Shown here one piece after another: positions 1-64,000 of a DNA stretch of 64,000 nt. The stretch is from Vibrio penaeicida (lineage in GTDB: Bacteria; Pseudomonadota; Gammaproteobacteria; Enterobacterales; Vibrionaceae): the NCBI RefSeq assembly GCF_019977755.1, contig NZ_AP025145.1, positions 1,488,001 to 1,552,000 on the forward strand. The letters are read 5' to 3'. Made by a program: the position numbers and the translations under genes. The first letter of the stretch is position 1. Every line of letters starts with the position of its first letter. Below the pieces are notes generated by a model. The model was not told the DNA's origin. It was given only the letters and a program-made list of their open reading frames with translations, and did not search any database.

Positions 1-93
1 CTGCGATAAAGACAAAGCTTCTGCAGCTTTTGATAGGCTCCCCTGCTCTGCAACGACCAAAAAATGGCGAACCCATTGCCAGTTGATATTCAT
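1..93 (-). CDS. LysR-family transcriptional regulator, N-terminal fragment cut by window edge
   Basis: Reading the minus strand from an ATG at 93 gives an open frame to the window edge, 31 residues long. It has the typical start of a LysR winged helix: an aromatic-rich first helix (WQWVRHFLVVAEQGSLSKAA) followed by the beginning of the recognition helix region. LysR regulators commonly face the gene they control, and here it diverges from the reductase gene starting at 189 with about 95 bp between the starts. The family call is good. The effector and the rest of the protein are outside the window. Confidence 0.75.
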   Translation of the reverse strand, partial: MNINWQWVRHFLVVAEQGSLSKAAEALSLSQ

Positions 94-188
94 TTATGAA
101 TAGCACCTATAAGTTTCTTTCGATTCAAAATTCAAATAACTATAGCAATAATCGCATCATTGATCAGAACTTCAATAAGGGAAACGGT

Positions 189-1166
189 ATGGCTACGTCA
201 AATATCAGCAAAAATTTGGCTCAAGTGAAAAGGAAAAGTGATGAGAAAAGTGCACTTATTTTAGGAATTACCGGCGGATTTGGTCGCTATGTGGCGCTAG
301 CGCTTAAAGAAAAAGGCTGGAAAGTTACAGGCGTGACTCGCTCTTTGTCTAAGCTGGATCCTGAACTAAAACAATTCGACATTTTAGAGGGCGATGCGAC
401 AAACGAACGCTACCTTTCAGAAATAGCCAAGAACCATCAGGTACTGGTATATGGCTTGAATCCGGAATACCACCTTTGGAAAACTTACGCACAAGCCTGG
501 CTTAAAACCACTCTCAACGTTGCCAAGTCTAATGACATGGAAGTCATCTTTCCTGCAAACGTGTACAACTATAATCCCACTCAATATTCAGAGGTCTCCG
601 AGCAATCTCCAAACGATCCAATATCGCAGAAAGGTAAGATCAGGGTAGACATGGAGAATCAAATCCGCGTCTTTTGTCAATCAGGTGGCTCTGCGCTTAT
701 CATTCGAGCAGGAGACTTTATTGGTCAGTACGCTCCCAGTGCGTGGTTCAATTTTCTGGTTAACATGAAACCCAATAAAACCGTACTGCAATTACCTAGT
801 GATAAGAAAATTAAGCACACATGGGCTTACTTACCTGATTTAAGCGTAGTGGTGAGTGATTTGCTTGAGCATCGCCTATCCGGAGAGGAAACGTACCACT
901 ATGCAGGGTTGAATGTCAGCTTTGAAGACATTGAAAACAGCCTTTTGAGAATACGCGGATTACCCGTGTCGACGAAGTCTTTCCCTTGGTGGTCTTTGGC
1001 TATTATTGGTCTGTTTTCACCTAAAATGAAGGCGGTAAGGGAAATGAGGTACTTATGGCAACACCCTCTGAAACTGACTGACGAAAAGCTTCAACTCATG
1101 TTGAATAAAGACGTTAAGTGCAGCTCTCTTGACGAAGTGATCGAAGAGATGACGAAGAATTACTAA
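189..1166 (+). CDS. NAD(P)-binding Rossmann-fold epimerase/reductase (SDR-like)
   Basis: The 325-residue protein has a dinucleotide-binding glycine motif near its start (ILGITGGFGRYVALALKEKG), then a strand pattern VTGVTRS...DILEGDA as in atypical or extended SDR and NmrA-like proteins. I chose the ATG at 189 because AAGGG sits about 8 bp upstream. The longer frame from 96 would start almost on top of the divergent LysR start. A Tyr-x-x-x-Lys catalytic pair is not obvious, so it could be a redox sensor or an epimerase. The divergent LysR gene (1-93) is the likely regulator. The substrate cannot be told from the sequence. Confidence 0.7.
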   Translation: MATSNISKNLAQVKRKSDEKSALILGITGGFGRYVALALKEKGWKVTGVTRSLSKLDPELKQFDILEGDATNERYLSEIAKNHQVLVYGLNPEYHLWKTYAQAWLKTTLNVAKSNDMEVIFPANVYNYNPTQYSEVSEQSPNDPISQKGKIRVDMENQIRVFCQSGGSALIIRAGDFIGQYAPSAWFNFLVNMKPNKTVLQLPSDKKIKHTWAYLPDLSVVVSDLLEHRLSGEETYHYAGLNVSFEDIENSLLRIRGLPVSTKSFPWWSLAIIGLFSPKMKAVREMRYLWQHPLKLTDEKLQLMLNKDVKCSSLDEVIEEMTKNY

Positions 1167-1197
1167 ACTGTTGAAAAGAGGTTCAAATTAAAAGCAA

Positions 1198-1225
1198 AAA
1201 GGCAAACCTATTTGGTTTGCCTGTT
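1198..1225 (-). terminator. Rho-independent terminator of the PilZ gene, partly bidirectional
   Basis: The arms GGCAAACC (1201-1208) and GGTTTGCC (1214-1221) are perfectly complementary with a 5-base loop. On the minus strand the hairpin is followed by TTTTTGCTTT, so it ends transcription from the PilZ gene, whose stop codon lies in the stem. On the plus strand it could also end the reductase gene, although the T-run there is weak. Confidence 0.7.
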
Positions 1226-1588
1226 TGATTCATTCTTAGCTTTTATGGAGTCGAAAAAGCCTGGGAATTTTTTGCGGATTCTAATTTGCTCTGCTGCCAT
1301 ATGCTTTAGGCTAGGACCTTCGTTCAGTTTAATCACGAGCTCGGTCCCGTCTAAACGCAAAACTTCTCCAATGACGTCAAAAGACTCGCCGCCACTCAAT
1401 ATCAAGGTTCCCTTTATTTCCATCCTCTTTTTCACATCAACTTCGGATGAAAATAGTAACCGCAGCCCCTTTTCAGATATCTCGGTTACTGGGAACTGTT
1501 TATTCCAAGCTTTGATTCTTGGTCGTTCCGACTTCGGATACCTTAAGCGGTAATATTGTCTGGATTGTTTAGAAATACTGTGTCCCAT
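1208..1588 (-). CDS. PilZ-domain protein, probable c-di-GMP receptor
   Basis: This is a 126-residue, single-domain protein. The N-terminal part has R-x-x-x-R (R10, R14, in SRQYYRLRYP). About 25 residues later comes a variant of the second PilZ motif, EISEKG at 36-41, where the usual D/N-x-S-x-x-G has Glu in its first position. PilZ domains bind cyclic di-GMP with these two motifs. The length fits a stand-alone PilZ adaptor such as those acting on motility or exopolysaccharide. It has its own terminator and no obvious operon partner. A GGDEF-EAL protein is encoded about 7 kb away, but no link between them is shown. Confidence 0.75.
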   Translation of the reverse strand: MGHSISKQSRQYYRLRYPKSERPRIKAWNKQFPVTEISEKGLRLLFSSEVDVKKRMEIKGTLILSGGESFDVIGEVLRLDGTELVIKLNEGPSLKHMAAEQIRIRKKFPGFFDSIKAKNESNRQTK

Positions 1589-1671
1589 CTATGCTTTTTC
1601 TGTATTTTAAATACTTACAGTAAGTAGCTTAACAGATTCCTAAATCGAGTTCTTCTTTATCACTCAGCTCA

Positions 1672-2253
1672 TTATTTCTGAGCGACACCCATCAATACTG
1701 GCAACGATCCTTTGTCAGAATCTACGTGGAAAGGTGTATCAATAGTAACGCTACTGAACTTCGCTTTCGTCAACGCTTTCTTAGCTTGACTCTGCGTTAA
1801 GCCATAGCTTTCACTGTCGCTATCCACTAACCAGTCCCAATGAATAAACAAACCACCGTCATTGAGCAACGAATGAATTATCTTTGCCGATTCTTCGAAG
1901 TCATCCAAAAACCCACATACAGAAGAAGCCACAACGATATCAAACTGACCACGGAACGCTGGGTGATAAGCCACTAAACCACGAGTAAGCTCATCAACAA
2001 CAGGTTCTACGTTCAACAATTCTTTCGCATCCAATTGCTCGATCATCTTCTCAGACGAATCCAAAGCGACGATTTCTTTAGCCAAAGGTGAAAGCTTTTG
2101 AGTGAGCAACCCTGTGCCACAACCAAAATCCAGTACTTTCAATCCTTCTAGGCTTACTCTTTCTTCGAGCTGTTCGAATGCTTTTTGCGCATAATTCGCA
2201 GTTGCCGCATCTTGCTCCCAGTTCTCTGCGTATTCATCCCATTCGTTGGACAT
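1672..2253 (-). CDS. Class I SAM-dependent methyltransferase
   Basis: The 193-residue protein has SAM-binding motif I (VLDFGCGTGLLTQ, about residues 39-51), an acidic residue ending the second strand (IVALDSS), and a later FDIVVASSV segment in the motif post-I position. This is the standard Methyltransf_11/25 fold. There is no extra domain to reveal the substrate, which is likely a small molecule or quinone-like compound. It is a single gene on the minus strand with an 83 bp gap to the PilZ gene. Confidence 0.75.
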   Translation of the reverse strand: MSNEWDEYAENWEQDAATANYAQKAFEQLEERVSLEGLKVLDFGCGTGLLTQKLSPLAKEIVALDSSEKMIEQLDAKELLNVEPVVDELTRGLVAYHPAFRGQFDIVVASSVCGFLDDFEESAKIIHSLLNDGGLFIHWDWLVDSDSESYGLTQSQAKKALTKAKFSSVTIDTPFHVDSDKGSLPVLMGVAQK

Positions 2254-2280
2254 GGTATTTTCCCCAAAATGTTTACAAGC

Positions 2281-2345
2281 TTATACCCAAAAATCCTGTT
2301 TAAAGACGACACTGCCAATGTTTTTAGCAAGATACTTGGGTATAA
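2281..2345. repeat. Spaced inverted repeat TTATACCCAA / TTGGGTATAA
   Basis: Perfect 10-bp arms at 2281-2290 and 2336-2345 flank 45 bp. The outer sequence TATACCCAA resembles the ends of the inverted-repeat elements at 40979 and 43484 and the small hairpin at 12221. It may be a relic of the same repeat family. Confidence 0.5.
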
Positions 2346-2578
2346 GGGACGTATAGACTAAACCAAAGCTAGCCTAGATACACACTCACCGATACAAAAG
2401 TTCACCAAATCGGGCGTTAAGTCTAATTTGTATCAACAAGCAGTTGAGATTATTTTTCTACTTCGTTTCGAATTCGGTTAAAAAGAAGACTCAATTGCAA
2501 TATTTTAACCGAAATGTCATCTAAATTAGCGCCAACCAATTTCGTTTTAGAAAACTTTGGGGGGAGGATTTGAGAATA

Positions 2579-2659
2579 ATGAAGCTTGTTGACTTTCATA
2601 AGGATGCATATGACAACAGATGGAACGATAAGAAATCACAAAATTTTCAGAACAAATAA
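2579..2659 (+). CDS. Possible 26-residue small ORF
   Basis: An ATG at 2579 opens a 26-codon frame ending in TAA. A strong purine block with GGAGG lies about 11 bp upstream (2559-2567). The peptide is hydrophilic (starts MKLVDFHKDAYDN) with no signal or membrane segment. It could be a genuine small gene, a leader, or a gene remnant. Only the start context supports it. Confidence 0.22.
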   Translation: MKLVDFHKDAYDNRWNDKKSQNFQNK

Positions 2660-2973
2660 CGGTAACCCAAATATCAAATAGCGAACTTTATTGGAATCAG
2701 CACGTGATACCCAAGCTACATCACTTTTCTCAAACTTTAAGTTGTATAAAATACCCGCAATTGTGCATTGTTTAAATCCTTAATTGATTGTCGGAGTTAC
2801 CTAACTTTTTCTTTCCTTTCCTGATTTCGACCAATTGTTTCTCGATTTAAACACCTGTGACAAAAACGACATAAAATAACCATAAGATGTGCTTTATCAG
2901 ACCAATCCAACGCCTTGGGTCTAGGGTTGGTTGCAAACAAGCCATCTTTGAGTCTCAAGGAGTCGAGTAAGTG

Positions 2974-4401
2974 ATGAGTGTTTTTTTACGCCTGTTGATT
3001 GTTTTTTTTGCTTTATTTTCTTTTCCAAGTTTTGCCGCCGAATCTTCCACCAGCTATACCTCTTCTGGTGTAGGCTATGCTGCGTTGATTATTTTTGGGT
3101 TTGCTTATTGCCTTGTCATGGCAGAAGAGTACCTGCAGCTTCGTAAGTCTAAGCCCGTACTTTTAGCAGCAGGTTTAATATGGATTATTATTGGGTTTGC
3201 GTTTCAAGCAGACGGTCAGATAGAAACCGCTAAGCATGCCCTCGAACATAACTTGCTGGAATACGCGCAATTGCTGCTTTTCTTACTTGTTGCGATGACC
3301 TACATCAGCGCGATGGAAGAACGAAGACTGTTTGATGCGCTGCAAGCATGGATGGTGAACAAAGGGTTCAATCTGCGAACGCTTTTCTGGATCACCGGCA
3401 TACTCTCTTTCTTTATCTCCCCTATTGCAGATAACTTAACCACCGCGCTTCTAATGTGTGCTGTTGTCATGAAAGTTGGCGGGAACAATACACGCTTTAT
3501 CAATCTCGCTTGTATTAACATCGTTGTTGCCGCAAATGCGGGGGGCGCATTCAGCCCATTTGGCGACATCACAACCTTAATGGTTTGGCAGGCTGGGCTC
3601 GTTTCTTTCAGCCAATTCCTAACCTTGTTTATTCCTTCGGTCGCGAACTACGTTGTTCCTGCGGTTATTATGGCTTTCTTTATTCCGAAAGAGCAGCCAG
3701 ACGCCATTAAAGAAGTGGTGGAACTTAAACGCGGAGCAAGACGCATTGTTGTGTTGTTTTTGCTTACCATTGCTACGGCTGTCGCATTCCACGGCTTCCT
3801 ACACTTCCCTCCCGTCATTGGGATGATGATGGGTTTAGCCTATTTGCAATTCTTTGGATTTTTCCTTCGAAAAACATTGCCGATGTCCTTGGCGAAAAAA
3901 CGCGCCAAAGCTCAAGCCTCACACGATGAAGAAGCGCTGCGCCGGTTAGGTTCTGTTGTGCCGTTTGACGTGTTCCGACGTGTATCGCATGCCGAGTGGG
4001 ACACACTTCTATTCTTCTACGGTGTTGTTATGTGTGTAGGTGGTTTAAGCCTAATCGGTTACCTTGGCATGGTCTCTGAAATTATGTACACACAATGGGA
4101 TCCGGTATGGGCAAACATTATGGTAGGAATACTTTCTGCCATCGTAGATAACATTCCTGTTATGTTCGCCGTACTTACCATGCAACCGGAAATGACACTC
4201 GGCAACTGGCTGCTTGTTACGTTAACTGCGGGTGTCGGCGGAAGCTTGCTTTCTATTGGTAGTGCTGCTGGCGTGGCACTAATGGGTGCTGCACACGGAA
4301 AATACACCTTCTTTGGACACCTAAAATGGGCGCCTGTCATCAGTTTGGGCTACATGGTGAGTATTGTTCTGCATCTTATGATCAACGGCTCGCTGTTCTA
4401 G
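2974..4401 (+). CDS. nhaD: Na+/H+ antiporter, NhaD type
   Basis: The protein is about 475 residues, starts with a signal-like hydrophobic stretch (LLIVFFALFSFPSFAAES), and then has about 12 membrane segments. Conserved ion-transporter segments include FISPIADNLTTALLMC, NAGGAFSPFGDITTLMVW and ILSAIVDNIPVMFAV, where paired Asp-Asn residues lie in broken helices. The length and order match Vibrio NhaD, which exports Na+ or Li+ in exchange for protons at alkaline pH. AAGGAG at 2957-2962 serves either the GTG at 2971 or the ATG at 2974; I prefer the ATG. A clear terminator follows at 4484. It appears monocistronic. Confidence 0.9.
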   Translation: MSVFLRLLIVFFALFSFPSFAAESSTSYTSSGVGYAALIIFGFAYCLVMAEEYLQLRKSKPVLLAAGLIWIIIGFAFQADGQIETAKHALEHNLLEYAQLLLFLLVAMTYISAMEERRLFDALQAWMVNKGFNLRTLFWITGILSFFISPIADNLTTALLMCAVVMKVGGNNTRFINLACINIVVAANAGGAFSPFGDITTLMVWQAGLVSFSQFLTLFIPSVANYVVPAVIMAFFIPKEQPDAIKEVVELKRGARRIVVLFLLTIATAVAFHGFLHFPPVIGMMMGLAYLQFFGFFLRKTLPMSLAKKRAKAQASHDEEALRRLGSVVPFDVFRRVSHAEWDTLLFFYGVVMCVGGLSLIGYLGMVSEIMYTQWDPVWANIMVGILSAIVDNIPVMFAVLTMQPEMTLGNWLLVTLTAGVGGSLLSIGSAAGVALMGAAHGKYTFFGHLKWAPVISLGYMVSIVLHLMINGSLF

Positions 4402-4483
4402 TCTGGCTAAGTGTTCTAGTTAAGAACTTTGGTTCAGCGATTTAGAACAGCTGAATGGTCGAGTATAACGGCACGTATTGGAT

Positions 4484-4508
4484 AGGTGGCAACCTGTTTG
4501 CCACCTTT
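4484..4508 (+). terminator. Rho-independent terminator after nhaD
   Basis: AGGTGGCAA (4484-4492) pairs with TTGCCACCT (4498-4506) around a 5-base loop and is followed by TTTC. It lies about 80 bp after the nhaD stop codon. Confidence 0.7.
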
Positions 4509-4521
4509 CAATTAAAGAATC

Positions 4522-4538
4522 ATGTAAACGATTTACAT
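4522..4538. promoter_or_regulatory. GalR/LacI-type operator upstream of galR
   Basis: ATGTAAA-CGA-TTTACAT is a near-perfect palindrome of 17 bp. Its half-site TGTAAA and central CG match operators of the LacI/GalR family. It lies about 120 bp before galR, which suggests autoregulation. A T-run follows directly, so a role as a weak hairpin terminator cannot be excluded. Confidence 0.6.
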
Positions 4539-4658
4539 TATTTTTTTGGCTCTATTTTAATGAATTACATTTTCAGCAATGAAAAGTGATGTTAAAGAAT
4601 GTCTTTTGTTTCCATCATTAGTTACATTACCCACTCTCTTTCTATTCGGGCTCAGTAA

Positions 4659-5663
4659 ATGGCAACTATCAAAGACGTCGCGAAAGCAGCTGGTGTATCT
4701 GTCGCCACGGTATCACGTGTGATCAATCGCTCACCGAAGGCGAGTACCAAAGCTATTGAATCGGTAAATATTGCCATGGCTCAGTTGGGATATCGACCAA
4801 ACGCAAATGCCCGCGCTTTGGTTAGCCAATCCACCAATACCATGGGCGTACTAGTAAGTGATGTATCCGATCCTTTCTTTGGCACACTCATTAAAGCAGT
4901 AGATGATGTTGCTCATACACAAGGAAAACATTTGCTCATTGGCAATGGTTACCATAATGCTGATGAAGAAAGGGAAGCCATCGAATTGCTGGTAAACAGC
5001 CGCTGCGAAAGCCTTGTGATTCACTCGAAAGGCCTAACCGACAAAGAATTATTAAGCTACACCAAAGAAGTTCGTGGGATGGTTCTGATCAACCGACAAA
5101 TCCCTGAAATATCGCACCGTTGCATTGCCTTAGACAATTACAAAGGTGCTTATCTCGCTACTGAGTATTTGATTCGACACGGGCATATTAACATTGCTTG
5201 TATTTCATCTTCTCATCACATTGAAGATGTCGATGCTCGAATTGCGGGCTATCTTGCCGCTTTAAACGATCACAACATCAAACTTTCTGATAAATACATT
5301 GTGCATTGCAACCCCGATAGTGAAGGCGGTGAAGAGGCGATGACGCACCTGCTCACTCAGTCCTTACCCATTACAGCCGTATTTGCGTATAACGATTATA
5401 TGGCGGCAGGCGCTATGTCTATTTTGGATGAAAATGGACTCGATGTACCCGAAAATGTATCGGTGATCGGGTTTGATGACGGCCCCATTGCTCGTTACTT
5501 AACACCGAAGTTAACCACTATTCGCTACCCTATCCAGATGATGGCAGAACAAGCCGCACGATTGTCGCTTGATTTGGCTAACGGAGAAACCGTACATACC
5601 GAACCTGTCATGTTATCCCCCACTCTAGTGAGAAGAAACTCTGTTGATAAAGTTCGCAGTTGA
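4659..5663 (+). CDS. galR: Galactose-responsive LacI-family repressor GalR/GalS
   Basis: The 334-residue protein begins with a helix-turn-helix nearly identical to E. coli GalR/GalS (MATIKDVAKAAGVSVATVSR). A periplasmic-binding-protein-like ligand domain follows, with shared segments such as SDVSDPFFGTLIKAV, LLIGNGYHN, GEEAMT and YNDYMAAGAMSIL. It ends SPTLVRRNS, again as in GalR. By homology it represses galactose genes and is released by galactose. The gal genes lie 19 kb away on the other strand, with matching operators at 28218 and 34884. I cannot tell GalR from GalS by sequence alone. The 3' end merges into a 16-bp tandem repeat. Confidence 0.88.
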   Translation: MATIKDVAKAAGVSVATVSRVINRSPKASTKAIESVNIAMAQLGYRPNANARALVSQSTNTMGVLVSDVSDPFFGTLIKAVDDVAHTQGKHLLIGNGYHNADEEREAIELLVNSRCESLVIHSKGLTDKELLSYTKEVRGMVLINRQIPEISHRCIALDNYKGAYLATEYLIRHGHINIACISSSHHIEDVDARIAGYLAALNDHNIKLSDKYIVHCNPDSEGGEEAMTHLLTQSLPITAVFAYNDYMAAGAMSILDENGLDVPENVSVIGFDDGPIARYLTPKLTTIRYPIQMMAEQAARLSLDLANGETVHTEPVMLSPTLVRRNSVDKVRS

Positions 5664-5738
5664 TAACCGACACAGTTAATAAATTGCGTAGTTAACAAAG
5701 ATCTTAGTTAACAAAGCTCTTAGTTGATCAGTTCGCTG
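5643..5738. repeat. Six degenerate 16-bp tandem repeats at the galR 3' end
   Basis: Units start at 5643, 5659, 5675, 5691, 5707 and 5723. Each begins GTTRA; units 4 and 5 (GTTAACAAAGATCTTA, GTTAACAAAGCTCTTA) differ at one base, and the outer units are more degenerate. The first unit is inside the last codons of galR and the rest lie downstream. The stretch carries no gene. Confidence 0.75.
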
Positions 5739-5963
5739 GCACTCGAAATCAACGCGTTTCATTGTCGTCTAAGGCATTGAGCTAACAGAAAAACGTCTGC
5801 TCCATTTACGCTTTTACGCTTGTATCCTGTTCATATTCACATTTCTATCTATAAAATGGTACTCATCGCCTCACTTATTTGATTAAATCTTAATCACCAC
5901 ATACGCTTAAAAGTGATGTTTTTTCCAGATTGAGAGTAAGGTTAATCTAAATAGGGAGATTGT

Positions 5964-6398
5964 ATGACCAAGCAATCAAAGAGCTCAAATGTAGAAGTTG
6001 AGCCTAAGAAAAATGATTCCGAGCAATTAGCGCAAATTCAACACCTTCTATTTGGTGAACGAGCCGAATACATTGAAACCGCTATTGAGGATCTTTCTGA
6101 GCGAACAAATCAAACCTTTATACAGATAGAGAAAAAATTGGATGCCATTAATCTGCAAATATCCAAGCTGGCAGACTCTTTAGAAGGGCTCGCTCAAACA
6201 AGCCAACAAAGCAACAGCAGCCTCGAGATGCACTTTACTCAGGAAGTGGGAGAACTATCTCAACAGCTTCATGATAAACACGAAGAAGCCCTCAATAAAA
6301 TTGACAGTGTTTCGGAAGACCTGAAAAACAACAAAGCGGATAGAAAAACATTAGCGACACTGCTTTCTACCATGGCCGAAGATCTCGATGGGAATTAA
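5964..6398 (+). CDS. Small coiled-coil protein, first gene of the GTPase/OmpA operon
   Basis: The 144-residue, highly charged protein has no signal peptide or membrane segment and is largely helical with heptad-like spacing (FIQIEKKLDAINLQISKLAD), so a coiled coil is likely. Near residues 24-35 it has QHLLFGERAEYI, which echoes the start of the next protein (LRSLVLGEQYENAL). GGGAG precedes the ATG at 5964. Its TAA is followed at once by the ATG of the next gene, which indicates translational coupling. I do not know the family by name. An adaptor joining the cytoplasmic part of the OmpA protein and the GTPase is an inference from context. Confidence 0.65.
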   Translation: MTKQSKSSNVEVEPKKNDSEQLAQIQHLLFGERAEYIETAIEDLSERTNQTFIQIEKKLDAINLQISKLADSLEGLAQTSQQSNSSLEMHFTQEVGELSQQLHDKHEEALNKIDSVSEDLKNNKADRKTLATLLSTMAEDLDGN

Positions 6399-8363
6399 AT
6401 GATCAATCGGGACAATTCGAAAATTGAGGAACTTCGTTCCTTAGTGCTTGGAGAGCAATACGAAAACGCTCTTAATGATTACATCGATAAAAATGACGAA
6501 ACCGGTCGCGTGGCGGACGTCATCGTAGAAGCTATTAAGCAAAGAAATCAAAAAGATAACAAGGTCACTGAAGAACTTTCTCCCATCATCGACAGCGCTA
6601 TCGAAGTTTCCATTAACAACAACACGCAACGCTTCGCGGATATTCTTTACCCAGTCATCGGTGCCGCTGTGCGGAAATCGGTCAGCGCCACTTTCAACCA
6701 ACTGGTTAACTCTCTCAATCAAGTTTTAACCCAAAACTTCAGTTTAAAATCCATCAAATGGCGCTATCAAGCATGGCGACAAGGCATCAGTTACGCCCAA
6801 TTCCTCTTAATGAAAACGTCTGTCTTTCAGGTTGAACAGGTGCTTTTGATCCACAGGGAAACGGGGCTTCTACTGAATTCAGTCGCAAATGAAGGAACGG
6901 AAACCAGCGATCCAGAACTTGTTTCCAGTATGCTCACGGCCATTACTGATTTTGTATCCGACTCCTTTAGTAGCGACAGTAATGACACATTAGAAGGTGT
7001 TAGGCTTGGCGACTTACTGCTCAAGATTGAGGTCGCTCCTCATGTCATATTGGCAGCTGCCGTTAGAGGGATCCCAAATCAGCTGGTCGACACCACTATT
7101 TCCACCACTGTCGAAAAAATCGAGCAAGATTTCTCCGACACGCTAGTGCACTTCAGTGGCGACAATGAAGAGTTTGCCTCTTCGGCTCCTCTGTTAGAAA
7201 GCTGCTTACTTAAAAACACACTCGAAGATAACGCAAAAGAGCGCTTTCCATGGCGGCTATTTGCAGTGTTGCTGGTTTTCATTGTGGTCGGGTTATACAA
7301 ACTATTTGTTCATATTAACGTCAGCAACGAACATGACATCACTCGTCAAGTCTTTGAGTATGAACCTAATTATTTGATTGTCGAATCCATTATTCAGGAC
7401 GAAAACATCGCCCTTTCTGTACTTCGTAAACCAGGTTCACGAGCGCCGAGTGACATCTTAGAAAATATTAACTACCTTCACACAACCCAAGCGGTTGACG
7501 ACAAAGTCGTTGATTTCAGTGAATCGGGTGAGTTACCTCAATACAATCTCACCATTATAGATGTGGTGAGGCATAACCTCATTTCCTCTTTAAGTGAGGG
7601 AGAATCTGCTCGTATTTGGCTATCTGATCGCACCGTTAATGTTTCTGGTGAATTAAAGCCAAATACATTGGAACAACTCAAACGCTACATAACAAAAATA
7701 GACGACAGCCTTACGCTGTCTGTCCAAGGTGTAACCCTACTTCCTTCAGAGCCTACAGCATCAGAGCAAATGGAAAGAGGATTTCTTCAACAGCAACTCA
7801 CAAGTTTGATTGGTGATGGCGAAACCATCGCTTTAGATTTTGAGCAGGATAAGGTTTCGCTATCAGGTGAAGTTTACCCAGAGACACTAGACAAAATTCG
7901 TCGCTATTTAAGCCGCAAGGAGTTAAGCCTTGGTGTAGAAATGTCGGCTCTAACGACGCTTACAAAGTCACCCGATTTCCAAAAACAATATGACCAACTC
8001 TCTCTATTACTGAATCAAGTTCGGTTCCAATACGAGCTCAACGTGGTTACCCCAAAAAATGACAAATCAGAGATGGTAAGGTTTGTGAGCCAAGCAAAAT
8101 CACTTATACAGCTCGGGGAAACACTTAATCCACCACTTACGCCTATATTTATAGTGACGGGGTATTCCGACGATATTGGTTCCAAAGAAAGAAACATTCA
8201 GCTAAGCAAACAAAGGGCGTCCAATGTTAAACAAATCATGGTGGATAATGGCATCAATGAAAACCACATTATTACCCTAAATATCAGCAATATAGAGTCA
8301 ACGGAAAGTATCTCATCTGCATTAAGAAGAGTCACTATAGATGTGATAAACAAGGATTTGTGA
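6399..8363 (+). CDS. Inner-membrane protein with longin/roadblock-like cytoplasmic part and C-terminal OmpA domain
   Basis: The protein has 654 residues. Residues 1-280 are cytoplasmic by charge. Within them, about 144-225 shows a conserved pattern (VEQVLLIHRETGLLL, SSMLTAITDFVSDSF, LGDLLLKIE, AAAVRG) that looks like a longin/roadblock-type sensory fold. One transmembrane helix lies at about 287-306. The periplasmic part has two short beta repeats ending SGELKPNTLEQLKRY (about 412) and SGEVYPETLDKIRRY (about 484). It ends with an OmpA/MotB-like peptidoglycan-binding domain (TGYSDDIGS at 587-595, then LSKQRASNVK). There is no signal peptide, as expected for a single-pass anchor. The GTPase gene starts 16 bp downstream. 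The longin assignment is inference; the OmpA domain is clear. Confidence 0.8.
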   Translation: MINRDNSKIEELRSLVLGEQYENALNDYIDKNDETGRVADVIVEAIKQRNQKDNKVTEELSPIIDSAIEVSINNNTQRFADILYPVIGAAVRKSVSATFNQLVNSLNQVLTQNFSLKSIKWRYQAWRQGISYAQFLLMKTSVFQVEQVLLIHRETGLLLNSVANEGTETSDPELVSSMLTAITDFVSDSFSSDSNDTLEGVRLGDLLLKIEVAPHVILAAAVRGIPNQLVDTTISTTVEKIEQDFSDTLVHFSGDNEEFASSAPLLESCLLKNTLEDNAKERFPWRLFAVLLVFIVVGLYKLFVHINVSNEHDITRQVFEYEPNYLIVESIIQDENIALSVLRKPGSRAPSDILENINYLHTTQAVDDKVVDFSESGELPQYNLTIIDVVRHNLISSLSEGESARIWLSDRTVNVSGELKPNTLEQLKRYITKIDDSLTLSVQGVTLLPSEPTASEQMERGFLQQQLTSLIGDGETIALDFEQDKVSLSGEVYPETLDKIRRYLSRKELSLGVEMSALTTLTKSPDFQKQYDQLSLLLNQVRFQYELNVVTPKNDKSEMVRFVSQAKSLIQLGETLNPPLTPIFIVTGYSDDIGSKERNIQLSKQRASNVKQIMVDNGINENHIITLNISNIESTESISSALRRVTIDVINKDL

Positions 8364-8379
8364 GCATAAGAGGCCACAC

Positions 8380-8880
8380 ATGAAAGCAAAGAAGATCTGC
8401 ATGATTGGCGCGTTTGCCGTAGGGAAAACCAGTTTAGTTCGGCGTTTTGTCGAAAGTATTTTCACTGAAAAGTATCACACGACAATTGGTGTGAAAATTT
8501 CGAAGAAATTTATCGATTCAACGCCAGAACCTGTACAACTGCTGGTTTGGGATATCGAAGGAAAAGACGTGTATACCAACATCAATGTTTCCTATTTGAG
8601 AGGAGCATCTGGCGCGATGTTGGTTGTCGATGGAACCCGCCCAGACAGTCTGGAAGTGGCCAACGAGCTAAGAACACTGATCAGTGACAACTGCAATGAT
8701 ATTCCGGTTGTATTGATGCTGAACAAATGCGATTTGGAAGACGATTGGGTTATCGGACCAGACAAAATAGCCACACTAGAACAAAAAGTCTCTACCTTGT
8801 TTAAATCCAGCGCAAAAGATGGAAAAAACGTTGATGAAGCGTTCCAAAGATTAGCCGAATTGATGCTGGAACGTGATTAA
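8380..8880 (+). CDS. Small Ras/Rab-like GTPase
   Basis: This is a 166-residue single G domain with all five motifs: P-loop GAFAVGKT (10-17), switch I Thr in HTTIGV (Thr35), DIEGK (58-62), NKCD (115-118) and SAK (144-146). The numbering runs close to human Ras. Two features are unusual: Phe and Ala occupy the Gly12 and Gly13 positions, and Lys62 stands where Ras has catalytic Gln61. Low intrinsic GTPase activity, or dependence on a partner, is therefore likely. It lies between the OmpA-domain gene and the GGDEF-EAL gene, 16 and 15 bp away. It probably acts as a switch at the inner membrane, analogous to MglA, but orthology is not claimed. Confidence 0.88.
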   Translation: MKAKKICMIGAFAVGKTSLVRRFVESIFTEKYHTTIGVKISKKFIDSTPEPVQLLVWDIEGKDVYTNINVSYLRGASGAMLVVDGTRPDSLEVANELRTLISDNCNDIPVVLMLNKCDLEDDWVIGPDKIATLEQKVSTLFKSSAKDGKNVDEAFQRLAELMLERD

Positions 8881-8895
8881 GCCGAGGACAACACC

Positions 8896-11067
8896 ATGAA
8901 CCACTTAGAAGCAGTATTGACGTCTTTAAATTATGTTGTCCTACTGCGAAACCAAGACAAGACCTTTACGTTATTGAACCCTTGCGCTAATTGGTTTAGT
9001 GAACTCTACTATGATCAAACCGAAACTAAGTTTGATGCTAACCTCATTGACCTATGCCTTGCTTTTCCCTTCATCGAAAATTTCATCATTGATGCCGACT
9101 CCGTTTGGTGCAAACCTGAATCAGAAGAATCCATCAGCTCTGGAGTCTGGACTGAATCTAATGCAGAAGGAGAAGAGATTCAACTGACTGCCATTGCTTC
9201 GAACAACAACAATTGCAATCTACTCATTATCGAAAATCGAACCGAGCATTTCAAAGTAGAGCAAGACATGATGCAAAAGGCTCGGGACATTGCATTACTT
9301 AATGAAAAACTGGTGACAGAACTTAATCATAGACAGCGAAACCTTCAATCGGACATTGCCCAATTATTTGATGAAAATGCCAGTATGAAAATCATCGGTG
9401 ATGCGATCAAATCTGAGCCCGCGGCCGTGATCATTTTCAACTCCAAGAGCAAAGTGCTAAACATCAATAATGAGTTTAAAAAGCTTTTCCAAATAGAGGA
9501 TATCGCCAGCTCTCAGCCTTTGGCACTGCTTGAAAGATGGTGTGGAGAGGCAGAGCCCATTTATCCGGAAATGAATCGTGTATTAACCGCAGGCTCTTAT
9601 TGGGAAGGCGAGTTCTCCACTCGAACCATTAGAGAACAAAAACACTTTATTCGGCTGAATATTGCACCGATTAAAAACGAACGTCAGCAAGTGACACACT
9701 TTGTTTGTATCATCCACGATATTTCAAACCTTCGCCTAGATGAAAAGCATGACAGTACAAATTACACTGGTTTTGAATACACCACCCAACTGCCCAATCG
9801 GCGCTATTTTTGGCGGAAAATTCAAGAAAGGGATAAAGCATCTCGGAAAAACAAAACGACCTATTCCGTGTTGTATATCGACTTAGATTACTTTAAACGC
9901 ATCAACGACAAATTTGGGTTTGAACAAGGAGACAATGTTCTAAAGCTCATTGGTTCGCGTATTTCGAGATGTGTAAAACAAAAAGACTTTGTTTCTCACC
10001 TTGGTGGTGATGAATTTACCATCATCGCGTTTGGTGCTGCCGAACAGCTTAAACCCATGTCGGACAGGCTCCGTAGGTCGATCAGCGAACCCGTATTGAT
10101 CGACGAAACGTCCGTTAGTATTACAGCCAGTATCGGTATTGCCACCATCGAGGATTCAATCAGCCTTGTGGAAGTGGTAAAACATTCTGATTTAGCCATG
10201 TCGTCGGCGAAAGAGCTAGGAAGAAACCAATGCCGTATTTACACCGAACAGCTGGATCTCACGTTTTCTCTTAGGCTGCAACGTGAACATGATATTCATG
10301 ATGCGATTAAAAACGATGACTTTCATTTGCTATACCAACCTAAAACGAATGTTAATGCCAGCGACGAATTTAACGTTGAGGCACTCGTGCGCTGGGAACA
10401 CAACACAGAAGGCACGATTTACCCTAACGACTTCATACCCATTGCCGAAGATTCAGGTCAGATCATTCCTTTAGGTCGTTGGGTTCTAGAACAAGCCTGT
10501 AATGATGCCAAAACGCTGCTTGATAAAGGCATAAACATTCGAATGGCAGTGAATGTATCAACGAAACAGCTCAAGCACCCCGACTTCTTTAATCACGTAG
10601 TCAAGGCATTGGAGAAGAGTGGATTACCATCAGAAAACCTAGAGCTAGAAATAACAGAGAGTGGTTTGCTTGCAGATATAGACTCCATCCTTGATGTGCT
10701 GCATCAAATCCGACAACTCGGAGTCACCGTCGCGCTTGATGATTTCGGCACTGGCTTTTCTTCACTCAACTACTTACGCCAAATGCCCGTTGATTTTATT
10801 AAGATCGACAAAGAATTTGTTGACGAATTGCCAGCTAATAATCAAAGCATGCTGATCACTACATCTCTTATAGAACTCGCGCATAGCTTAAATCTTAAAG
10901 TGATCGCAGAAGGCGTTGAAACGCTAAAGCAACTCAAATGCCTCACCAATGTGAATTGCGACTACATTCAAGGCTACTACTTCTACAAGCCCCTTCCGTT
11001 TAAGCAACTGGAACTGGCTTACAAAACCGAAATGGATGAGAAGCGGATAGTAAAATCAAGCCCTTAG
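8896..11067 (+). CDS. PAS-GGDEF-EAL cyclic di-GMP enzyme
   Basis: The 723-residue protein has two PAS-like N-terminal regions (about 1-115 and 165-280) joined by a coiled segment. A diguanylate cyclase domain follows with intact GGDEF at 370-374. Its product-inhibition site is degenerate: KQKD stands in place of R-x-x-D five residues before GGDEF. The phosphodiesterase domain has intact EAL at 495-497 and DDFGTGFSS from 615. Both activities are possible. There is no signal peptide or membrane segment. It is the last gene of the four-gene operon, which suggests that the GTPase or OmpA sensor controls c-di-GMP turnover. That link is inference. Confidence 0.88.
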   Translation: MNHLEAVLTSLNYVVLLRNQDKTFTLLNPCANWFSELYYDQTETKFDANLIDLCLAFPFIENFIIDADSVWCKPESEESISSGVWTESNAEGEEIQLTAIASNNNNCNLLIIENRTEHFKVEQDMMQKARDIALLNEKLVTELNHRQRNLQSDIAQLFDENASMKIIGDAIKSEPAAVIIFNSKSKVLNINNEFKKLFQIEDIASSQPLALLERWCGEAEPIYPEMNRVLTAGSYWEGEFSTRTIREQKHFIRLNIAPIKNERQQVTHFVCIIHDISNLRLDEKHDSTNYTGFEYTTQLPNRRYFWRKIQERDKASRKNKTTYSVLYIDLDYFKRINDKFGFEQGDNVLKLIGSRISRCVKQKDFVSHLGGDEFTIIAFGAAEQLKPMSDRLRRSISEPVLIDETSVSITASIGIATIEDSISLVEVVKHSDLAMSSAKELGRNQCRIYTEQLDLTFSLRLQREHDIHDAIKNDDFHLLYQPKTNVNASDEFNVEALVRWEHNTEGTIYPNDFIPIAEDSGQIIPLGRWVLEQACNDAKTLLDKGINIRMAVNVSTKQLKHPDFFNHVVKALEKSGLPSENLELEITESGLLADIDSILDVLHQIRQLGVTVALDDFGTGFSSLNYLRQMPVDFIKIDKEFVDELPANNQSMLITTSLIELAHSLNLKVIAEGVETLKQLKCLTNVNCDYIQGYYFYKPLPFKQLELAYKTEMDEKRIVKSSP

Positions 11068-11079
11068 ATTGTTAAGGGC
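11060..11079 (+). terminator. Hairpin at the end of the GTPase operon, weak terminator
   Basis: GCCCTTA (11060-11066) pairs with TAAGGGC (11073-11079) around a 6-base loop and contains the stop codon of the GGDEF-EAL gene. No good T-run follows, so termination strength is doubtful. Confidence 0.35.
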
Positions 11080-11268
11080 GTATACTCAAACCCGTACAAA
11101 CATTGGTTAATTGTTTGGGTTATCTTTGTATCTCTTTATTCGATCGCTCGTCGCATTTTTTCTATCTAATATGTAAACCATCAAGACAAACGCTTATATA
11201 TCCAAATAATCTCATATTATTTATCGATAATTCCTATCGATACTCTTTCTAACATAAGAGGCGTAAAT

Positions 11269-12126
11269 ATGAATAAGTGGGTAAGTTTTCTTCTATTGTT
11301 TTGGGTATCCGCTGCCCAGTCATCAGACATGCTGCAATGGCCTGAAATAAAGCCTTTTACATTGACCTCGTCGGTACTAGGTGAAGAGCGAAACGTGTGG
11401 GTTTCACTTCCAAGCAGCTACAGTGAAAACCCTAACAAACACTACCCTGTGATCTACACGACCGATGGAAAATACTTACTAAAAAATCTACAAGGTGCCA
11501 TGTGGGCGCTAACAACTCGTGCTGATGTACCCGACGCAATTTTAGTTGGTATCGAAAACCCAGGGCAGATCCGCGCGCGCGACTTAACGCCGACAGTAAT
11601 GACTGGGGGCAACGTGCCTCCGAGCGTCGTTACTGGTCAAAGTAAGCATTTTGAACGATTTATTGTTGAAGAACTTGTTCCTTGGGTTAACCAAGAATAT
11701 CGCACCGATGGATTTGACGTATTGGCTGGTCATTCTCTTGGTGGGCTTTTCGCACTTTCAAGCTTACTTTCTCCTGATGCACGAGCGATTTTTGAAGGCT
11801 ACGTAGCAATAGATCCATCTTTATGGTGGGATGACCAAGTCATGGTAGAGCAGTTTACAGATGCCGCTGCAAATTTCCCTTCTAACCAACATATGGTCTA
11901 CATTTCTGCTGCTTGGGAAGAGGACATTCCAGCCGACATTATGGAGCTGTACATACAACATATTGGTGGTATCGATTTGGTTTCTAAGATTATTTCTAAC
12001 CAATTCACTATCAATTCCACCTACCAAATAGAAACCACTGAAACGCATCCGTCGGTAGTATACGACAGCTTGTTCCATGGTATTCGATCTGTGTATCAAT
12101 GTTACCCTTCTGTGTGTGCAAAATAG
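11269..12126 (+). CDS. Exported alpha/beta-hydrolase, esterase-D/IroE-like
   Basis: The 285-residue protein begins with a signal peptide (WVSFLLLFWVSAAQS). The alpha/beta-hydrolase core has YPVIYTTDGKYLL near the first strand, the nucleophile elbow GHSLGG (about 160-165) and an acidic segment IDPSLWW typical of the putative-esterase (PF00756-like) family. This family includes S-formylglutathione hydrolases and siderophore esterases such as Fes and IroE. The catalytic His is probably the one in the final FHGIRS segment. No siderophore genes are near, so the substrate is open. It appears to be a single gene. Confidence 0.75.
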   Translation: MNKWVSFLLLFWVSAAQSSDMLQWPEIKPFTLTSSVLGEERNVWVSLPSSYSENPNKHYPVIYTTDGKYLLKNLQGAMWALTTRADVPDAILVGIENPGQIRARDLTPTVMTGGNVPPSVVTGQSKHFERFIVEELVPWVNQEYRTDGFDVLAGHSLGGLFALSSLLSPDARAIFEGYVAIDPSLWWDDQVMVEQFTDAAANFPSNQHMVYISAAWEEDIPADIMELYIQHIGGIDLVSKIISNQFTINSTYQIETTETHPSVVYDSLFHGIRSVYQCYPSVCAK

Positions 12127-12220
12127 CTGCTCTCACCTTCCTCGGGGAACTCTGGCTATACTGAATGACTGTTTTGTGCCATTGAACCCCAATTAAAAAT
12201 CAATCTAAACCCTATGCCCC

Positions 12221-12253
12221 TATACCCAAGTAACCTCAAAATGCTTGGGTATA
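12221..12253. repeat. Small perfect hairpin TATACCCAAG / CTTGGGTATA
   Basis: Ten-base perfect arms at 12221-12230 and 12244-12253 enclose 13 bases. The 5' half, TATACCCAAGTAACCTCAAA, closely resembles the terminal repeat of the elements at 40979 and 43484. It is probably a minimal relic of that family. Confidence 0.65.
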
Positions 12254-12300
12254 GATACAAGGGGCTTAGCAAAGTAAAAACGAACGACGTAACTCGTCCA

Positions 12301-12335
12301 TCTTCAATCTTCAATCTTCAATCTTCAATCTTCAA
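12301..12335. repeat. Five perfect copies of the heptamer TCTTCAA
   Basis: This is an uninterrupted 35-bp microsatellite in the intergenic region upstream of the lipoprotein gene at 12448. Such tracts change length by slippage. It lies about 110 bp before the start codon, so any effect would be on promoter spacing, not on reading frame. Confidence 0.85.
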
Positions 12336-12447
12336 TAATTTACCAATTTTCAATAACCTATCAAATTTTGTAGTTTATAATTTCTCATCACCTTTGTAAT
12401 ATCCCTTCCGAAACACCCCTAGTGTTGTGGGGTACAAAGGATATTAC

Positions 12448-13833
12448 ATGCATTTATCAAAACGTCATTTTGCTCTATTTTCTACAATAGCGATTACCGC
12501 AGGCTGTTCATCGACTCTCAATTTAGAAAACCAACATTCAAAATTGGCTATGGAGAGCTACATTTCCAGCTACGGATCCAAGCTCGGAAAAGCGTGGGCT
12601 TTTAAAGGGGAAGCCTATGTTCTGAAAGAGGGTCGACCTTTATTTCATGTAAATACCGAATCAAACAAGCCAGAAAATTATCTTATTGGATCAATAACTA
12701 AATCACTGACTGCCGTGACCATTTTGAAGCTTACGGACGAATATCAAATTGATGTTGATGCACCCATTGGTGACTACTGGACGACGTTACCGGAAAAATT
12801 CAAACCCTTAACGGTGACTCAGTTGCTCAGCCACACTTCAGGGCTGGGTGATATCCCAAGCCTATATGAAGAAAACGCAAGCAGTGAACCACAAGAAGTG
12901 TTCAAATCAATTGCCGCTTCACCTATTTATTTCGAACCAGGCAGTTATTACCAGTATTCTAATGCTGCTTACTATTTACTTGGTCTGTTCATTGAGGAAG
13001 TATCGGGTAAACCTTGGTTGGAATATATGGCTGAAAGCGTCCTAACCCCTGCTGGTTTGGATTCTATCGGCTTTTCCTCACCTTCTGTTATGGGCTGGAC
13101 TCGCTTCGATAACCACTTGAAGCCCGCGAGTGAACCCTCTGTCGATATAGGTCAAGCAGCAGGTGCATTGCGCTCATCCAGCTCAGACCTTACAAAATTT
13201 GCATACCAATTGACTCAATCAGATATTGTTACGCCGCAACAGTTCGAGTACCTGACGATGGACCACGTCGGCATTACTGAGGTTCAGCACGGCGCTGGAT
13301 TCAGCATTCAAGACATTACAGGAATCAAAACCGTAGGGCATGGTGGAAAAATCCAAGGATTTACAAGCCGATTGCAGTTTGACTTAGGCGGAAAGTGCAT
13401 TGCGGTTGTTCTTTCAAACAACGAGCGTTTTAGTGCATCTAAAGTAGCAAAAGACTTGACCGAAATCTGTTTAACGGGCGAAAGCGTACCACCCGCGCAA
13501 GAACCGACTATTGTCGCCCCGAGCGACGCTCTAGTTAAAAGCATTGAGGGGAGTTATACCCTATCACCTTTGCCACAAGAAATTGTCGACCTACTTGGTG
13601 AAGAGTTGGTGAACCAAATATCCAAAATCTCACTCGCGCCGAAAGGAAAAGGGATTGAGTTGTCTAACGATGCCGGCGCACAACCGCCAGCGCTACTATT
13701 GGTAACAGACAAGAATGAACTTATCGAGTTCGACCATGGTATATCGATCAAAAGCCAAGATAATTTTGAAAACTTTATTCTTTCACAAGGTGGATTGGCA
13801 GTAGAGTATAAGAAAAATGAGAACCGTAAATAG
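12448..13833 (+). CDS. Serine beta-lactamase-fold (class C-like) hydrolase lipoprotein
   Basis: The 461-residue protein has a lipoprotein signal ending in TAGC-SS. The active-site motifs of the beta-lactamase/DD-peptidase fold are present: S-x-x-K as SITK in IGSITKSLTAV, Y-x-N as YSN in YQYSNAAYYLLG, and a H-G-G triad replacement in VGHGGKIQGF. The family includes AmpC, EstB esterases and many peptidases, so antibiotic resistance should not be assumed. The ATG at 12448 follows AAGGA by 8 bp; an upstream in-frame GTG at 12427 is less likely. A strong terminator follows. Confidence 0.82.
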   Translation: MHLSKRHFALFSTIAITAGCSSTLNLENQHSKLAMESYISSYGSKLGKAWAFKGEAYVLKEGRPLFHVNTESNKPENYLIGSITKSLTAVTILKLTDEYQIDVDAPIGDYWTTLPEKFKPLTVTQLLSHTSGLGDIPSLYEENASSEPQEVFKSIAASPIYFEPGSYYQYSNAAYYLLGLFIEEVSGKPWLEYMAESVLTPAGLDSIGFSSPSVMGWTRFDNHLKPASEPSVDIGQAAGALRSSSSDLTKFAYQLTQSDIVTPQQFEYLTMDHVGITEVQHGAGFSIQDITGIKTVGHGGKIQGFTSRLQFDLGGKCIAVVLSNNERFSASKVAKDLTEICLTGESVPPAQEPTIVAPSDALVKSIEGSYTLSPLPQEIVDLLGEELVNQISKISLAPKGKGIELSNDAGAQPPALLLVTDKNELIEFDHGISIKSQDNFENFILSQGGLAVEYKKNENRK

Positions 13834-13889
13834 CAGGCTAAGCTAAGTAGACTAAGTCATCTTGTTAGAATGAAAATACAAAAATAAAA

Positions 13890-13918
13890 AGAGAGGCTGT
13901 TTTCACCAGCCTCTCTTT
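13890..13918. terminator. Bidirectional Rho-independent terminator between convergent genes
   Basis: AGAGAGGCTG (13890-13899) pairs with CAGCCTCTCT (13907-13916) around 7 bases. A T-run follows on the minus strand (from the A-rich 13877-13889) and a short TTT on the plus strand. It ends both the lipoprotein gene and the array of small exported proteins. Confidence 0.85.
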
Positions 13919-13927
13919 CAAAGGTTT

Positions 13928-14269
13928 CTAAGGACAACCACTTAGTGGACAGATTTCAATCCAGCGTAAATCTTCAGAGTTACCCCATAGATGACAGGTT
14001 CCTAGCCCTCTTACGTTCGCCAGCGTTTTATCAGCTGCAAACGCAGTTAGAACAAGAGAGGCGTGCACACTATCTTTGTGAACAGAAAAGCGGCCAGTCG
14101 TCGCGCAAGCAGGGCGATTAGATTCTGAGTTACCGGCGATATTAAACAAGATTGCATCATTAACCGACGCAATATGAACAATCTTTCCACCTTGGCTGTT
14201 TCCAACCGCGAACACTGAAGAACTAAACAATAAACCAAACAAGACTAATAAATATTTATTCATTTCCAT
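13928..14269 (-). CDS. Small exported Cys-containing protein, array member 5
   Basis: The 113-residue protein has a signal peptide (YLLVLFGLLFSSSVFA). It follows the plan shared by all five members: a GGKI...I opening, a Cys in the middle (ACATTGRF), then a helix rich in Leu and Ala (SLVLTAFAADKTL) and a second Cys (GTCHLW). Extra Cys residues follow near the end (EICPLSGC). The function is unknown. It is the last gene of the array downstream of the toxin/immunity genes, 20 bp after the previous member. Confidence 0.7.
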   Translation of the reverse strand: MEMNKYLLVLFGLLFSSSVFAVGNSQGGKIVHIASVNDAILFNIAGNSESNRPACATTGRFSVHKDSVHASLVLTAFAADKTLANVRGLGTCHLWGNSEDLRWIEICPLSGCP

Positions 14270-14289
14270 TTTCCCAATTGACGTTAATT

Positions 14290-14604
14290 TTAACCGGCTG
14301 GATCAAACTGAGTAACTATGCAGTACCCTGTCCCATTTTCCCGACCAGCGACATAAACGGTTCCTGATGTTTTACCTGCTGCCCATGCTGTTAACACAAC
14401 AGAAGTAATTGCCGTATGTTCCTGCTTTATCTTCATCCAGCCATAGGGGGAACCCGCGCATTTCGAAGGTAACCCTGAATCCATCATAATCATAATGCCT
14501 GAAGTCACAGCGGTAAGGTTACTGATTTTGCCCGATTTGTAATAATCGGAAGCAAATGCGCCAAACGGCAAAAACAATAGAACGAGCCAAGCCAACTTTT
14601 TCAT
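14290..14604 (-). CDS. Small exported Cys-containing protein, array member 4
   Basis: The 104-residue protein has a signal peptide (MKKLAWLVLLFLPFGAFA). The mature part reads YYKSGKISNL, then KCAGSPYGWM, VVLTAWAAGKT and GYCIVTQFDP. This matches a widespread family of short secreted proteins of unknown role that I have seen in other proteobacteria but cannot name. The two Cys residues are placed as in its neighbours and probably form a disulfide. Of the five it is the most typical of that family. Confidence 0.7.
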   Translation of the reverse strand: MKKLAWLVLLFLPFGAFASDYYKSGKISNLTAVTSGIMIMMDSGLPSKCAGSPYGWMKIKQEHTAITSVVLTAWAAGKTSGTVYVAGRENGTGYCIVTQFDPAG

Positions 14605-14631
14605 AAATACCCTTATTAATGTGTAATGTAT

Positions 14632-14973
14632 CTAACCAACTCGGTGAACACGAATATACCCGTGAGCACAATCTCCCCTCGCATCAAACCCTATATTCAC
14701 TTTCTCTTTTGATGCATAAGCCGTTAATAATCGAGAAAGTAACATTTGCCTTCTATCACTCGGTACCGTATCCGGAATAACAAAATAATTAGGTTTACAA
14801 GTTGGGTGAGATTTAGGTTGATTCTCTAACGTTAAATATATGTAGTCACCATCCGTATATACAAAAACACCTTTAAGAACACCAGTCATATTCGAGTTAT
14901 AATGCGCAAAAGCTGTTCCGCTCGCAAATATCAATAATACCGATTGCAATACAATGAATATCCATTTCTTCAT
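14632..14973 (-). CDS. Small exported Cys-containing protein, array member 3
   Basis: The 113-residue protein has a long signal peptide ending in SGTAFA. The shared plan is visible: GVLKGVFVYTDGDYIYLTL, Cys in TCKPNYFVIP, helix LLSRLLTAYASKEKV and Cys in GDCAHGYIRV. Sequence identity to the other members is low, but the spacing of the two Cys residues and the helix is kept, which argues for old duplications. Function unknown. Confidence 0.65.
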   Translation of the reverse strand: MKKWIFIVLQSVLLIFASGTAFAHYNSNMTGVLKGVFVYTDGDYIYLTLENQPKSHPTCKPNYFVIPDTVPSDRRQMLLSRLLTAYASKEKVNIGFDARGDCAHGYIRVHRVG

Positions 14974-14987
14974 AATTTACCTACTAT

Positions 14988-15332
14988 TTAAAAATACGTT
15001 TGTTGAAGTGCAATAAATGCCCCTTCGCCACTGCCATCTTCAGAGTGAATTCGGACCTTTTTACCCGAAATCTGCGCAGCCATAGCAACACTTAACACTT
15101 TATCGATAAACTCAGGGCTATGGCGGCTGAATGTAAAGCGGGCAATGCCATTACAATCTTTGTTTAGGTGGGTAGCGCTATCATTGAAATAAATACGAAG
15201 AGATTTGTCTGTTTTAAGATCGTAAACCTTGACCCCTTTTAACGTACCAAAACCGATATCTTTTGCATTAACAACAGGCGCTAGAAAAATTAACGCCAAT
15301 AAAATTATTGGCATTATTTTCATAATTTTCAC
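14988..15332 (-). CDS. Small exported protein, array member 2, second Cys lost
   Basis: The 114-residue protein has a signal peptide (IILLALIFLAPVVNA). It follows the array plan (GFGTLKGVKVY, then DCNGIARFTFS, a helix with VAMAAQISGKKV). At the position of the second Cys it reads GEGAFIAL, so the conserved disulfide seems absent. Function unknown. The gap to member 3 is 14 bp. Confidence 0.65.
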   Translation of the reverse strand: MKIMKIMPIILLALIFLAPVVNAKDIGFGTLKGVKVYDLKTDKSLRIYFNDSATHLNKDCNGIARFTFSRHSPEFIDKVLSVAMAAQISGKKVRIHSEDGSGEGAFIALQQTYF

Positions 15333-15393
15333 TCTTTAAATTTAAGAAAGTTAATTAATTCTAATCATTAGTTCTTATTGAGAAAAATGTTTA

Positions 15394-15735
15394 TTACTTT
15401 GGATAAACAAATATCCCTTCAATTGAACAACTCCACCACCCTGTATGGTTTGTATTTTCATAGCGGATGACTCCCTTAAAGCTTTTCGTAGTCATCATGG
15501 TCAGTAATAACGAGTAGTACTCTTTGTAATTTGGGTTACTTTTACTGAGCCGACCGCCCTTGCCACCGTGACAACCTGGCATTGCACCTGCTTGAAATTC
15601 AATATACAACCCATCACCTTTATCGTGATGAAACCCAACTGGATATAGAGTTTCAATTTCAGGCCCAGTTTTTACTTGTGCTTGAGCCGTAAAAGCACAC
15701 GCAACCAAAGCCGTTGCGAGTATTCTCTTTTTCAT
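15394..15735 (-). CDS. Small exported Cys-containing protein, array member 1
   Basis: The 113-residue protein has a signal peptide (LATALVACAFTAQA) and follows the plan GCHGGKGGRL, helix SLLLTMMTTKSFKG and a second Cys in WWSCSIEGIFVY. AAGGA precedes the ATG. It is the array member closest to the immunity gene and is separated from it by a hairpin at 15752-15779. It may therefore be the first gene of its own transcript. Confidence 0.65.
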   Translation of the reverse strand: MKKRILATALVACAFTAQAQVKTGPEIETLYPVGFHHDKGDGLYIEFQAGAMPGCHGGKGGRLSKSNPNYKEYYSLLLTMMTTKSFKGVIRYENTNHTGWWSCSIEGIFVYPK

Positions 15736-15751
15736 TGTCTATCCTTGAATG

Positions 15752-15779
15752 AAAGAGGCTTGCTTTCACAAGCCTCTTT
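15752..15779 (-). terminator. Hairpin terminator between the immunity gene and the small-protein array
   Basis: The 11-bp arms at 15752-15762 and 15769-15779 are perfectly complementary with a 6-base loop. On the minus strand TTTCATTC follows, so the U-run is short. It probably ends or attenuates the haemagglutinin-toxin-immunity transcript. Confidence 0.6.
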
Positions 15780-15784
15780 TCCTT

Positions 15785-16771
15785 CTATTGGTTGCCTAAC
15801 ACGTGTTCCAGATCGAACACGGGAGGATTGGCGAGGACTTCCTCACGGGTTGGACCTTCGCCTTTGATGACCCATTCAGGGATATAGTCACTTTGAAAGG
15901 AGACCGTTTTCCCTGTGTGTCGGTAATGTACCGCAAGAAATGCCATGATGTGATGATGGATGTATGCCTCTGAGCCAAATAAATCGAGAGACTCATCACC
16001 TTTTTTCTGACCAGGTTGAGGTGCAAAGTAGGCATAGTATTCGTAATTTGCCTCCATAGCTGCTTTGACTGTGGTATCCAGATCCGTTTTGTCGTAACCC
16101 CAAGAGTGCGCAACAATGCTGTAAAGCGGCATAAATAGAAACTGGTAATAGCGCTCTACAAATTCTTCAGATTTCGATTCAATCACACCCATTTGCAAAT
16201 ACGGATACAAATTATCCATCAAAGCATCGCGAACGCTTTTATCTTGCTCGTTTGCGAAATACGCCTTAAACAAGTCAAAAAAAGCTTCACACACCTCGGG
16301 GACCGGAGACGTCATTGCACTCTTAAAGTCGGAAAAAGCAAAGTCTAAGATCTCCTTCTTACCTTCTTCAAAGCCAAGTAAGGTGTTTAGGCATAATCCT
16401 GTTAAATAAAACTCTAAGTTTATAAGCGAGTCCTCTCCAGCCAATAACGTAAGTTCTCGTCCCATATTGCTCACAGTAACTTCCTGCTCGGCACGCCGAT
16501 GTATGCGCAACACCATTTGGTAGCATTCCGCAACATAAGTTAGAAGATACTGGCAGTGGTAATCAGAAATACCTAAAATAAGAGAATTTGCCCAAGAACC
16601 ACGCTGACCACAGTCGCATTTAACGGCGTTTTGATACAAAGCGGAAGTGAATGTTTGGTGGAAAAACTCATCTATGTCATGTAATTCATCGCACAAATCC
16701 TCTACTTTTGAATTATTCCAGCCTTTGGATTCAAGATGTCGCTTGTAATGATTTTGGTTAAAATCAATCAT
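15785..16771 (-). CDS. Probable immunity protein for the upstream nuclease toxin
   Basis: The 328-residue protein is predicted all-helical, with no signal peptide or membrane segment, so it is cytoplasmic. It starts inside the stop codon of the toxin gene (ATGA at 16771-16768), the tight coupling usual for toxin-immunity pairs. If the toxin is a PoNe-type DNase, the expected partner is a PoNi protein of the DUF1910/DUF1911 type. The length and helical content would fit, but I cannot confirm the family from motifs. The role is inferred mainly from position. Confidence 0.6.
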   Translation of the reverse strand: MIDFNQNHYKRHLESKGWNNSKVEDLCDELHDIDEFFHQTFTSALYQNAVKCDCGQRGSWANSLILGISDYHCQYLLTYVAECYQMVLRIHRRAEQEVTVSNMGRELTLLAGEDSLINLEFYLTGLCLNTLLGFEEGKKEILDFAFSDFKSAMTSPVPEVCEAFFDLFKAYFANEQDKSVRDALMDNLYPYLQMGVIESKSEEFVERYYQFLFMPLYSIVAHSWGYDKTDLDTTVKAAMEANYEYYAYFAPQPGQKKGDESLDLFGSEAYIHHHIMAFLAVHYRHTGKTVSFQSDYIPEWVIKGEGPTREEVLANPPVFDLEHVLGNQ

Positions 16772-19700
16772 ATTGTCGGTACCTCAATTCCATCTTGCTT
16801 ATATGCCGTAATTGTCAGTTTTCCTAGATTACCACTGCTGTCAATACGCTGATGCACCACCTTGTATTCCAGCCTCCCAGTTCTGACAGCATTTTTTATT
16901 GCTCTCATTGTCCTTTTAAGCGCAGGGTCTTGTGTTTCTTGGTATCGCTTGGCCATATGGGTAAGCATGCTATTTGTATAATCGCTATGCCCCTGCTCAA
17001 AGCGCTCATCACCAACCTTGTGAGAGGATTTACTTGGCGTTGCATTTACCCCAGCTTTTGCCTCCACTATCGTGACTTTGCCGTTGCCGTCGACATAAAC
17101 TTGGTCGAACTGGTAGTTCCCTCCATTTTTCTGCCCTGTTGCTACAGTGGCTAGTGGTCTACCCCAACCTTTGTCTGAAGCGACCTGCTCTGCCGCTGCT
17201 TCACCAATTTGAGAGGCATAGAACTTCGCTTTCGCCGCTTCGTTGACTGGGTTGGCACCATTTAGTGTATTAGTATCCGTTGTTTCAGAAAGGGCTTTCG
17301 CTTTGTTTCTTTCTTCTAGAAGTTCGCCAACCGTCATGGTACGTGTCTTGTCGTTTAACGGTCCATTGTCGATATTTTTATACACCTCAAACTCGCGAGA
17401 TTTGCTATTTAATACACTGGCATCAATGTTAATAGTTTCAGGATCACCGATCGTAGCCCCTTTCTGCGGCACAATGTTGTCTCTAGTGACAAAATTATTA
17501 CAGGTTGGGTGATAATTTTGCTGTTCACAGAGTTCTTTATATCGCTCTGGATGCATTTGGGAATTTGGAGTATTTTGTTGATATTCCCTGTAAGAATCCC
17601 ACTCCGTATCCGACATACCTTTTGGTTTAACGATATTGTTTCCATTGACCTCGATTGGTTCATGGACGGCTTTACCTGTAGGTTCCACTTTTCCAGTTTG
17701 CGGATTCTCAGCAAAGCTAAGTTTGAGCTCATCAATATGATGCGCCAGATCGGGGTAATCCTCCTTCAGTTTGTCGGATACTTTATCGGCAAGTTTTGCA
17801 AATGGAATCTTTTTACCCGCTACGTTAAGCCCTAGCTCAATGGCTAGATCTAGGAGAAGATCATATGGGTTAAGTTTCTCCGCACCTTTGTAAATTCTGT
17901 AGAATTTCTTGAGGGTTTGCCCTACTTCGTAGGCTGTCAGTGCTGCATTGGCTAGTAATGCGGCTTTTATCAAGAATGGGATCAAGAAGAAAGCGTTATT
18001 CTGCGCGGCATTTCCGCCCGCTTGCGCCCCAATATTGGGATCACCACCAGCGGCAAACACTGTGATTCCAGCAACAAGCTTCGAAATATTGACCCCTTGT
18101 TTACGAAGGTCTTCCAGTTCAGCTTGTTTGCGCTTTAAATACTCGTTACCACTTATGCCTTCTGTAGACTCAAGCTCTCTTAAGGTGTCAGCCGTAAAGT
18201 TACTTACTTCATCTTCAAGTGCTTTAGTTTGTTTTTCCAATTCAGGGCGGTAATGTTCATCAGCAATAAATTCACCAATCACTCCTCCTAGAGCCCCCGC
18301 GCCACAATCTGCTTGTACTTGGTCGCGATCCCCCCCGTTTACAGTAGTTACCAACGCACCTAAGCCACAACCAAGTGCGGCATGTGAGATATATTTAGTA
18401 GCAGCATTAATAGGATCTTCGCCTGTTTTATTACCTTGAGCGTCAACACCTTTGGCAGCCATACCAATTTGGTTCGCAAGGTTCTTACCGACTGTGGCTA
18501 CAGCAGCCTGACCGATGGCATTAAGTGCCACTTTATCTAGGTCATCCACATGCGTGAACCCATCGCCAGACAACAGGCTATCAACATTTGCAGCGACAAC
18601 AGAGTGCAACACCGCATTGGTTGCCTGAGTTGTCCATTTCGCAACCTCTCCTGCGTCACCAATAAAGTCTGGAACAACGTTATCAATAAACTCTGAACCG
18701 GCGACTGATTGCTCTACAGACTTATTAACATCTCCCATTAGAGAGGTATCTATATAGTCCATGACGCCGGCTGTAACCATGGCTGTGGCTAGATTACTGA
18801 AAGATTCAGAAGAAGCCATTTCACTCAATACATCACTAGGTGATTTACCCGCAAGTAACCCAGACATTGCTTGATTTGCCATGGCGTTCAGACCAGCATT
18901 AAGCGCACTGTACAATGCACCTTGTAATCCTGTTGTGCCAGCACCCAATGTCGCTATCCCTGCACCGCCAGTAGCCGCTGCCACCGCTAACGCAAGAATC
19001 GCCATACCTGCCGGAGTTAAACCTTTATTGTCATAATCCCATGTTTCCGCAACAGCCTTGATTTTTTGCCACTCAAGGCTCAGCTCAGGATTAGCTGCAA
19101 TGGTGTCTTCCGCCGTTTGGATCCAAGACATGTCCGGAGATTTCTTGAGTAACGCTAAGGTGTTATCAAAGCTGCTTGGGTCGCCAATAACTTCGATGTT
19201 GATACCAGAGCCGGGTTCCAATACCAAACCACCTTTGGTTACGAACTGGTTGTAGTATTCATACTGCTTCGAGAAACCTTTGCCTGCATTTCTAAAGGCA
19301 AGTTGCCCTTCATAAGACTCCGTTTCATTCTTCTCGTGATTCTCTAGATAGGCTTTGAAGTTAATCGTGTCACCTGCAAGAACTTTGGTTAGCCCTTCAC
19401 TTTCTAGGTTTACAGCTTGTAGTGTAACTGGACCAAACTCCGAGCTTATGATCAGGCTATGACCAGCCTTTAGCATGGTACGAACGATATTTGCTCGGCT
19501 TTCCGATTCAGAGCTTTTTTCTGTCGTTCCAAATAAACCACTGCTGCTGGCTTCAAAGGTTTTCTGGTAGCTAGAAGTATCTGTTGCTGCAACCAGAACA
19601 ATGCCCATATCAGCAAGCAGTTCTAGAATGCCTTCACTTTCGATAAGCGCACCTTCGGCATAAATTGCTTGCTTAGAAACGATAGAGAGTAAATCAACCG

Positions 19701-20910
19701 CAGAAAGCTTAGTTTGAATGTTCTTCAACGAACTGGAAGAGTCCGTCCACTTCTCACCTTGCTGGGCATGCTGTTGTCTTACTGCCTTTGGTAATAGCTG
19801 AACCGTACCGTTCGCTTTGATTTGGAGTGTACCGTCCGAATTTAAAATACCTCCTGAGACAATAACATCACCAGCACTTTGGATTTTTAGGCTATCAACA
19901 CCGGTAATCGTCGCTAGTTGCCCTGCAAGCTCAGAAAAACCATGCTCGTAGTTGTGGCGGTATACTAGCGTTTCGTTAAGGATTTTATCAGCAATTAGTT
20001 GAGTTTCTCGTCCACCGATAAATCCAGATAAGTTTTCAACCTCACCTGCGCGGACAATCAACTCTCCTTCTGCGGATACATTACCTCTGCGATTGACAAA
20101 CTTATTGTATGCTCTGATATACAGATCCCGCTCAGATAAAACGTTGCTGCCATCCACATAAAAATTATGTGTTTTAATGATCCCTGATTGGATGTCTAAG
20201 GTTGTATTAGTTACCTTCGTACCTAACGTTGCTTGAGTTAGGTAGACAAACGGGATCACAATTTCTTGTCCTGTAGTCAGCTCCCTTATTTCTGGCCAAA
20301 TCATGTCTTTGGGTAGAGCGTTTATTTGCGCCTGTGTTAAGTTTTGCCCAAATTTTACAGTTGGATTTTTCTTAAACCACTCCAAGCCATTCTTGTACAA
20401 CAGGCGGATCATACCGTTGTAACCCTTGTCCGAAGGCTGATCGCTTAACGCTCCCACTGAAATGTAACTACGATTAAGAAGTTGGTTCAGTTGAAGCCGC
20501 ACAACATCGCGTTCCACATAAGGCGTACCGATAAATTTTGGCTTACTCGGTGCTTTGGGAATAAATGTGGTGATGTCGCCTACGTTGATCGGAATCCACT
20601 TCATTCCATCGAATTGTATGGCATTATTTTGAGTGGCATTCGCATAGAAATAACTAAACCCATCAAAGATATCGGGGATTGGATACGGGAAGATTTCTTT
20701 GTATGTATAGTTATTATTACTAGGCGCAATCTCTAAACGTGCGGCCGCGTTTAACGAGTCCTCTAGCAGTGTAACGTCTTTAGCAAACTGTATACCCGCG
20801 TAAACTGGCATACTCCATTGAGCTGCTAACGTTACCAGTAAAACATTCGCCGTGAATTTTTGAGGGTTGCACTTCATTTTTGGAAGAGCATTCTTGATTA
20901 ATTTTTTCAT
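16768..20910 (-). CDS. Haemagglutinin-like contact toxin with DUF637-type region and C-terminal PoNe-like nuclease
   Basis: The 1380-residue exported protein has an extended signal region ending SMPVYAG. About 250-620 is beta-helix-like haemagglutinin repeat (for example SGGILNSDGTLQIKA). About 630-800 is a small-residue-rich segment (GLTPAGMAILALAVAAATGG) typical of DUF637 haemagglutinins. The last 200 residues carry a PD-(D/E)xK nuclease pattern, QFDQVYVDGNGKVTIVEAK, with Asp1269, Glu1283 and Lys1285, then EQGHSDYTNSM. That arrangement matches PoNe DNase effectors known from Vibrio. The TPS targeting domain is not in this protein but in the gene 12 bp upstream. The immunity gene overlaps its stop. 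Confidence 0.75.
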   Translation of the reverse strand: MKKLIKNALPKMKCNPQKFTANVLLVTLAAQWSMPVYAGIQFAKDVTLLEDSLNAAARLEIAPSNNNYTYKEIFPYPIPDIFDGFSYFYANATQNNAIQFDGMKWIPINVGDITTFIPKAPSKPKFIGTPYVERDVVRLQLNQLLNRSYISVGALSDQPSDKGYNGMIRLLYKNGLEWFKKNPTVKFGQNLTQAQINALPKDMIWPEIRELTTGQEIVIPFVYLTQATLGTKVTNTTLDIQSGIIKTHNFYVDGSNVLSERDLYIRAYNKFVNRRGNVSAEGELIVRAGEVENLSGFIGGRETQLIADKILNETLVYRHNYEHGFSELAGQLATITGVDSLKIQSAGDVIVSGGILNSDGTLQIKANGTVQLLPKAVRQQHAQQGEKWTDSSSSLKNIQTKLSAVDLLSIVSKQAIYAEGALIESEGILELLADMGIVLVAATDTSSYQKTFEASSSGLFGTTEKSSESESRANIVRTMLKAGHSLIISSEFGPVTLQAVNLESEGLTKVLAGDTINFKAYLENHEKNETESYEGQLAFRNAGKGFSKQYEYYNQFVTKGGLVLEPGSGINIEVIGDPSSFDNTLALLKKSPDMSWIQTAEDTIAANPELSLEWQKIKAVAETWDYDNKGLTPAGMAILALAVAAATGGAGIATLGAGTTGLQGALYSALNAGLNAMANQAMSGLLAGKSPSDVLSEMASSESFSNLATAMVTAGVMDYIDTSLMGDVNKSVEQSVAGSEFIDNVVPDFIGDAGEVAKWTTQATNAVLHSVVAANVDSLLSGDGFTHVDDLDKVALNAIGQAAVATVGKNLANQIGMAAKGVDAQGNKTGEDPINAATKYISHAALGCGLGALVTTVNGGDRDQVQADCGAGALGGVIGEFIADEHYRPELEKQTKALEDEVSNFTADTLRELESTEGISGNEYLKRKQAELEDLRKQGVNISKLVAGITVFAAGGDPNIGAQAGGNAAQNNAFFLIPFLIKAALLANAALTAYEVGQTLKKFYRIYKGAEKLNPYDLLLDLAIELGLNVAGKKIPFAKLADKVSDKLKEDYPDLAHHIDELKLSFAENPQTGKVEPTGKAVHEPIEVNGNNIVKPKGMSDTEWDSYREYQQNTPNSQMHPERYKELCEQQNYHPTCNNFVTRDNIVPQKGATIGDPETINIDASVLNSKSREFEVYKNIDNGPLNDKTRTMTVGELLEERNKAKALSETTDTNTLNGANPVNEAAKAKFYASQIGEAAAEQVASDKGWGRPLATVATGQKNGGNYQFDQVYVDGNGKVTIVEAKAGVNATPSKSSHKVGDERFEQGHSDYTNSMLTHMAKRYQETQDPALKRTMRAIKNAVRTGRLEYKVVHQRIDSSGNLGKLTITAYKQDGIEVPTI

Positions 20911-20922
20911 ATTGATGCTCTC

Positions 20923-23184
20923 TTAGAAGTTACCGTAAGTGATAGTACCTGAAGTAATAGTTCCCTCTTCATTTCTCTCGGGCGTTGCAACACCTGTTAC
21001 ATCAAATACACCCGAACCCAAATAGAAAAATGCAGGCACCTGATCGGTATTTTCTAGCGAAACCAAATACTGCGAAGATGTTGTCCAGCGATGTGTACTT
21101 CGGCGTACACACCACCTCCACACTCTCTTTGAGCAATAGGTTCTTGAGTGGTGGTATATTCGTGTCCCTATCACTTTTTTACGAAGTGTTAAACCAAAAT
21201 TCTCGAATGCAGTTAAGCGACCTTGCATACCACCAAGAACTTCAAAATTCCCTGCTAGATTGCTAATTTTGTTGCCCTTAATATCAAGATTGTGACCTAC
21301 CAATACTCTTGCTACTGGACTATTGGCTGCCAACCATTGCACATTTTGATTTGACGTATTGTGGGTTCGGCCAGCTATGTAATACCGATGATTCTCAAAT
21401 AGTGGTGTTGTAAGAGCAAAGTCCCCATTCAATACCTCTAGACTTCCTGAACCATTTTGTAGCGACGTTGAAGCCTCAATTTGCAACGTATTTTCAGCAG
21501 AAATCGATACTTCATGAGAATTTTCAATGGTTGTTAAGTCATCGGCTGGATCACTGTTCGTATTTCTCGCTCCGCGATTATTGTATTCGTTGATGTCTTT
21601 GAACAAGTCCAGTCTCGGGTTGGAATTGATCACTTTGGGCGATTTCAAAGCAATATTAAACCCAAAAATATAAGCTTCACGCTCTGTCGTAGACCAATAT
21701 TTCCTACTGCCTACAGGGCAAGCTTGTACTTTACGGCTCATGATAGTGCCTGCACCGATACCTAAATCCACTTTATCGCTAGGAATATGTAGGCCGGCTC
21801 CATATGCCTGATATTGTTGTGGTAAGCAATACCAAGGTTCACTTTGTCCATTTTTGATTTCTAAACCAGACGAAAGGTAAACATTGTTCCCGACTAGCAT
21901 GCCTCTGTTTACATTCACCAACGATAAATCCGCTTGAATAAAAATATCTCGACTTGCGAAAATTTCACCACCAGCTTTCCAATTGAAGTCATCACCATCA
22001 GGTTTCCCTGCGTTATAGAAATTTTTTGCGCTTAGACGTACATCACCGGCTGTTATTAAACCACCGTTGTAGATATTGTCCTTAACCGCAAACGATACCG
22101 AGTCAGCATCAATGCTAGCTTTCTGAAAGGAGTCGCTGGAAGAAGGTGAAATGTATAAATTGCTACTATTCAATGCCACCTTTGAGGGAGAAACGATGGT
22201 TGAATCTAGTAATGTGATTGCCCCATACGAGGTAAGTTTGATCGAACCAAATGGGATCACAGACTTATCTTTATGTGAACCCACAATAGAAATATCAGCT
22301 TTGGTATTCAAAATAGGCAAAGCTGAACTGGCAAGGGTAATATCACCGGGTGCATGAATGTAAAGACTGCCAGCGTTGATGTTGCGATCAATCGTTAACG
22401 TGTTGTTTTTGCTTCCACCATTCCATGTCGACTCCAATGTCTCGTAGTCGACAATGTAATCCCCTACGTTGATTCGAAGATGGGTTTGGGCGGCAACGTG
22501 GCTTCCATTTGAATCCAGAGTATAACCACCACCGCTAAGCTTTTTCACTTTTACAAACGTATCGATGGGTGCATATTGAACAAACCTCTCACTGACCAAA
22601 TCAATAATGTCGGCATCGGAAGTGGTTAGCCCATTGCCTTGAATGGTTATGGTGCCATTCTTTGTTGTGATTTCTTGATGGTTATTGCTTAAAGAGCCTG
22701 CGGCGAGCGTGACTCTCCCAGCGTTTTTGAAGTTACATGAATCGCATACAATCCCTGAAGGGCTCACAAACAATAGGTCGCTTCGTTTACCTAACACCTC
22801 GATGTTACCAATCACCATCGGCTGACTAGACAGGTTTTCGATGATCGTGAGGTTAGAGGGCTCAATAAGCTTTGAATTAATCTTCGGGTTGTTGTTGATA
22901 TACAGGGTGTTGAATCTGTTTATGAAATGGGAAAACTGAGTTCGACTGAAAGTCACATTTTCTTTTGTTTCAGGGTAAATGTAATTTACCCTAGCTCCAT
23001 CTGAAGTTTTTTCCGGTCTAACGCTTCCTTGTTTCACGCCAATTACTGTGTCAGCGGGGACATAACCTTCCCCAGCAGAAGTAAGCCCAGTGGGAAACAA
23101 TAGGATAACGGAGGCGAGGCAAGCGGCTACTTTGTACGAGATTCCCCTACGTTTAAACTCAACTGACTTGGTTATTTTCTTCAT
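20923..23184 (-). CDS. Filamentous-haemagglutinin-type protein with TPS domain, short form
   Basis: The 753-residue protein has an extended signal region (YKVAACLASVILLFPTG). A TPS secretion domain follows, with the diagnostic segment VSPSGIVCDSCNFKNAGRV (about 140-160) corresponding to the N-P-N-G-I / Cys-x-x-Cys region of CdiA-like exoproteins. After that come beta-helix repeats. Near the C terminus is an Arg/Cys-rich patch (YCSKRVWRWCVRR). It ends with no toxin domain, and the next gene starts 12 bp later, so the two genes look like one exoprotein split in two. No TpsB transporter gene is in the window. Confidence 0.78.
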   Translation of the reverse strand: MKKITKSVEFKRRGISYKVAACLASVILLFPTGLTSAGEGYVPADTVIGVKQGSVRPEKTSDGARVNYIYPETKENVTFSRTQFSHFINRFNTLYINNNPKINSKLIEPSNLTIIENLSSQPMVIGNIEVLGKRSDLLFVSPSGIVCDSCNFKNAGRVTLAAGSLSNNHQEITTKNGTITIQGNGLTTSDADIIDLVSERFVQYAPIDTFVKVKKLSGGGYTLDSNGSHVAAQTHLRINVGDYIVDYETLESTWNGGSKNNTLTIDRNINAGSLYIHAPGDITLASSALPILNTKADISIVGSHKDKSVIPFGSIKLTSYGAITLLDSTIVSPSKVALNSSNLYISPSSSDSFQKASIDADSVSFAVKDNIYNGGLITAGDVRLSAKNFYNAGKPDGDDFNWKAGGEIFASRDIFIQADLSLVNVNRGMLVGNNVYLSSGLEIKNGQSEPWYCLPQQYQAYGAGLHIPSDKVDLGIGAGTIMSRKVQACPVGSRKYWSTTEREAYIFGFNIALKSPKVINSNPRLDLFKDINEYNNRGARNTNSDPADDLTTIENSHEVSISAENTLQIEASTSLQNGSGSLEVLNGDFALTTPLFENHRYYIAGRTHNTSNQNVQWLAANSPVARVLVGHNLDIKGNKISNLAGNFEVLGGMQGRLTAFENFGLTLRKKVIGTRIYHHSRTYCSKRVWRWCVRRSTHRWTTSSQYLVSLENTDQVPAFFYLGSGVFDVTGVATPERNEEGTITSGTITYGNF

Positions 23185-23633
23185 TATTTTCCACTACTTA
23201 AGTTATTTAATGATTTGTTTTTGATAATTCTAACTTTAAAAGGCAGTGAATTTATAAGCTCTGGTTATGGTTGTAAATGATGTTCATAACGTTTCTTAAA
23301 AAAGAGACACCCTTTCCATTTAAGCTGTGACTCTGGAGCAGCCGCTTTGGCGCTGTTAAATAAAATTCAAACCTATCAGCCTCTTCCTCATTCCCAACAA
23401 AAAATTTGCAATTCTCGGCACCGAATTTCACCTCAAACTTCGACTCACTTCATTGTTAAAAAGATGTTGTCAATGATAATTTTGTCGATTTACTTATCAT
23501 TTATTTTAATTCAATGACATTTACCGAGTTCATATAATATCCTCCACATATATATAACTAATAAACACCATTAAAAATAAATTATTTTAATTATCCTTTT
23601 CAATATAAGATTAAATAAAAAGGAGAACCTATA
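23185..23633. other. 449 bp divergent intergenic region
   Basis: No gene was seen. It must hold the promoter of the haemagglutinin operon (minus) and of the propeller gene (plus). AATGATAA (23472-23479) and TTATCATT (23494-23501) form an inverted repeat spaced by 14 bp that could be an operator. A Fur-type site is possible but weak. Confidence 0.4.
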
Positions 23634-24839
23634 ATGAAAAAACTGAATGGCTTGTTATGCTGTATTCTTTCTTCCTCAGTTTATGCAGGAAATGACAACA
23701 TCATCATTGATAATATAAGTAACTCACCTATTTATGGTGCCTTTCAATCAGCGATTATGGATAATATATCCGCTGACTCTCAAAACGGAACTATATACTC
23801 AGGAGAAAACCACCATTATCTCCCAGGGGATGACTTTTTCTCTTCAACCACGGTAAATATAAAACCTGGGGACACCATTAAGAAAGTGGGTGTGTTCGAT
23901 CATGTAACGCAGAGCTATATCCTATGCGATGAAAACGTGATCTATTCTGGAGAAACGCAGTACCTTTACAATGGCGTCGATTGCGTTAAGCAAGAAAACA
24001 AAATCGTTTGGATTGAGCATGTTCCAGGAGAAATCAACCAACTTGTCCGCGCCAATGGAGATGGAACGAATACCCAAGTCTTTGCACAGCGCGAAGGCTT
24101 AACCACCGTTACCTATAACGATGGCAAAATCTACACTCGTATATCGGGCTTTAATGAAAATGGTATCGGGGTTTATGACTTGGATGGAACGTATCTTGGT
24201 AATCAAATCCAGCTGGCGGTAAGAGGTTTGGGGAATACCGCTGTAGACCCTATCAATAATTGGATTTACAACAGTACTGAATTGATGGATGTAATTGTAA
24301 GAAATGACTTGTTTGGGGACGGCTCTGACAGCAATGAGAGCAGCCATGTCATTTACGATCCGGTTCAAGAAGGCTGCATGGCAGACTGCATTCCAATGGG
24401 ATTAGGTATCAGCGAAAAGACACACTCCTTGTTTTTTGGTGTGGGGGGAACTGATATGTACCCTGCCCAATTATTTCGTTCGGAGCTGGGTGAGCACACG
24501 AGTGTGAATCGTACCCTGTTAGCAAATGAAGAATCAGGAATCATAGCCGGAACGTATTTTGGCATAATGAACATCGTTGTAGACGAGTTGAATCAAAAGA
24601 TATATTGGAATACTGCAAAAGCAGTACAGCGAGCAAACTTCGATGGCTCTAACTTAGAAACTCTGTATTTAGATGAAAGCCATGATGGAAACCTATTTGC
24701 ATTAGGGATTTCAGAAGATTCGAAGTATTTATTTTGGTCAAATCTAAACAATATTCATCGATTAGATTTACAAAGTAATGAAGAAAATACAATTATTTAT
24801 TCAGGGAAATATCATATTCTTGGGCTATCAGCATACTGA
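23634..24839 (+). CDS. Secreted YWTD-like beta-propeller protein
   Basis: The 401-residue protein has a signal peptide (LLCCILSSSVYAG). The C-terminal half has repeats resembling LDL-receptor YWTD blades (NQKIYWNTAKAVQRANFDGS, then KYLFWSNLNNIHRLDL). The N-terminal 130 residues are of a different, unrecognised type. Such propellers usually bind proteins or glycans; no catalytic residue is evident. It diverges from the haemagglutinin operon. AAGGAG lies before the ATG and a terminator follows. A link with the contact-toxin locus is possible but unproven. Confidence 0.65.
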   Translation: MKKLNGLLCCILSSSVYAGNDNIIIDNISNSPIYGAFQSAIMDNISADSQNGTIYSGENHHYLPGDDFFSSTTVNIKPGDTIKKVGVFDHVTQSYILCDENVIYSGETQYLYNGVDCVKQENKIVWIEHVPGEINQLVRANGDGTNTQVFAQREGLTTVTYNDGKIYTRISGFNENGIGVYDLDGTYLGNQIQLAVRGLGNTAVDPINNWIYNSTELMDVIVRNDLFGDGSDSNESSHVIYDPVQEGCMADCIPMGLGISEKTHSLFFGVGGTDMYPAQLFRSELGEHTSVNRTLLANEESGIIAGTYFGIMNIVVDELNQKIYWNTAKAVQRANFDGSNLETLYLDESHDGNLFALGISEDSKYLFWSNLNNIHRLDLQSNEENTIIYSGKYHILGLSAY

Positions 24840-24877
24840 TCATATGTCTAAATGATAATTTCACTATGAATTTATTG

Positions 24878-24908
24878 AAACCTGACTACTTAGGTGGTCA
24901 GGTTTTAT
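24878..24908 (+). terminator. Rho-independent terminator after the propeller gene
   Basis: AAACCTGAC (24878-24886) pairs with GTCAGGTTT (24897-24905) around 10 bases and is followed by TATTTAT. It also lies just downstream of galM, so it may serve both strands. Confidence 0.7.
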
Positions 24909-24935
24909 TTATCGCGCCCCAAAATGTAATCAATC

Positions 24936-25964
24936 TCAATACACAAATTGAAATGAAGTGGTATGTAGATATGATTCACCTGCCTTTAATAAACAAGCAG
25001 ACAAATTGCGATTTGGAGAATTAGGGAGGCACTGAGTTTCAAGAGCAATACCGCTGTGAATATTGTATGCCTCCTCTTTTCCTATCGTACCTGCAAGATA
25101 GTTTCCGCTGTAGATTTGAATCGCTTCTTGGTTCGTCGAAATATTCAACACTACTGCGGAATCAGAAGATATTAATGAACACGCCTTTGTCTGAGTTGGC
25201 TGTTCTTGATTAGCGCTTTCAATTGAGCCATTAAGAATAAAAGAATGATCGTACCCTCCGACCTTTTGTTGATGTTCATCGAGTAACAAATCCTGCTTAA
25301 TGCTTTTTGTAGTATGAAAATCAAAGCCCGTTCCTATAACACTCATAGGTTCCGATTCTGGAATGCCTTCTGCATTGACGGGTAGGTATTCATCGGCATG
25401 AACATTTAACTTGTGGTTAAGGACATCTCCCTGCCCGTCCAAATTAAAATAGGCATGGTTAGTTAAGTTAACAACCGTGTCACCATTGGAGTACGCCGAA
25501 TATTCGATGAGCAGCCGATTATCTTCACTCAGCTCATACTTTACTTTTACCTGTATCTGACCAGGAAAACCCTGATCGCCATCGGAAGACACCATTGTTA
25601 GCACAACGCACTGGTTGTTGTATTGCTCAATAAGCCAACGCCTTTTATCGAACCCTTCTGTACCACCATGCAAACTATGCGGTGCTTGGTTTTGCGAAAC
25701 TTGGTATTTCTTATCATTCAGTGTAAAGCGCCCATTTTCGATACGATTTGCATAGCGCCCGACGCTAGCGCCAAAGTACGCGGTCTGGTGATAGAAATCA
25801 TCCATGTCGTTTACGCCTAAAACCACGTCCCGTGGGCCACTTTCTAGGGGTAAAATGCAGGTTAACCATGTTGCTCCGATGTCCATCACAGACACCGACA
25901 TGCCTTGTGAATTAGTCAATGTAACCACCTTGGGTGGCTTACCGTCTCTTGCTATTCCTTTCAT
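24936..25964 (-). CDS. galM: Aldose 1-epimerase (galactose mutarotase)
   Basis: The 342-residue protein interconverts alpha and beta anomers of galactose so that GalK can use it. The GalM fold is supported by GASVGRYANRIENGRF, the catalytic His region TNHAYFNLDG, YSGNYLAG, and the catalytic Glu segment GIALETQCLPNSPN near the C terminus. There is no signal peptide, so it is cytoplasmic. Its ATG overlaps the galK stop (ATGA at 25964-25961), and it is the last gene of galT-galK-galM. Confidence 0.9.
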   Translation of the reverse strand: MKGIARDGKPPKVVTLTNSQGMSVSVMDIGATWLTCILPLESGPRDVVLGVNDMDDFYHQTAYFGASVGRYANRIENGRFTLNDKKYQVSQNQAPHSLHGGTEGFDKRRWLIEQYNNQCVVLTMVSSDGDQGFPGQIQVKVKYELSEDNRLLIEYSAYSNGDTVVNLTNHAYFNLDGQGDVLNHKLNVHADEYLPVNAEGIPESEPMSVIGTGFDFHTTKSIKQDLLLDEHQQKVGGYDHSFILNGSIESANQEQPTQTKACSLISSDSAVVLNISTNQEAIQIYSGNYLAGTIGKEEAYNIHSGIALETQCLPNSPNRNLSACLLKAGESYLHTTSFQFVY

Positions 25965-27118
25965 AGTTCAACGACCGATGTGCCAGATTCGGCAGAACAT
26001 ATGTGCAGCTCGGCATGTAGCCCGAATTTATCAAAATAACTGGGGATCACGTCTTTCTGAATAAGTGGAATGGCTTCTTTAGGGGCAAGTGCAATAACAC
26101 AGCCACCAAAGCCTCCGCCCGTCATTCTTACGCCACCCGTGCTCCCTATCAAATCGTCGATTTTAGCCACCAAGTAATCAATTTCTGGAATAGTGATTTC
26201 AAAATCTTCTTTCATCGAACGATGGGATTCGCGCATCAGTGCAGACAGTGCTTCGACGTTACGCTGTTTCAACGCCAAACTGGCGGATACCGTTCTTTCG
26301 TTTTCAGTGATCACATGCTTTGCTCGGCGATAAACCACGTCGCTTAGCTGATCTTTAGCAAAGTACAATTGCTGTTCTGATACGTCTCTCAAAGCCGGAA
26401 CATCGAAGAATTTTGCAGCTTCTTCGCATTGTTGGCGTCGCGTGTTGTATTCACTGTCTACCAAGCCACGCTTCTTGTTGGAATTGATGATTAGAACCCC
26501 CAATTCGTCTGGCAGCGAGATTGGTAACGTTTCTAATGTTCGGCAATCGATAAGCAGTGCACTGCCCTCTTTGCCTTTTGCTGAAATCAACTGATCCATG
26601 ATGCCGCAATTACAGCCTACAAACTGGTTTTCGGCTTCTTGTCCGTTAAGCGCAATGTCTTGTTCGTCAATATCGAGGCCGTAGATCTCAGACATGGTTT
26701 TACCAATCGCGACCTCCAGTGACGCAGAAGAACTCAATCCTGTTCCTTGGGGGATATTGCCTGAAATCACCAGATCTGCCCCCTGAAAGACGTACCCACG
26801 ATGGCGTAAATGCAGTACAACGCCACGAATGTAGTTCGACCACATTTTATTTGGCTCATTTAATATCGGTTCTGCGATATTAAACTCGTCGTATTCACTG
26901 CCATAATCCAACGCAATGACTCTGATTAAGTTGTCTTCTCGCTTTTTAGCTGCCACAACCGTTTGATAGTTGATGGCACATGGCAACACAAACCCATCAT
27001 TATAATCGGTGTGCTCACCTATCAGATTTACTCGCCCAGGAGCTTGAATTAAGTGACTAGATTCTTGCTCAAACGCATCGATAAACGAATGTTGTACGTG
27101 TTTCACCAGTTCGTTCAT
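25961..27118 (-). CDS. galK: Galactokinase
   Basis: The 385-residue GHMP kinase phosphorylates alpha-galactose at C1. Visible motifs are the galactokinase signature GRVNLIGEHTDYNDG, the ATP-binding GLSSSASLEVAIG, and the C-terminal MTGGGFGGCVIAL. I place the start at the ATG at 27118, preceded by GGAG at 8 bp and giving a length close to the E. coli enzyme. The frame could be extended to 27154, but that would overlap the end of galT. It is translationally coupled to galM. Confidence 0.93.
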   Translation of the reverse strand: MNELVKHVQHSFIDAFEQESSHLIQAPGRVNLIGEHTDYNDGFVLPCAINYQTVVAAKKREDNLIRVIALDYGSEYDEFNIAEPILNEPNKMWSNYIRGVVLHLRHRGYVFQGADLVISGNIPQGTGLSSSASLEVAIGKTMSEIYGLDIDEQDIALNGQEAENQFVGCNCGIMDQLISAKGKEGSALLIDCRTLETLPISLPDELGVLIINSNKKRGLVDSEYNTRRQQCEEAAKFFDVPALRDVSEQQLYFAKDQLSDVVYRRAKHVITENERTVSASLALKQRNVEALSALMRESHRSMKEDFEITIPEIDYLVAKIDDLIGSTGGVRMTGGGFGGCVIALAPKEAIPLIQKDVIPSYFDKFGLHAELHICSAESGTSVVEL

Positions 27119-27150
27119 GTTTTCTCTCCGAATCATTTTACCAAGTGATA

Positions 27151-28203
27151 TCAAGCTTGCTTGTAATGCACATCACTCAGTGCAGATAACTTTTCTGCCG
27201 CTTGTTCTGGCGTTAGATCTCGCTGATATTCCGCAAGCATTTCGTAGCCCACCATAAATTTTCGTACGCTGGCATTGCGTAATAGCGGTGGGTAAAAATG
27301 GGCGTGTAGTTGCCAATGATCAATGTCGCGCTCGTCTTTAAAGTACGGAGCAAAGTGCCACCCCATCGAATAGGGGAACGAGCATTGAAATAGATTATCG
27401 TATCGAGTTGTTAAGGATTTAAGTGCTTTGGCAAGATCCTCCCTCTGTGCCCCATTCAGCTCAGCAAAACGCTGCGCTTTAAACTTCGGGAGCAGTAATG
27501 TTTCGAATGGCCAAGATGCCCAGTAAGGAACAACGGCAATCCAGCTGTCCGTTTCGACAACAACCCGCTCTTGCAACGCTTGTTCCCTCAGCGCGTAATC
27601 CAACAGTAAATTACTGCCATGAGAGTCTCTGTACTCCCATAACAACCCATCTTTACGTGCGATTTCATTCGGTAGAAAGCTGTTCGCCCAGATCTGACCA
27701 TGCGGGTGAGGCTGAGAACACCCCATCATTTCACCTTTATTTTCGAAAGCTTGTACCCAAAGGTATTCTTTACCGAGTTCTGTCACTTGAGCGTCCCAAG
27801 TGTTTACCACTTCCGTAATTTGACTCACACTCAATTCAGGCAGTGTTTTGCTATGGTCGGGAGAAAAACAAATCACTCGGCTAAGTCCATTAGCCGCACC
27901 ACTTTGAAAAAGTGGGTCGTCCGATTTTTCTGGTGCAGGAGAATCTGGCATAAGTGCTGCGAAATCATTTTGGAACACAAAACACCCTTTGTAATCTGGG
28001 TTCACTTCTCCTGACACGCGTGTATTCGTTGGACATAGAAAACAGTCAACTTGATAGCTTTCCTCGCTACCCAGTTCAATTTCATCACTTTGCCCACTCC
28101 ATGGGCGTTTTGCTCGGTGTGGAGAAACCAATATCCATTGCCCAGTTAATGGGTTGTATCGTCTGTGAGGGTGCTCCTTGGGGTCAAATTGACCTAAATT
28201 CAT
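27151..28203 (-). CDS. galT: Galactose-1-phosphate uridylyltransferase
   Basis: The 350-residue protein is the second enzyme of the Leloir pathway, exchanging UDP between UDP-glucose and galactose-1-phosphate. The active-site motif HPHGQ lies in [16 protein letters not shown]. Cys pairs near residues 54-57 (CFLC) are placed as in the metal-binding site of the E. coli enzyme. The last part ([17 protein letters not shown]) completes the HIT-like fold. AAGGA precedes the ATG. A GalR-type operator lies 15 bp upstream of the start codon, next to the ribosome-binding site. No galE is in the window. Confidence 0.93.
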
Positions 28204-28217
28204 TGCTTAATTCCTTG

Positions 28218-28231
28218 TGTATACGTTTACA
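28218..28231. promoter_or_regulatory. GalR-type operator before galT
   Basis: TGTATACGTTTACA differs by one base from a perfect TGTAAACGTTTACA operator of the LacI/GalR family. It lies between the lacZ stop and galT, immediately 5' of the galT Shine-Dalgarno sequence. Repression of galTKM by the GalR encoded at 4659 is likely. Confidence 0.7.
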
Positions 28232-28285
28232 ATTTATATTAAAATTCTTTTCATCCAGAGATTAAATCCAAGATTACTCGCCGAT

Positions 28286-31566
<3,281 letters not shown>

Positions 31567-31600
31567 GCTCTTTGATGCCCAATTTAAAAAGAGAAAAGAA

Positions 31601-31623
31601 TGCCGCAGCCCTACACTGCGGCA
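31601..31623 (-). terminator. Rho-independent terminator of the importer operon
   Basis: TGCCGCAG (31601-31608) and CTGCGGCA (31616-31623) form a perfect stem with a 7-base loop. On the minus strand a T-rich run follows (the A-rich 31586-31600). It separates the importer operon from lacZ. Confidence 0.8.
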
Positions 31624-31635
31624 AATCAAACCGAT

Positions 31636-32862
31636 TTACTTAAAGGTTCTTTGACGCGCTTTTTCAAGGCGCTTCAAAATCTTGTCTAGGCGCTCAGGGT
31701 GAACCATAAATTCTTGGAACCCTTTCATCCCTTCTTTCGCCATCGCAGGATCGGTATCTCGGTCGTAAAACTGTGCTGTGCCTGCTGCACTGCTTAACAT
31801 TGCTACGCCTTTGTTCAAGAACGGATCGTCCTTAACTGAGGCCTTTTTGTTGGTTGGAATTTGAAGAATGCTGTCGTTAATCAATGATTGAATTTCAGGA
31901 GTCGCGACAAACGCTAGGAATTTGCGTGCTTCTTCTTTGTTCTTCGCTTTGCTAGGAATATGAATGGTATCCATAGGCGCGTCTTCGGCTAAGCCCACAG
32001 ATGAATCAATCACAGGGAACTGGAAGAAGCCCATTTTGCCATCCATTTCTGGTGGGAAGTTTGGCGTGATGAAGTTACCAATTAGGTACATCGCGGCTTT
32101 TCCGTTGTAGAGGAAAGGCTGCGCTTCTTGCCAAGAGTAGGACGCGTGATTTTCCAAAAAGTAACCAGGCTCAACCAATTCAGCCCACTTCGCAAAGGTC
32201 TTCTTCACACGTTCATCGGTATAAGGCACTTTTCCATCCATTAGCTGAATGTGGAAATCCAAACCATTGGTACGAAGGTTCAAGTAATCAAACCAACCCG
32301 CAGCTGTCCACAAGTACTTGGTTCCAATGGCAAACGGAGCCACGTCATTCGCTTTCAATTTAGCGGCAGCGGATTTTAGGTCGTCCCACGTTTTAGGCTC
32401 TGAAATACCAAATTTTTCAAACAGATCTTTACGGTAGTAAACGCCCCATTGGTAATAGGTATAAGGCACACCGTATTTCTTCCCATTGACCGACATAGCA
32501 GGCGCAGCGGAAGAGAAATCTTCGTTCATACCATTTTGTGCCCACAGATCACTGACGTCTTCTAGCAACCCACGATCCACAAATGTTTTCATACGGTTAC
32601 CTGCAAACCAGAACACAACATCTGGTGGCGACGTCACCAACCAATTGCGGATCGTCGTTTTGTACGACTCGTGGTCATAGAGGTTGTATTTCACCTCGAC
32701 ATCCGGATTTGCCTTTTGAAAGCGCGCGACGACTTCATCCCATGCTTTCTTTGGCGCAGCGTCCGATGCATTTGAGTTAATCACCAGCGTACCAGCAACA
32801 GCGGTACTGGCTATTGAGGCTGCGAGCATCACCGAAGTCGCAATGTGTTTCACGTAGTTCAT
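31636..32862 (-). CDS. Periplasmic sugar-binding protein of an ABC importer
   Basis: The 408-residue protein has a signal peptide ending in STAVAG. The mature part is a family 1 extracellular solute-binding protein: TLVINSNASDAAPKKAWDEV, FQKANPDVEV, SPPDVVFWFAGN, YGVPYTYYQWGVYYRKDLFEKF. It delivers a sugar to the two permeases encoded upstream in the same operon. The position next to lacZ and galTKM suggests a galactoside, but the ligand is not readable from the sequence. Confidence 0.85.
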   Translation of the reverse strand: MNYVKHIATSVMLAASIASTAVAGTLVINSNASDAAPKKAWDEVVARFQKANPDVEVKYNLYDHESYKTTIRNWLVTSPPDVVFWFAGNRMKTFVDRGLLEDVSDLWAQNGMNEDFSSAAPAMSVNGKKYGVPYTYYQWGVYYRKDLFEKFGISEPKTWDDLKSAAAKLKANDVAPFAIGTKYLWTAAGWFDYLNLRTNGLDFHIQLMDGKVPYTDERVKKTFAKWAELVEPGYFLENHASYSWQEAQPFLYNGKAAMYLIGNFITPNFPPEMDGKMGFFQFPVIDSSVGLAEDAPMDTIHIPSKAKNKEEARKFLAFVATPEIQSLINDSILQIPTNKKASVKDDPFLNKGVAMLSSAAGTAQFYDRDTDPAMAKEGMKGFQEFMVHPERLDKILKRLEKARQRTFK

Positions 32863-32970
32863 AATAAGGTCCTTGTTGTTGAGCGGTGCTCTTTGTGATC
32901 CAAAATAGGATTATTATTGTTTTACTTTTGCCAAACCCGTTGAAAATCTTATGCCTTAGTTTCGATGCGA

Positions 32971-33822
32971 TTATCCTTTTGTCGCCCCGAGTGTAAGCCC
33001 GGCAATAAAGTGGCGTTGCATCGTAAAAAATAGAACAACTGGCGGTATTGCCGCGACAACAGCGCCAGCAGAAATAAACTGCCAAGAAGCCAACCACTGA
33101 CCGCGCAACGCACTTAGCCCTGCTGTCACCGGTCTTACTTCGTCACTTTGTACTAACACCAGAGCCCAGAAAAAATCATTCCAAATAAAGGTGAACACCA
33201 ATACCGAGAGTGCAGCCAGTGCCGGCCTCACGAGTGGCAACACGACATGCCAGAAAATTCGCCATTCGCTTACACCTTCAACACGAGCCGCTTCGATCAA
33301 CGCATCAGGGATTCCGACAATAAAGTTACGCATAAACAAGGTGCAAAACCCTGCCTGAAAAGCGATATGGAATAAGATCAATGCCGAACGTGTGTCGTAT
33401 AAGCCGAAAGTTATCGTTAGATCGCGTACCGGAATCATAAGGATTTGAAATGGAACAAAATTCCCGGCAATGAAGGTGGCGAATATCCAGATATTGGCTT
33501 TGAAGTTAAATTTTGCGAGGGCATAACCACCAAGAGTAGACAACGCAACAGCACCTGCAACTGCGGGTAAGGTAATCATAAGACTGTTAAGTAGGTACTG
33601 CCCCATCGGGGTTGAAGTGAACACTTGCGAATAATTTTCGAAAAATTGTATCTCGCTTGGAATACCCCAGTAGTTACCTTTGTTGATATCTTCGATGGAT
33701 CGAATAGACGTCATCATTACCGCCATAAGAGGAAGCAGCCACATCAGAATCGAAATAGGCAAAGCAACACGATAGCTAATATTGGTAAAGCGCCCGGCTT
33801 TTTGAATGGGTTGTGGGTACAT
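32971..33822 (-). CDS. Sugar ABC importer permease, MalG-like
   Basis: The 283-residue protein has six membrane segments and the cytoplasmic EAA loop (EAARVEGVSEWRIFWHVVLPL) that docks onto the ATPase. The length and topology are those of CUT1 MalG-type subunits. Its ATG overlaps the last base of the stop codon of the other permease (TAATG), so the two are translated together. The binding-protein gene follows 108 bp downstream. Confidence 0.87.
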   Translation of the reverse strand: MYPQPIQKAGRFTNISYRVALPISILMWLLPLMAVMMTSIRSIEDINKGNYWGIPSEIQFFENYSQVFTSTPMGQYLLNSLMITLPAVAGAVALSTLGGYALAKFNFKANIWIFATFIAGNFVPFQILMIPVRDLTITFGLYDTRSALILFHIAFQAGFCTLFMRNFIVGIPDALIEAARVEGVSEWRIFWHVVLPLVRPALAALSVLVFTFIWNDFFWALVLVQSDEVRPVTAGLSALRGQWLASWQFISAGAVVAAIPPVVLFFTMQRHFIAGLTLGATKG

Positions 33823-34748
33823 TACTTTTCACTCCTCAACATACGCCACAAGAAGTAAGCGATATAAACGTCCATGATTAAGAACAGAACAACGGAGACA
33901 GAAGCTCCATACCCCATTCGATAATTGAAAATCGACTCTTCATACATTTGATATGCCAGAACAGAAGAGCTACCCCAAGGACCACCTGCGGTCATGGTTG
34001 CCACTAGATCGAAAGATCGAAGTGCGCCAATAACGGTAACGACAATGGCAATAAAAGTGGCGGGTCTGAGCTGAGGGAGGACGACATACCAAAGCATTCG
34101 CCATTTTTTTGCGCCATCCAAACGCGCCGCTTCAATTTGTTCAGGATCGAGATTGTTCATCCCAGTGAGATACAAAATCATGCAATACGACACCTGAGGC
34201 CACAAACCAGCGGCAATAATGCCGTAGGTGACATAATCTTCATCCGATAAAATTGCGATAGGTTCGAAACCCATGCTTGATAAAGTGATGTTAAATAAGC
34301 CGAATGTCGGATCGTAAAACCACGCAAATACCAGCCCAACAACTACTTGCGAAATAACAAATGGGAAAAAGAATAAAGATTTAACAACCCGAATGCCTTT
34401 AACCTGCTGATTAAGGAAAAGCGCAATTGCTAGCCCTGCGGGGGGCGCTATCATGAAAAAGATCAGCCATAGAAAGTTATTTTTCAAAGAGGTATAGAAA
34501 GCTTCGGATTCAAACAGCTCGACATAGTTACCCAATCCAACCCATGTTTTTTCGCCTAATCCATCCCATTCAAAAAAACTCAACCAAATGCTGTCTATGA
34601 TTGGGTAAATCACGTAAACCAGAAAAATCGCCATTGCAGGCAACAAAAATAACCACGGTGTATATCGCCGAAGTGTACTTCTTTTCCTCTTTGCTGAAGG
34701 CATCCCGTTTCGGGGGTATATCGTTTTCACAGATTGTTCCATTTTCAT
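33822..34748 (-). CDS. Sugar ABC importer permease, MalF-like
   Basis: The 308-residue protein has six membrane segments and the EAA loop as IEAARLDGAKKWRMLWYVVL. A basic N-terminal stretch (AKRKRSTLRRYTPW) precedes the first helix, as in UgpA/MalF-type CUT1 subunits. AAGGA lies a few bases before the ATG at 34748; an ATG two codons later is also possible. It is the first gene of the importer operon and diverges from the ATPase gene across a region holding a GalR-type and a CRP-like site. Confidence 0.87.
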   Translation of the reverse strand: MKMEQSVKTIYPRNGMPSAKRKRSTLRRYTPWLFLLPAMAIFLVYVIYPIIDSIWLSFFEWDGLGEKTWVGLGNYVELFESEAFYTSLKNNFLWLIFFMIAPPAGLAIALFLNQQVKGIRVVKSLFFFPFVISQVVVGLVFAWFYDPTFGLFNITLSSMGFEPIAILSDEDYVTYGIIAAGLWPQVSYCMILYLTGMNNLDPEQIEAARLDGAKKWRMLWYVVLPQLRPATFIAIVVTVIGALRSFDLVATMTAGGPWGSSSVLAYQMYEESIFNYRMGYGASVSVVLFLIMDVYIAYFLWRMLRSEK

Positions 34749-34883
34749 GCATTCCTTTTCAATTTTCGCCCAAATCGCTTTGAATCAAAGTAGAAGCGAT
34801 TTGCGAAAAAATGCTGCCTCTTACCTGTGTGTATTATCAATATAGGATCATCGGCGTAATTTTGCACAGTATAAAACCCAAAA

Positions 34884-34897
34884 TGTAAACGTTTCCA
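34884..34897. promoter_or_regulatory. GalR/LacI-type operator in the importer divergent region
   Basis: TGTAAACGTTTCCA keeps the whole left half-site and the centre of the LacI/GalR consensus, with one mismatch in the right half. It lies between the permease operon and the ATPase gene and could control both. Confidence 0.65.
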
Positions 34898-34924
34898 CAA
34901 AATTCATCAAAACGGGGCCTTTTT

Positions 34925-34942
34925 AGTTGATCACGATCAACT
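34925..34942. promoter_or_regulatory. CRP-like palindrome in the importer divergent region
   Basis: AGTTGATC-AC-GATCAACT is a perfect palindrome sharing the TGATC-N2-GATCA core of CRP sites, but with T in place of the outer G of TGTGA. It lies about 30 bp from the GalR-type site, as expected for catabolite control of a sugar importer. Another dimeric regulator is possible. Confidence 0.5.
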
Positions 34943-35028
34943 ATTATTAACAAGTCGCTAACAAAAAACGCTCGTTCACGTATTTTAAATTTTAATTATT
35001 TCTATTTGCTTGTACTTGGGAGTCCAAA

Positions 35029-36120
35029 ATGGCAGACATCACTCTACAAAACGTCATAAAAGAATATGGCGATATAAGAACGATTCACGGCGTAGACTTA
35101 GAGATCAATAATGGTGAGTTTGTCGTTTTTGTTGGTCCTTCCGGTTGCGGGAAGTCAACTCTACTCAGGTTAATCGCAGGACTTGAGGAAATTACCGATG
35201 GGACGATTGAAATAGAAAACGAAATTGTTAACGACGTCGATCCTGCTGAACGTGGCGTCGCCATGGTTTTCCAATCATACGCGCTCTACCCCCATATGAC
35301 CGTAGAAGAAAATATGGGCTTTGGGTTGAAGATGACGGGTCACTCTAAAGAAAAAGTGGCAAAACAAGTTGCTGTTGCTGCAAAAACGTTACAACTGGAC
35401 CCACTGCTTAAACGTAAACCAAAAGAGCTGTCGGGCGGTCAAAGGCAAAGGGTAGCGATTGGTCGCGCCATTGTGCGTAACCCTAAAGTGTTCTTGTTTG
35501 ACGAGCCGCTTTCCAATTTGGATGCTGAATTGCGCGTGGAAATGCGTCTTCAAATAGCGAAGTTACACCAAGAATTGCAAAACACCATGGTATACGTAAC
35601 GCACGACCAAGTTGAAGCTATGACATTAGCCGATAAGATAGTCGTATTACGGGCGGGCAATGTAGAACAAGTAGGAACGCCACTCGATCTGTATCATCAC
35701 CCCATCAACGAATTTGTCGCCGGATTTATCGGTTCGCCCAAAATGAACTTCATCCCCACACAATTAATTTCATATTCAGCTCAAACGCTCACATTAAAGT
35801 CCCCCGACGATTCAATAATAACCATCCCGTATAAAAACGAATTGTCTGCAAAGCCTGGAGAATCGCTTACTCTCGGAATAAGACCCGAACATCTCATAAT
35901 TGGAGAAGAAAGTGATATTCAATTCCAATTCAATAGCGAAGTAGTAGAAAGACTCGGGAACAGTACTTATATGTTTGGGCAATCATTGGGGATCGATGGA
36001 TTCACAGTGTATTCACCGGGTGATCAAGACGTTAGTAAATATCAGTCGTTAACGCTTGGGTGCCAAGCTCAAGATATTCATCTGTTTTATCAAAACGGTC
36101 AAAATGTAACAGCAAAATAA
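35029..36120 (+). CDS. ABC importer ATPase, MalK/UgpC type
   Basis: The 363-residue protein has Walker [10 protein letters not shown] (about 38-46), signature [14 protein letters not shown], Walker [13 protein letters not shown] and the switch His in [13 protein letters not shown]-terminal TOBE/regulatory domain follows ([21 protein letters not shown]). It energises CUT1 sugar importers and most likely serves the divergent permeases, which lack an ATPase in their own operon. It may be shared by other importers, as with MsmK-like ATPases. Confidence 0.88.
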
Positions 36121-36467
36121 CCAATTCGGGAGGGTTTTCCTCCCAACTCCCCTCCAAATCAGTGTAAAAAATTGTTTCAACCATTTCTCTAAATTCACAT
36201 AATCCACCCATATTTTTTCTCACTTTTGATGCTTGTGAAATAAGCTCATTTTTGACGTGATCATCATCACACTTATGTATTGTGCAACCTAGAAAAAGCT
36301 CATAGATAGTTTTATTAGTATGTCATAATCCGCCGAATATTAGCTCGGTATTCATAAAACTGATAATACATAACACTGAGTGAACTAACGTTTGTCGGAA
36401 TTTATTTCCGTGAATAGCTCTATTTTCGACTAACAATAAATTTACTTACCAACGTGTGAGGGTAGCT
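36121..36467. other. Region between the ATPase and chemoreceptor genes
   Basis: No gene was seen. It holds a short GC-rich hairpin (GGGAGG at 36128 with CCTCCC at 36139, no T-run), a good CRP-type site at 36256, and GAGGGT just before the chemoreceptor ATG. Confidence 0.5.
36256..36271. promoter_or_regulatory. CRP-type site upstream of the chemoreceptor gene
   Basis: CGTGAT-CATC-ATCACA matches the TGTGA-N6-TCACA pattern with a single outer mismatch. It lies about 200 bp before the start codon, consistent with cAMP-dependent activation. Confidence 0.65.
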
Positions 36468-38372
36468 ATGCGATTAGGTTTTAAAGCACGAATAAACTTG
36501 AGTGTTGTCTTGCTGGTAGCGGTATCTCTGTCAATTTTGGCAACGATTAGTATCATCAACCTTAAAGACGAAATGATTGCTGGGCTTCAAAATGCCACTC
36601 AGCAAAAACTGAACAGTCATGTAAAAGAAATTGAAACCGAGATGGAATCGAAAATTCGAACCATCCATCAGGGGGCTTTGCATTTCAGCAATGACCTAAG
36701 CGATCAAGAAAACATAGACCGAGTTCTTCTTCTCTCTGAAACCTCTTTGATCTCGGCAATAATGATTGCCTACACCGACGGTCGTAACTACATGTCTGAT
36801 GACGGCGGCATTAAAGAGGTGACCGACCGCTATCTAACCCGCCCTTGGTTTACTGATACGGTGCAGAGCAGAAAAACCATCACCAGTGATATTTATCAAG
36901 ACATCATCACCAAAAAACAAGTTATGAGCATTTCAGCACCGGTCTATCAAAACGGTGAGTTAATTGCTGTGCTGATCGGTGACGTAAATCTGGATGGCAT
37001 TGTTAACCAAGTGGGTTCTATGCGATTTGCTGGTGGTGCTGCAACCTTGTCTGATCGTAACCACAAATTTTTTGCGAGTGATGACCCTACCGATATTGGC
37101 AGAACACCTTCTCAAGTTAGCCCTACTTTCCAAGTGATCGAAAATGGCTTCCGCTCTGGTCAAAATGGTTTGGTTCAATTCCCTTACTTAGGCATCGACT
37201 TTGATGGTTACTTCCAACGTATTAAAGTAGATAACGAGAACTTCTGGACCCTTATGGTCTTTGTTGATCAAAGTACCGCATTATCTGATGTCAACGACGC
37301 AGTGAAAGCATCGATCTTTGTTGGGCTGTTGCTTCTAGCCATCTCAACCATCATTATCTTCTTTGTAATCAATCAATTGTTCCGACCATTAGATCACTTG
37401 AAAGCCGCGGTGTTGGATCTTTCAAATGGAAATGGTGACTTAACAGCGCGCCTTAAGGTCGAGCAAAATGACGACTTAGGCCAGATTTCTGAAGGCTTTA
37501 ACAAGTTTGTGTCTAACCTTCAAAACATGATTGGCGAGATCACTCAATCTAGCGCTCAAATTTCTGAAGGAATCCGAACACTCACCACATCGGCTAACCA
37601 AAACGAGCAAATGCTGCTTTCGCATTCGGCAGAAACCGAACAAGTGGTTACCTCTATTACTGAGATGAGTGAAAGTGCGCGTTCAGTAGCTGAAAGTGTG
37701 CAGCAGTCTTCTCAAGTTACCGTATCCACCGCCTCTGAAGCACACAATTCAAAGGCCGTGGTTAACAATGCTGTTCAAACGGTTCGCTCTTTAGTGGACG
37801 AAGTAGAAGAAATGGCAGAGCGTATTCAAGTAATGAATACCGATGCCAACCAAATCAGTGCGGTACTTTCCGTCATTGGTGACATTTCTGAACAAACAAA
37901 CCTTCTTGCGCTTAATGCTGCGATTGAAGCCGCGCGTGCAGGCGAACAGGGTAGAGGCTTTGCTGTAGTAGCAGATGAAGTTCGTGCCCTCGCTGCTCGA
38001 ACACAAAACAGCACCACTGAAATTTCAGACATGCTAACTCGCCTTCTGGATGGCACCGACAAAGTCGTGAACGCGATGGAGACGACAAAAGAACGCTGTA
38101 AGATCACAGCAGAAAAAACGTCAGAGGTTTCTGGCAGCTTAGATATTGTCTCTAACTCAGTAAATCAGATTGACGACATCAGCAGCCAGATTGCGACGGC
38201 GACTGAAGAACAAAGCGCCGTTTCAGATGAAATTTCACGCAACATGCTCGCCATTAGAGATATCGTCGAGTCGCTTGTTTCGAGCGGTCAAGACACGGTA
38301 TCCGTGACACAGTCACTCTCAAAATCCAATGCCCACCTAGAACATCTAGTCGGTCAATTTAAAGTTCAATAA
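36468..38372 (+). CDS. Methyl-accepting chemotaxis protein with periplasmic Cache-type sensor
   Basis: The 634-residue protein has an N-terminal membrane helix, a periplasmic dCache-like domain of about 250 residues (with [21 protein letters not shown] and VLIGDVNLD), a second membrane helix ([19 protein letters not shown]), a HAMP domain, and a long cytoplasmic coiled coil. The tip is the universal [20 protein letters not shown]. The ATG at 36468 follows GAGGGT. The ligand is unknown. Proximity to the galactoside importer and a CRP-type site suggests a nutrient receptor. A terminator follows immediately. Confidence 0.9.
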
Positions 38373-38375
38373 ACA

Positions 38376-38403
38376 AAAGGGCATCAGAAATGATGCCCTT
38401 TCT
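38376..38403 (+). terminator. Rho-independent terminator after the chemoreceptor gene
   Basis: AAAGGGCATC (38376-38385) pairs with GATGCCCTTT (38392-38401) around 6 bases and is followed by CTTCTTG. It rules out the upstream ATG at 38390 as the start of the next gene. Confidence 0.8.
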
Positions 38404-38440
38404 TCTTGTAACAAAATATTTCCATAAGGATATAGATACT

Positions 38441-40147
38441 ATGGACATTTCTTTGTTGAATGACGCACAAGCAAACCACACCACTCAAGAGTTTACGAAG
38501 CTATATAACGAAGTATTTCGTGATTTCTTCTCTCGCGACGAAAACTTGTGGCCGGTCTACAAAGATCCTGGTTTTGCCGCTCTTAATCATTTTCGTTCGA
38601 AACACCTTCAACCAAGCGAACGTTTGGGTGCATTTTCCAACAGCTCTGAACTTCATGAGGCTTTGCTGAATCAAAACCATGTGCCCGCAAACCGCATGAA
38701 GCCAACAGGAAAGCCAGACGACGTACTGGCATTTGCTGCAGCGTTATCAAAAGACTGGGAAAACCCCTCTTCCGTTGAAAATGTTATTACCATGCCATCC
38801 GATCCCGCAATTTATGGCGCAATGATGGGAACGCTCGCAAACCCTAATTTGGTTTACAGTGAATACGCTGGAATGGCAGAACAGCTAGAAAAAAATGTGG
38901 TTCGCCAGATTGCCAACGTAGTCGGTTACGATCAAAACGAATCAACAGGGCTGTTCACCCAAGGCGGCACATTCTGCAACCTATATGGCTATTTGCTTGG
39001 TCTTCGAAAATCACTACCTAAGGCTATTTATAAAGGGCTAGATTCCACTCGCGACTACCGCATTTTGAACTCACAAGGTGGTCACTATTCCAATATGACT
39101 AACCTTTCGCTGCTTGGTATCGACATCACCAATAAGACTATTCGAATTAAGGTAACAGAAAGCCACGAAATTGATTTGGTCGATCTAGAACGCAGCATGC
39201 GCGCATGTTTCGACGTGAATACCGTGGTTCCAACCATCATGCTAACGATGGGCACAACCGATACCTTTGCAATTGATCAGGTTAAACCGGTGTATGACCT
39301 TCGCGAACGCCTGTGTAAGGAATACGACATCGCAGTAAAACCGCATATTCATGTGGACGCCGCTGTAGGCTGGTCGATGATGTTCTTCATAGACTATGAC
39401 TTTGCTGGTAACCCAATCGGTATTAACGAAGCAACATTGAGCGGTATTGAAAGTGTAGCTGCTCGTATGCGTGAACTGAAATACGCAGATTCATTTACCG
39501 TTGATTTCCAGAAATGGGGTTACGTTCCTTACACGTCTAGCCTTGTGATGATTAAAAACAAGAAAGACATGGACGCGCTTAAAAACGATCCTAAAAACTT
39601 CTCTTATTTTGAAAACGATCTTCAAGAAGACACTCACCTTCAGTCCACTATAGAGTGTTCTCGTGGTGCGACGGGCTTGTTTGGCGCTTATTCAGCACTC
39701 AAATACATGGGCTTAGAAGGGTATCAGACGCTTATTGCTCACAGCCTACAAAATGCGAACTACATGCGCCATCAGTTAATGAAAGACTCAGCATGTAAGG
39801 TCGTGGTGCCGGAAAACCAAGGCCCTAGTGTGACTTTCCGCCTGTATGACCGCAATGTTGTTAAAGACGCGAATGAAGAGTTTGAGTTAGAACGACACAG
39901 CACCAACAATGAAGCGATAAAATCACGTATGGAACACAATAGTGAATTCCATCGCCATATCTTTAACAACCGTGGCAAAACAGGCTTATACACCAACTGG
40001 GTAGAATTTATTTCACGTTCTAATTATGTAGGACGAGGGATTTATTCTTACATCCCAGGTGAAAAAGCCGTCTTTATGAACCCTGCCACGCAGCGAGAGC
40101 ACATAGAAGCATTCTTAGAACGTTTGTACTATTCAAATCATAAATAG
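38441..40147 (+). CDS. Pyridoxal-phosphate-dependent group II decarboxylase
   Basis: The 568-residue protein has the glutamate/aromatic/aspartate decarboxylase fold. FTQGGTFCNLYGYLLGLR is the segment before the PLP phosphate site, HIHVDAAVGW carries the Asp that contacts the pyridine nitrogen, and the Lys in FTVDFQKWGYVPYTSS is the expected Schiff-base lysine (usually within H-K). The start is the ATG at 38441 with AAGGA upstream. The substrate (glutamate, aspartate, an aromatic or a diamine precursor) cannot be assigned; it does not look like the Vibrio PanP sequence I remember. Its last codons are part of an 18-bp tandem repeat. Confidence 0.82.
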   Translation: MDISLLNDAQANHTTQEFTKLYNEVFRDFFSRDENLWPVYKDPGFAALNHFRSKHLQPSERLGAFSNSSELHEALLNQNHVPANRMKPTGKPDDVLAFAAALSKDWENPSSVENVITMPSDPAIYGAMMGTLANPNLVYSEYAGMAEQLEKNVVRQIANVVGYDQNESTGLFTQGGTFCNLYGYLLGLRKSLPKAIYKGLDSTRDYRILNSQGGHYSNMTNLSLLGIDITNKTIRIKVTESHEIDLVDLERSMRACFDVNTVVPTIMLTMGTTDTFAIDQVKPVYDLRERLCKEYDIAVKPHIHVDAAVGWSMMFFIDYDFAGNPIGINEATLSGIESVAARMRELKYADSFTVDFQKWGYVPYTSSLVMIKNKKDMDALKNDPKNFSYFENDLQEDTHLQSTIECSRGATGLFGAYSALKYMGLEGYQTLIAHSLQNANYMRHQLMKDSACKVVVPENQGPSVTFRLYDRNVVKDANEEFELERHSTNNEAIKSRMEHNSEFHRHIFNNRGKTGLYTNWVEFISRSNYVGRGIYSYIPGEKAVFMNPATQREHIEAFLERLYYSNHK

Positions 40148-40193
40148 TTCTCAAGCCATAAATAGCTCTCAAGCTATAAATAATTCGGACCAT
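40142..40193. repeat. 18-bp tandem repeat duplicating the decarboxylase stop codon
   Basis: AAATAGTTCTCAAGCCAT (40142-40159) and AAATAGCTCTCAAGCTAT (40160-40177) differ at two bases, and a third copy begins AAATAATTC at 40178. A degenerate copy precedes them inside the coding end (40124-40141). Each unit repeats the in-frame stop of the gene. Confidence 0.75.
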
Positions 40194-40262
40194 AATTTAG
40201 AGTGTAACGTTGTTCTCATGCCTAACCGCATGAAATTGTTCAGTTAACTCAAGTTAAAACTC

Positions 40263-40287
40263 AAAGCCGGTATCCGCCGGCTTTTTC
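40263..40287 (+). terminator. Rho-independent terminator after the decarboxylase gene
   Basis: AAAGCCGG (40263-40270) pairs with CCGGCTTT (40277-40284) around 6 bases, followed by TTC. Confidence 0.8.
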
Positions 40288-40342
40288 ATATCCAGAAAAT
40301 GATACATAGGCTACAATTCCTTTTAAAAATAAAGGATAAGCA

Positions 40343-40723
40343 ATGAAATCAGCAATCATATTACTCACTTCTCTCGTCGCATTTAGCGCCGTCGCTAAAT
40401 CTGACCTTTCAGCCAACATGAAGCAAATGAAGCTGGCTTTTAACCAGGCAGCCGAAGCAAGCTCAGTAGAAGAGATGAGAGCACCTATCGAAGAATTTGA
40501 AAAACTCGTTTTACAATCTGCAAATGCGAGCTTCCCACCAGAGCGTGAAGAACTTTTCCAAAGCGGCTTTAGCAAGCTCACAGATGCTGTTGATAGGCTC
40601 GAATCAAAATTAGATAACGATGACCTTAACGGTGCGAAAACGATACTGAGAGAAATAGACGACCTGAGAAAAGAATACCACGACAAAAAGAAGCCCAGTA
40701 TTTGGTCGACGTTGTTTGGCTAA
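40343..40723 (+). CDS. cybC: Cytochrome b562
   Basis: The 126-residue periplasmic four-helix protein has a signal peptide ending in FSAVA. The two haem axial ligands are in the expected places: Met26 in SANMKQM at the start of the mature protein, and His113 in KEYHDKK in the last helix. No C-x-x-C-H is present, so haem is non-covalent as in E. coli CybC. AAAGGA precedes the ATG. A C-terminal tail (PSIWSTLFG) extends beyond the E. coli protein. The electron partner is unknown. Confidence 0.82.
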   Translation: MKSAIILLTSLVAFSAVAKSDLSANMKQMKLAFNQAAEASSVEEMRAPIEEFEKLVLQSANASFPPEREELFQSGFSKLTDAVDRLESKLDNDDLNGAKTILREIDDLRKEYHDKKKPSIWSTLFG

Positions 40724-40760
40724 TCGGAACGATACTTTCCTAATGAACCCGGAGTCCACA

Positions 40761-41446
40761 ATGGAATACATCAGTAAATGTGAATGTGGACGTTGCTCTG
40801 CAAAGATCGTTTTGAGCCAGTCACTAGAAAATTATGAAGCAAGGGCTTGCCAATGTGAATTTTGCTTGCCCCGCAATGCAGCGTATTTATCCGTTCCGCT
40901 GGGTAACGTTACTCTTAGCCCTGCGTCTAACTTAAATGCAGTGACTCAAGGCTCCGGAGTGTGGCTCGCTTTTGGTAGTATACTCAAGCTACCTCAAGGT
41001 GCAGGATTCAGAGCTCTATCTTCTGTTTCAATTCAAGGAAAAGAACGCAGTGGAATGACGAATCCTTTCCAAGTTCTTTAACGATGAAATGGGACAGAAG
41101 ATAAGCTCCCAAGGGCGAGTTTGCTTGGTTTTCATGCTGCGTTACCGATTATTGATTTAGAACCACTAGATCTTCAAATCGGTGCCTTGCCTGAAAATCA
41201 AGCAATTCTCGCTGAACCTAGCATCTTGAGGTAGTTTGAGTATATAAACACTGTGATGCATTACTTGCAGTAACGTATAACACAGATACCGCAACCAAAG
41301 GGGCATTTAACGCATCGTTATTACTCGCTAAAGACAAATCACGCATCAAGATCACACCTGCGTCACCTCATCTTCTACCTGCTGAAGCAAAAGTCGCTCG
41401 TTGGCGGTCTTTATGGATGGATACCATTTTCGACTCAAAAACATAG
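40761..41446 (+). pseudogene. GFA-family gene interrupted by an inverted-repeat element
   Basis: The 5' part from ATG 40761 (GGAG upstream) encodes a start typical of the glutathione-dependent formaldehyde-activating (GFA) family, with metal-binding CECGRC and CQCEFC. The frame runs into the element at 40979 and stops at 41081 with element-encoded residues. Directly after the element a frame without start continues with KHCDALLAVTYN and ends ARWRSLWMDTIFDSK before TAG at 41444-41446, a fitting GFA C-terminal half with the third Cys. The two halves are not in simple register across the insertion. The gene is therefore almost certainly inactive. Confidence 0.78.
40979..41244. mobile_element. 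MITE-like inverted-repeat element, copy 1
   Basis: This is a 266-bp element with imperfect terminal inverted repeats of about 20 bp: TATACTCAAGCTACCTCAAG at the left, and the complement of TATACTCAAACTACCTCAAG at the right. It has no transposase gene. A nearly identical copy lies in the opposite orientation at 43484. TA at both borders suggests a TA target as in IS630/Tc1-type transposition, but the exact duplication is unclear. It has split a GFA-family gene. Confidence 0.78.
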
Positions 41447-41454
41447 GACTCAAA

Positions 41455-41907
41455 ATGAAGCATTTATTGGGCTTAGGACGCACCTCACTCCTCCTTTCTT
41501 TAAGTACTCTGTTCTCGCCTTTTTCACTTGGGTTCGATTTAAACAATTACTCAACCTCATTAGATTATGCGCAAGTTAAGCAGGTGAAGGCGGTACAAAA
41601 TGCAAACAAAAGTTGGTGTTTTCACACAACCGTAAGACACAACGACCAAAGTTGGGAGCATTATGCCGACGAATGGCAGGTCATCGATTTGGAAGGCAAT
41701 GTTCTGGGTGTTCGCCCCCTCGCCCACCCTCATGACAATGAGCAGCCCTTTACGCGCAGTAAGTGTGGCATTCAAATACCTCAATCTATTACCAAGGTGG
41801 CCGTAAGAGCCAAATGCAACGTACATGGTTATGGCGGAAAGCCAATCATACTCGATCTCACCGCATCGAAAGGTGATGGATATTTAGTACGCCGTATCAA
41901 TGAGTAA
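41455..41907 (+). CDS. Exported protein of unknown function
   Basis: The 150-residue protein has a signal peptide (RTSLLLSLSTLFSPFSLG). The mature part is beta-rich with three Cys residues (SWCFHTTV, SKCGIQIP, AKCNVHGYGG). I do not recognise the family. The ATG at 41455 follows the pseudogene stop by 8 bases with AGGA upstream; an earlier in-frame start would lie inside the GFA remnant. The next gene follows 25 bp later and is also exported, so the two may be co-transcribed. Confidence 0.6.
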   Translation: MKHLLGLGRTSLLLSLSTLFSPFSLGFDLNNYSTSLDYAQVKQVKAVQNANKSWCFHTTVRHNDQSWEHYADEWQVIDLEGNVLGVRPLAHPHDNEQPFTRSKCGIQIPQSITKVAVRAKCNVHGYGGKPIILDLTASKGDGYLVRRINE

Positions 41908-41932
41908 ACGTTAAAGTAAGGGAACGGTGTTG

Positions 41933-42622
41933 ATGAATATATCCAATGTATATCCGATCGGTACTGTCGTATTTATCTTGTTTATGGGGCTCGGGTCGTC
42001 ATCGCTATGTGCTCAAACGAGCCAAATATTGCTCACAAACGGAAATACGCAAGAGTGGGAACAGGAGTCCTTTTCAGGTCAAACGCGTTACGAAACCGTG
42101 AAGCTGGACGATAAAAAAGTGTTAAGAGCGGTTAGTCAGGGTGCTGCATCTGGATTAATTCTAGCGAAGCAAATTAACCTACTTGAAACCCCTTACCTAA
42201 ATTGGAGTTGGCGAGTAGAAGAGAAGCTTCCTCAATTGGACGAACGTTCAAAAAATGGCGATGACTACGCCGCTCGGCTCTATGTAGTAATTGATGGGGG
42301 GTTAATGGCTTGGCGGACCCAATCCCTTAATTACGTATGGTCCAGCTCGCAAGACAAGGGAGAGGTTTGGGACAATGCGTACGTCGGTTCAAAAGTAAAA
42401 ATGCTCTCCGTACAGGGAGTCAAATCACAGACTCATCACTGGTATAGTGAGAAACGCAACGTATACCAAGATCTCATTACTTACGTTGGCGACAAAGGCA
42501 GCGACAAAGCAAATCAAAAAGCCTATCAATACATTGATGTTGTCGCCATTATGACCGATACCGACAACAGCCAATCAAAAGCGGAAACCTATTACGGGGA
42601 TATCGTCTTTAGCGCTAATTAG
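41933..42622 (+). CDS. DUF3047-family exported protein
   Basis: The 229-residue protein has a signal peptide (GTVVFILFMGLGSSSLCAQ). The mature part matches the DUF3047 pattern: YLNWSWRVEEKLP, DDYAARLYVVIDG, LNYVWSSS and DVVAIMTDTDNS. The function of the family is unknown; the fold is probably a beta-sandwich that binds ligands. AAGGGA lies upstream. A GTG at 41927 is an alternative start, two codons earlier. Confidence 0.7.
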   Translation: MNISNVYPIGTVVFILFMGLGSSSLCAQTSQILLTNGNTQEWEQESFSGQTRYETVKLDDKKVLRAVSQGAASGLILAKQINLLETPYLNWSWRVEEKLPQLDERSKNGDDYAARLYVVIDGGLMAWRTQSLNYVWSSSQDKGEVWDNAYVGSKVKMLSVQGVKSQTHHWYSEKRNVYQDLITYVGDKGSDKANQKAYQYIDVVAIMTDTDNSQSKAETYYGDIVFSAN

Positions 42623-42766
42623 GCACTGACTTTGGGGCGTTTTTTAGCTATTCAGAAATGTATTCTCAGCCTATACCAAACAATCATATTTACATTATTG
42701 ATATCAAATGGTTAGATAGCATCGCTTTACTTAAAAAGCGAAGGCTCAGAGAGGCGTAGATAATAA

Positions 42767-43453
42767 ATGATTAAAGCGGTTTACTTTGATTTAGACAACA
42801 CCCTCGTTGATCGAAATGCGAGTATCGATCGCTTTGCTCTGAAGTTCTATGACCATTTTTCCAAGCAATTAGTTGAGAGTGATATAGATAAAATATCTTC
42901 ATTGATTAAAACACTGGATAATGGTGGCTACCTGAAACCGGACTCTCCATACAAACGGATCTACACCGCTATCGCCTATGAACTCCCCAAGCAACTGAAC
43001 TGGCACTCCCCTCCTCTTCCCATTGAAATCGAGCAGTTTTGGAAAAATAACATTCCTGAATGTGCCGTTGAAATGAACCATGCACATGAACTGATTTCCA
43101 CACTCAAGGAAAAAGGTCTCCACTTAGGCATAATTTCAAATGGAGAGGAGTGGAGCCGTCAACGCACAGCACACGCTACGTCATTTTCACACCATTTTTC
43201 TCAAATAATAAGCTCTGAAAAGGCCGGCTATAAGAAACCGGATAGCCGAATTTTTATAGAGTCAGCGAGAAGTGCTGGCTACTCTACGAGCGAATGCATT
43301 TACGTTGGTGATCATCCGGTAAACGATGTACAAGGCTCAATAAATGCCGGAATGAAAGCCATTTGGTTATCAGGCTATCACCCTGCGCCTCACAACTCTT
43401 TACTATTCGAACATGCAAGAAACTTAAAAGAAGTACAGCTTTTATTATCTTAA
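42767..43453 (+). CDS. HAD-superfamily hydrolase
   Basis: The 228-residue cytoplasmic protein has the four HAD motifs: nucleophile DLDNT (7-11 region), motif II ISNGEEW, motif III Lys in KAGYKKPDSRIF, and motif IV YVGDHPVNDVQGS. A helical cap lies between motifs I and II. It is typical of small phosphatases such as phosphoglycolate or nucleotide phosphatases. The substrate cannot be read. No operon partner is evident; the inverted-repeat element lies 30 bp downstream. Confidence 0.82.
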   Translation: MIKAVYFDLDNTLVDRNASIDRFALKFYDHFSKQLVESDIDKISSLIKTLDNGGYLKPDSPYKRIYTAIAYELPKQLNWHSPPLPIEIEQFWKNNIPECAVEMNHAHELISTLKEKGLHLGIISNGEEWSRQRTAHATSFSHHFSQIISSEKAGYKKPDSRIFIESARSAGYSTSECIYVGDHPVNDVQGSINAGMKAIWLSGYHPAPHNSLLFEHARNLKEVQLLLS

Positions 43454-43483
43454 TTCAATCAAATTACATTAATTATAAACTTG

Positions 43484-43748
43484 TATACTCAAGCTACCTC
43501 AAGAAGCTAGGTTCAGCGAGAATTGCTTGGTTTTCAGGCAAGACACCGATTTGAAGATCTAGTGGTTCTAAATCAAGAATTGGTAACGCAGCATGAAATC
43601 CAAGCAAACTCGCCCTTGGGAGCTTATCTTCTGTCCCATTTCATCGTCAAAGAACTTGGAAAGGACTCGTCATTCCACTGCGTTCTTTTCCTTGAACTGA
43701 CACAGAAGGTAGAGCTCTGAACCCTGCATATTGAGGTAGCTTGAGTAT
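43484..43748. mobile_element. MITE-like inverted-repeat element, copy 2 (inverted)
   Basis: This 265-bp element is the reverse complement of the one at 40979, with over 90 percent identity by eye. Its ends are TATACTCAAGCTACCTCAAG and its near-complement. It lies in intergenic DNA between the HAD hydrolase and GH31 genes and encodes no protein. Confidence 0.78.
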
Positions 43749-43966
43749 GTGTTAATCCCAAAACATAATCTAATATTAATTTCAAATAAAAATAGAAAAG
43801 AAATACTAATATAAAATAGCAAAAACTTTTATCAAAATAATATCCCCACTCTAAAAATGTCTACTACTCTTATTCCAGCAAATATCTTCATTTGTATATA
43901 AATCTAATTATAGTCAAAGATAATATTTGCGATACAAACTATAAACTCGTTAAGTTGGAATTAAAT

Positions 43967-46900
43967 ATGAATAAAAAAGTAGATGAGAACGATCTATTTA
44001 TAAAAAATAAAGAAGATAATAAATCGTTATCGGTTAACACGGATAATCTGTCAAAAATTGAAGGGAAGTATGAGCCTTCCGATAAGTTTGAATTTAAAAC
44101 TGTTGAAGAGTTCTTTGAAGATGATGGGCAGATTCAAACCTATCGAGATTGGTCTACACTCGGCTTCGTTTTAGGCTGTAACCAGCCAACGGACAACAGC
44201 ATCGAGCTTAAGTTTGAAACCGATGAAAGCACTCCTTGTGCCATTCTAATTAGCTTCCCGACCCCGACAGTATTCAGGTTAAGGTTCCACCCACTAGCAG
44301 AGAACGCCGAGTTTTACCCTAAAGCAAACTCCAGATCCATCGTTATGGATAGTGAGCAACAACTGTGCAGCAGTTTTTCTTCACCTGCTTTAGAGATTGA
44401 AGAGACAGGCATAGATTTCACGGTGTTCGTTAAGGATTCTGCAACAAACATCGCAACCATGAAACTGGTTATCAAGAAAAATCCATATCAGCTTTCGGTC
44501 TATAAGTTTGATGGAAGCGATTATATTCTGGCACACCAAGATGCATTCAACTCTATTTACTATCGCAAGAGAGTAAAATACTCAGATGATCTTGGCGAGA
44601 AATTAGAATACTCAATTATTCAAGCGAAGGAAATGCCAGAAAAGGCGAAATATATTGGGTTTGGTGAAAAGGGAGGCGAAAACTTCATTAGAAACGGAAG
44701 TAGGCTAACGTATTTTAATTTTGATAATATGCGTTATAGACAAATATATAATAATGGACCAAAGGATATACGAGAACCATTATACGATTCCAATCCATTT
44801 TTCCTTGAAACAAATCGCTATGATGACAAAAAAGTCGTTTATGGAATATTTGTCGATAATTTATCAGAAACGTTCTTTGATTTGGGTAGCTACAACTACA
44901 ACAGAGAATACCTGTTTGGTAGTATTTACGGCGACCTAGACTACTACTTCTATCTTGGTGAAGATACGCAAGATGTACTGAAACAGTATTATAATTTTGT
45001 AGGTAAAACGCGCTTAAAACCTCGCCACAGCTTGGGTAACCAGCAAGGGTGTTACGGTTACATGAACAAATACGACCTCGAAGATGTGACCAATGGCTAC
45101 CGTGGAAACAGCATTCCACTTGATGGGTTACACGTCGACGTCGATGTTCAATTTAACCATTGTACGTTTACCATGAACGAAGATTCCTTCCCTGCTGATA
45201 CATTTGATACCCTTGCTGGTCGCGGCATCAAATGCAGCACAAACATTACTCCAGTCGTCAGTTACGTCAACTTCGACTACAAAACCTTTGAAAGTGGCGC
45301 CAAAAACGGGCTGTTTATCTCTGCCGACCAAATCAACGGCGGAAGCTCAAACTCTGAAGCAAGCGAAATTTTCTATCAAGGCGGTGTTTACTACGGTGGT
45401 GAGCGAGGAACATTTGGTCACTACCCAGATTTTGCACGTAAAGAAGTACGCCAATGGTGGGGTCAACAGTACCGCCTACTCTACTCCCGTGGATTAGAAA
45501 TGGTTTGGCAAGACATGACCACGCCAGCAATCCCCGACCCGAGTGAACAAGAAAACACATACATCTACGCACCATGCGCTGATGATTACTGGCGTATTCC
45601 AGACAAAATTACGGGCGACAGCCGTTCGTTACCTTTCGAGCAGCTCGTCTCCGATAACTCGTTGAAGAAATACGAAGGTGAATCCAGCAAAGCCAAGCAA
45701 AGACTGGCGAAAGGTGACCGAGCCCCAGCTGCATCGATCAGAAACTTGTACTCTTACAACCTCCACAAAGCGACTTACCATGGTTTGAATACGCTATGGC
45801 TAATCAACCCATATAGCTTTACCACGGTTGGTGAAAACGGGATAACTGTAGAGGAATCGCAAAACATCATTAACGCGCTTGTGAAAGATAAGAAACTAGA
45901 ACTTATTGATGCAAGCCACCAGCTGTATAAAGTGCTTACTCCATCCAAAGCTAAGCTCGCACTTCCTAAGTCGCTCAAGCAGTACGAAGCTGAAGTCCAA
46001 GCCATTCTCGAGCAATCTCTGACCATCGAAGCCAGACGTGCCAACAAGCGTAACTTCATCGTTGGTCGTGGTGGGTTTACAGGCATGCACCGTTTTGCGG
46101 CGCTTTGGACTGGTGATAACGCGTCTGAATGGGACTTCCTGCAAATCAATATTTCGCAGGTTCTCGCATTGGGCATGGCGGGTCAAAGTATGTCTGGTCA
46201 GGACATTGGTGGATTTGAGCCTGCAAACGGCACTGCACAAGAGTGGGCGGATCCGGAACTGTTCAGCCGCTGGATTGGCGCAGGTGCATTCCTACCTTGG
46301 TTTAGAAACCATTACTCGCGTAAAGGCACCAAGAAATTCCAAGAACCGTACAAATTCCAAGACGTTATCGATCAGGTAAGCCCAAGCGAAAAATACCTTT
46401 ATGAGGCTGTACTGCCTATATCGCAGTACTACGTTCAATTGCGTTACCGCTTGATGCAGGTGTTCTACGATGGTTTGTTCAAAAATACATTGGACGGTTT
46501 ACCCATTGTGAAGCCCCTTATCGTATCCGATGGGCATGACAACGCGCTATACAACGACAAAGCAGGATACCTCAACAACGAATTCATGGTTGGGGACAGC
46601 TTGTTAATTGCACCGGTCCTTAAAAAGGAAAACACAGGTGCGAATGGCTATCGTGATATCTATGTACCAAGTGGCAGCCGTTGGTATTCATTCAAAAACA
46701 ATACTCAGCCGTTGTCGGCAGCCGTTGAAGGCGGAACCGAGATCATCGGTTACAACGCTCAAATCAGTGCATCGCCAGACAAAGTACCTTTCGTTGTGCC
46801 TATCTATGTTCGCGAAGGGGCTATTCTACCAACCATTGAACTTGAGCAATATGTTGGCGAACTGAACAAAAGCCATCAGATGAACCCAGTTACGTTAAAC

Positions 46901-47434
46901 ATCTATCCGGGTAAAGAAACGGAATACATCATGTTTAATGATGATGGGGAAAGCCGTTCGTCCGCTCCGAAAGGTCTGGTCGAGCAAGGTGCGGATCCGC
47001 TGGCCAACAGTGAGTTCAGAAAAACACGTATCCACCATCATTTTGTTAACGATAAGCAGCGTGACATCAGCCTAGCATGGTTGCACAACAACTATGCTCC
47101 ACTGGAAGATCACTACTACGTCGCTATTCAAGATGATCCGGACTACCCAACCGAGCCACTATCTTCCATCAAATTGGTGTCTGCGAACATATCACCTTCC
47201 GTGGATGAACACATTGAATTCATCAACGTTGGATCGGACGAAGCAAACGCAGAAGCGCTTGCAAACAGCCAAACAAACGCTTGGTACTACAACCACAGCA
47301 TTCGTACATCGTTTGTGAAAGTGTTCTTTGATCCTTCACTTCAAACGCTTACGCCTGTGGCAAGTGACGTTCACCAAGATGCTTACAGCCTAGCAGATGC
47401 GCCTAACTACACATTGCAGGTCACGTATAAGTAA
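43967..47434 (+). CDS. GH31 protein resembling alpha-1,4-glucan lyase
   Basis: The 1155-residue protein has the GH31 core. The catalytic Asp is in MVWQDMTTPAI (Asp516) and a second Asp in LWTGDNAS (Asp717). Other segments are GLHVDVDVQF, NFIVGRGGFTGMHRFA and GMAGQSMSGQDIGGFEP. The WQDMT form and the order of these segments look more like algal and fungal alpha-1,4-glucan lyases than alpha-glucosidases (usually W-x-D-M-N). Those lyases release 1,5-anhydro-D-fructose from starch or glycogen and are likewise over 1000 residues. No signal peptide is seen, so it is probably cytoplasmic and acts on glycogen or imported dextrins. The start at 43967 has only a weak ribosome-binding site. Confidence 0.75.
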   Translation: MNKKVDENDLFIKNKEDNKSLSVNTDNLSKIEGKYEPSDKFEFKTVEEFFEDDGQIQTYRDWSTLGFVLGCNQPTDNSIELKFETDESTPCAILISFPTPTVFRLRFHPLAENAEFYPKANSRSIVMDSEQQLCSSFSSPALEIEETGIDFTVFVKDSATNIATMKLVIKKNPYQLSVYKFDGSDYILAHQDAFNSIYYRKRVKYSDDLGEKLEYSIIQAKEMPEKAKYIGFGEKGGENFIRNGSRLTYFNFDNMRYRQIYNNGPKDIREPLYDSNPFFLETNRYDDKKVVYGIFVDNLSETFFDLGSYNYNREYLFGSIYGDLDYYFYLGEDTQDVLKQYYNFVGKTRLKPRHSLGNQQGCYGYMNKYDLEDVTNGYRGNSIPLDGLHVDVDVQFNHCTFTMNEDSFPADTFDTLAGRGIKCSTNITPVVSYVNFDYKTFESGAKNGLFISADQINGGSSNSEASEIFYQGGVYYGGERGTFGHYPDFARKEVRQWWGQQYRLLYSRGLEMVWQDMTTPAIPDPSEQENTYIYAPCADDYWRIPDKITGDSRSLPFEQLVSDNSLKKYEGESSKAKQRLAKGDRAPAASIRNLYSYNLHKATYHGLNTLWLINPYSFTTVGENGITVEESQNIINALVKDKKLELIDASHQLYKVLTPSKAKLALPKSLKQYEAEVQAILEQSLTIEARRANKRNFIVGRGGFTGMHRFAALWTGDNASEWDFLQINISQVLALGMAGQSMSGQDIGGFEPANGTAQEWADPELFSRWIGAGAFLPWFRNHYSRKGTKKFQEPYKFQDVIDQVSPSEKYLYEAVLPISQYYVQLRYRLMQVFYDGLFKNTLDGLPIVKPLIVSDGHDNALYNDKAGYLNNEFMVGDSLLIAPVLKKENTGANGYRDIYVPSGSRWYSFKNNTQPLSAAVEGGTEIIGYNAQISASPDKVPFVVPIYVREGAILPTIELEQYVGELNKSHQMNPVTLNIYPGKETEYIMFNDDGESRSSAPKGLVEQGADPLANSEFRKTRIHHHFVNDKQRDISLAWLHNNYAPLEDHYYVAIQDDPDYPTEPLSSIKLVSANISPSVDEHIEFINVGSDEANAEALANSQTNAWYYNHSIRTSFVKVFFDPSLQTLTPVASDVHQDAYSLADAPNYTLQVTYK

Positions 47435-47469
47435 CCGCTGTTTCCCATAACAGAAAAAGCAATGCTATC

Positions 47470-47501
47470 GCCACCCAAGCAAAACCTTTTGTTTGGGTGG
47501 C
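47470..47501 (+). terminator. Hairpin after the GH31 gene, possible terminator
   Basis: GCCACCCAA (47470-47478) pairs with TTGGGTGGC (47493-47501), with further inner pairing (CAAAA with TTTTG). Only TCATTTC follows, so it may attenuate rather than stop transcription into the propeller and cupin genes. Confidence 0.5.
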
Positions 47502-47569
47502 TCATTTCAAAAAGAAATTCAACAAATTTTGCGTTGGGATTAATACCCAACATGAATCAAGGAAAAACC

Positions 47570-48976
47570 ATGATTAAAACTTTCCGTATTGTTGCCGTCG
47601 GATTGCTCGCAATCTCGGGGTCAGCAATTGTAAGCAATGCCGCAGCAGAAACAGAGCCAGAAGTACCAGTCAGTGACGAGTATTTTCAATCGGTATTAGT
47701 CAGCAAAGACTTTACGTTTGAAGACGGCTATATGATTGAATCCGCCGATTTTACTGGCGATGGCTATCCCGACATCGTAACGTTTGGACTCGGTGCTTAT
47801 TCAAAGGTATTGATTGATGACAATGTCTATTCGTACCCGTTGAAGTCAAAAATATACTTATTTGAAAACCCTGGAATCGAGATTGATCAAGGCGACCAGT
47901 CGTGGAAGCACAGAGTTATCGCGGATCTCGATACGCCTGTTGCGTTGAATAAAGTCGATATCGATGGTGACGGAGACATTGATATTTTGATGAGCAACGA
48001 ATATGGCAAAGACGTTAATGAACCTTTAAACGGTGGAGGAGCGTACTTTTGGTTAGAAAACCCAGGAATGAAAGGTATAGAGCAAGATAAGCCATGGGTG
48101 AAGCACCTTATTGGTAATCACACGGCGATGCACCGAATTGTGGTTGGCAAATTTACGCAAGACACCACACCCCAAATCATTGCCATGCCCGTCACCGGAA
48201 AACAACACAATGTTCACGCTGCAATTCCCCTTGCTATTCATACGGTTCCAACCAACCCTAAACAAGTAGAACCTTGGGATAAAACCATCATTATGGATAG
48301 CTATTTCCATGTCATTCATGATGCTTGGGTAGGGAAAAATGACGCCCTAAGCGATTTTGATGTCCTATTAGTGGGCAGCCAAGAAGGGATCAATTGGCTC
48401 TATTTTGGCCGAGATGAGAAATGGCACATCGAGCCTGTGAGTAAAGGTGAAACGGATCTATCGCCGTACATTAACCCCGTAACAAATGAACCCAAAACCG
48501 TGAACTGGTTTACCGGAGCCAATACGCCAGCTCCAGGGAAAGTAAATGGACAACCGCACAAATTTATCGCTGCAATCGAGCCTTTCCACGGCACCAAACT
48601 CGCCACATACGTAAACAAAGACGGGGCTTGGCAGCGAAATGTCATTGGGCAATTTGGTGAAGTGGATTCCCAAGGTTTTGGGACTGGACACTACATGCTG
48701 ACTCATGACTTCGACCAAGATGGAACCGACGAATTTATTGGTGTTTTCTTACGTCCACCCGCAGGGCTTATTTACGGAAAGGTCAGCGATCTTGAAAGCA
48801 ACTCATTCGATGTCGTCAGGGTGTTTGAGAAATCAACTGCACGTGCAACGCTGGCTGATTTTAACCAAGATGGAAAAAAAGACATCGCCACCATTGGATA
48901 CAAAGTCCGCTTTTACTATGAAGAAGACGAACCTCAGCTCTACATCCACTTAAACATTATCGATTCCAACAAGTAA
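47570..48976 (+). CDS. Exported FG-GAP/VCBS beta-propeller protein, candidate aldos-2-ulose dehydratase-like propeller
   Basis: The 468-residue protein has a signal peptide (GLLAISGSAIVSNAAA). It carries at least four calcium-binding FG-GAP-like loops: DFTGDGYPDIV, DIDGDGDIDIL, DFDQDGTDEF and DFNQDGKKDIA. This indicates a seven-bladed propeller. Fungal aldos-2-ulose dehydratase, which turns 1,5-anhydrofructose into microthecin, combines such a propeller with cupin domains. Here a cupin is encoded 14 bp downstream and a glucan-lyase-like gene upstream. The signal peptide conflicts with the cytoplasmic partners, so the functional link is a hypothesis. The ATG at 47570 follows AAGGA. Confidence 0.6.
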   Translation: MIKTFRIVAVGLLAISGSAIVSNAAAETEPEVPVSDEYFQSVLVSKDFTFEDGYMIESADFTGDGYPDIVTFGLGAYSKVLIDDNVYSYPLKSKIYLFENPGIEIDQGDQSWKHRVIADLDTPVALNKVDIDGDGDIDILMSNEYGKDVNEPLNGGGAYFWLENPGMKGIEQDKPWVKHLIGNHTAMHRIVVGKFTQDTTPQIIAMPVTGKQHNVHAAIPLAIHTVPTNPKQVEPWDKTIIMDSYFHVIHDAWVGKNDALSDFDVLLVGSQEGINWLYFGRDEKWHIEPVSKGETDLSPYINPVTNEPKTVNWFTGANTPAPGKVNGQPHKFIAAIEPFHGTKLATYVNKDGAWQRNVIGQFGEVDSQGFGTGHYMLTHDFDQDGTDEFIGVFLRPPAGLIYGKVSDLESNSFDVVRVFEKSTARATLADFNQDGKKDIATIGYKVRFYYEEDEPQLYIHLNIIDSNK

Positions 48977-48990
48977 AAGAGATTATTCCC

Positions 48991-49710
48991 ATGAAATATC
49001 ATAATGAGCAATGCGCGCGCAAAATAGACGTTGATTTTGGATGCAAACATATCACTGGCGCCTATATCGAAGCTGCCGAACTTTACCCCATTGGCGAACG
49101 CACTATTATCATCAACGTAAGTGATGAAGACATTGTTCTATCAGGCGACCCAGTGACTCGTTTAGCCCCTCGTAAATCATTGGTTTCACAAGACACGACC
49201 ATTGTTTCGGCTAAGCAGGTATTGCTTGTAAACGTCGTGACTCAAGAAAACCTTGGTAATGTTGTCCTTCAAGATGGCTGGCAGCTTGCTAGTGACATTT
49301 TTGGTGAGGGCTTAAATGGTGTTCCACTTTGGCGCTCACCCATCACAACCGTTGGGAGTGTTATTCAACCAGACATTGCTACGTTCGATCAGAGCCCTCT
49401 TCCTGTTTGTGATATTAAGGTCAACCTTTGGTATGCGCCATCACGTACCGACTGCGCCATTCACAACCATGAAACCGACGATTTTATTGAGTATCACACT
49501 CAGATAGTTGGTGTAGGAAGGATGCAAAAGTTCAAAGATGAACGAAAAGAGTCGCTTTATGAAGACATCATTTTAGCGCAAGGGAATACGCACGAATTGT
49601 TCTGCGTCGTTAGTGACCCCGTAGAGCAAAGGTATGACTACCCTTGGCATCAATACTATTCAGACACCGACTGCATCTGGTTGGTAACGGAATTGCATCC
49701 TAGAAGGTAA
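48991..49710 (+). CDS. Cupin-domain protein, candidate dehydratase/isomerase of anhydrofructose
   Basis: The 239-residue protein has no signal peptide. Two beta regions are visible. The second carries a metal-binding cupin motif: His158, His160, Glu167 and His169 in IHNHETDDFIEYHTQ, then VGVGRMQKF, and a later HELFCVV. The spacing from the propeller gene is 14 bp, so the two are co-transcribed. Cupin plus propeller is the domain set of fungal aldos-2-ulose dehydratase, which supports an anhydrofructose role. A generic metal-dependent isomerase is the alternative. A strong terminator follows. Confidence 0.6.
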   Translation: MKYHNEQCARKIDVDFGCKHITGAYIEAAELYPIGERTIIINVSDEDIVLSGDPVTRLAPRKSLVSQDTTIVSAKQVLLVNVVTQENLGNVVLQDGWQLASDIFGEGLNGVPLWRSPITTVGSVIQPDIATFDQSPLPVCDIKVNLWYAPSRTDCAIHNHETDDFIEYHTQIVGVGRMQKFKDERKESLYEDIILAQGNTHELFCVVSDPVEQRYDYPWHQYYSDTDCIWLVTELHPRR

Positions 49711-49757
49711 GCTCCATCCTTTATTGTTTTATCATTCATAGCTGAGGTTACTTATAA

Positions 49758-49790
49758 AAAAATCCGATAAACAGTGTTTATCGGATTTTT
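49758..49790. terminator. Bidirectional terminator between the cupin and deacetylase genes
   Basis: AATCCGATAAAC (49761-49772) pairs with GTTTATCGGATT (49776-49787) with a 3-base loop. An A-run lies before it and a T-run after it, so it works for both convergent genes. Confidence 0.85.
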
Positions 49791-49875
49791 CATGCGCTTT
49801 ATAGCATTATTTAATGCCCATCGAGCTCTATAGATAAGCAGGCTAAATCCATTAAGACCAAGCCATATATCAAAA

Positions 49876-50937
49876 TCACCAATTATGAATAACTATCTCA
49901 CCGCGGTCTGGCGTTGCATCGAAGATAATGGATTGATCATCCCATTTGAACGCAAGAGCTTGTCCTGCTTGCTCCACTTTCTTAACACCAAATTGTGCTG
50001 GCACTTTCACTTTCAGTGTCAGCGGCTCGTCGTAGACTTCATCGGCTAGGGTATCGGTTAAGTTTAGCGTCATCACTTTTTCATCTACGCTGACTAAATC
50101 GACAGTCGCAACCGCTTTTTGCTTGTGATATTTCACTGCTTTTTCGAACGTGGTTACCCAAGCATCATCTTTGGATTTCACAATATCCAGCTGATTTTCA
50201 AACACATCTTGCGGAACCAAATCACTCCAGTCGGCGCCGCCATCTGGTCCGACAATACTGTGCCAAGTTAGGATATACAAACCGCCTGACTCCAATGCAA
50301 AATCCAAGACAAATTCAAATTTTTCCAAGTCTTGAAGAATGTAAGCATTGGTTGAACGAAGGTAGTAATACGCCCCTTCCCATGTGGCAAAGTCGTAAGG
50401 CATCACCACATATTTAGCCGGATCCCATGCCCGCGCTGCAATGAAGCCTGTGTCGTGAAGATATTTAGCAATATCGCTATTGTAGCTACCAAATGGATAA
50501 GCAAATGTTGTTGGGCGCTTACCCGTGTTCGCTTCAATTCTGTCTGAGGCGAACTTCACTTCATCATCATAACGATCTGGAGTAACTGGCGGGTGCGTTA
50601 TGCCCTGCCAGTCGGTGTAATCATCGTTAAAATCGTGGTGAAGTACCGTATGGTTAGCCATTTCAATGCCAGCATTATGACCTTGAACGATAGGCTCCCA
50701 TCCTAGCCATTCTGCCGTTGATGTGGTGACAAATATCGTCGCTGCCATATCACGTTCCATAAGCTGAGGAATCGCAATGTCTTTCTGACCTGGCGAGTAG
50801 TCGTCGAACGCCAGTACCACCGCTGCGTCTTGGAACCCCTTCCAATTCGCAATTTCGTAATCCAGTTGAGTGCTTGCCATAGCAGGTGCCGACAAAAGCC
50901 CAACGCAAGCCATCATAGTTAACTTATTGATAGTCAT
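49876..50937 (-). CDS. Exported polysaccharide deacetylase (NodB homology domain)
   Basis: The 353-residue protein has a signal peptide (MACVGLLSAPAMAS). NodB motifs are visible: VLAFDDYSPGQ (motif 1, the Asp-Asp pair), EMANHTVLHHDF (motif 2, H-x-x-x-H metal ligands), and FAYPFGSYNSD (motif 3). A later WHSIVGPDGG carries the expected His. The last 90 residues form a beta-rich extra domain. The family removes N- or O-acetyl groups from chitin, peptidoglycan or other glycans. The start at 50937 follows AAGGAT. It converges on the glucan-lyase cluster but is a separate transcript. Confidence 0.8.
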   Translation of the reverse strand: MTINKLTMMACVGLLSAPAMASTQLDYEIANWKGFQDAAVVLAFDDYSPGQKDIAIPQLMERDMAATIFVTTSTAEWLGWEPIVQGHNAGIEMANHTVLHHDFNDDYTDWQGITHPPVTPDRYDDEVKFASDRIEANTGKRPTTFAYPFGSYNSDIAKYLHDTGFIAARAWDPAKYVVMPYDFATWEGAYYYLRSTNAYILQDLEKFEFVLDFALESGGLYILTWHSIVGPDGGADWSDLVPQDVFENQLDIVKSKDDAWVTTFEKAVKYHKQKAVATVDLVSVDEKVMTLNLTDTLADEVYDEPLTLKVKVPAQFGVKKVEQAGQALAFKWDDQSIIFDATPDRGEIVIHNW

Positions 50938-51104
50938 CGTATTATCCTTGTTGAACAACCGACAACCATCCTGTGCTACTTATACGCGATCTTCAAAGTT
51001 TTATAAAAGAACTGCAATCAGACACTCACCCAAACATGTAATTGATAATTAACATAATTTCCGAGACCTTCAGCAAAGAAAATGCCGTGGGTATAGTTTC
51101 TAAT

Positions 51105-51941
51105 CTATAGTTCTTGGTTTTTCTTTGATGCGCTCACAATGAACTTTTCGACCTCGGCGTAGAAAAGCGATGGATCATTTTGCACCCAGTGATTCGCGCC
51201 TTTAAACGAAACATTGTTTAAGGTTTGTATAAAGTTAAGGGCTCGCTCGCACCCCTCTAGGCTCTGGGTTCCCCAAAAATAAGTAGTGGGTATTGATAGG
51301 TTTTCGAATATTTGCCCCCAACTTACAACACCACGGCTATCCTGAGTATCATGTTGAGCATAGATCTCACTCGCCGTTTCTCCCAACACTAATGGGTCAC
51401 AACGCCTAAGCGAGGACAAATACTTAACCCCAGCACCATGATGCCATTTAAGGGTAAACCGTTTTGCGAACCCTTCACCTTTCACCCACTCAGAGAATTC
51501 CGCTTTTGTTAATCCCGAATATTGTTCCGCTATGATTTGAGAAAGAATGATGCTCTCTTCATGAAGCCCGCCTTCGGCATTAATGAACCCCTCAACGATA
51601 CGATTCGTATCAAACTGGCAGACCAGCGTGGAAATGTCGCCTCCCCATGAGTGCCCGAGTAGGTAGCATCTATCAATGCCCATTTGATCTAACGCTTTTA
51701 GAATACGTTTTGCTTGCGTTTCCGTGGAATGGGAAGAGCAAGAAGCAGGTGAATAGCCATAACCACACATGTCAAACATGATTAGGTTGTAATTGGGCAG
51801 CCAATCAATGGCATCAGCGAAGCATTGATGGGACTCACCTAAACCATGAATAAGGACGAGTGTTTCTTGAGATTCTACCTTTTGCGTGGATAAGCAATAC
51901 AGGCTATCCCCATCTATTTGTAACCATTTTTCGACTAACAC
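51105..51941 (-). CDS. Alpha/beta-hydrolase
   Basis: The 278-residue cytoplasmic protein has LVLIHGLGESHQCF (oxyanion region), FDMCGYGYS, the nucleophile elbow GHSWGG (about 97-102) and a C-terminal His in GANHWVQNDP. This is the common fold of esterases, lipases and haloalkane dehalogenase-like enzymes. The substrate is unknown. The only start in this frame is a GTG at 51941 with a distant GGGAG, so the exact start is uncertain. Confidence 0.75.
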   Translation of the reverse strand: MLVEKWLQIDGDSLYCLSTQKVESQETLVLIHGLGESHQCFADAIDWLPNYNLIMFDMCGYGYSPASCSSHSTETQAKRILKALDQMGIDRCYLLGHSWGGDISTLVCQFDTNRIVEGFINAEGGLHEESIILSQIIAEQYSGLTKAEFSEWVKGEGFAKRFTLKWHHGAGVKYLSSLRRCDPLVLGETASEIYAQHDTQDSRGVVSWGQIFENLSIPTTYFWGTQSLEGCERALNFIQTLNNVSFKGANHWVQNDPSLFYAEVEKFIVSASKKNQEL

Positions 51942-52005
51942 TTATTTTCATGCTCCCTTTTGATATTGCTTAATCTTAACCAACCCAAAGCCTATTGAAA
52001 CAAAA

Positions 52006-52030
52006 AAAAGTGCGCGATAAGCACACTTTT
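52006..52030 (-). terminator. Rho-independent terminator of the plsC-DM13 operon
   Basis: Arms at 52006-52015 and 52021-52030 pair over about 10 bp with one G-U. On the minus strand eight T residues follow (the A-run at 52002-52009). Confidence 0.8.
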
Positions 52031-52051
52031 ATAAAATATTTATGGGATAAA

Positions 52052-52528
52052 TTATTGGTATTTTGCTGCTGTAATAAATTGCCCAAAAGACTCACACCAA
52101 ACTATCACGCTATTAAAGTTTTCTGGCTTGATACCTGCTGGTACTTCAACAACGAAATTCTCAAAAGTTTTCACGTCTCCCACTTGAACCATTTGCGATT
52201 TTATCCGATTGAAATCCGATTCTGTCTCTACAAATTCTGGCGAAAGATAGAGCTTGTAGTCTGGCCCTGGAGCAAGTTCTCCTTCCAGAGTGATAAAATC
52301 TGAACCAATAGAAACGGCTCCTTCCCCCCAATGAAGCGCATCACTGTCTTCGAGTTCTTTTTTAAATTGAGCAGTAAACAGTGTTTCAAGGGATTTCTCT
52401 TCTATCACAGCCGTACTTGGAGCTGGCGGCGCAGTAAGAATAGGAAGCGCATAGATACCGGCACCAAACCCCAACGCCCCAACAACGCCGTGAGTAGCAA
52501 CAAGTAGAGCCAACGTACGTATTTTCAT
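52052..52528 (-). CDS. DM13-domain exported or membrane-anchored protein
   Basis: The 158-residue protein has an N-terminal hydrophobic anchor or signal (LVATHGVVGALGFGAGIYAL). A DM13 domain follows (ITLEGELAPGPDYKLYLSPEF, then VIVWCESFGQFITAAKY with the conserved Cys). DM13 domains are thought to carry redox-active groups, but the role is unproven. The ATG at 52528 follows AGGTG. It lies 20 bp downstream of plsC in an apparent operon. Confidence 0.75.
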   Translation of the reverse strand: MKIRTLALLVATHGVVGALGFGAGIYALPILTAPPAPSTAVIEEKSLETLFTAQFKKELEDSDALHWGEGAVSIGSDFITLEGELAPGPDYKLYLSPEFVETESDFNRIKSQMVQVGDVKTFENFVVEVPAGIKPENFNSVIVWCESFGQFITAAKYQ

Positions 52529-52548
52529 TATATTCACCTGAGTAAAGA

Positions 52549-53310
52549 TTAAACCTGTGGTTTTGAACTTAGCTGGTTATTGCTAGACGCCTCTAAGCGC
52601 TCTACCTCTTTGTTGAGTTCTGCAATTTTTTCACTCATTAACTTATGGCATCTATCCGCCAGTTTTCTAGCATCCGCTAGCTGATAATCCGACACATCAA
52701 TGGGTTCCAGCATTTCAGTAATCACTATGCCATTGTTGATGCGGTTGAGTGAAAACTTATTATGAGCATTGCTGACGCACATTGGCGTAATAGGCACACC
52801 CGCTTCGATTGCAGTACGAAACGCCCCTGTTTTAAAAGGCAACAAACCACGCCCTTTGCTTCGGGTTCCTTCTGGGTAAATCCATACAGATAAATCACGT
52901 TGATGAATGGCTTCTGCTACTTGCTTAATTGTATTTCGGGCTTTGGACTTGTCTTCACGGTTAATCAAGATGTTGCCTGTAATCCAGTAAAGCTGACCAA
53001 AGAATGGAAGCCACAACAAATCCCGTTTTCCCAAAGTCACGGTTCTTGGGCGTAACATGCCGGGAGAAGTGACAAAATCAAACACGTTCTGATGATTAGA
53101 AATATAGACACTGTTATCAGGTGTTGGTGCATTCTCCAACCCACGCTGAACCAGCTTTATGCCAAAGAGCTTATGGAGCTGATTAAACCAACGGCAAAAT
53201 GTATAAACATGTTTAGGGTTTCTAGGGTTAAAAGCACAGTATAGGCAGGCACATATAGTAATAACGACCAAAAACACCCCAACTAACAATAATCGTAGAA
53301 CAGCAAGCAA
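52549..53310 (-). CDS. plsC: 1-acyl-sn-glycerol-3-phosphate acyltransferase
   Basis: The 253-residue protein makes phosphatidic acid from lysophosphatidic acid at the inner membrane. It has an N-terminal membrane helix, the catalytic H-x4-D as HQNVFD, the glycerol-phosphate-binding YPEGTRSKGRGLLPFKTGAF, and strong overall likeness to E. coli PlsC including CAFNPRNPKHVYTF near the start. The start is TTG at 53310 with AAGGAGAG upstream, so translation may be moderate. It is followed by the DM13 gene. Confidence 0.92.
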   Translation of the reverse strand: MLAVLRLLLVGVFLVVITICACLYCAFNPRNPKHVYTFCRWFNQLHKLFGIKLVQRGLENAPTPDNSVYISNHQNVFDFVTSPGMLRPRTVTLGKRDLLWLPFFGQLYWITGNILINREDKSKARNTIKQVAEAIHQRDLSVWIYPEGTRSKGRGLLPFKTGAFRTAIEAGVPITPMCVSNAHNKFSLNRINNGIVITEMLEPIDVSDYQLADARKLADRCHKLMSEKIAELNKEVERLEASSNNQLSSKPQV

Positions 53311-53625
53311 AACTCTCTCCTTATCGAGTATGGCGGCTAAAACCGCACTAATTCAGATTGTTATACTCAAGCTAACTTAATATGAAAAGTTCGGTAACCG
53401 TTAATTGAGTGCAGAGTTAGAGTTTTCACTCAATCTCAATCAAATGCAACTTTTGCTCAGCCATCATCTTAATGCCTTAGTAACCTCATTGATTGCAAAA
53501 ATCGCCTCGAAAGATCAACAGACCCTAATTACGATCATATTAATATTCAACATACTATCCTCCGCCTATATCTATCCTAACAACTTCTAATTATTAACAA
53601 ACCCTCGAATAGGTAAACTCGGCTT
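53311..53625. other. 315 bp intergenic region with a solo repeat end
   Basis: No gene was seen. TATACTCAAGCTAACTTAA at 53362-53380 matches one end of the MITE-like element, but no second end is present. A 61-codon frame here has no usable start. Confidence 0.5.
53362..53380. repeat. Solo terminal repeat of the MITE-like family
   Basis: Seventeen of 19 bases match the left end of the elements at 40979 and 43484. No matching right end lies within several hundred bases. Confidence 0.55.
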
Positions 53626-55731
53626 ATGTTAAACAAAACAGTATTGGCGCTGGCAGTGACCGTTCTGCTTAGTGCCTGCGGCGGCGGTGGTTCTTCTACC
53701 AATGAACCCGTACAAAAACCCACACCAACACCAACACCAACACCAACAAGCAAAACGATAACCGTCATCGACGGCTACCTTAGTAATGCCGCCGTATGTA
53801 TTGATAGAAATAAAAATGGTCAATGTGATAACGGCGAGCAACTGAGCACAACGACTGATGCTTCTGGAAAGATAACCATTGATAAAGCGGATTTTGCCCA
53901 CCCAGTCATTGCACAAGTGATTGCAGGTCAAACTCAGGACTCAGACAATCCGGGTTACCTAAGCCATTCCTATGAAATGATTGCTGGCGCAGGTGAAGAG
54001 AGCATTACACCATTTACGACGTTAGCAAAAATCCACAAAATGGACATGTCGGCGTTAGCTGCAAGCTTAAACCTTCCTTTAGATGCTTTCACCGGAGATT
54101 ATGTCGCTAAAAAGACGTCAAACAACGACTCCGCCAAAGCACATTTGTTTGCACGCGCCATCACTCAACAATTTAGTGAAAACCTTTCAGATGCGGATGC
54201 CAACGAACTGCTCACAATGTCTGGCAAGTTAACGGCAGAAATAGCAAAGCTTGTTAACGAAGGTAAAGATCTGGATAGCGTGGATCTGGACTTCGATTCT
54301 GATGGTAAGGTCAAAAGAAAAGACAAATACCAAGGCTTAACGAAATATCTCGAATCTGGAAAGTTTTGGGTATCAACACTCAACAACAATGATTACCTGC
54401 TGCAAACAGCGAATTTTGCAGATGGTAAAATGAATGGCTCTCTATTTGGCGCAACAGACAAACCTTATGAGATAGCGGGTAAGTCTTTAACGTTCACTGA
54501 CTCAAATACGTCTATGGACTTCTTCTATGTCACGCCAGAATTTGCATTAAGCTTTTCTTCCATCAACCATTTACCTCTGATTTGGAGTAAGCAAGATTTC
54601 GTTTCCGGTGTTGAAGCTGATGTAAAGGCATCGGATTTAATAGGTAAACGCTGGTACCACATCCGCGATATCATCGACGTTGACCAACACGCACAACTTC
54701 AATTGGTCGAACTTCACTTTAAAGATGCTCAAACCGTTTCAGTGAAGCCCTATAAGGAAGAAGCGTTTGATGCAAGTTGGACGTTTACAGAAGGCACGCA
54801 TAGTAATGGTGCAACAAAACAGACAATAGCGATCTCCTTTACTAACAATGCCCAGCACGACAGCTTGAATAGAGAGGCTGCACTCACACTCGTCACCCAG
54901 CTCCAAAGTAAAGGGGTTATTCTTGTCGACAACACGTCAAGTCAGTTGAAATCGGATAACCTGCTTATAAAAAGTAAAAAGTTTGCATACTTTATCTATG
55001 AAGAATGGGCACGAAACACTGCTCAACCAATTTCAGATTTACATGCTTATCTTACAAAAAGACCAATGTATATCAGTGAATTTCGTAATAGCGCGGGCAG
55101 TCAATTCGACACCATTTTCTTTAGCTCTGAGAACCAACTTTCAACCAGTTATTGTGGCGGGTCTTCTGGGTGTAAAAATACCCCGTACACAATCGCAAAC
55201 CAAACTCTCGATTTTGACCAATATCAGTTTGAATTTATCGATACGAATACAACCTACTTGTTAAGTTTCGACAAAAACGATGAGCTGGCAATTTGGACAA
55301 CGCCACAATTTTGGAGAACATCCAAAAATATCGATGATTCGTTTGTTAAGGGAAATACTTTCTATCACCTTCGAGATATTACCTCTTCTACCCAACATGC
55401 TATTCCTGTTTTAACCACACTAGCGTTTGGCGACGATAACACCGTCACCATTACTCCAGAGGGCGAAACAGGGTTTACAGCAACATGGGAAGTCAAAGAT
55501 TGGAAAGATCACAATCAAAAAGAGTACCGCATAATTGACATTGTTTTCCCTGAAGGAGAAAAGGATAGACCGAGTTTGCGCAAAGAAAACGGAATGAGAC
55601 TAGAGGTTTACTTCTCAACACCTAACCTGTCTTTAACCGACAACCACGCAAGCATTGCTATGAATCGAGATAACATGCTCTTCTCTAACGAAGCCCTAGC
55701 GAGATCAATTTATACTCGTTGGAAAAAGTAA
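53626..55731 (+). CDS. Large surface lipoprotein with duplicated C-terminal module
   Basis: The 701-residue protein has a lipoprotein signal with lipobox LLSAC-GGGG. A Pro-Thr linker (PTPTPTPTPTS, from tandem ACACCA codons) and a calcium-loop-like DRNKNGQCDNGE segment follow. The rest contains two related modules of about 220 residues. Module 1 includes GKRWYHIRDIIDVDQHAQLQ and module 2 GNTFYHLRDITSSTQHAIP. Each is followed by a similar beta segment (VSVKP...ASWTF; VTITP...ATWEV). No catalytic motif is recognised. It is probably displayed at the outer membrane. Confidence 0.7.
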   Translation: MLNKTVLALAVTVLLSACGGGGSSTNEPVQKPTPTPTPTPTSKTITVIDGYLSNAAVCIDRNKNGQCDNGEQLSTTTDASGKITIDKADFAHPVIAQVIAGQTQDSDNPGYLSHSYEMIAGAGEESITPFTTLAKIHKMDMSALAASLNLPLDAFTGDYVAKKTSNNDSAKAHLFARAITQQFSENLSDADANELLTMSGKLTAEIAKLVNEGKDLDSVDLDFDSDGKVKRKDKYQGLTKYLESGKFWVSTLNNNDYLLQTANFADGKMNGSLFGATDKPYEIAGKSLTFTDSNTSMDFFYVTPEFALSFSSINHLPLIWSKQDFVSGVEADVKASDLIGKRWYHIRDIIDVDQHAQLQLVELHFKDAQTVSVKPYKEEAFDASWTFTEGTHSNGATKQTIAISFTNNAQHDSLNREAALTLVTQLQSKGVILVDNTSSQLKSDNLLIKSKKFAYFIYEEWARNTAQPISDLHAYLTKRPMYISEFRNSAGSQFDTIFFSSENQLSTSYCGGSSGCKNTPYTIANQTLDFDQYQFEFIDTNTTYLLSFDKNDELAIWTTPQFWRTSKNIDDSFVKGNTFYHLRDITSSTQHAIPVLTTLAFGDDNTVTITPEGETGFTATWEVKDWKDHNQKEYRIIDIVFPEGEKDRPSLRKENGMRLEVYFSTPNLSLTDNHASIAMNRDNMLFSNEALARSIYTRWKK

Positions 55732-55748
55732 ATTCTTTGAGAATGTCT

Positions 55749-56024
55749 TCATTTATAAAGGCTGCGTTTTGTAGCCTTTTCTTTGGTTTTTTCTAACTTT
55801 AAACAAGCTAACTTCCTAATCCGATACGATCGTAATGGTCCGACACGTGTAGCTACCCACTCTACAAACCGAGATAATCCGCAGATCACCCTATAAAATT
55901 CGCAAATATCGGTTGAGCCATAAAATTCATAGAAATCATTTTCCTCCTTCAACGTCGGTCTCTTTCTATTCTCTGAATTTGATACATGGTAGCTATTTGG
56001 CTTACAGAACTTTGCTGTTTTCAT
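55749..56024 (-). CDS. Doubtful small ORF, 91 residues
   Basis: An ATG at 56024 has a strong purine-rich ribosome-binding site (GAGGAGAGGGAAAG). The frame continues to 55749, but it runs through the lipoprotein terminator hairpin and the product (NDFYEFYGSTDICEFYRV in the middle, a basic end) matches nothing I know. It may be chance. Confidence 0.28.
   Translation of the reverse strand: MKTAKFCKPNSYHVSNSENRKRPTLKEENDFYEFYGSTDICEFYRVICGLSRFVEWVATRVGPLRSYRIRKLACLKLEKTKEKATKRSLYK
55757..55782 (+). terminator. Rho-independent terminator after the lipoprotein gene
   Basis: AAAGGCT (55757-55763) pairs with AGCCTTT (55773-55779) around 9 bases, followed by TCTTTGG. Confidence 0.65.
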
Positions 56025-56180
56025 TCTTTCCCTCTCCTCGGTCTGATTTGCTAAATCATCTCCAAAAGATTCTGTTTTGATCGATAAACGAACCAAGTAG
56101 AGCATCACTCTTCCTTGACTCAATACCAGAATACGGTTCATCATCTTTTTATCAATGGAGTTAAATGAAAGGCTCTTTTC

Positions 56181-56996
56181 ATGAATAAAAAGAATGTTGA
56201 CTGGAATGATTTACAATTATTCCTTGCTGTGGCTCGTGAAGGCGGGCTTTCTGCTGCTGTAAAATCCACTCAGCGTAGCGCGGCAACGTTAGGAAGAAGA
56301 ATGTATGCCCTAGAGCGGGGAATTGGGAAAGAACTGTTTATTCGACACGATAGAGGTTACGAGCTTCTAGCCGATGGTAGAAAGTTGCTTGAAGAACTCA
56401 CCAACATTGAAGCAAAGATCCTTAACCTAACCACTCCCGCTTCCCAGCAAGCAGATAGGCCTCTTGTCAAAATATCCGCAGGGACTTGGACAACCTTATT
56501 CCTTATAGAAAACCTCAATTCGCTGTCAGAAGTATTGCCAGATATTCGCCTACGATTTGTCTCTACCGAAAAAACGTTAAATATCACTCACCGAGAGGTG
56601 GTTATTGGGATCCGCAATACTCGACCAACAGAGGAAACGTTAGCTTGTAGGAAACTAAAACGGGTAGACTTTGCACCCTATGCGACGCATTCCGCACAAG
56701 ATACTTGGATCAAATTGCAGGCAGATGTTCCATCAGCTCGGTGGCTTGAACGCCATGCTAGCGATGACGTAATTTGCGAGGTAAATGAACCAAGAAACAG
56801 CCTTGATTTGGCACTAGCAGGGAAAGGCATAGCCTTACTCCCTACGTTTATTGGTGATGCTCAACCTTCACTCGTTCGAGCCGGAGCCATCATTGATGAG
56901 TTAGGACACGATCAATGGCTAGTCACTCACCAAGATGATCGCTATCTTCCTGAAGTCCGCGGCTTGATCGACAGACTGTGCCAATTTTTGGTGTAA
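56181..56996 (+). CDS. LysR-family transcriptional regulator
   Basis: The 271-residue protein has an N-terminal winged helix (NDLQLFLAVAREGGLSAAVK, then RRMYALERGIGKELFIR) and a C-terminal effector-binding domain (LVKISAGTWTTLFLIENL). It is somewhat shorter than typical 290-310-residue members. It converges on the VOC gene downstream, so its target is not indicated by a divergent neighbour on that side. The effector is unknown. Confidence 0.85.
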   Translation: MNKKNVDWNDLQLFLAVAREGGLSAAVKSTQRSAATLGRRMYALERGIGKELFIRHDRGYELLADGRKLLEELTNIEAKILNLTTPASQQADRPLVKISAGTWTTLFLIENLNSLSEVLPDIRLRFVSTEKTLNITHREVVIGIRNTRPTEETLACRKLKRVDFAPYATHSAQDTWIKLQADVPSARWLERHASDDVICEVNEPRNSLDLALAGKGIALLPTFIGDAQPSLVRAGAIIDELGHDQWLVTHQDDRYLPEVRGLIDRLCQFLV

Positions 56997-57015
56997 CCTT
57001 GAATTCAGCGGTCTT

Positions 57016-57432
57016 TTAACGCTGCGCCATCGGATGATCGGGATTCATCTGAAGCAAATCCCAAAGGTTTCCGTACAAATCTTCAAATACGGCGACGGTG
57101 CCATAATCTTGTTCGCTGGGTTCACGCACAAAATGAATGCCTTTTTCTTTCATGCTATTGAAGTCTCGCCAAAAATCATCGGTGCGTAAAAACAAAAATA
57201 CCCTACCGCCCGCTTGGTTTCCAATAAACGGTCTTTGCTCAGGCTTTGATGCTTTCGCCAGTAATAATGCTACGCCATCGGACCCCGGAGGAGATACCAC
57301 AACCCAACGTTTATCCTGTTCTGGTTGATAGGTATCTTCTACTAATTCGAAGTGGAGTTTATTGATATAGAAGTCGAGTGCGTCATCGTAATCATCAACG
57401 ACGAGAGAAATATGGATGATACTTTGTTTCAT
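57016..57432 (-). CDS. VOC-family (glyoxalase/dioxygenase-like) protein
   Basis: The 138-residue protein has a paired beta-alpha-beta-beta-beta pattern: IIHISLVVDDYDDALDFYINKL, then FLRTDDFWRDFNSMKEKGI and FEDLYGNLWDLLQ. His7 and the final Glu/Asp position are where metal ligands occur in the VOC fold, though the last ligand is Asp (WDLLQ). The substrate is unknown. It is a single gene, convergent with the LysR gene. Confidence 0.75.
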   Translation of the reverse strand: MKQSIIHISLVVDDYDDALDFYINKLHFELVEDTYQPEQDKRWVVVSPPGSDGVALLLAKASKPEQRPFIGNQAGGRVFLFLRTDDFWRDFNSMKEKGIHFVREPSEQDYGTVAVFEDLYGNLWDLLQMNPDHPMAQR

Positions 57433-57788
57433 GTGACTGCCCCTGATATTAAGTGGCTACATGTTATCAAACCGTATTTGAGAACAAAGAGAATATTAGG
57501 ACTAACCAGAATTCCATTCAGTCATGAACGAGCTAATTTGAATCAATTATGAGACTTAAGGTGACTCTTCATCCCATAACGTCATTGCCACATTTGATTG
57601 AAGTAGTGTTTACGCTCTATTTTTCAGTGAATTAACAACCAACAGACTTTGGTTTCGGCTTTTAAGGTTGTGGTTGTAATTGCACCATTATTGAACAAAC
57701 ATTAATCAAACCTACCTTCTGGGGCTTTTTTATTTGGCTCTGGTTGATGATCCAATTTCTCGAATGCTGGTATGAGAGGGAGGAACCC
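57433..57788. other. 356 bp intergenic region
   Basis: No gene was seen. It should contain divergent promoters for the VOC gene (minus) and the RHH gene (plus). The plus side ends in GGGAGGAA, a strong ribosome-binding site. Confidence 0.4.
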
Positions 57789-58097
57789 ATGTGCTATATA
57801 TTTGCTGGTCAATCGCCAGAGAATTATCAATTTGTCTCGCGCTCTGTTCGCTTAGGTGGTCATTCCACCAGCGTTCGGCTTGAGTCCAAGTTTTGGACAG
57901 TTATTGATGAAATAGCGACAGTTCAACATATGACAACGGGTCAGTTTCTTTCATTACTTTATGATGAAGCCACCGACTTGCATGGCGACATATCCAATTT
58001 TGCCTCATTGCTCCGATGCTCCTGCGTAATGTACCTTTCTCAGCCAGAAAAGGTACTCAAAACCGCTAAGCAGCAACTTCACGCTCAGGCTCATTGA
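57789..58097 (+). CDS. Ribbon-helix-helix domain protein
   Basis: The 102-residue protein has a central RHH-type segment SRSVRLGGHSTSVRLESKFW, then VIDEIATVQHMTTGQFLSLL and NFASLLRCSCVMYL. This is the pattern of the RHH_4 family seen in many proteobacteria, presumed DNA-binding. The ATG at 57789 follows GGGAGGAA by 6 bases. The glyoxalase and dehydrogenase genes lie downstream after a 163 bp gap, so it may act there. That is inference. Confidence 0.7.
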   Translation: MCYIFAGQSPENYQFVSRSVRLGGHSTSVRLESKFWTVIDEIATVQHMTTGQFLSLLYDEATDLHGDISNFASLLRCSCVMYLSQPEKVLKTAKQQLHAQAH

Positions 58098-58150
58098 TCG
58101 AGTGAAGTTCTAAATACCGCTCCCCCCTAATATCGGTATAGGTGCGGGTA

Positions 58151-58198
58151 CATGTTAATAAAGTTACATTTTTTTAACATGTGGTAGCATACTACCAC
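58151..58198. promoter_or_regulatory. Two adjoining palindromes upstream of the glyoxalase gene
   Basis: CATGTTAA (58151-58158) and TTAACATG (58174-58181) form a spaced inverted repeat. It abuts a second, compact palindrome, GTGGTAG-CATA-CTACCAC (58181-58198). The second has the form of a dimeric repressor operator (TetR, MarR or RHH type) and lies 63 bp before the glyoxalase start. Confidence 0.6.
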
Positions 58199-58260
58199 CA
58201 CCTCTCAGTGGTTCACGTTTATATTGATTTAAAAATCAATAACAGCAAAGTGAGCCACAA

Positions 58261-58656
58261 ATGACAAAAGCCATTCACACCATGATTCGAGTACTTAACT
58301 TGGATCGCTCCATTCAATTTTACTCGACCGCCCTTGGGTTAGAACTCGCAGATCAATATGAATTTGACGGGTTTACCTTAACCTATTTGCGCGATCCTAA
58401 TTCCGGATTTGAAGTCGAACTGACCCTGAATCACGGCCGAGATTCTCCTTATGAACATGGCGATGCCTATGGCCACTTAGCGGTATGCATCGACAATATC
58501 GAGCAAACTCATCACTCGTTAACTGAGGCGGGATTTACCCCTACTCCCGTTAAGTCGATGCAACATAACAACAAAACCATGGCGACGTTCTTTTTCTTAA
58601 CCGATCCCGACGGTTACAAAATTGAATTTTTGCAAAAACATGGTCGATTCCAATAA
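58261..58656 (+). CDS. Glyoxalase I-like VOC protein
   Basis: The 131-residue protein resembles lactoylglutathione lyase. It starts TKAIHTMIRVLNLDRSIQFY with a candidate metal His, then FEVELTLNHG (Glu), YGHLAVCIDN (His) and YKIEFLQKH (Glu), giving the four ligands of GloA. It detoxifies methylglyoxal in the known family. It could be a paralogue with another substrate, because it precedes a sugar-dehydrogenase pair by 24 bp and may be in that operon. The symbol gloA is not assigned for that reason. Confidence 0.78.
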   Translation: MTKAIHTMIRVLNLDRSIQFYSTALGLELADQYEFDGFTLTYLRDPNSGFEVELTLNHGRDSPYEHGDAYGHLAVCIDNIEQTHHSLTEAGFTPTPVKSMQHNNKTMATFFFLTDPDGYKIEFLQKHGRFQ

Positions 58657-58680
58657 CGGATTACACTGGAGGTCGTAAGG

Positions 58681-59211
58681 ATGAACGATCAAAATCTAAG
58701 TAGAAGAAAGTTTCTAAAACTCTCTTCAGTTAGTGCAGCAACAGCGCTAACACTCAGCCTTTCTGGATATTCGCTTGCTGGGCAAAAATGGCAAATGAAG
58801 GTCTCGAAACTCAATACCGAAGAAGCCAACTTACTATTGGCATTATGTCGACGTATCTACCCTCACCCGCACCTTGCTGATTTCTTTTATGGCGCGTGTG
58901 TGGAAAGCCTCGACGGGCAATTGTCTGGCGACAGCCTTGCCTCCTTTAAACAAGGATTGTCGACGCTCAATAAGAGTGGATTTTCTACGATGTCCGTAAC
59001 GGCTCAAGACGCCGTTTTAAACAAGCTTTCCTCTGAACCTTTCTTTCAAACAGTGCGAGGCAACATGGTGGTTTCTTTGTACAACAACCCAAAAATTTGG
59101 GCGAAGTTTGGCTATGAGGGTCCTTCCTTTTCAAAAGGAGGATATTTGCATCGCGGTTTTGATGACATTGATTGGCTGCCAATGGAAAACAAGGAGGTGT
59201 CCAATGGCTAA
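58681..59211 (+). CDS. Tat-exported small subunit of a GMC-type dehydrogenase
   Basis: The 176-residue protein has a twin-arginine signal (SRRKFLKLSSVSAATALTLS). The mature part fits the gluconate 2-dehydrogenase subunit 3 / sorbitol dehydrogenase small-subunit family (EEANLLLALCRRIYPH, YNNPKIWAKFGYEGPS, GGYLHRGFDDIDW). In the family it escorts the FAD subunit through the Tat system. Its last 8 bases overlap the start of the large-subunit gene. Confidence 0.8.
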   Translation: MNDQNLSRRKFLKLSSVSAATALTLSLSGYSLAGQKWQMKVSKLNTEEANLLLALCRRIYPHPHLADFFYGACVESLDGQLSGDSLASFKQGLSTLNKSGFSTMSVTAQDAVLNKLSSEPFFQTVRGNMVVSLYNNPKIWAKFGYEGPSFSKGGYLHRGFDDIDWLPMENKEVSNG

Positions 59212-60775
59212 ATTTGAACTTGCTGACAGCAGCGTCGTGGTCGTGATTGGGTCCGGCGCAGGCGGGGGGACGCTCGCCAATGAGCTGTGTCAAAAAGGAG
59301 TAAAGGTGGTGTGTTTGGAAGCTGGCACGCACTTAAATTACGCCAAAGACTTTAAAAACGATGAATGGCACATGTTTGGCAAAGAAGCGTGGCTGGATAA
59401 AAGAACGACCTCTGGCACATGGGAAGTTGCACGCGATTTCCCTAACTTACCCGCTTGGATTTGCAAAACCGTTGGCGGCTCAACCCTCCATTGGGCAGGC
59501 GCCAGTTTAAGAATTCAAGAACACGAGTTTAAGGCTCTCACTCACTACGGCGAAGTGAAAGACGCAGCGTTACTCGATTGGCCAATTACCCTTGCCGAAC
59601 TCGAACCTTACTACGATAAAGCCGAAGACAAAATGGGGGTCACGCGCACTCACGATATACCTGGCTTGCCGGGGAACAATAACTACAAAGTCATGGAAGC
59701 GGGTGCCCGTAAACTCGGCTATAAGCAAGTGCATACGGGTAGAATGGCGATTAACTCTCAGCCTCGTGATGGCCGCCCTGGCTGCATGCAACTTGGGTTT
59801 TGTTTCCAAGGATGCCGCATGTCGGCTAAATGGTCGACGCTGTATACAGAAATCCCTAAAGCAGAAGCCACAGGGAATTTCGAACTGCGCTCAAGCAGCA
59901 CAGTGCTAAAAGTCACCCATAACGATAAAGGGCTCGTAGACGGTGTGCTCTATGCAGACAAAGACGGTAACCAACAGCACCAGAAAGCTCGAATCGTCTG
60001 TATTGCAGGTAACTCCATTGAGAGCCCAAGAATATTGCTCAACTCTGCTTCTAACATGTTCCCAGATGGCTTAGCGAACAGCTCCGGTGAAGTCGGCCGA
60101 AACTACATGCGCCACATGACAGGATCGGTCTACGCGGAGTTCAGTAAGCCGGTTAACATGTACCGAGGCACCACCATGGCGGGAATCATTCAAGACGAAT
60201 CGATTCACGATCCTAGCAGAGGGTTTGTGGGTGGATTTGAGATGGAAACCTTGTCTCTTGGCTTGCCCTTCATGGCCGCTTTCCTTAAACCCGGAGCATG
60301 GGGTACCGATTTTGCCAACTCAATGGAGCAATATGAACACATGGCAGGCATGTGGCTAGTCGGTGAAGACATGCCACGTTCCTCGAATCGTGTTTCACTG
60401 AATTCCGATGAACTGGACGCTAACGGTTTGCCCATACCTAACGTGCATTACGACGATCACCCTAATGATGTGGCGATGCGGGAGTACGCTTATGAAAAAG
60501 GCGAACAAGTGTATGAAGCCGTCGGGGCAATCAAAACCCATCGCGTTGTGCCTTATCCTTCCACTCATAACCTAGGGACAAACCGAATGAGTGAGAAAGC
60601 AAAAGATGGTGTGGTTAACCGTTGGGGGCAAACCCACGATATCAAAAACCTCTTTGTATCGGACGGTAGCCAGTTCACCACAGGTGCGGCGGAAAACCCT
60701 ACGCTAACCATCGTGGCACTCGCCATAAGGCAAGCGGATTACATTGCAGAGCAATTGGTAGCTCGAGCTCTATAG
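59204..60775 (+). CDS. FAD-dependent GMC oxidoreductase, large subunit
   Basis: The 523-residue protein has an FAD-binding GxGxxG (VIGSGAGGGTLANELCQKG), the GMC segment VGGSTLHWAGASLR and a C-terminal active-site region (STHNLGTNRMSEKAK, then FVSDGSQFTTGAAENPTL). No signal peptide of its own is present, consistent with export by its Tat partner. The ATG at 59204 follows AAGGAGGT and overlaps the small-subunit stop. The likely substrates are sugars, sugar acids or polyols oxidised in the periplasm, with electrons passed to a cytochrome or quinone not encoded here. A terminator follows. Confidence 0.85.
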   Translation: MAKFELADSSVVVVIGSGAGGGTLANELCQKGVKVVCLEAGTHLNYAKDFKNDEWHMFGKEAWLDKRTTSGTWEVARDFPNLPAWICKTVGGSTLHWAGASLRIQEHEFKALTHYGEVKDAALLDWPITLAELEPYYDKAEDKMGVTRTHDIPGLPGNNNYKVMEAGARKLGYKQVHTGRMAINSQPRDGRPGCMQLGFCFQGCRMSAKWSTLYTEIPKAEATGNFELRSSSTVLKVTHNDKGLVDGVLYADKDGNQQHQKARIVCIAGNSIESPRILLNSASNMFPDGLANSSGEVGRNYMRHMTGSVYAEFSKPVNMYRGTTMAGIIQDESIHDPSRGFVGGFEMETLSLGLPFMAAFLKPGAWGTDFANSMEQYEHMAGMWLVGEDMPRSSNRVSLNSDELDANGLPIPNVHYDDHPNDVAMREYAYEKGEQVYEAVGAIKTHRVVPYPSTHNLGTNRMSEKAKDGVVNRWGQTHDIKNLFVSDGSQFTTGAAENPTLTIVALAIRQADYIAEQLVARAL

Positions 60776-60787
60776 CTTAGAACTCAA

Positions 60788-60811
60788 CACCGCAGTACTG
60801 TACTGCGGTGT
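60788..60811. terminator. Hairpin terminator between convergent genes
   Basis: CACCGCAGTA (60788-60797) and TACTGCGGTG (60801-60810) form a perfect 10-bp stem with a 3-base loop, followed by TATATTTAT. It ends the dehydrogenase operon and probably the phosphoesterase operon from the other side. Confidence 0.7.
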
Positions 60812-60825
60812 ATATTTATGTATGG

Positions 60826-61629
60826 TTAGTCCACCAGCCCTTCTTTATCAAAGAATGGGAATGGTCCTTCATAGTCTCCAATGTAGCTAACATGGCTCAA
60901 CACTCCCTTGTCATCTACCTTGAATAATTGAATTGCCTTAGGTTCCATTTGAAACGCTGGGATCCCTTCTTTATCAAAGTCTAATGCGACGCTATGACTG
61001 TGCGAAGGCCCAACCCAAACTGGCACGCCCTTCCAAATGGCAGTAATAGTACGATGCAAATGCCCCGTTATAATCCCAACCACTGAATCAAACGGTGCAA
61101 TAACGTCCCATAATGCCTCAGCATTGTGCAAGTTTTGTACATCCATATGGTTTATTCCAACTTCCATCGGAGGGTGATGCACAAACAAAAGTACGGGTTT
61201 GGACGTCTCCTTCAATTTCGATTGCAACCAATTTAAGCTGGTGCTAGCAATACACCCATGCGGCTTTTCTGGTATCGATGAATCCAGCCCAATCAGCAGA
61301 CAATGCTCTGTTTCCAGTGAGAAGTTACACTCAACAGAATCTTCAAAATCCACCAACTCTCTTAGCCCTTCACGTAAACGAATCTTGTGATCGTGATTGC
61401 CAGGAATAACGCGGACTGGCGCATTCAACTGGCTTAGCTCGCGCAGAACAATGGCGTATTCTTCATCTAAGCCAAAATCGCCTAAGTCGCCTGTAATAAC
61501 AACCAAGTCGACATTCAAACGGTTGATGTGTTGGACCGCATCTTTAAGGCACTGCAATGTATCCACTTTTTGATACGCGAGTTTACCTTCCTTCTTAATA
61601 TGTAAATCAGTCAACTGAGCAATCAGCAT
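60826..61629 (-). CDS. Calcineurin-like metallophosphoesterase
   Basis: The 267-residue protein has the five blocks of the family: LTDLHI, VVITGDLGD, VIPGNHDHK, LFVHHPP and GIITGHLHR. It resembles class III cyclic-nucleotide or glycerophosphodiester phosphodiesterases (CpdA, GpdQ). No signal peptide, so it is cytoplasmic. Its start overlaps the end of the ABC ATPase gene by 23 bp, so it belongs to the importer operon. It probably processes the imported substrate, perhaps a phosphodiester or phosphonate. Confidence 0.8.
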   Translation of the reverse strand: MLIAQLTDLHIKKEGKLAYQKVDTLQCLKDAVQHINRLNVDLVVITGDLGDFGLDEEYAIVLRELSQLNAPVRVIPGNHDHKIRLREGLRELVDFEDSVECNFSLETEHCLLIGLDSSIPEKPHGCIASTSLNWLQSKLKETSKPVLLFVHHPPMEVGINHMDVQNLHNAEALWDVIAPFDSVVGIITGHLHRTITAIWKGVPVWVGPSHSHSVALDFDKEGIPAFQMEPKAIQLFKVDDKGVLSHVSYIGDYEGPFPFFDKEGLVD

Positions 61630-62695
61630 CTTTGCTCCCTAATAAAATAATGTGTTGGCTGTTTACGGACAAATTCACGACCTGCCCCAATTCAAAGTTT
61701 TGGCGATCAAAACAGTCAACCGCAACCGGATTCTCTAAATCACACTCTACGGTCAGCCTCGTCCTATCACCCAAGAATGCGAGATGAGTAATGTGTCCGC
61801 TAAGAGAGTGGTCTCCTGAATCTGAAATGTACATGTCTTCCGGTCGGACCATGACCGTCATGACTTCACCCTCTTCATTATCATTCGGTTGCGATAATGG
61901 GAGGGTTTGCGCATTAGAGAGTTTAAGCGCTGCACCGTTTTTCCAGCCATCGAATCGGTTGGCCTCTCCGATAAAATCGGCCACAAACGGAGAATCGGGC
62001 TGACGATAAATTGCTTCTGGCGATCCAATCTGTGCAATCTCACCATGATCAAGAACAGCGATACGATCGCCAATCACCATGGCTTCTTCCTGATCGTGCG
62101 TAACATAAACGGCGGTAATGCCTAATTTTTTTAGCAGCACTTGAATATCATCTCGAAGACGTTTGCGTAAAAGAGCATCCAATGCAGAAAGTGGCTCATC
62201 AAGCAGTAACACCGCAGGCTCTACGATAATGGCTCTTGCTAAAGCCACACGCTGCTTTTGCCCGCCAGATAGTTGCGATATGTCTCTCTGAGAATAGGGT
62301 TCTAGATCAAACATAACCAGCATCTCTTGCAGCTTTTTCTTTCGTACTTCCTCTGATACACCTCGGATTTTTAAGCCATATTCAATATTTTGAGAGACGT
62401 TCATATTGGGAAAAAGGGCATACGATTGAAATACCATTCCAACGTTGCGCTTTTCAATTGGTAGTGGCGTTACGTCTTGTTCTCCAAACGAAATGGAACC
62501 GCCACTGTCACACTGCTCCAAGCCTGCGATCATTCTTAGCGTGGTGGTTTTTCCACACCCAGAAGGTCCTAGCAAAACAAGGATTTCTCCTGGGGCGATA
62601 TCTAGGCTTGTCTCCTTCAGCGCCACTGAACCATTGGGAAATGTCTTTTTAACATTATTGAGGGTAATACCCTGTATTTGATGTGCTTGACTCAC
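61607..62695 (-). CDS. ABC importer ATPase, PotA/FbpC/PhnT-like
   Basis: The 362-residue protein has Walker A GPSGCGKTT, signature LSGGQKQRVALARA, Walker B VLLLDEPLSALD and switch His VYVTHDQEEAM, with a C-terminal TOBE domain (VMVRPEDMYISD). This is the subfamily that energises spermidine, iron and 2-aminoethylphosphonate importers. Its ATG directly follows the permease stop. The linked phosphoesterase favours a phosphorus-containing substrate, which is inference. Confidence 0.85.
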   Translation of the reverse strand: MSQAHQIQGITLNNVKKTFPNGSVALKETSLDIAPGEILVLLGPSGCGKTTTLRMIAGLEQCDSGGSISFGEQDVTPLPIEKRNVGMVFQSYALFPNMNVSQNIEYGLKIRGVSEEVRKKKLQEMLVMFDLEPYSQRDISQLSGGQKQRVALARAIIVEPAVLLLDEPLSALDALLRKRLRDDIQVLLKKLGITAVYVTHDQEEAMVIGDRIAVLDHGEIAQIGSPEAIYRQPDSPFVADFIGEANRFDGWKNGAALKLSNAQTLPLSQPNDNEEGEVMTVMVRPEDMYISDSGDHSLSGHITHLAFLGDRTRLTVECDLENPVAVDCFDRQNFELGQVVNLSVNSQHIILLGSKDADCSVD

Positions 62696-63487
62696 TTACA
62701 TTGCTCCTTTATTTGAATTTCGTTTTATCAGCTGAGTCGCCACTAACAGTGGAAGCAACAAAAGCAAAAATATAAGCGTATAGGCTGATCCGATTTCAAG
62801 CCGCATCGAGGCATAGGCATCAGCAAGCCCAACTGGCAGTGTTTTCGTTAATGGTGTGTGCAGCATCCAAGTAAGGTTAAATTCCCCTATGGATAACGTT
62901 AGTGTCATTAATGTACCGCTCACAATACCGGTAATGCAGTTAGGGACGATAATATCGACAAATCGTCGCCAAAAACCCGCGCCCAAACTTGCTGCACCTT
63001 CTTCTAACACTTTGAAGTTAATGCTGTTCAGCGCTGCAAGAATCGCATTCACCATAAATGGAAGCGTAAACACCACATGCCCAACTAAGATGAAAGCCCA
63101 ACTGGATCTAAAGGTAGAAAAGTGTCCATAAGTGGTGATCAATCCGATGGATATTGCCAATCCAGGAACGGCGATGGGTAACGTAATCAGCTCTTGCAGC
63201 ATTTCTGTCAGCCGGCTTCGCTGCGCCGCCAAATAATACGCAAGCGGCACCCCTACCACTAAGTTCACGACCACCGCAGCTAAGGCAATAAATAACGTTA
63301 ACCACAGCGTTTGCGAGTACAGTTCCCAAACTTCAATAACCCAACGAAACGTAAGCCCGCTTTTTACGCCCACAAAGTAATTATTTGTTAGCCCAGCAAG
63401 AACCGACATAGCAACCGGAATGACCAAAAACGCACAAACTAAAATGGTGAATAAAAGAGGAATATAAAAGGTGTAATCACGCTTCAT
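62696..63487 (-). CDS. ABC importer permease, PotC/PhnV-like
   Basis: The 263-residue protein has about six membrane segments and the docking loop EEGAASLGAGFWRRFVDIIVP. The start is the ATG at 63487, 2 bases after the stop of the other permease; an upstream frame to 63550 overlaps that gene and is rejected. The segment LITLPIAVPGLAISIGLI is typical of this family. It forms the channel with the permease encoded upstream. Confidence 0.83.
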   Translation of the reverse strand: MKRDYTFYIPLLFTILVCAFLVIPVAMSVLAGLTNNYFVGVKSGLTFRWVIEVWELYSQTLWLTLFIALAAVVVNLVVGVPLAYYLAAQRSRLTEMLQELITLPIAVPGLAISIGLITTYGHFSTFRSSWAFILVGHVVFTLPFMVNAILAALNSINFKVLEEGAASLGAGFWRRFVDIIVPNCITGIVSGTLMTLTLSIGEFNLTWMLHTPLTKTLPVGLADAYASMRLEIGSAYTLIFLLLLLPLLVATQLIKRNSNKGAM

Positions 63488-63489
63488 TT

Positions 63490-64000
63490 TTACGCTCCCA
63501 TATTGATCGATGCCATGCCATATCGCTTGGCGATACTCAGGCAAATCCAAGTGACACCACCGAGCACAATGCTTAATGCTGCGGCCATGGGTAAATTGGC
63601 ACTTAACGTAAACTCGGTATAAATCGTCATTGGAATTACATTAAGATCGGTCGCTAGAGCAAAAGCAGTACCAAATGCTCCCATTGATGTTGCAAAACAC
63701 AGAGAGCCGGAAGAGATCAAACCCGGAACTAACGCAGGTAACGTGACATCTTTAAATGTTCTCAAAGGGCTAGCTCCTAGAGAACGAGCCGCCTCCATTA
63801 AGCTGTAGTCCAACTTTTCAGCCGCCACCATGACCGTTAAAACGACTCTTGGAATGGAAAAGTAAAGATAACCGATAAACAATCCAGCAATGGAGTACGC
63901 AAACGTCCAGCGCTCTCCAACCAGCAATAGCCCTAACTCGGCCGAAGCACCTTGTCTTCCCGCCAACATGATGACAAAAAAGCCGATAACAACACCTGGG
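63490..64000 (-). CDS. ABC importer permease, PotB/PhnU-like, N-terminus beyond the window
   Basis: The open frame reaches the window edge (upstream residues read PGVVIGFFVIMLAG), so the visible 169 residues are the C-terminal part. It has the docking loop MEAARSLGASPLRTFKDVTLPAL and several membrane helices. An ATG at 63969 lies inside a membrane segment and is not the real start. The rest of the operon, including a likely binding protein, is outside the window. Confidence 0.82.
   Translation of the reverse strand, partial: PGVVIGFFVIMLAGRQGASAELGLLLVGERWTFAYSIAGLFIGYLYFSIPRVVLTVMVAAEKLDYSLMEAARSLGASPLRTFKDVTLPALVPGLISSGSLCFATSMGAFGTAFALATDLNVIPMTIYTEFTLSANLPMAAALSIVLGGVTWICLSIAKRYGMASINMGA

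Follow-up and report, generated by a model that had tools for sequence, protein, structure and literature searches.

A Group 1 Rup GTPase operon of Vibrio penaeicida with a predicted longin domain and interchangeable outputs behind its OmpA-GTPase pair

By gene content and GTPase motifs, a four-gene operon of Vibrio penaeicida is a member of the Group 1 Rup GTPase system. The OmpA protein of the operon is predicted to carry a longin domain, its gene is closely linked to that of a Rab-like GTPase in most genomes that harbor it, and the output enzyme encoded downstream is interchangeable behind this pair, in most cases with one of two N-terminal domains (N1 and N2) placed before unrelated catalytic parts. 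We propose that the longin-bearing OmpA protein sets the nucleotide state of the GTPase and that the GTPase controls the output through N1 or N2, a reading to which, taken as a whole, we assign a probability of about 0.55.

Gene content of the operon and likeness to the Group 1 Rup system

The window is a stretch of 64,000 nucleotides of the V. penaeicida genome. Within it, the coordinates of the open reading frames agree with the initial annotation's description of four packed plus-strand genes with intergenic gaps of 0, 16 and 15 bp. The features of the operon are as follows.

5964..6398, + strand: gene 1, probable coiled-coil cytoplasmic protein, 144 aa (open reading frame; coiled coil by eye)
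6399..8363, + strand: gene 2, OmpA/predicted longin transmembrane protein, 654 aa (open reading frame, Pfam, AlphaFold2 model, homologues)
6825..7214, + strand: predicted longin domain, residues 143-272, presumably cytoplasmic (predicted structure)
7251..7310, + strand: probable single membrane span, about residues 285-304 (hydrophobic run by eye; model helix 285-321)
7998..8351, + strand: OmpA-like peptidoglycan-binding domain, residues 534-651
8380..8880, + strand: gene 3, Ras/Rab-like GTPase of Group 1 Rup type, 166 aa
8896..11067, + strand: gene 4, output enzyme N1-PAS-GGDEF-EAL, 723 aa (open reading frame, Pfam)
8896..9345, + strand: N1 domain, residues 1-150, PAS-like fold and long helix, candidate GTPase-binding domain
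9274..9276, + strand: Gln127 of the N1 domain, invariant (N1 profile alignment)

The identities first given to the last three proteins were borne out by Pfam, with matches to OmpA at residues 572-626 of the second protein (E 1.9e-9), Ras in the third (8.4e-33), and PAS_9 at 176-277 (2.1e-7), GGDEF (2.8e-35) and EAL (6.4e-72) in the fourth. The gene 1 protein gave 22 sub-threshold Pfam matches and none above the curated cut-off; several distant loci encode similar proteins directly 5' of their OmpA gene, among them L035 (5.3e-14) and L041 (5.8e-15; phmmer, E<=1e-3). Scans for promoters (9 found vs 11.6 expected) and terminators (7 found vs 5.2 expected) were at chance level. Elsewhere on the minus strand, two adjoining open reading frames 12 bp apart (16768-20910 and 20923-23184) resemble parts of a two-partner-secretion exoprotein, with a TPS secretion domain in the 753-aa frame and DUF637 in the 1380-aa frame. 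Two neighboring small proteins of 113 and 104 aa (13928-14604, minus strand) have signal-peptide-like starts by eye, and the first lacks a Pfam match at E<=1e-4.

The Group 1 Rup system was described computationally by Wuichet and Søgaard-Andersen in 2014 (PMC4316618). As given in the passages of that paper used here, the GTPase is accompanied by a predicted cytoplasmic coiled-coil protein, by a protein combining a conserved domain, an inner-membrane helix and a C-terminal OmpA domain, and by an output protein; the Gln of G3 is missing from the GTPase and an invariant Gln lies in the N-terminal region of the output. The same passages propose a signaling complex, speak of the GAP as unknown and report a strong similarity between Group 1 Rup proteins and eukaryotic Rab, Ran, Ras and Rho. 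They report no Rup GTPase as characterized experimentally, one in Nostoc punctiforme having been shown to be transcribed.

The window has a comparable set of four genes, the first product being a probable coiled coil by eye. Its GTPase is a small Ras-type protein (150-240 aa class) with motifs G1-G5, an Asp in G3 and no G3 Gln; its OmpA protein has the conserved domain and helix, and its GGDEF-EAL output has an N-terminal Gln127, which we liken to the invariant Gln by description rather than by alignment to the published logo. A diguanylate cyclase/phosphodiesterase fusion is also one of the two typical outputs that the paper states. The initial annotation knew of no described function for the combination; the gene set itself was already described in that paper. 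Two differences can be drawn from the paper's text: it treats the domain in the OmpA protein as one of unknown function where we predict a longin, and it names cyclase/phosphodiesterase and histidine kinase outputs where we also find class III nucleotide cyclases and HD-GYP proteins. The predicted longin fold of the OmpA protein and some of the output enzymes appear not to have been recognized earlier.

A predicted longin domain in the OmpA protein

The AlphaFold2 model of the 654-aa protein places strands at residues 143-152 and 158-163, a helix at 172-189, strands at 200-203, 206-212 and 216-224, and helices at 228-250 (broken at 245) and 257-267, with a whole-chain pTM of 0.36 and a pLDDT of about 60 at 181-200. 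In this predicted structure, residues 143-272 follow the longin strand order bb-a-bbb-a-a and overall fold, and they superpose on longin domains in VIA-align. Fuzzy and Sec22b tie among the structural matches; MglB is also matched, with the longins ranking ahead of it and extending over one more helix. The OmpA domain is matched structurally by YfiB structures. On this modeling, residues 143-272 are predicted to form a longin domain.

A longin/roadblock-like region had been suggested from the sequence, and the modeled topology and longin matches support it, with the domain spanning 143-272 rather than the 140-230 first marked. The roadblock (MglB-type) side of that suggestion was not upheld: longins cover the domain further than MglB does, and a search of the whole genome for Robl_LC7 (PF03259) at E<=1e-3 gave no match, the control search being positive in 3 of 14 genomes. 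A proof of the longin from sequence was also sought and set aside, as Pfam gave nothing consistent for the region across 25 homologues, one of which had a weak longin match (Intu_longin_3, E 0.022). Longin/roadblock domains have been tabulated as present in bacteria, where the superfamily as such is no new finding; among the open-access literature on longin with OmpA or longin in bacteria, as far as its accessible text goes, we found no paper making the present assignment.

The GTPase and the output enzyme of the window

The GTPase has complete G1-G5 motifs, including GAFAVGKTS, WDIEG with the Asp of G3, NKCD and SAK. Its nearest solved structure in the PDB by sequence is Rab23 (98 bits), followed by Rab3C (91 bits), and switch I with the segment that follows is almost invariant across its best 120 relatives. 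The position of the catalytic Gln in G3 is occupied by Lys62, and of the aligned GTPases, 71 can be read at this column and none has Gln there. The GTPase gave one match in its own genome at E<=1e-3. A phage origin was considered and dropped, the GTPase being unmatched in the phage collection.

The 723-aa output protein is matched best in NCBIfam by DibA, a phosphodiesterase model, although the score of 422.9 bits does not reach the cut-off of 980. By eye, the EAL residues (EAL, NVS, EITES, DDFGTGFSSL, IKID, AEGVE and QG) and the GGDEF motif are intact, and the inhibitory RxxD site reads KQKD. The enzyme probably breaks down c-di-GMP.

Conservation of the locus and exchange of outputs

In order to follow the locus across genomes, a 94-row OmpA profile was searched at E<=1e-25. 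With the own genome counted, it matched 30 genomes out of 369 in the class and 50 out of 398 in the phylum. As three genomes occur in both sets, 77 are distinct, each represented by one locus with second matches in some genomes left out. The initial annotation had held that the lack of a conserved neighborhood would count against it; the GTPase gene lies directly 3' of the OmpA gene in 70 of the 77 genomes. Four of the other seven loci are at contig ends and three are not (L076, L078, L159). The distance from the OmpA stop to the first possible GTPase start, measured in 68 loci, has a median of -4 bp and is at most 50 bp in 62. One genome (L177, in G480, and L076) has a GTPase-kinase pair on another contig than the OmpA/longin gene, suggesting that the two halves of the module can separate.

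Output domains were sought up to 2.6 kb downstream and counted by phmmer. The 70 loci showed class III nucleotide cyclases in 31, histidine kinases in 20, HD-GYP domains in seven, GGDEF-EAL in five, an N2 domain without a recognized catalytic part in two, and no recognized output in five, one of them at a contig end. These counts are not natural frequencies, as a single family (f207) contributes 29 of the 50 phylum-search genomes and most of the loci with a cyclase (25 of 31). Pfam was run on 27 proteins; 25 were fourth-gene products (23 from the 77-genome sample), and the assigned output type was borne out in all 25. The c-di-GMP output first proposed for the operon is one of several in this system.

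Four plasmid records were also matched. That of Mesorhizobium sp. WSM1497 carries OmpA, a Rab family GTPase and an adenylate/guanylate cyclase in order, and the loci on plasmids of Rhizobium sp. 007 and Nostoc sp. UHCC 0926 are unannotated in their records. Of 197 genomes of the host family, 122 were matched at E<=1e-3, and among the matches listed all but the own genome were to the OmpA domain. Named Vibrio carriers of the locus include V. penaeicida, V. nigripulchritudo, Vibrio sp. S9_S30 and Vibrio sp. SCSIO 43132, and Reinekea and Alkalimarinus strains are among the other marine carriers; copies in two V. penaeicida records are 97% and 95% identical to the OmpA protein of the window.

An N-terminal domain shared by unrelated outputs

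The fourth protein of the window matches HD-GYP proteins and kinases with which it has no catalytic domain in common, and the alignments cover its first ~150 residues. Profiles were built for the two domain types found there, N1 (11 rows) and N2 (29 rows), and searched against 369 whole genomes at E<=1e-5, scoring no more than 10 candidates per genome. On this scoring, N2 matched in 22 places and N1 in 13, making 32 proteins of which three have both, and 29 of the 32 adjoin a GTPase. Among proteins outside profile building, some of them close relatives of profile members, this was the case for 8 of 11. The three without an adjoining GTPase are a kinase (L181) and two N2-cyclases (L192, L193); the latter two, from class genomes, have no GTPase beside the gene in the stretch examined and are possibly served by one elsewhere.

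An N1/N2-type domain is found N-terminal to nucleotide cyclase, HD-GYP, histidine kinase or GGDEF-EAL, being present in 58 of the 63 outputs with a catalytic domain; the five without are kinases. Where the linker helix begins, Gln is present in 51 of 51 N2 and 14 of 14 N1 copies (65/65, near-identical copies counted). The predicted structure of N1, modeled from 10 sequences (pLDDT 80.0), has a PAS-like fold and, after it, a helix of 48 residues; its structural matches are weak. Merging N1 and N2 into one family was rejected on the hhalign comparison (69.7% probability, E 4.2e-5, 114 columns) and on proteins with N2 and N1 in tandem (L070, L072, L073); by sequence comparison, they are probably related but separate domains. 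Tandem N2-N1 was seen before HD-GYP or histidine kinase in L182, L187 and L189 (and L204, L205, L203). Group comparisons across N1/N2 types were uneven (15, 21, 29 and 74%), L072 being mixed into the HD-GYP set. A protein search with the N1 domain retained 9 of 210 candidates, all GGDEF-EAL; its length window excludes short HD-GYP outputs and it has little bearing on swapping.

A proposed relay and its alternatives

In the proposed mechanism, the 654-aa protein would cross the inner membrane once and grip the peptidoglycan by its OmpA domain, holding the longin domain in the cytoplasm. Probably dimeric and scaffolded by the coiled-coil protein, the longin domain would contact the adjoining Rab-like GTPase directly and most likely act as its nucleotide-exchange factor, as longins do for eukaryotic Rabs, in animals and yeast among others. 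In this way, the state of the envelope or cell wall would be sensed and passed into the GTP/GDP balance of the GTPase, which would bind the fourth protein at its N1 domain and switch the GGDEF-EAL output, putatively toward lower c-di-GMP. N1 may also supply the catalytic Gln (Gln127) in trans, an idea taken from the 2014 paper (PMC4316618), and the effector may then double as terminator. The order of receptor, switch and effector is based on topology, domain identity and the N1/N2 domains common to otherwise unrelated outputs. The exchange role is assigned to the longin because eukaryotic longin GEFs act so, longin pairs being Rab GEFs whose first longin domains carry the activity, according to the parts of that account consulted (PMC6864590).

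This reading is supported by the longins ranking ahead of MglB, by the lack of roadblock matches at E<=1e-3 in the own genome and by the OmpA-GTPase adjacency. Additional support comes from one domain standing before differing outputs and adjoining the GTPase, and from a Gln that is constant in N1/N2 and absent at the GTPase G3. It is weakened by the single weak longin profile match among 25 homologues, by the five of 70 loci without an output, by the three genomes without a GTPase next to the OmpA gene and by the three N2 proteins without one. A distant branch of OmpA-longin/GTPase loci (L165, L167-L170, L091-L093) also weakens it: their G3 reads WDTDG, no N1/N2 domain is present, and a histidine kinase lies downstream in some and no recognized output in others. 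The GTPases of this branch (E about 1e-24 to 1e-30) keep the OmpA-GTPase pair and also lack the Gln, and therefore Gln in trans is not universal. Distant GTPases that regain the G3 Gln by compensation where the output is without N1/N2 were looked for; none does so, and Gln in trans drew no support from this comparison.

A serious rival is that the longin acts as a GAP or as a passive membrane tether, with activation by spontaneous exchange or by the coiled-coil protein. Longin/roadblock domains are mainly GEFs and occasionally GAPs in the sections available of a recent account (PMC10933270), which weakens our reading to that extent. The invariant Gln that would suit a GAP sits in the fourth protein rather than in the longin protein, and the canonical longin topology is that described in part of the literature for the first longin domains of Rab GEF subunits; we regard this rival as possible but doubtful. 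It is unlikely that co-transcription is all that links the GTPase-OmpA pair to the fourth enzyme, with the latter ruled by its own PAS domain. The fourth protein does have its own PAS_9 domain, and in two f35 genomes the kinase lies on another contig than the OmpA gene, with the GTPase beside the kinase in one of them. Against this, N1/N2 domains occur almost only beside the GTPase (29/32 in the 369 genomes) and across unrelated outputs, and therefore co-transcription alone is insufficient. A polarity device analogous to MglA/MglB seems very improbable: longin and roadblock domains are relatives and the structural matches include MglB, but the GTPase is nearest Rab23 among solved structures by sequence, Robl_LC7 is absent from the genome at E<=1e-3, and the survey of PMC4316618, as far as its text was available, coupled 0 Rup genes to MglB.

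Relation to other systems and meaning

Returning to the longin as a putative exchange factor, the pairing of a longin with a Rab-type GTPase is likewise seen in Inturned-Fuzzy/Rab23 and Mon1-Ccz1/Rab7. The window longin matches Fuzzy and the best PDB sequence match of its GTPase is Rab23; this double match may be coincidence, as Rab3C scores no more than 7 bits lower and Fuzzy shares its rank with Sec22b. Each eukaryotic GEF is a heterodimer of longin proteins, with three longin domains in each subunit, whereas in the window a single longin is part of a transmembrane OmpA protein. MglA/MglB of Myxococcus and the actinobacterial conservons also join a small GTPase with a partner of the longin/roadblock superfamily, and the conservons, like the window, encode a signaling protein. 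Both of these use an MglA-family GTPase and a roadblock protein, and the descriptions consulted mention no transmembrane OmpA anchor. In YfiBNR, the OmpA-like YfiB controls a diguanylate cyclase via a periplasmic inhibitor and no GTPase takes part. The likeness lies in a peptidoglycan-binding OmpA domain tied to c-di-GMP and the difference in the periplasmic inhibitor there and the GTPase here.

The longin assignment gives the uncharacterized Rup GTPases a candidate regulator, and the N1/N2 domain gives them a candidate effector, both open to direct testing. A longin partner encoded with a Group 1 Rup GTPase bears on the origin of Rab-longin control, and the swap of outputs behind one conserved domain would be a clean case of modular signaling. 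More tentatively, and with the odds against it, bacteria would possess a complete relay from receptor through exchange factor and Ras/Rab GTPase to effector, with the longin as the GEF and N1/N2 as the Gln-supplying domain of swappable outputs. If this relay is true, longin-Rab regulation would extend beyond eukaryotes and archaea, and it may predate eukaryotes there.
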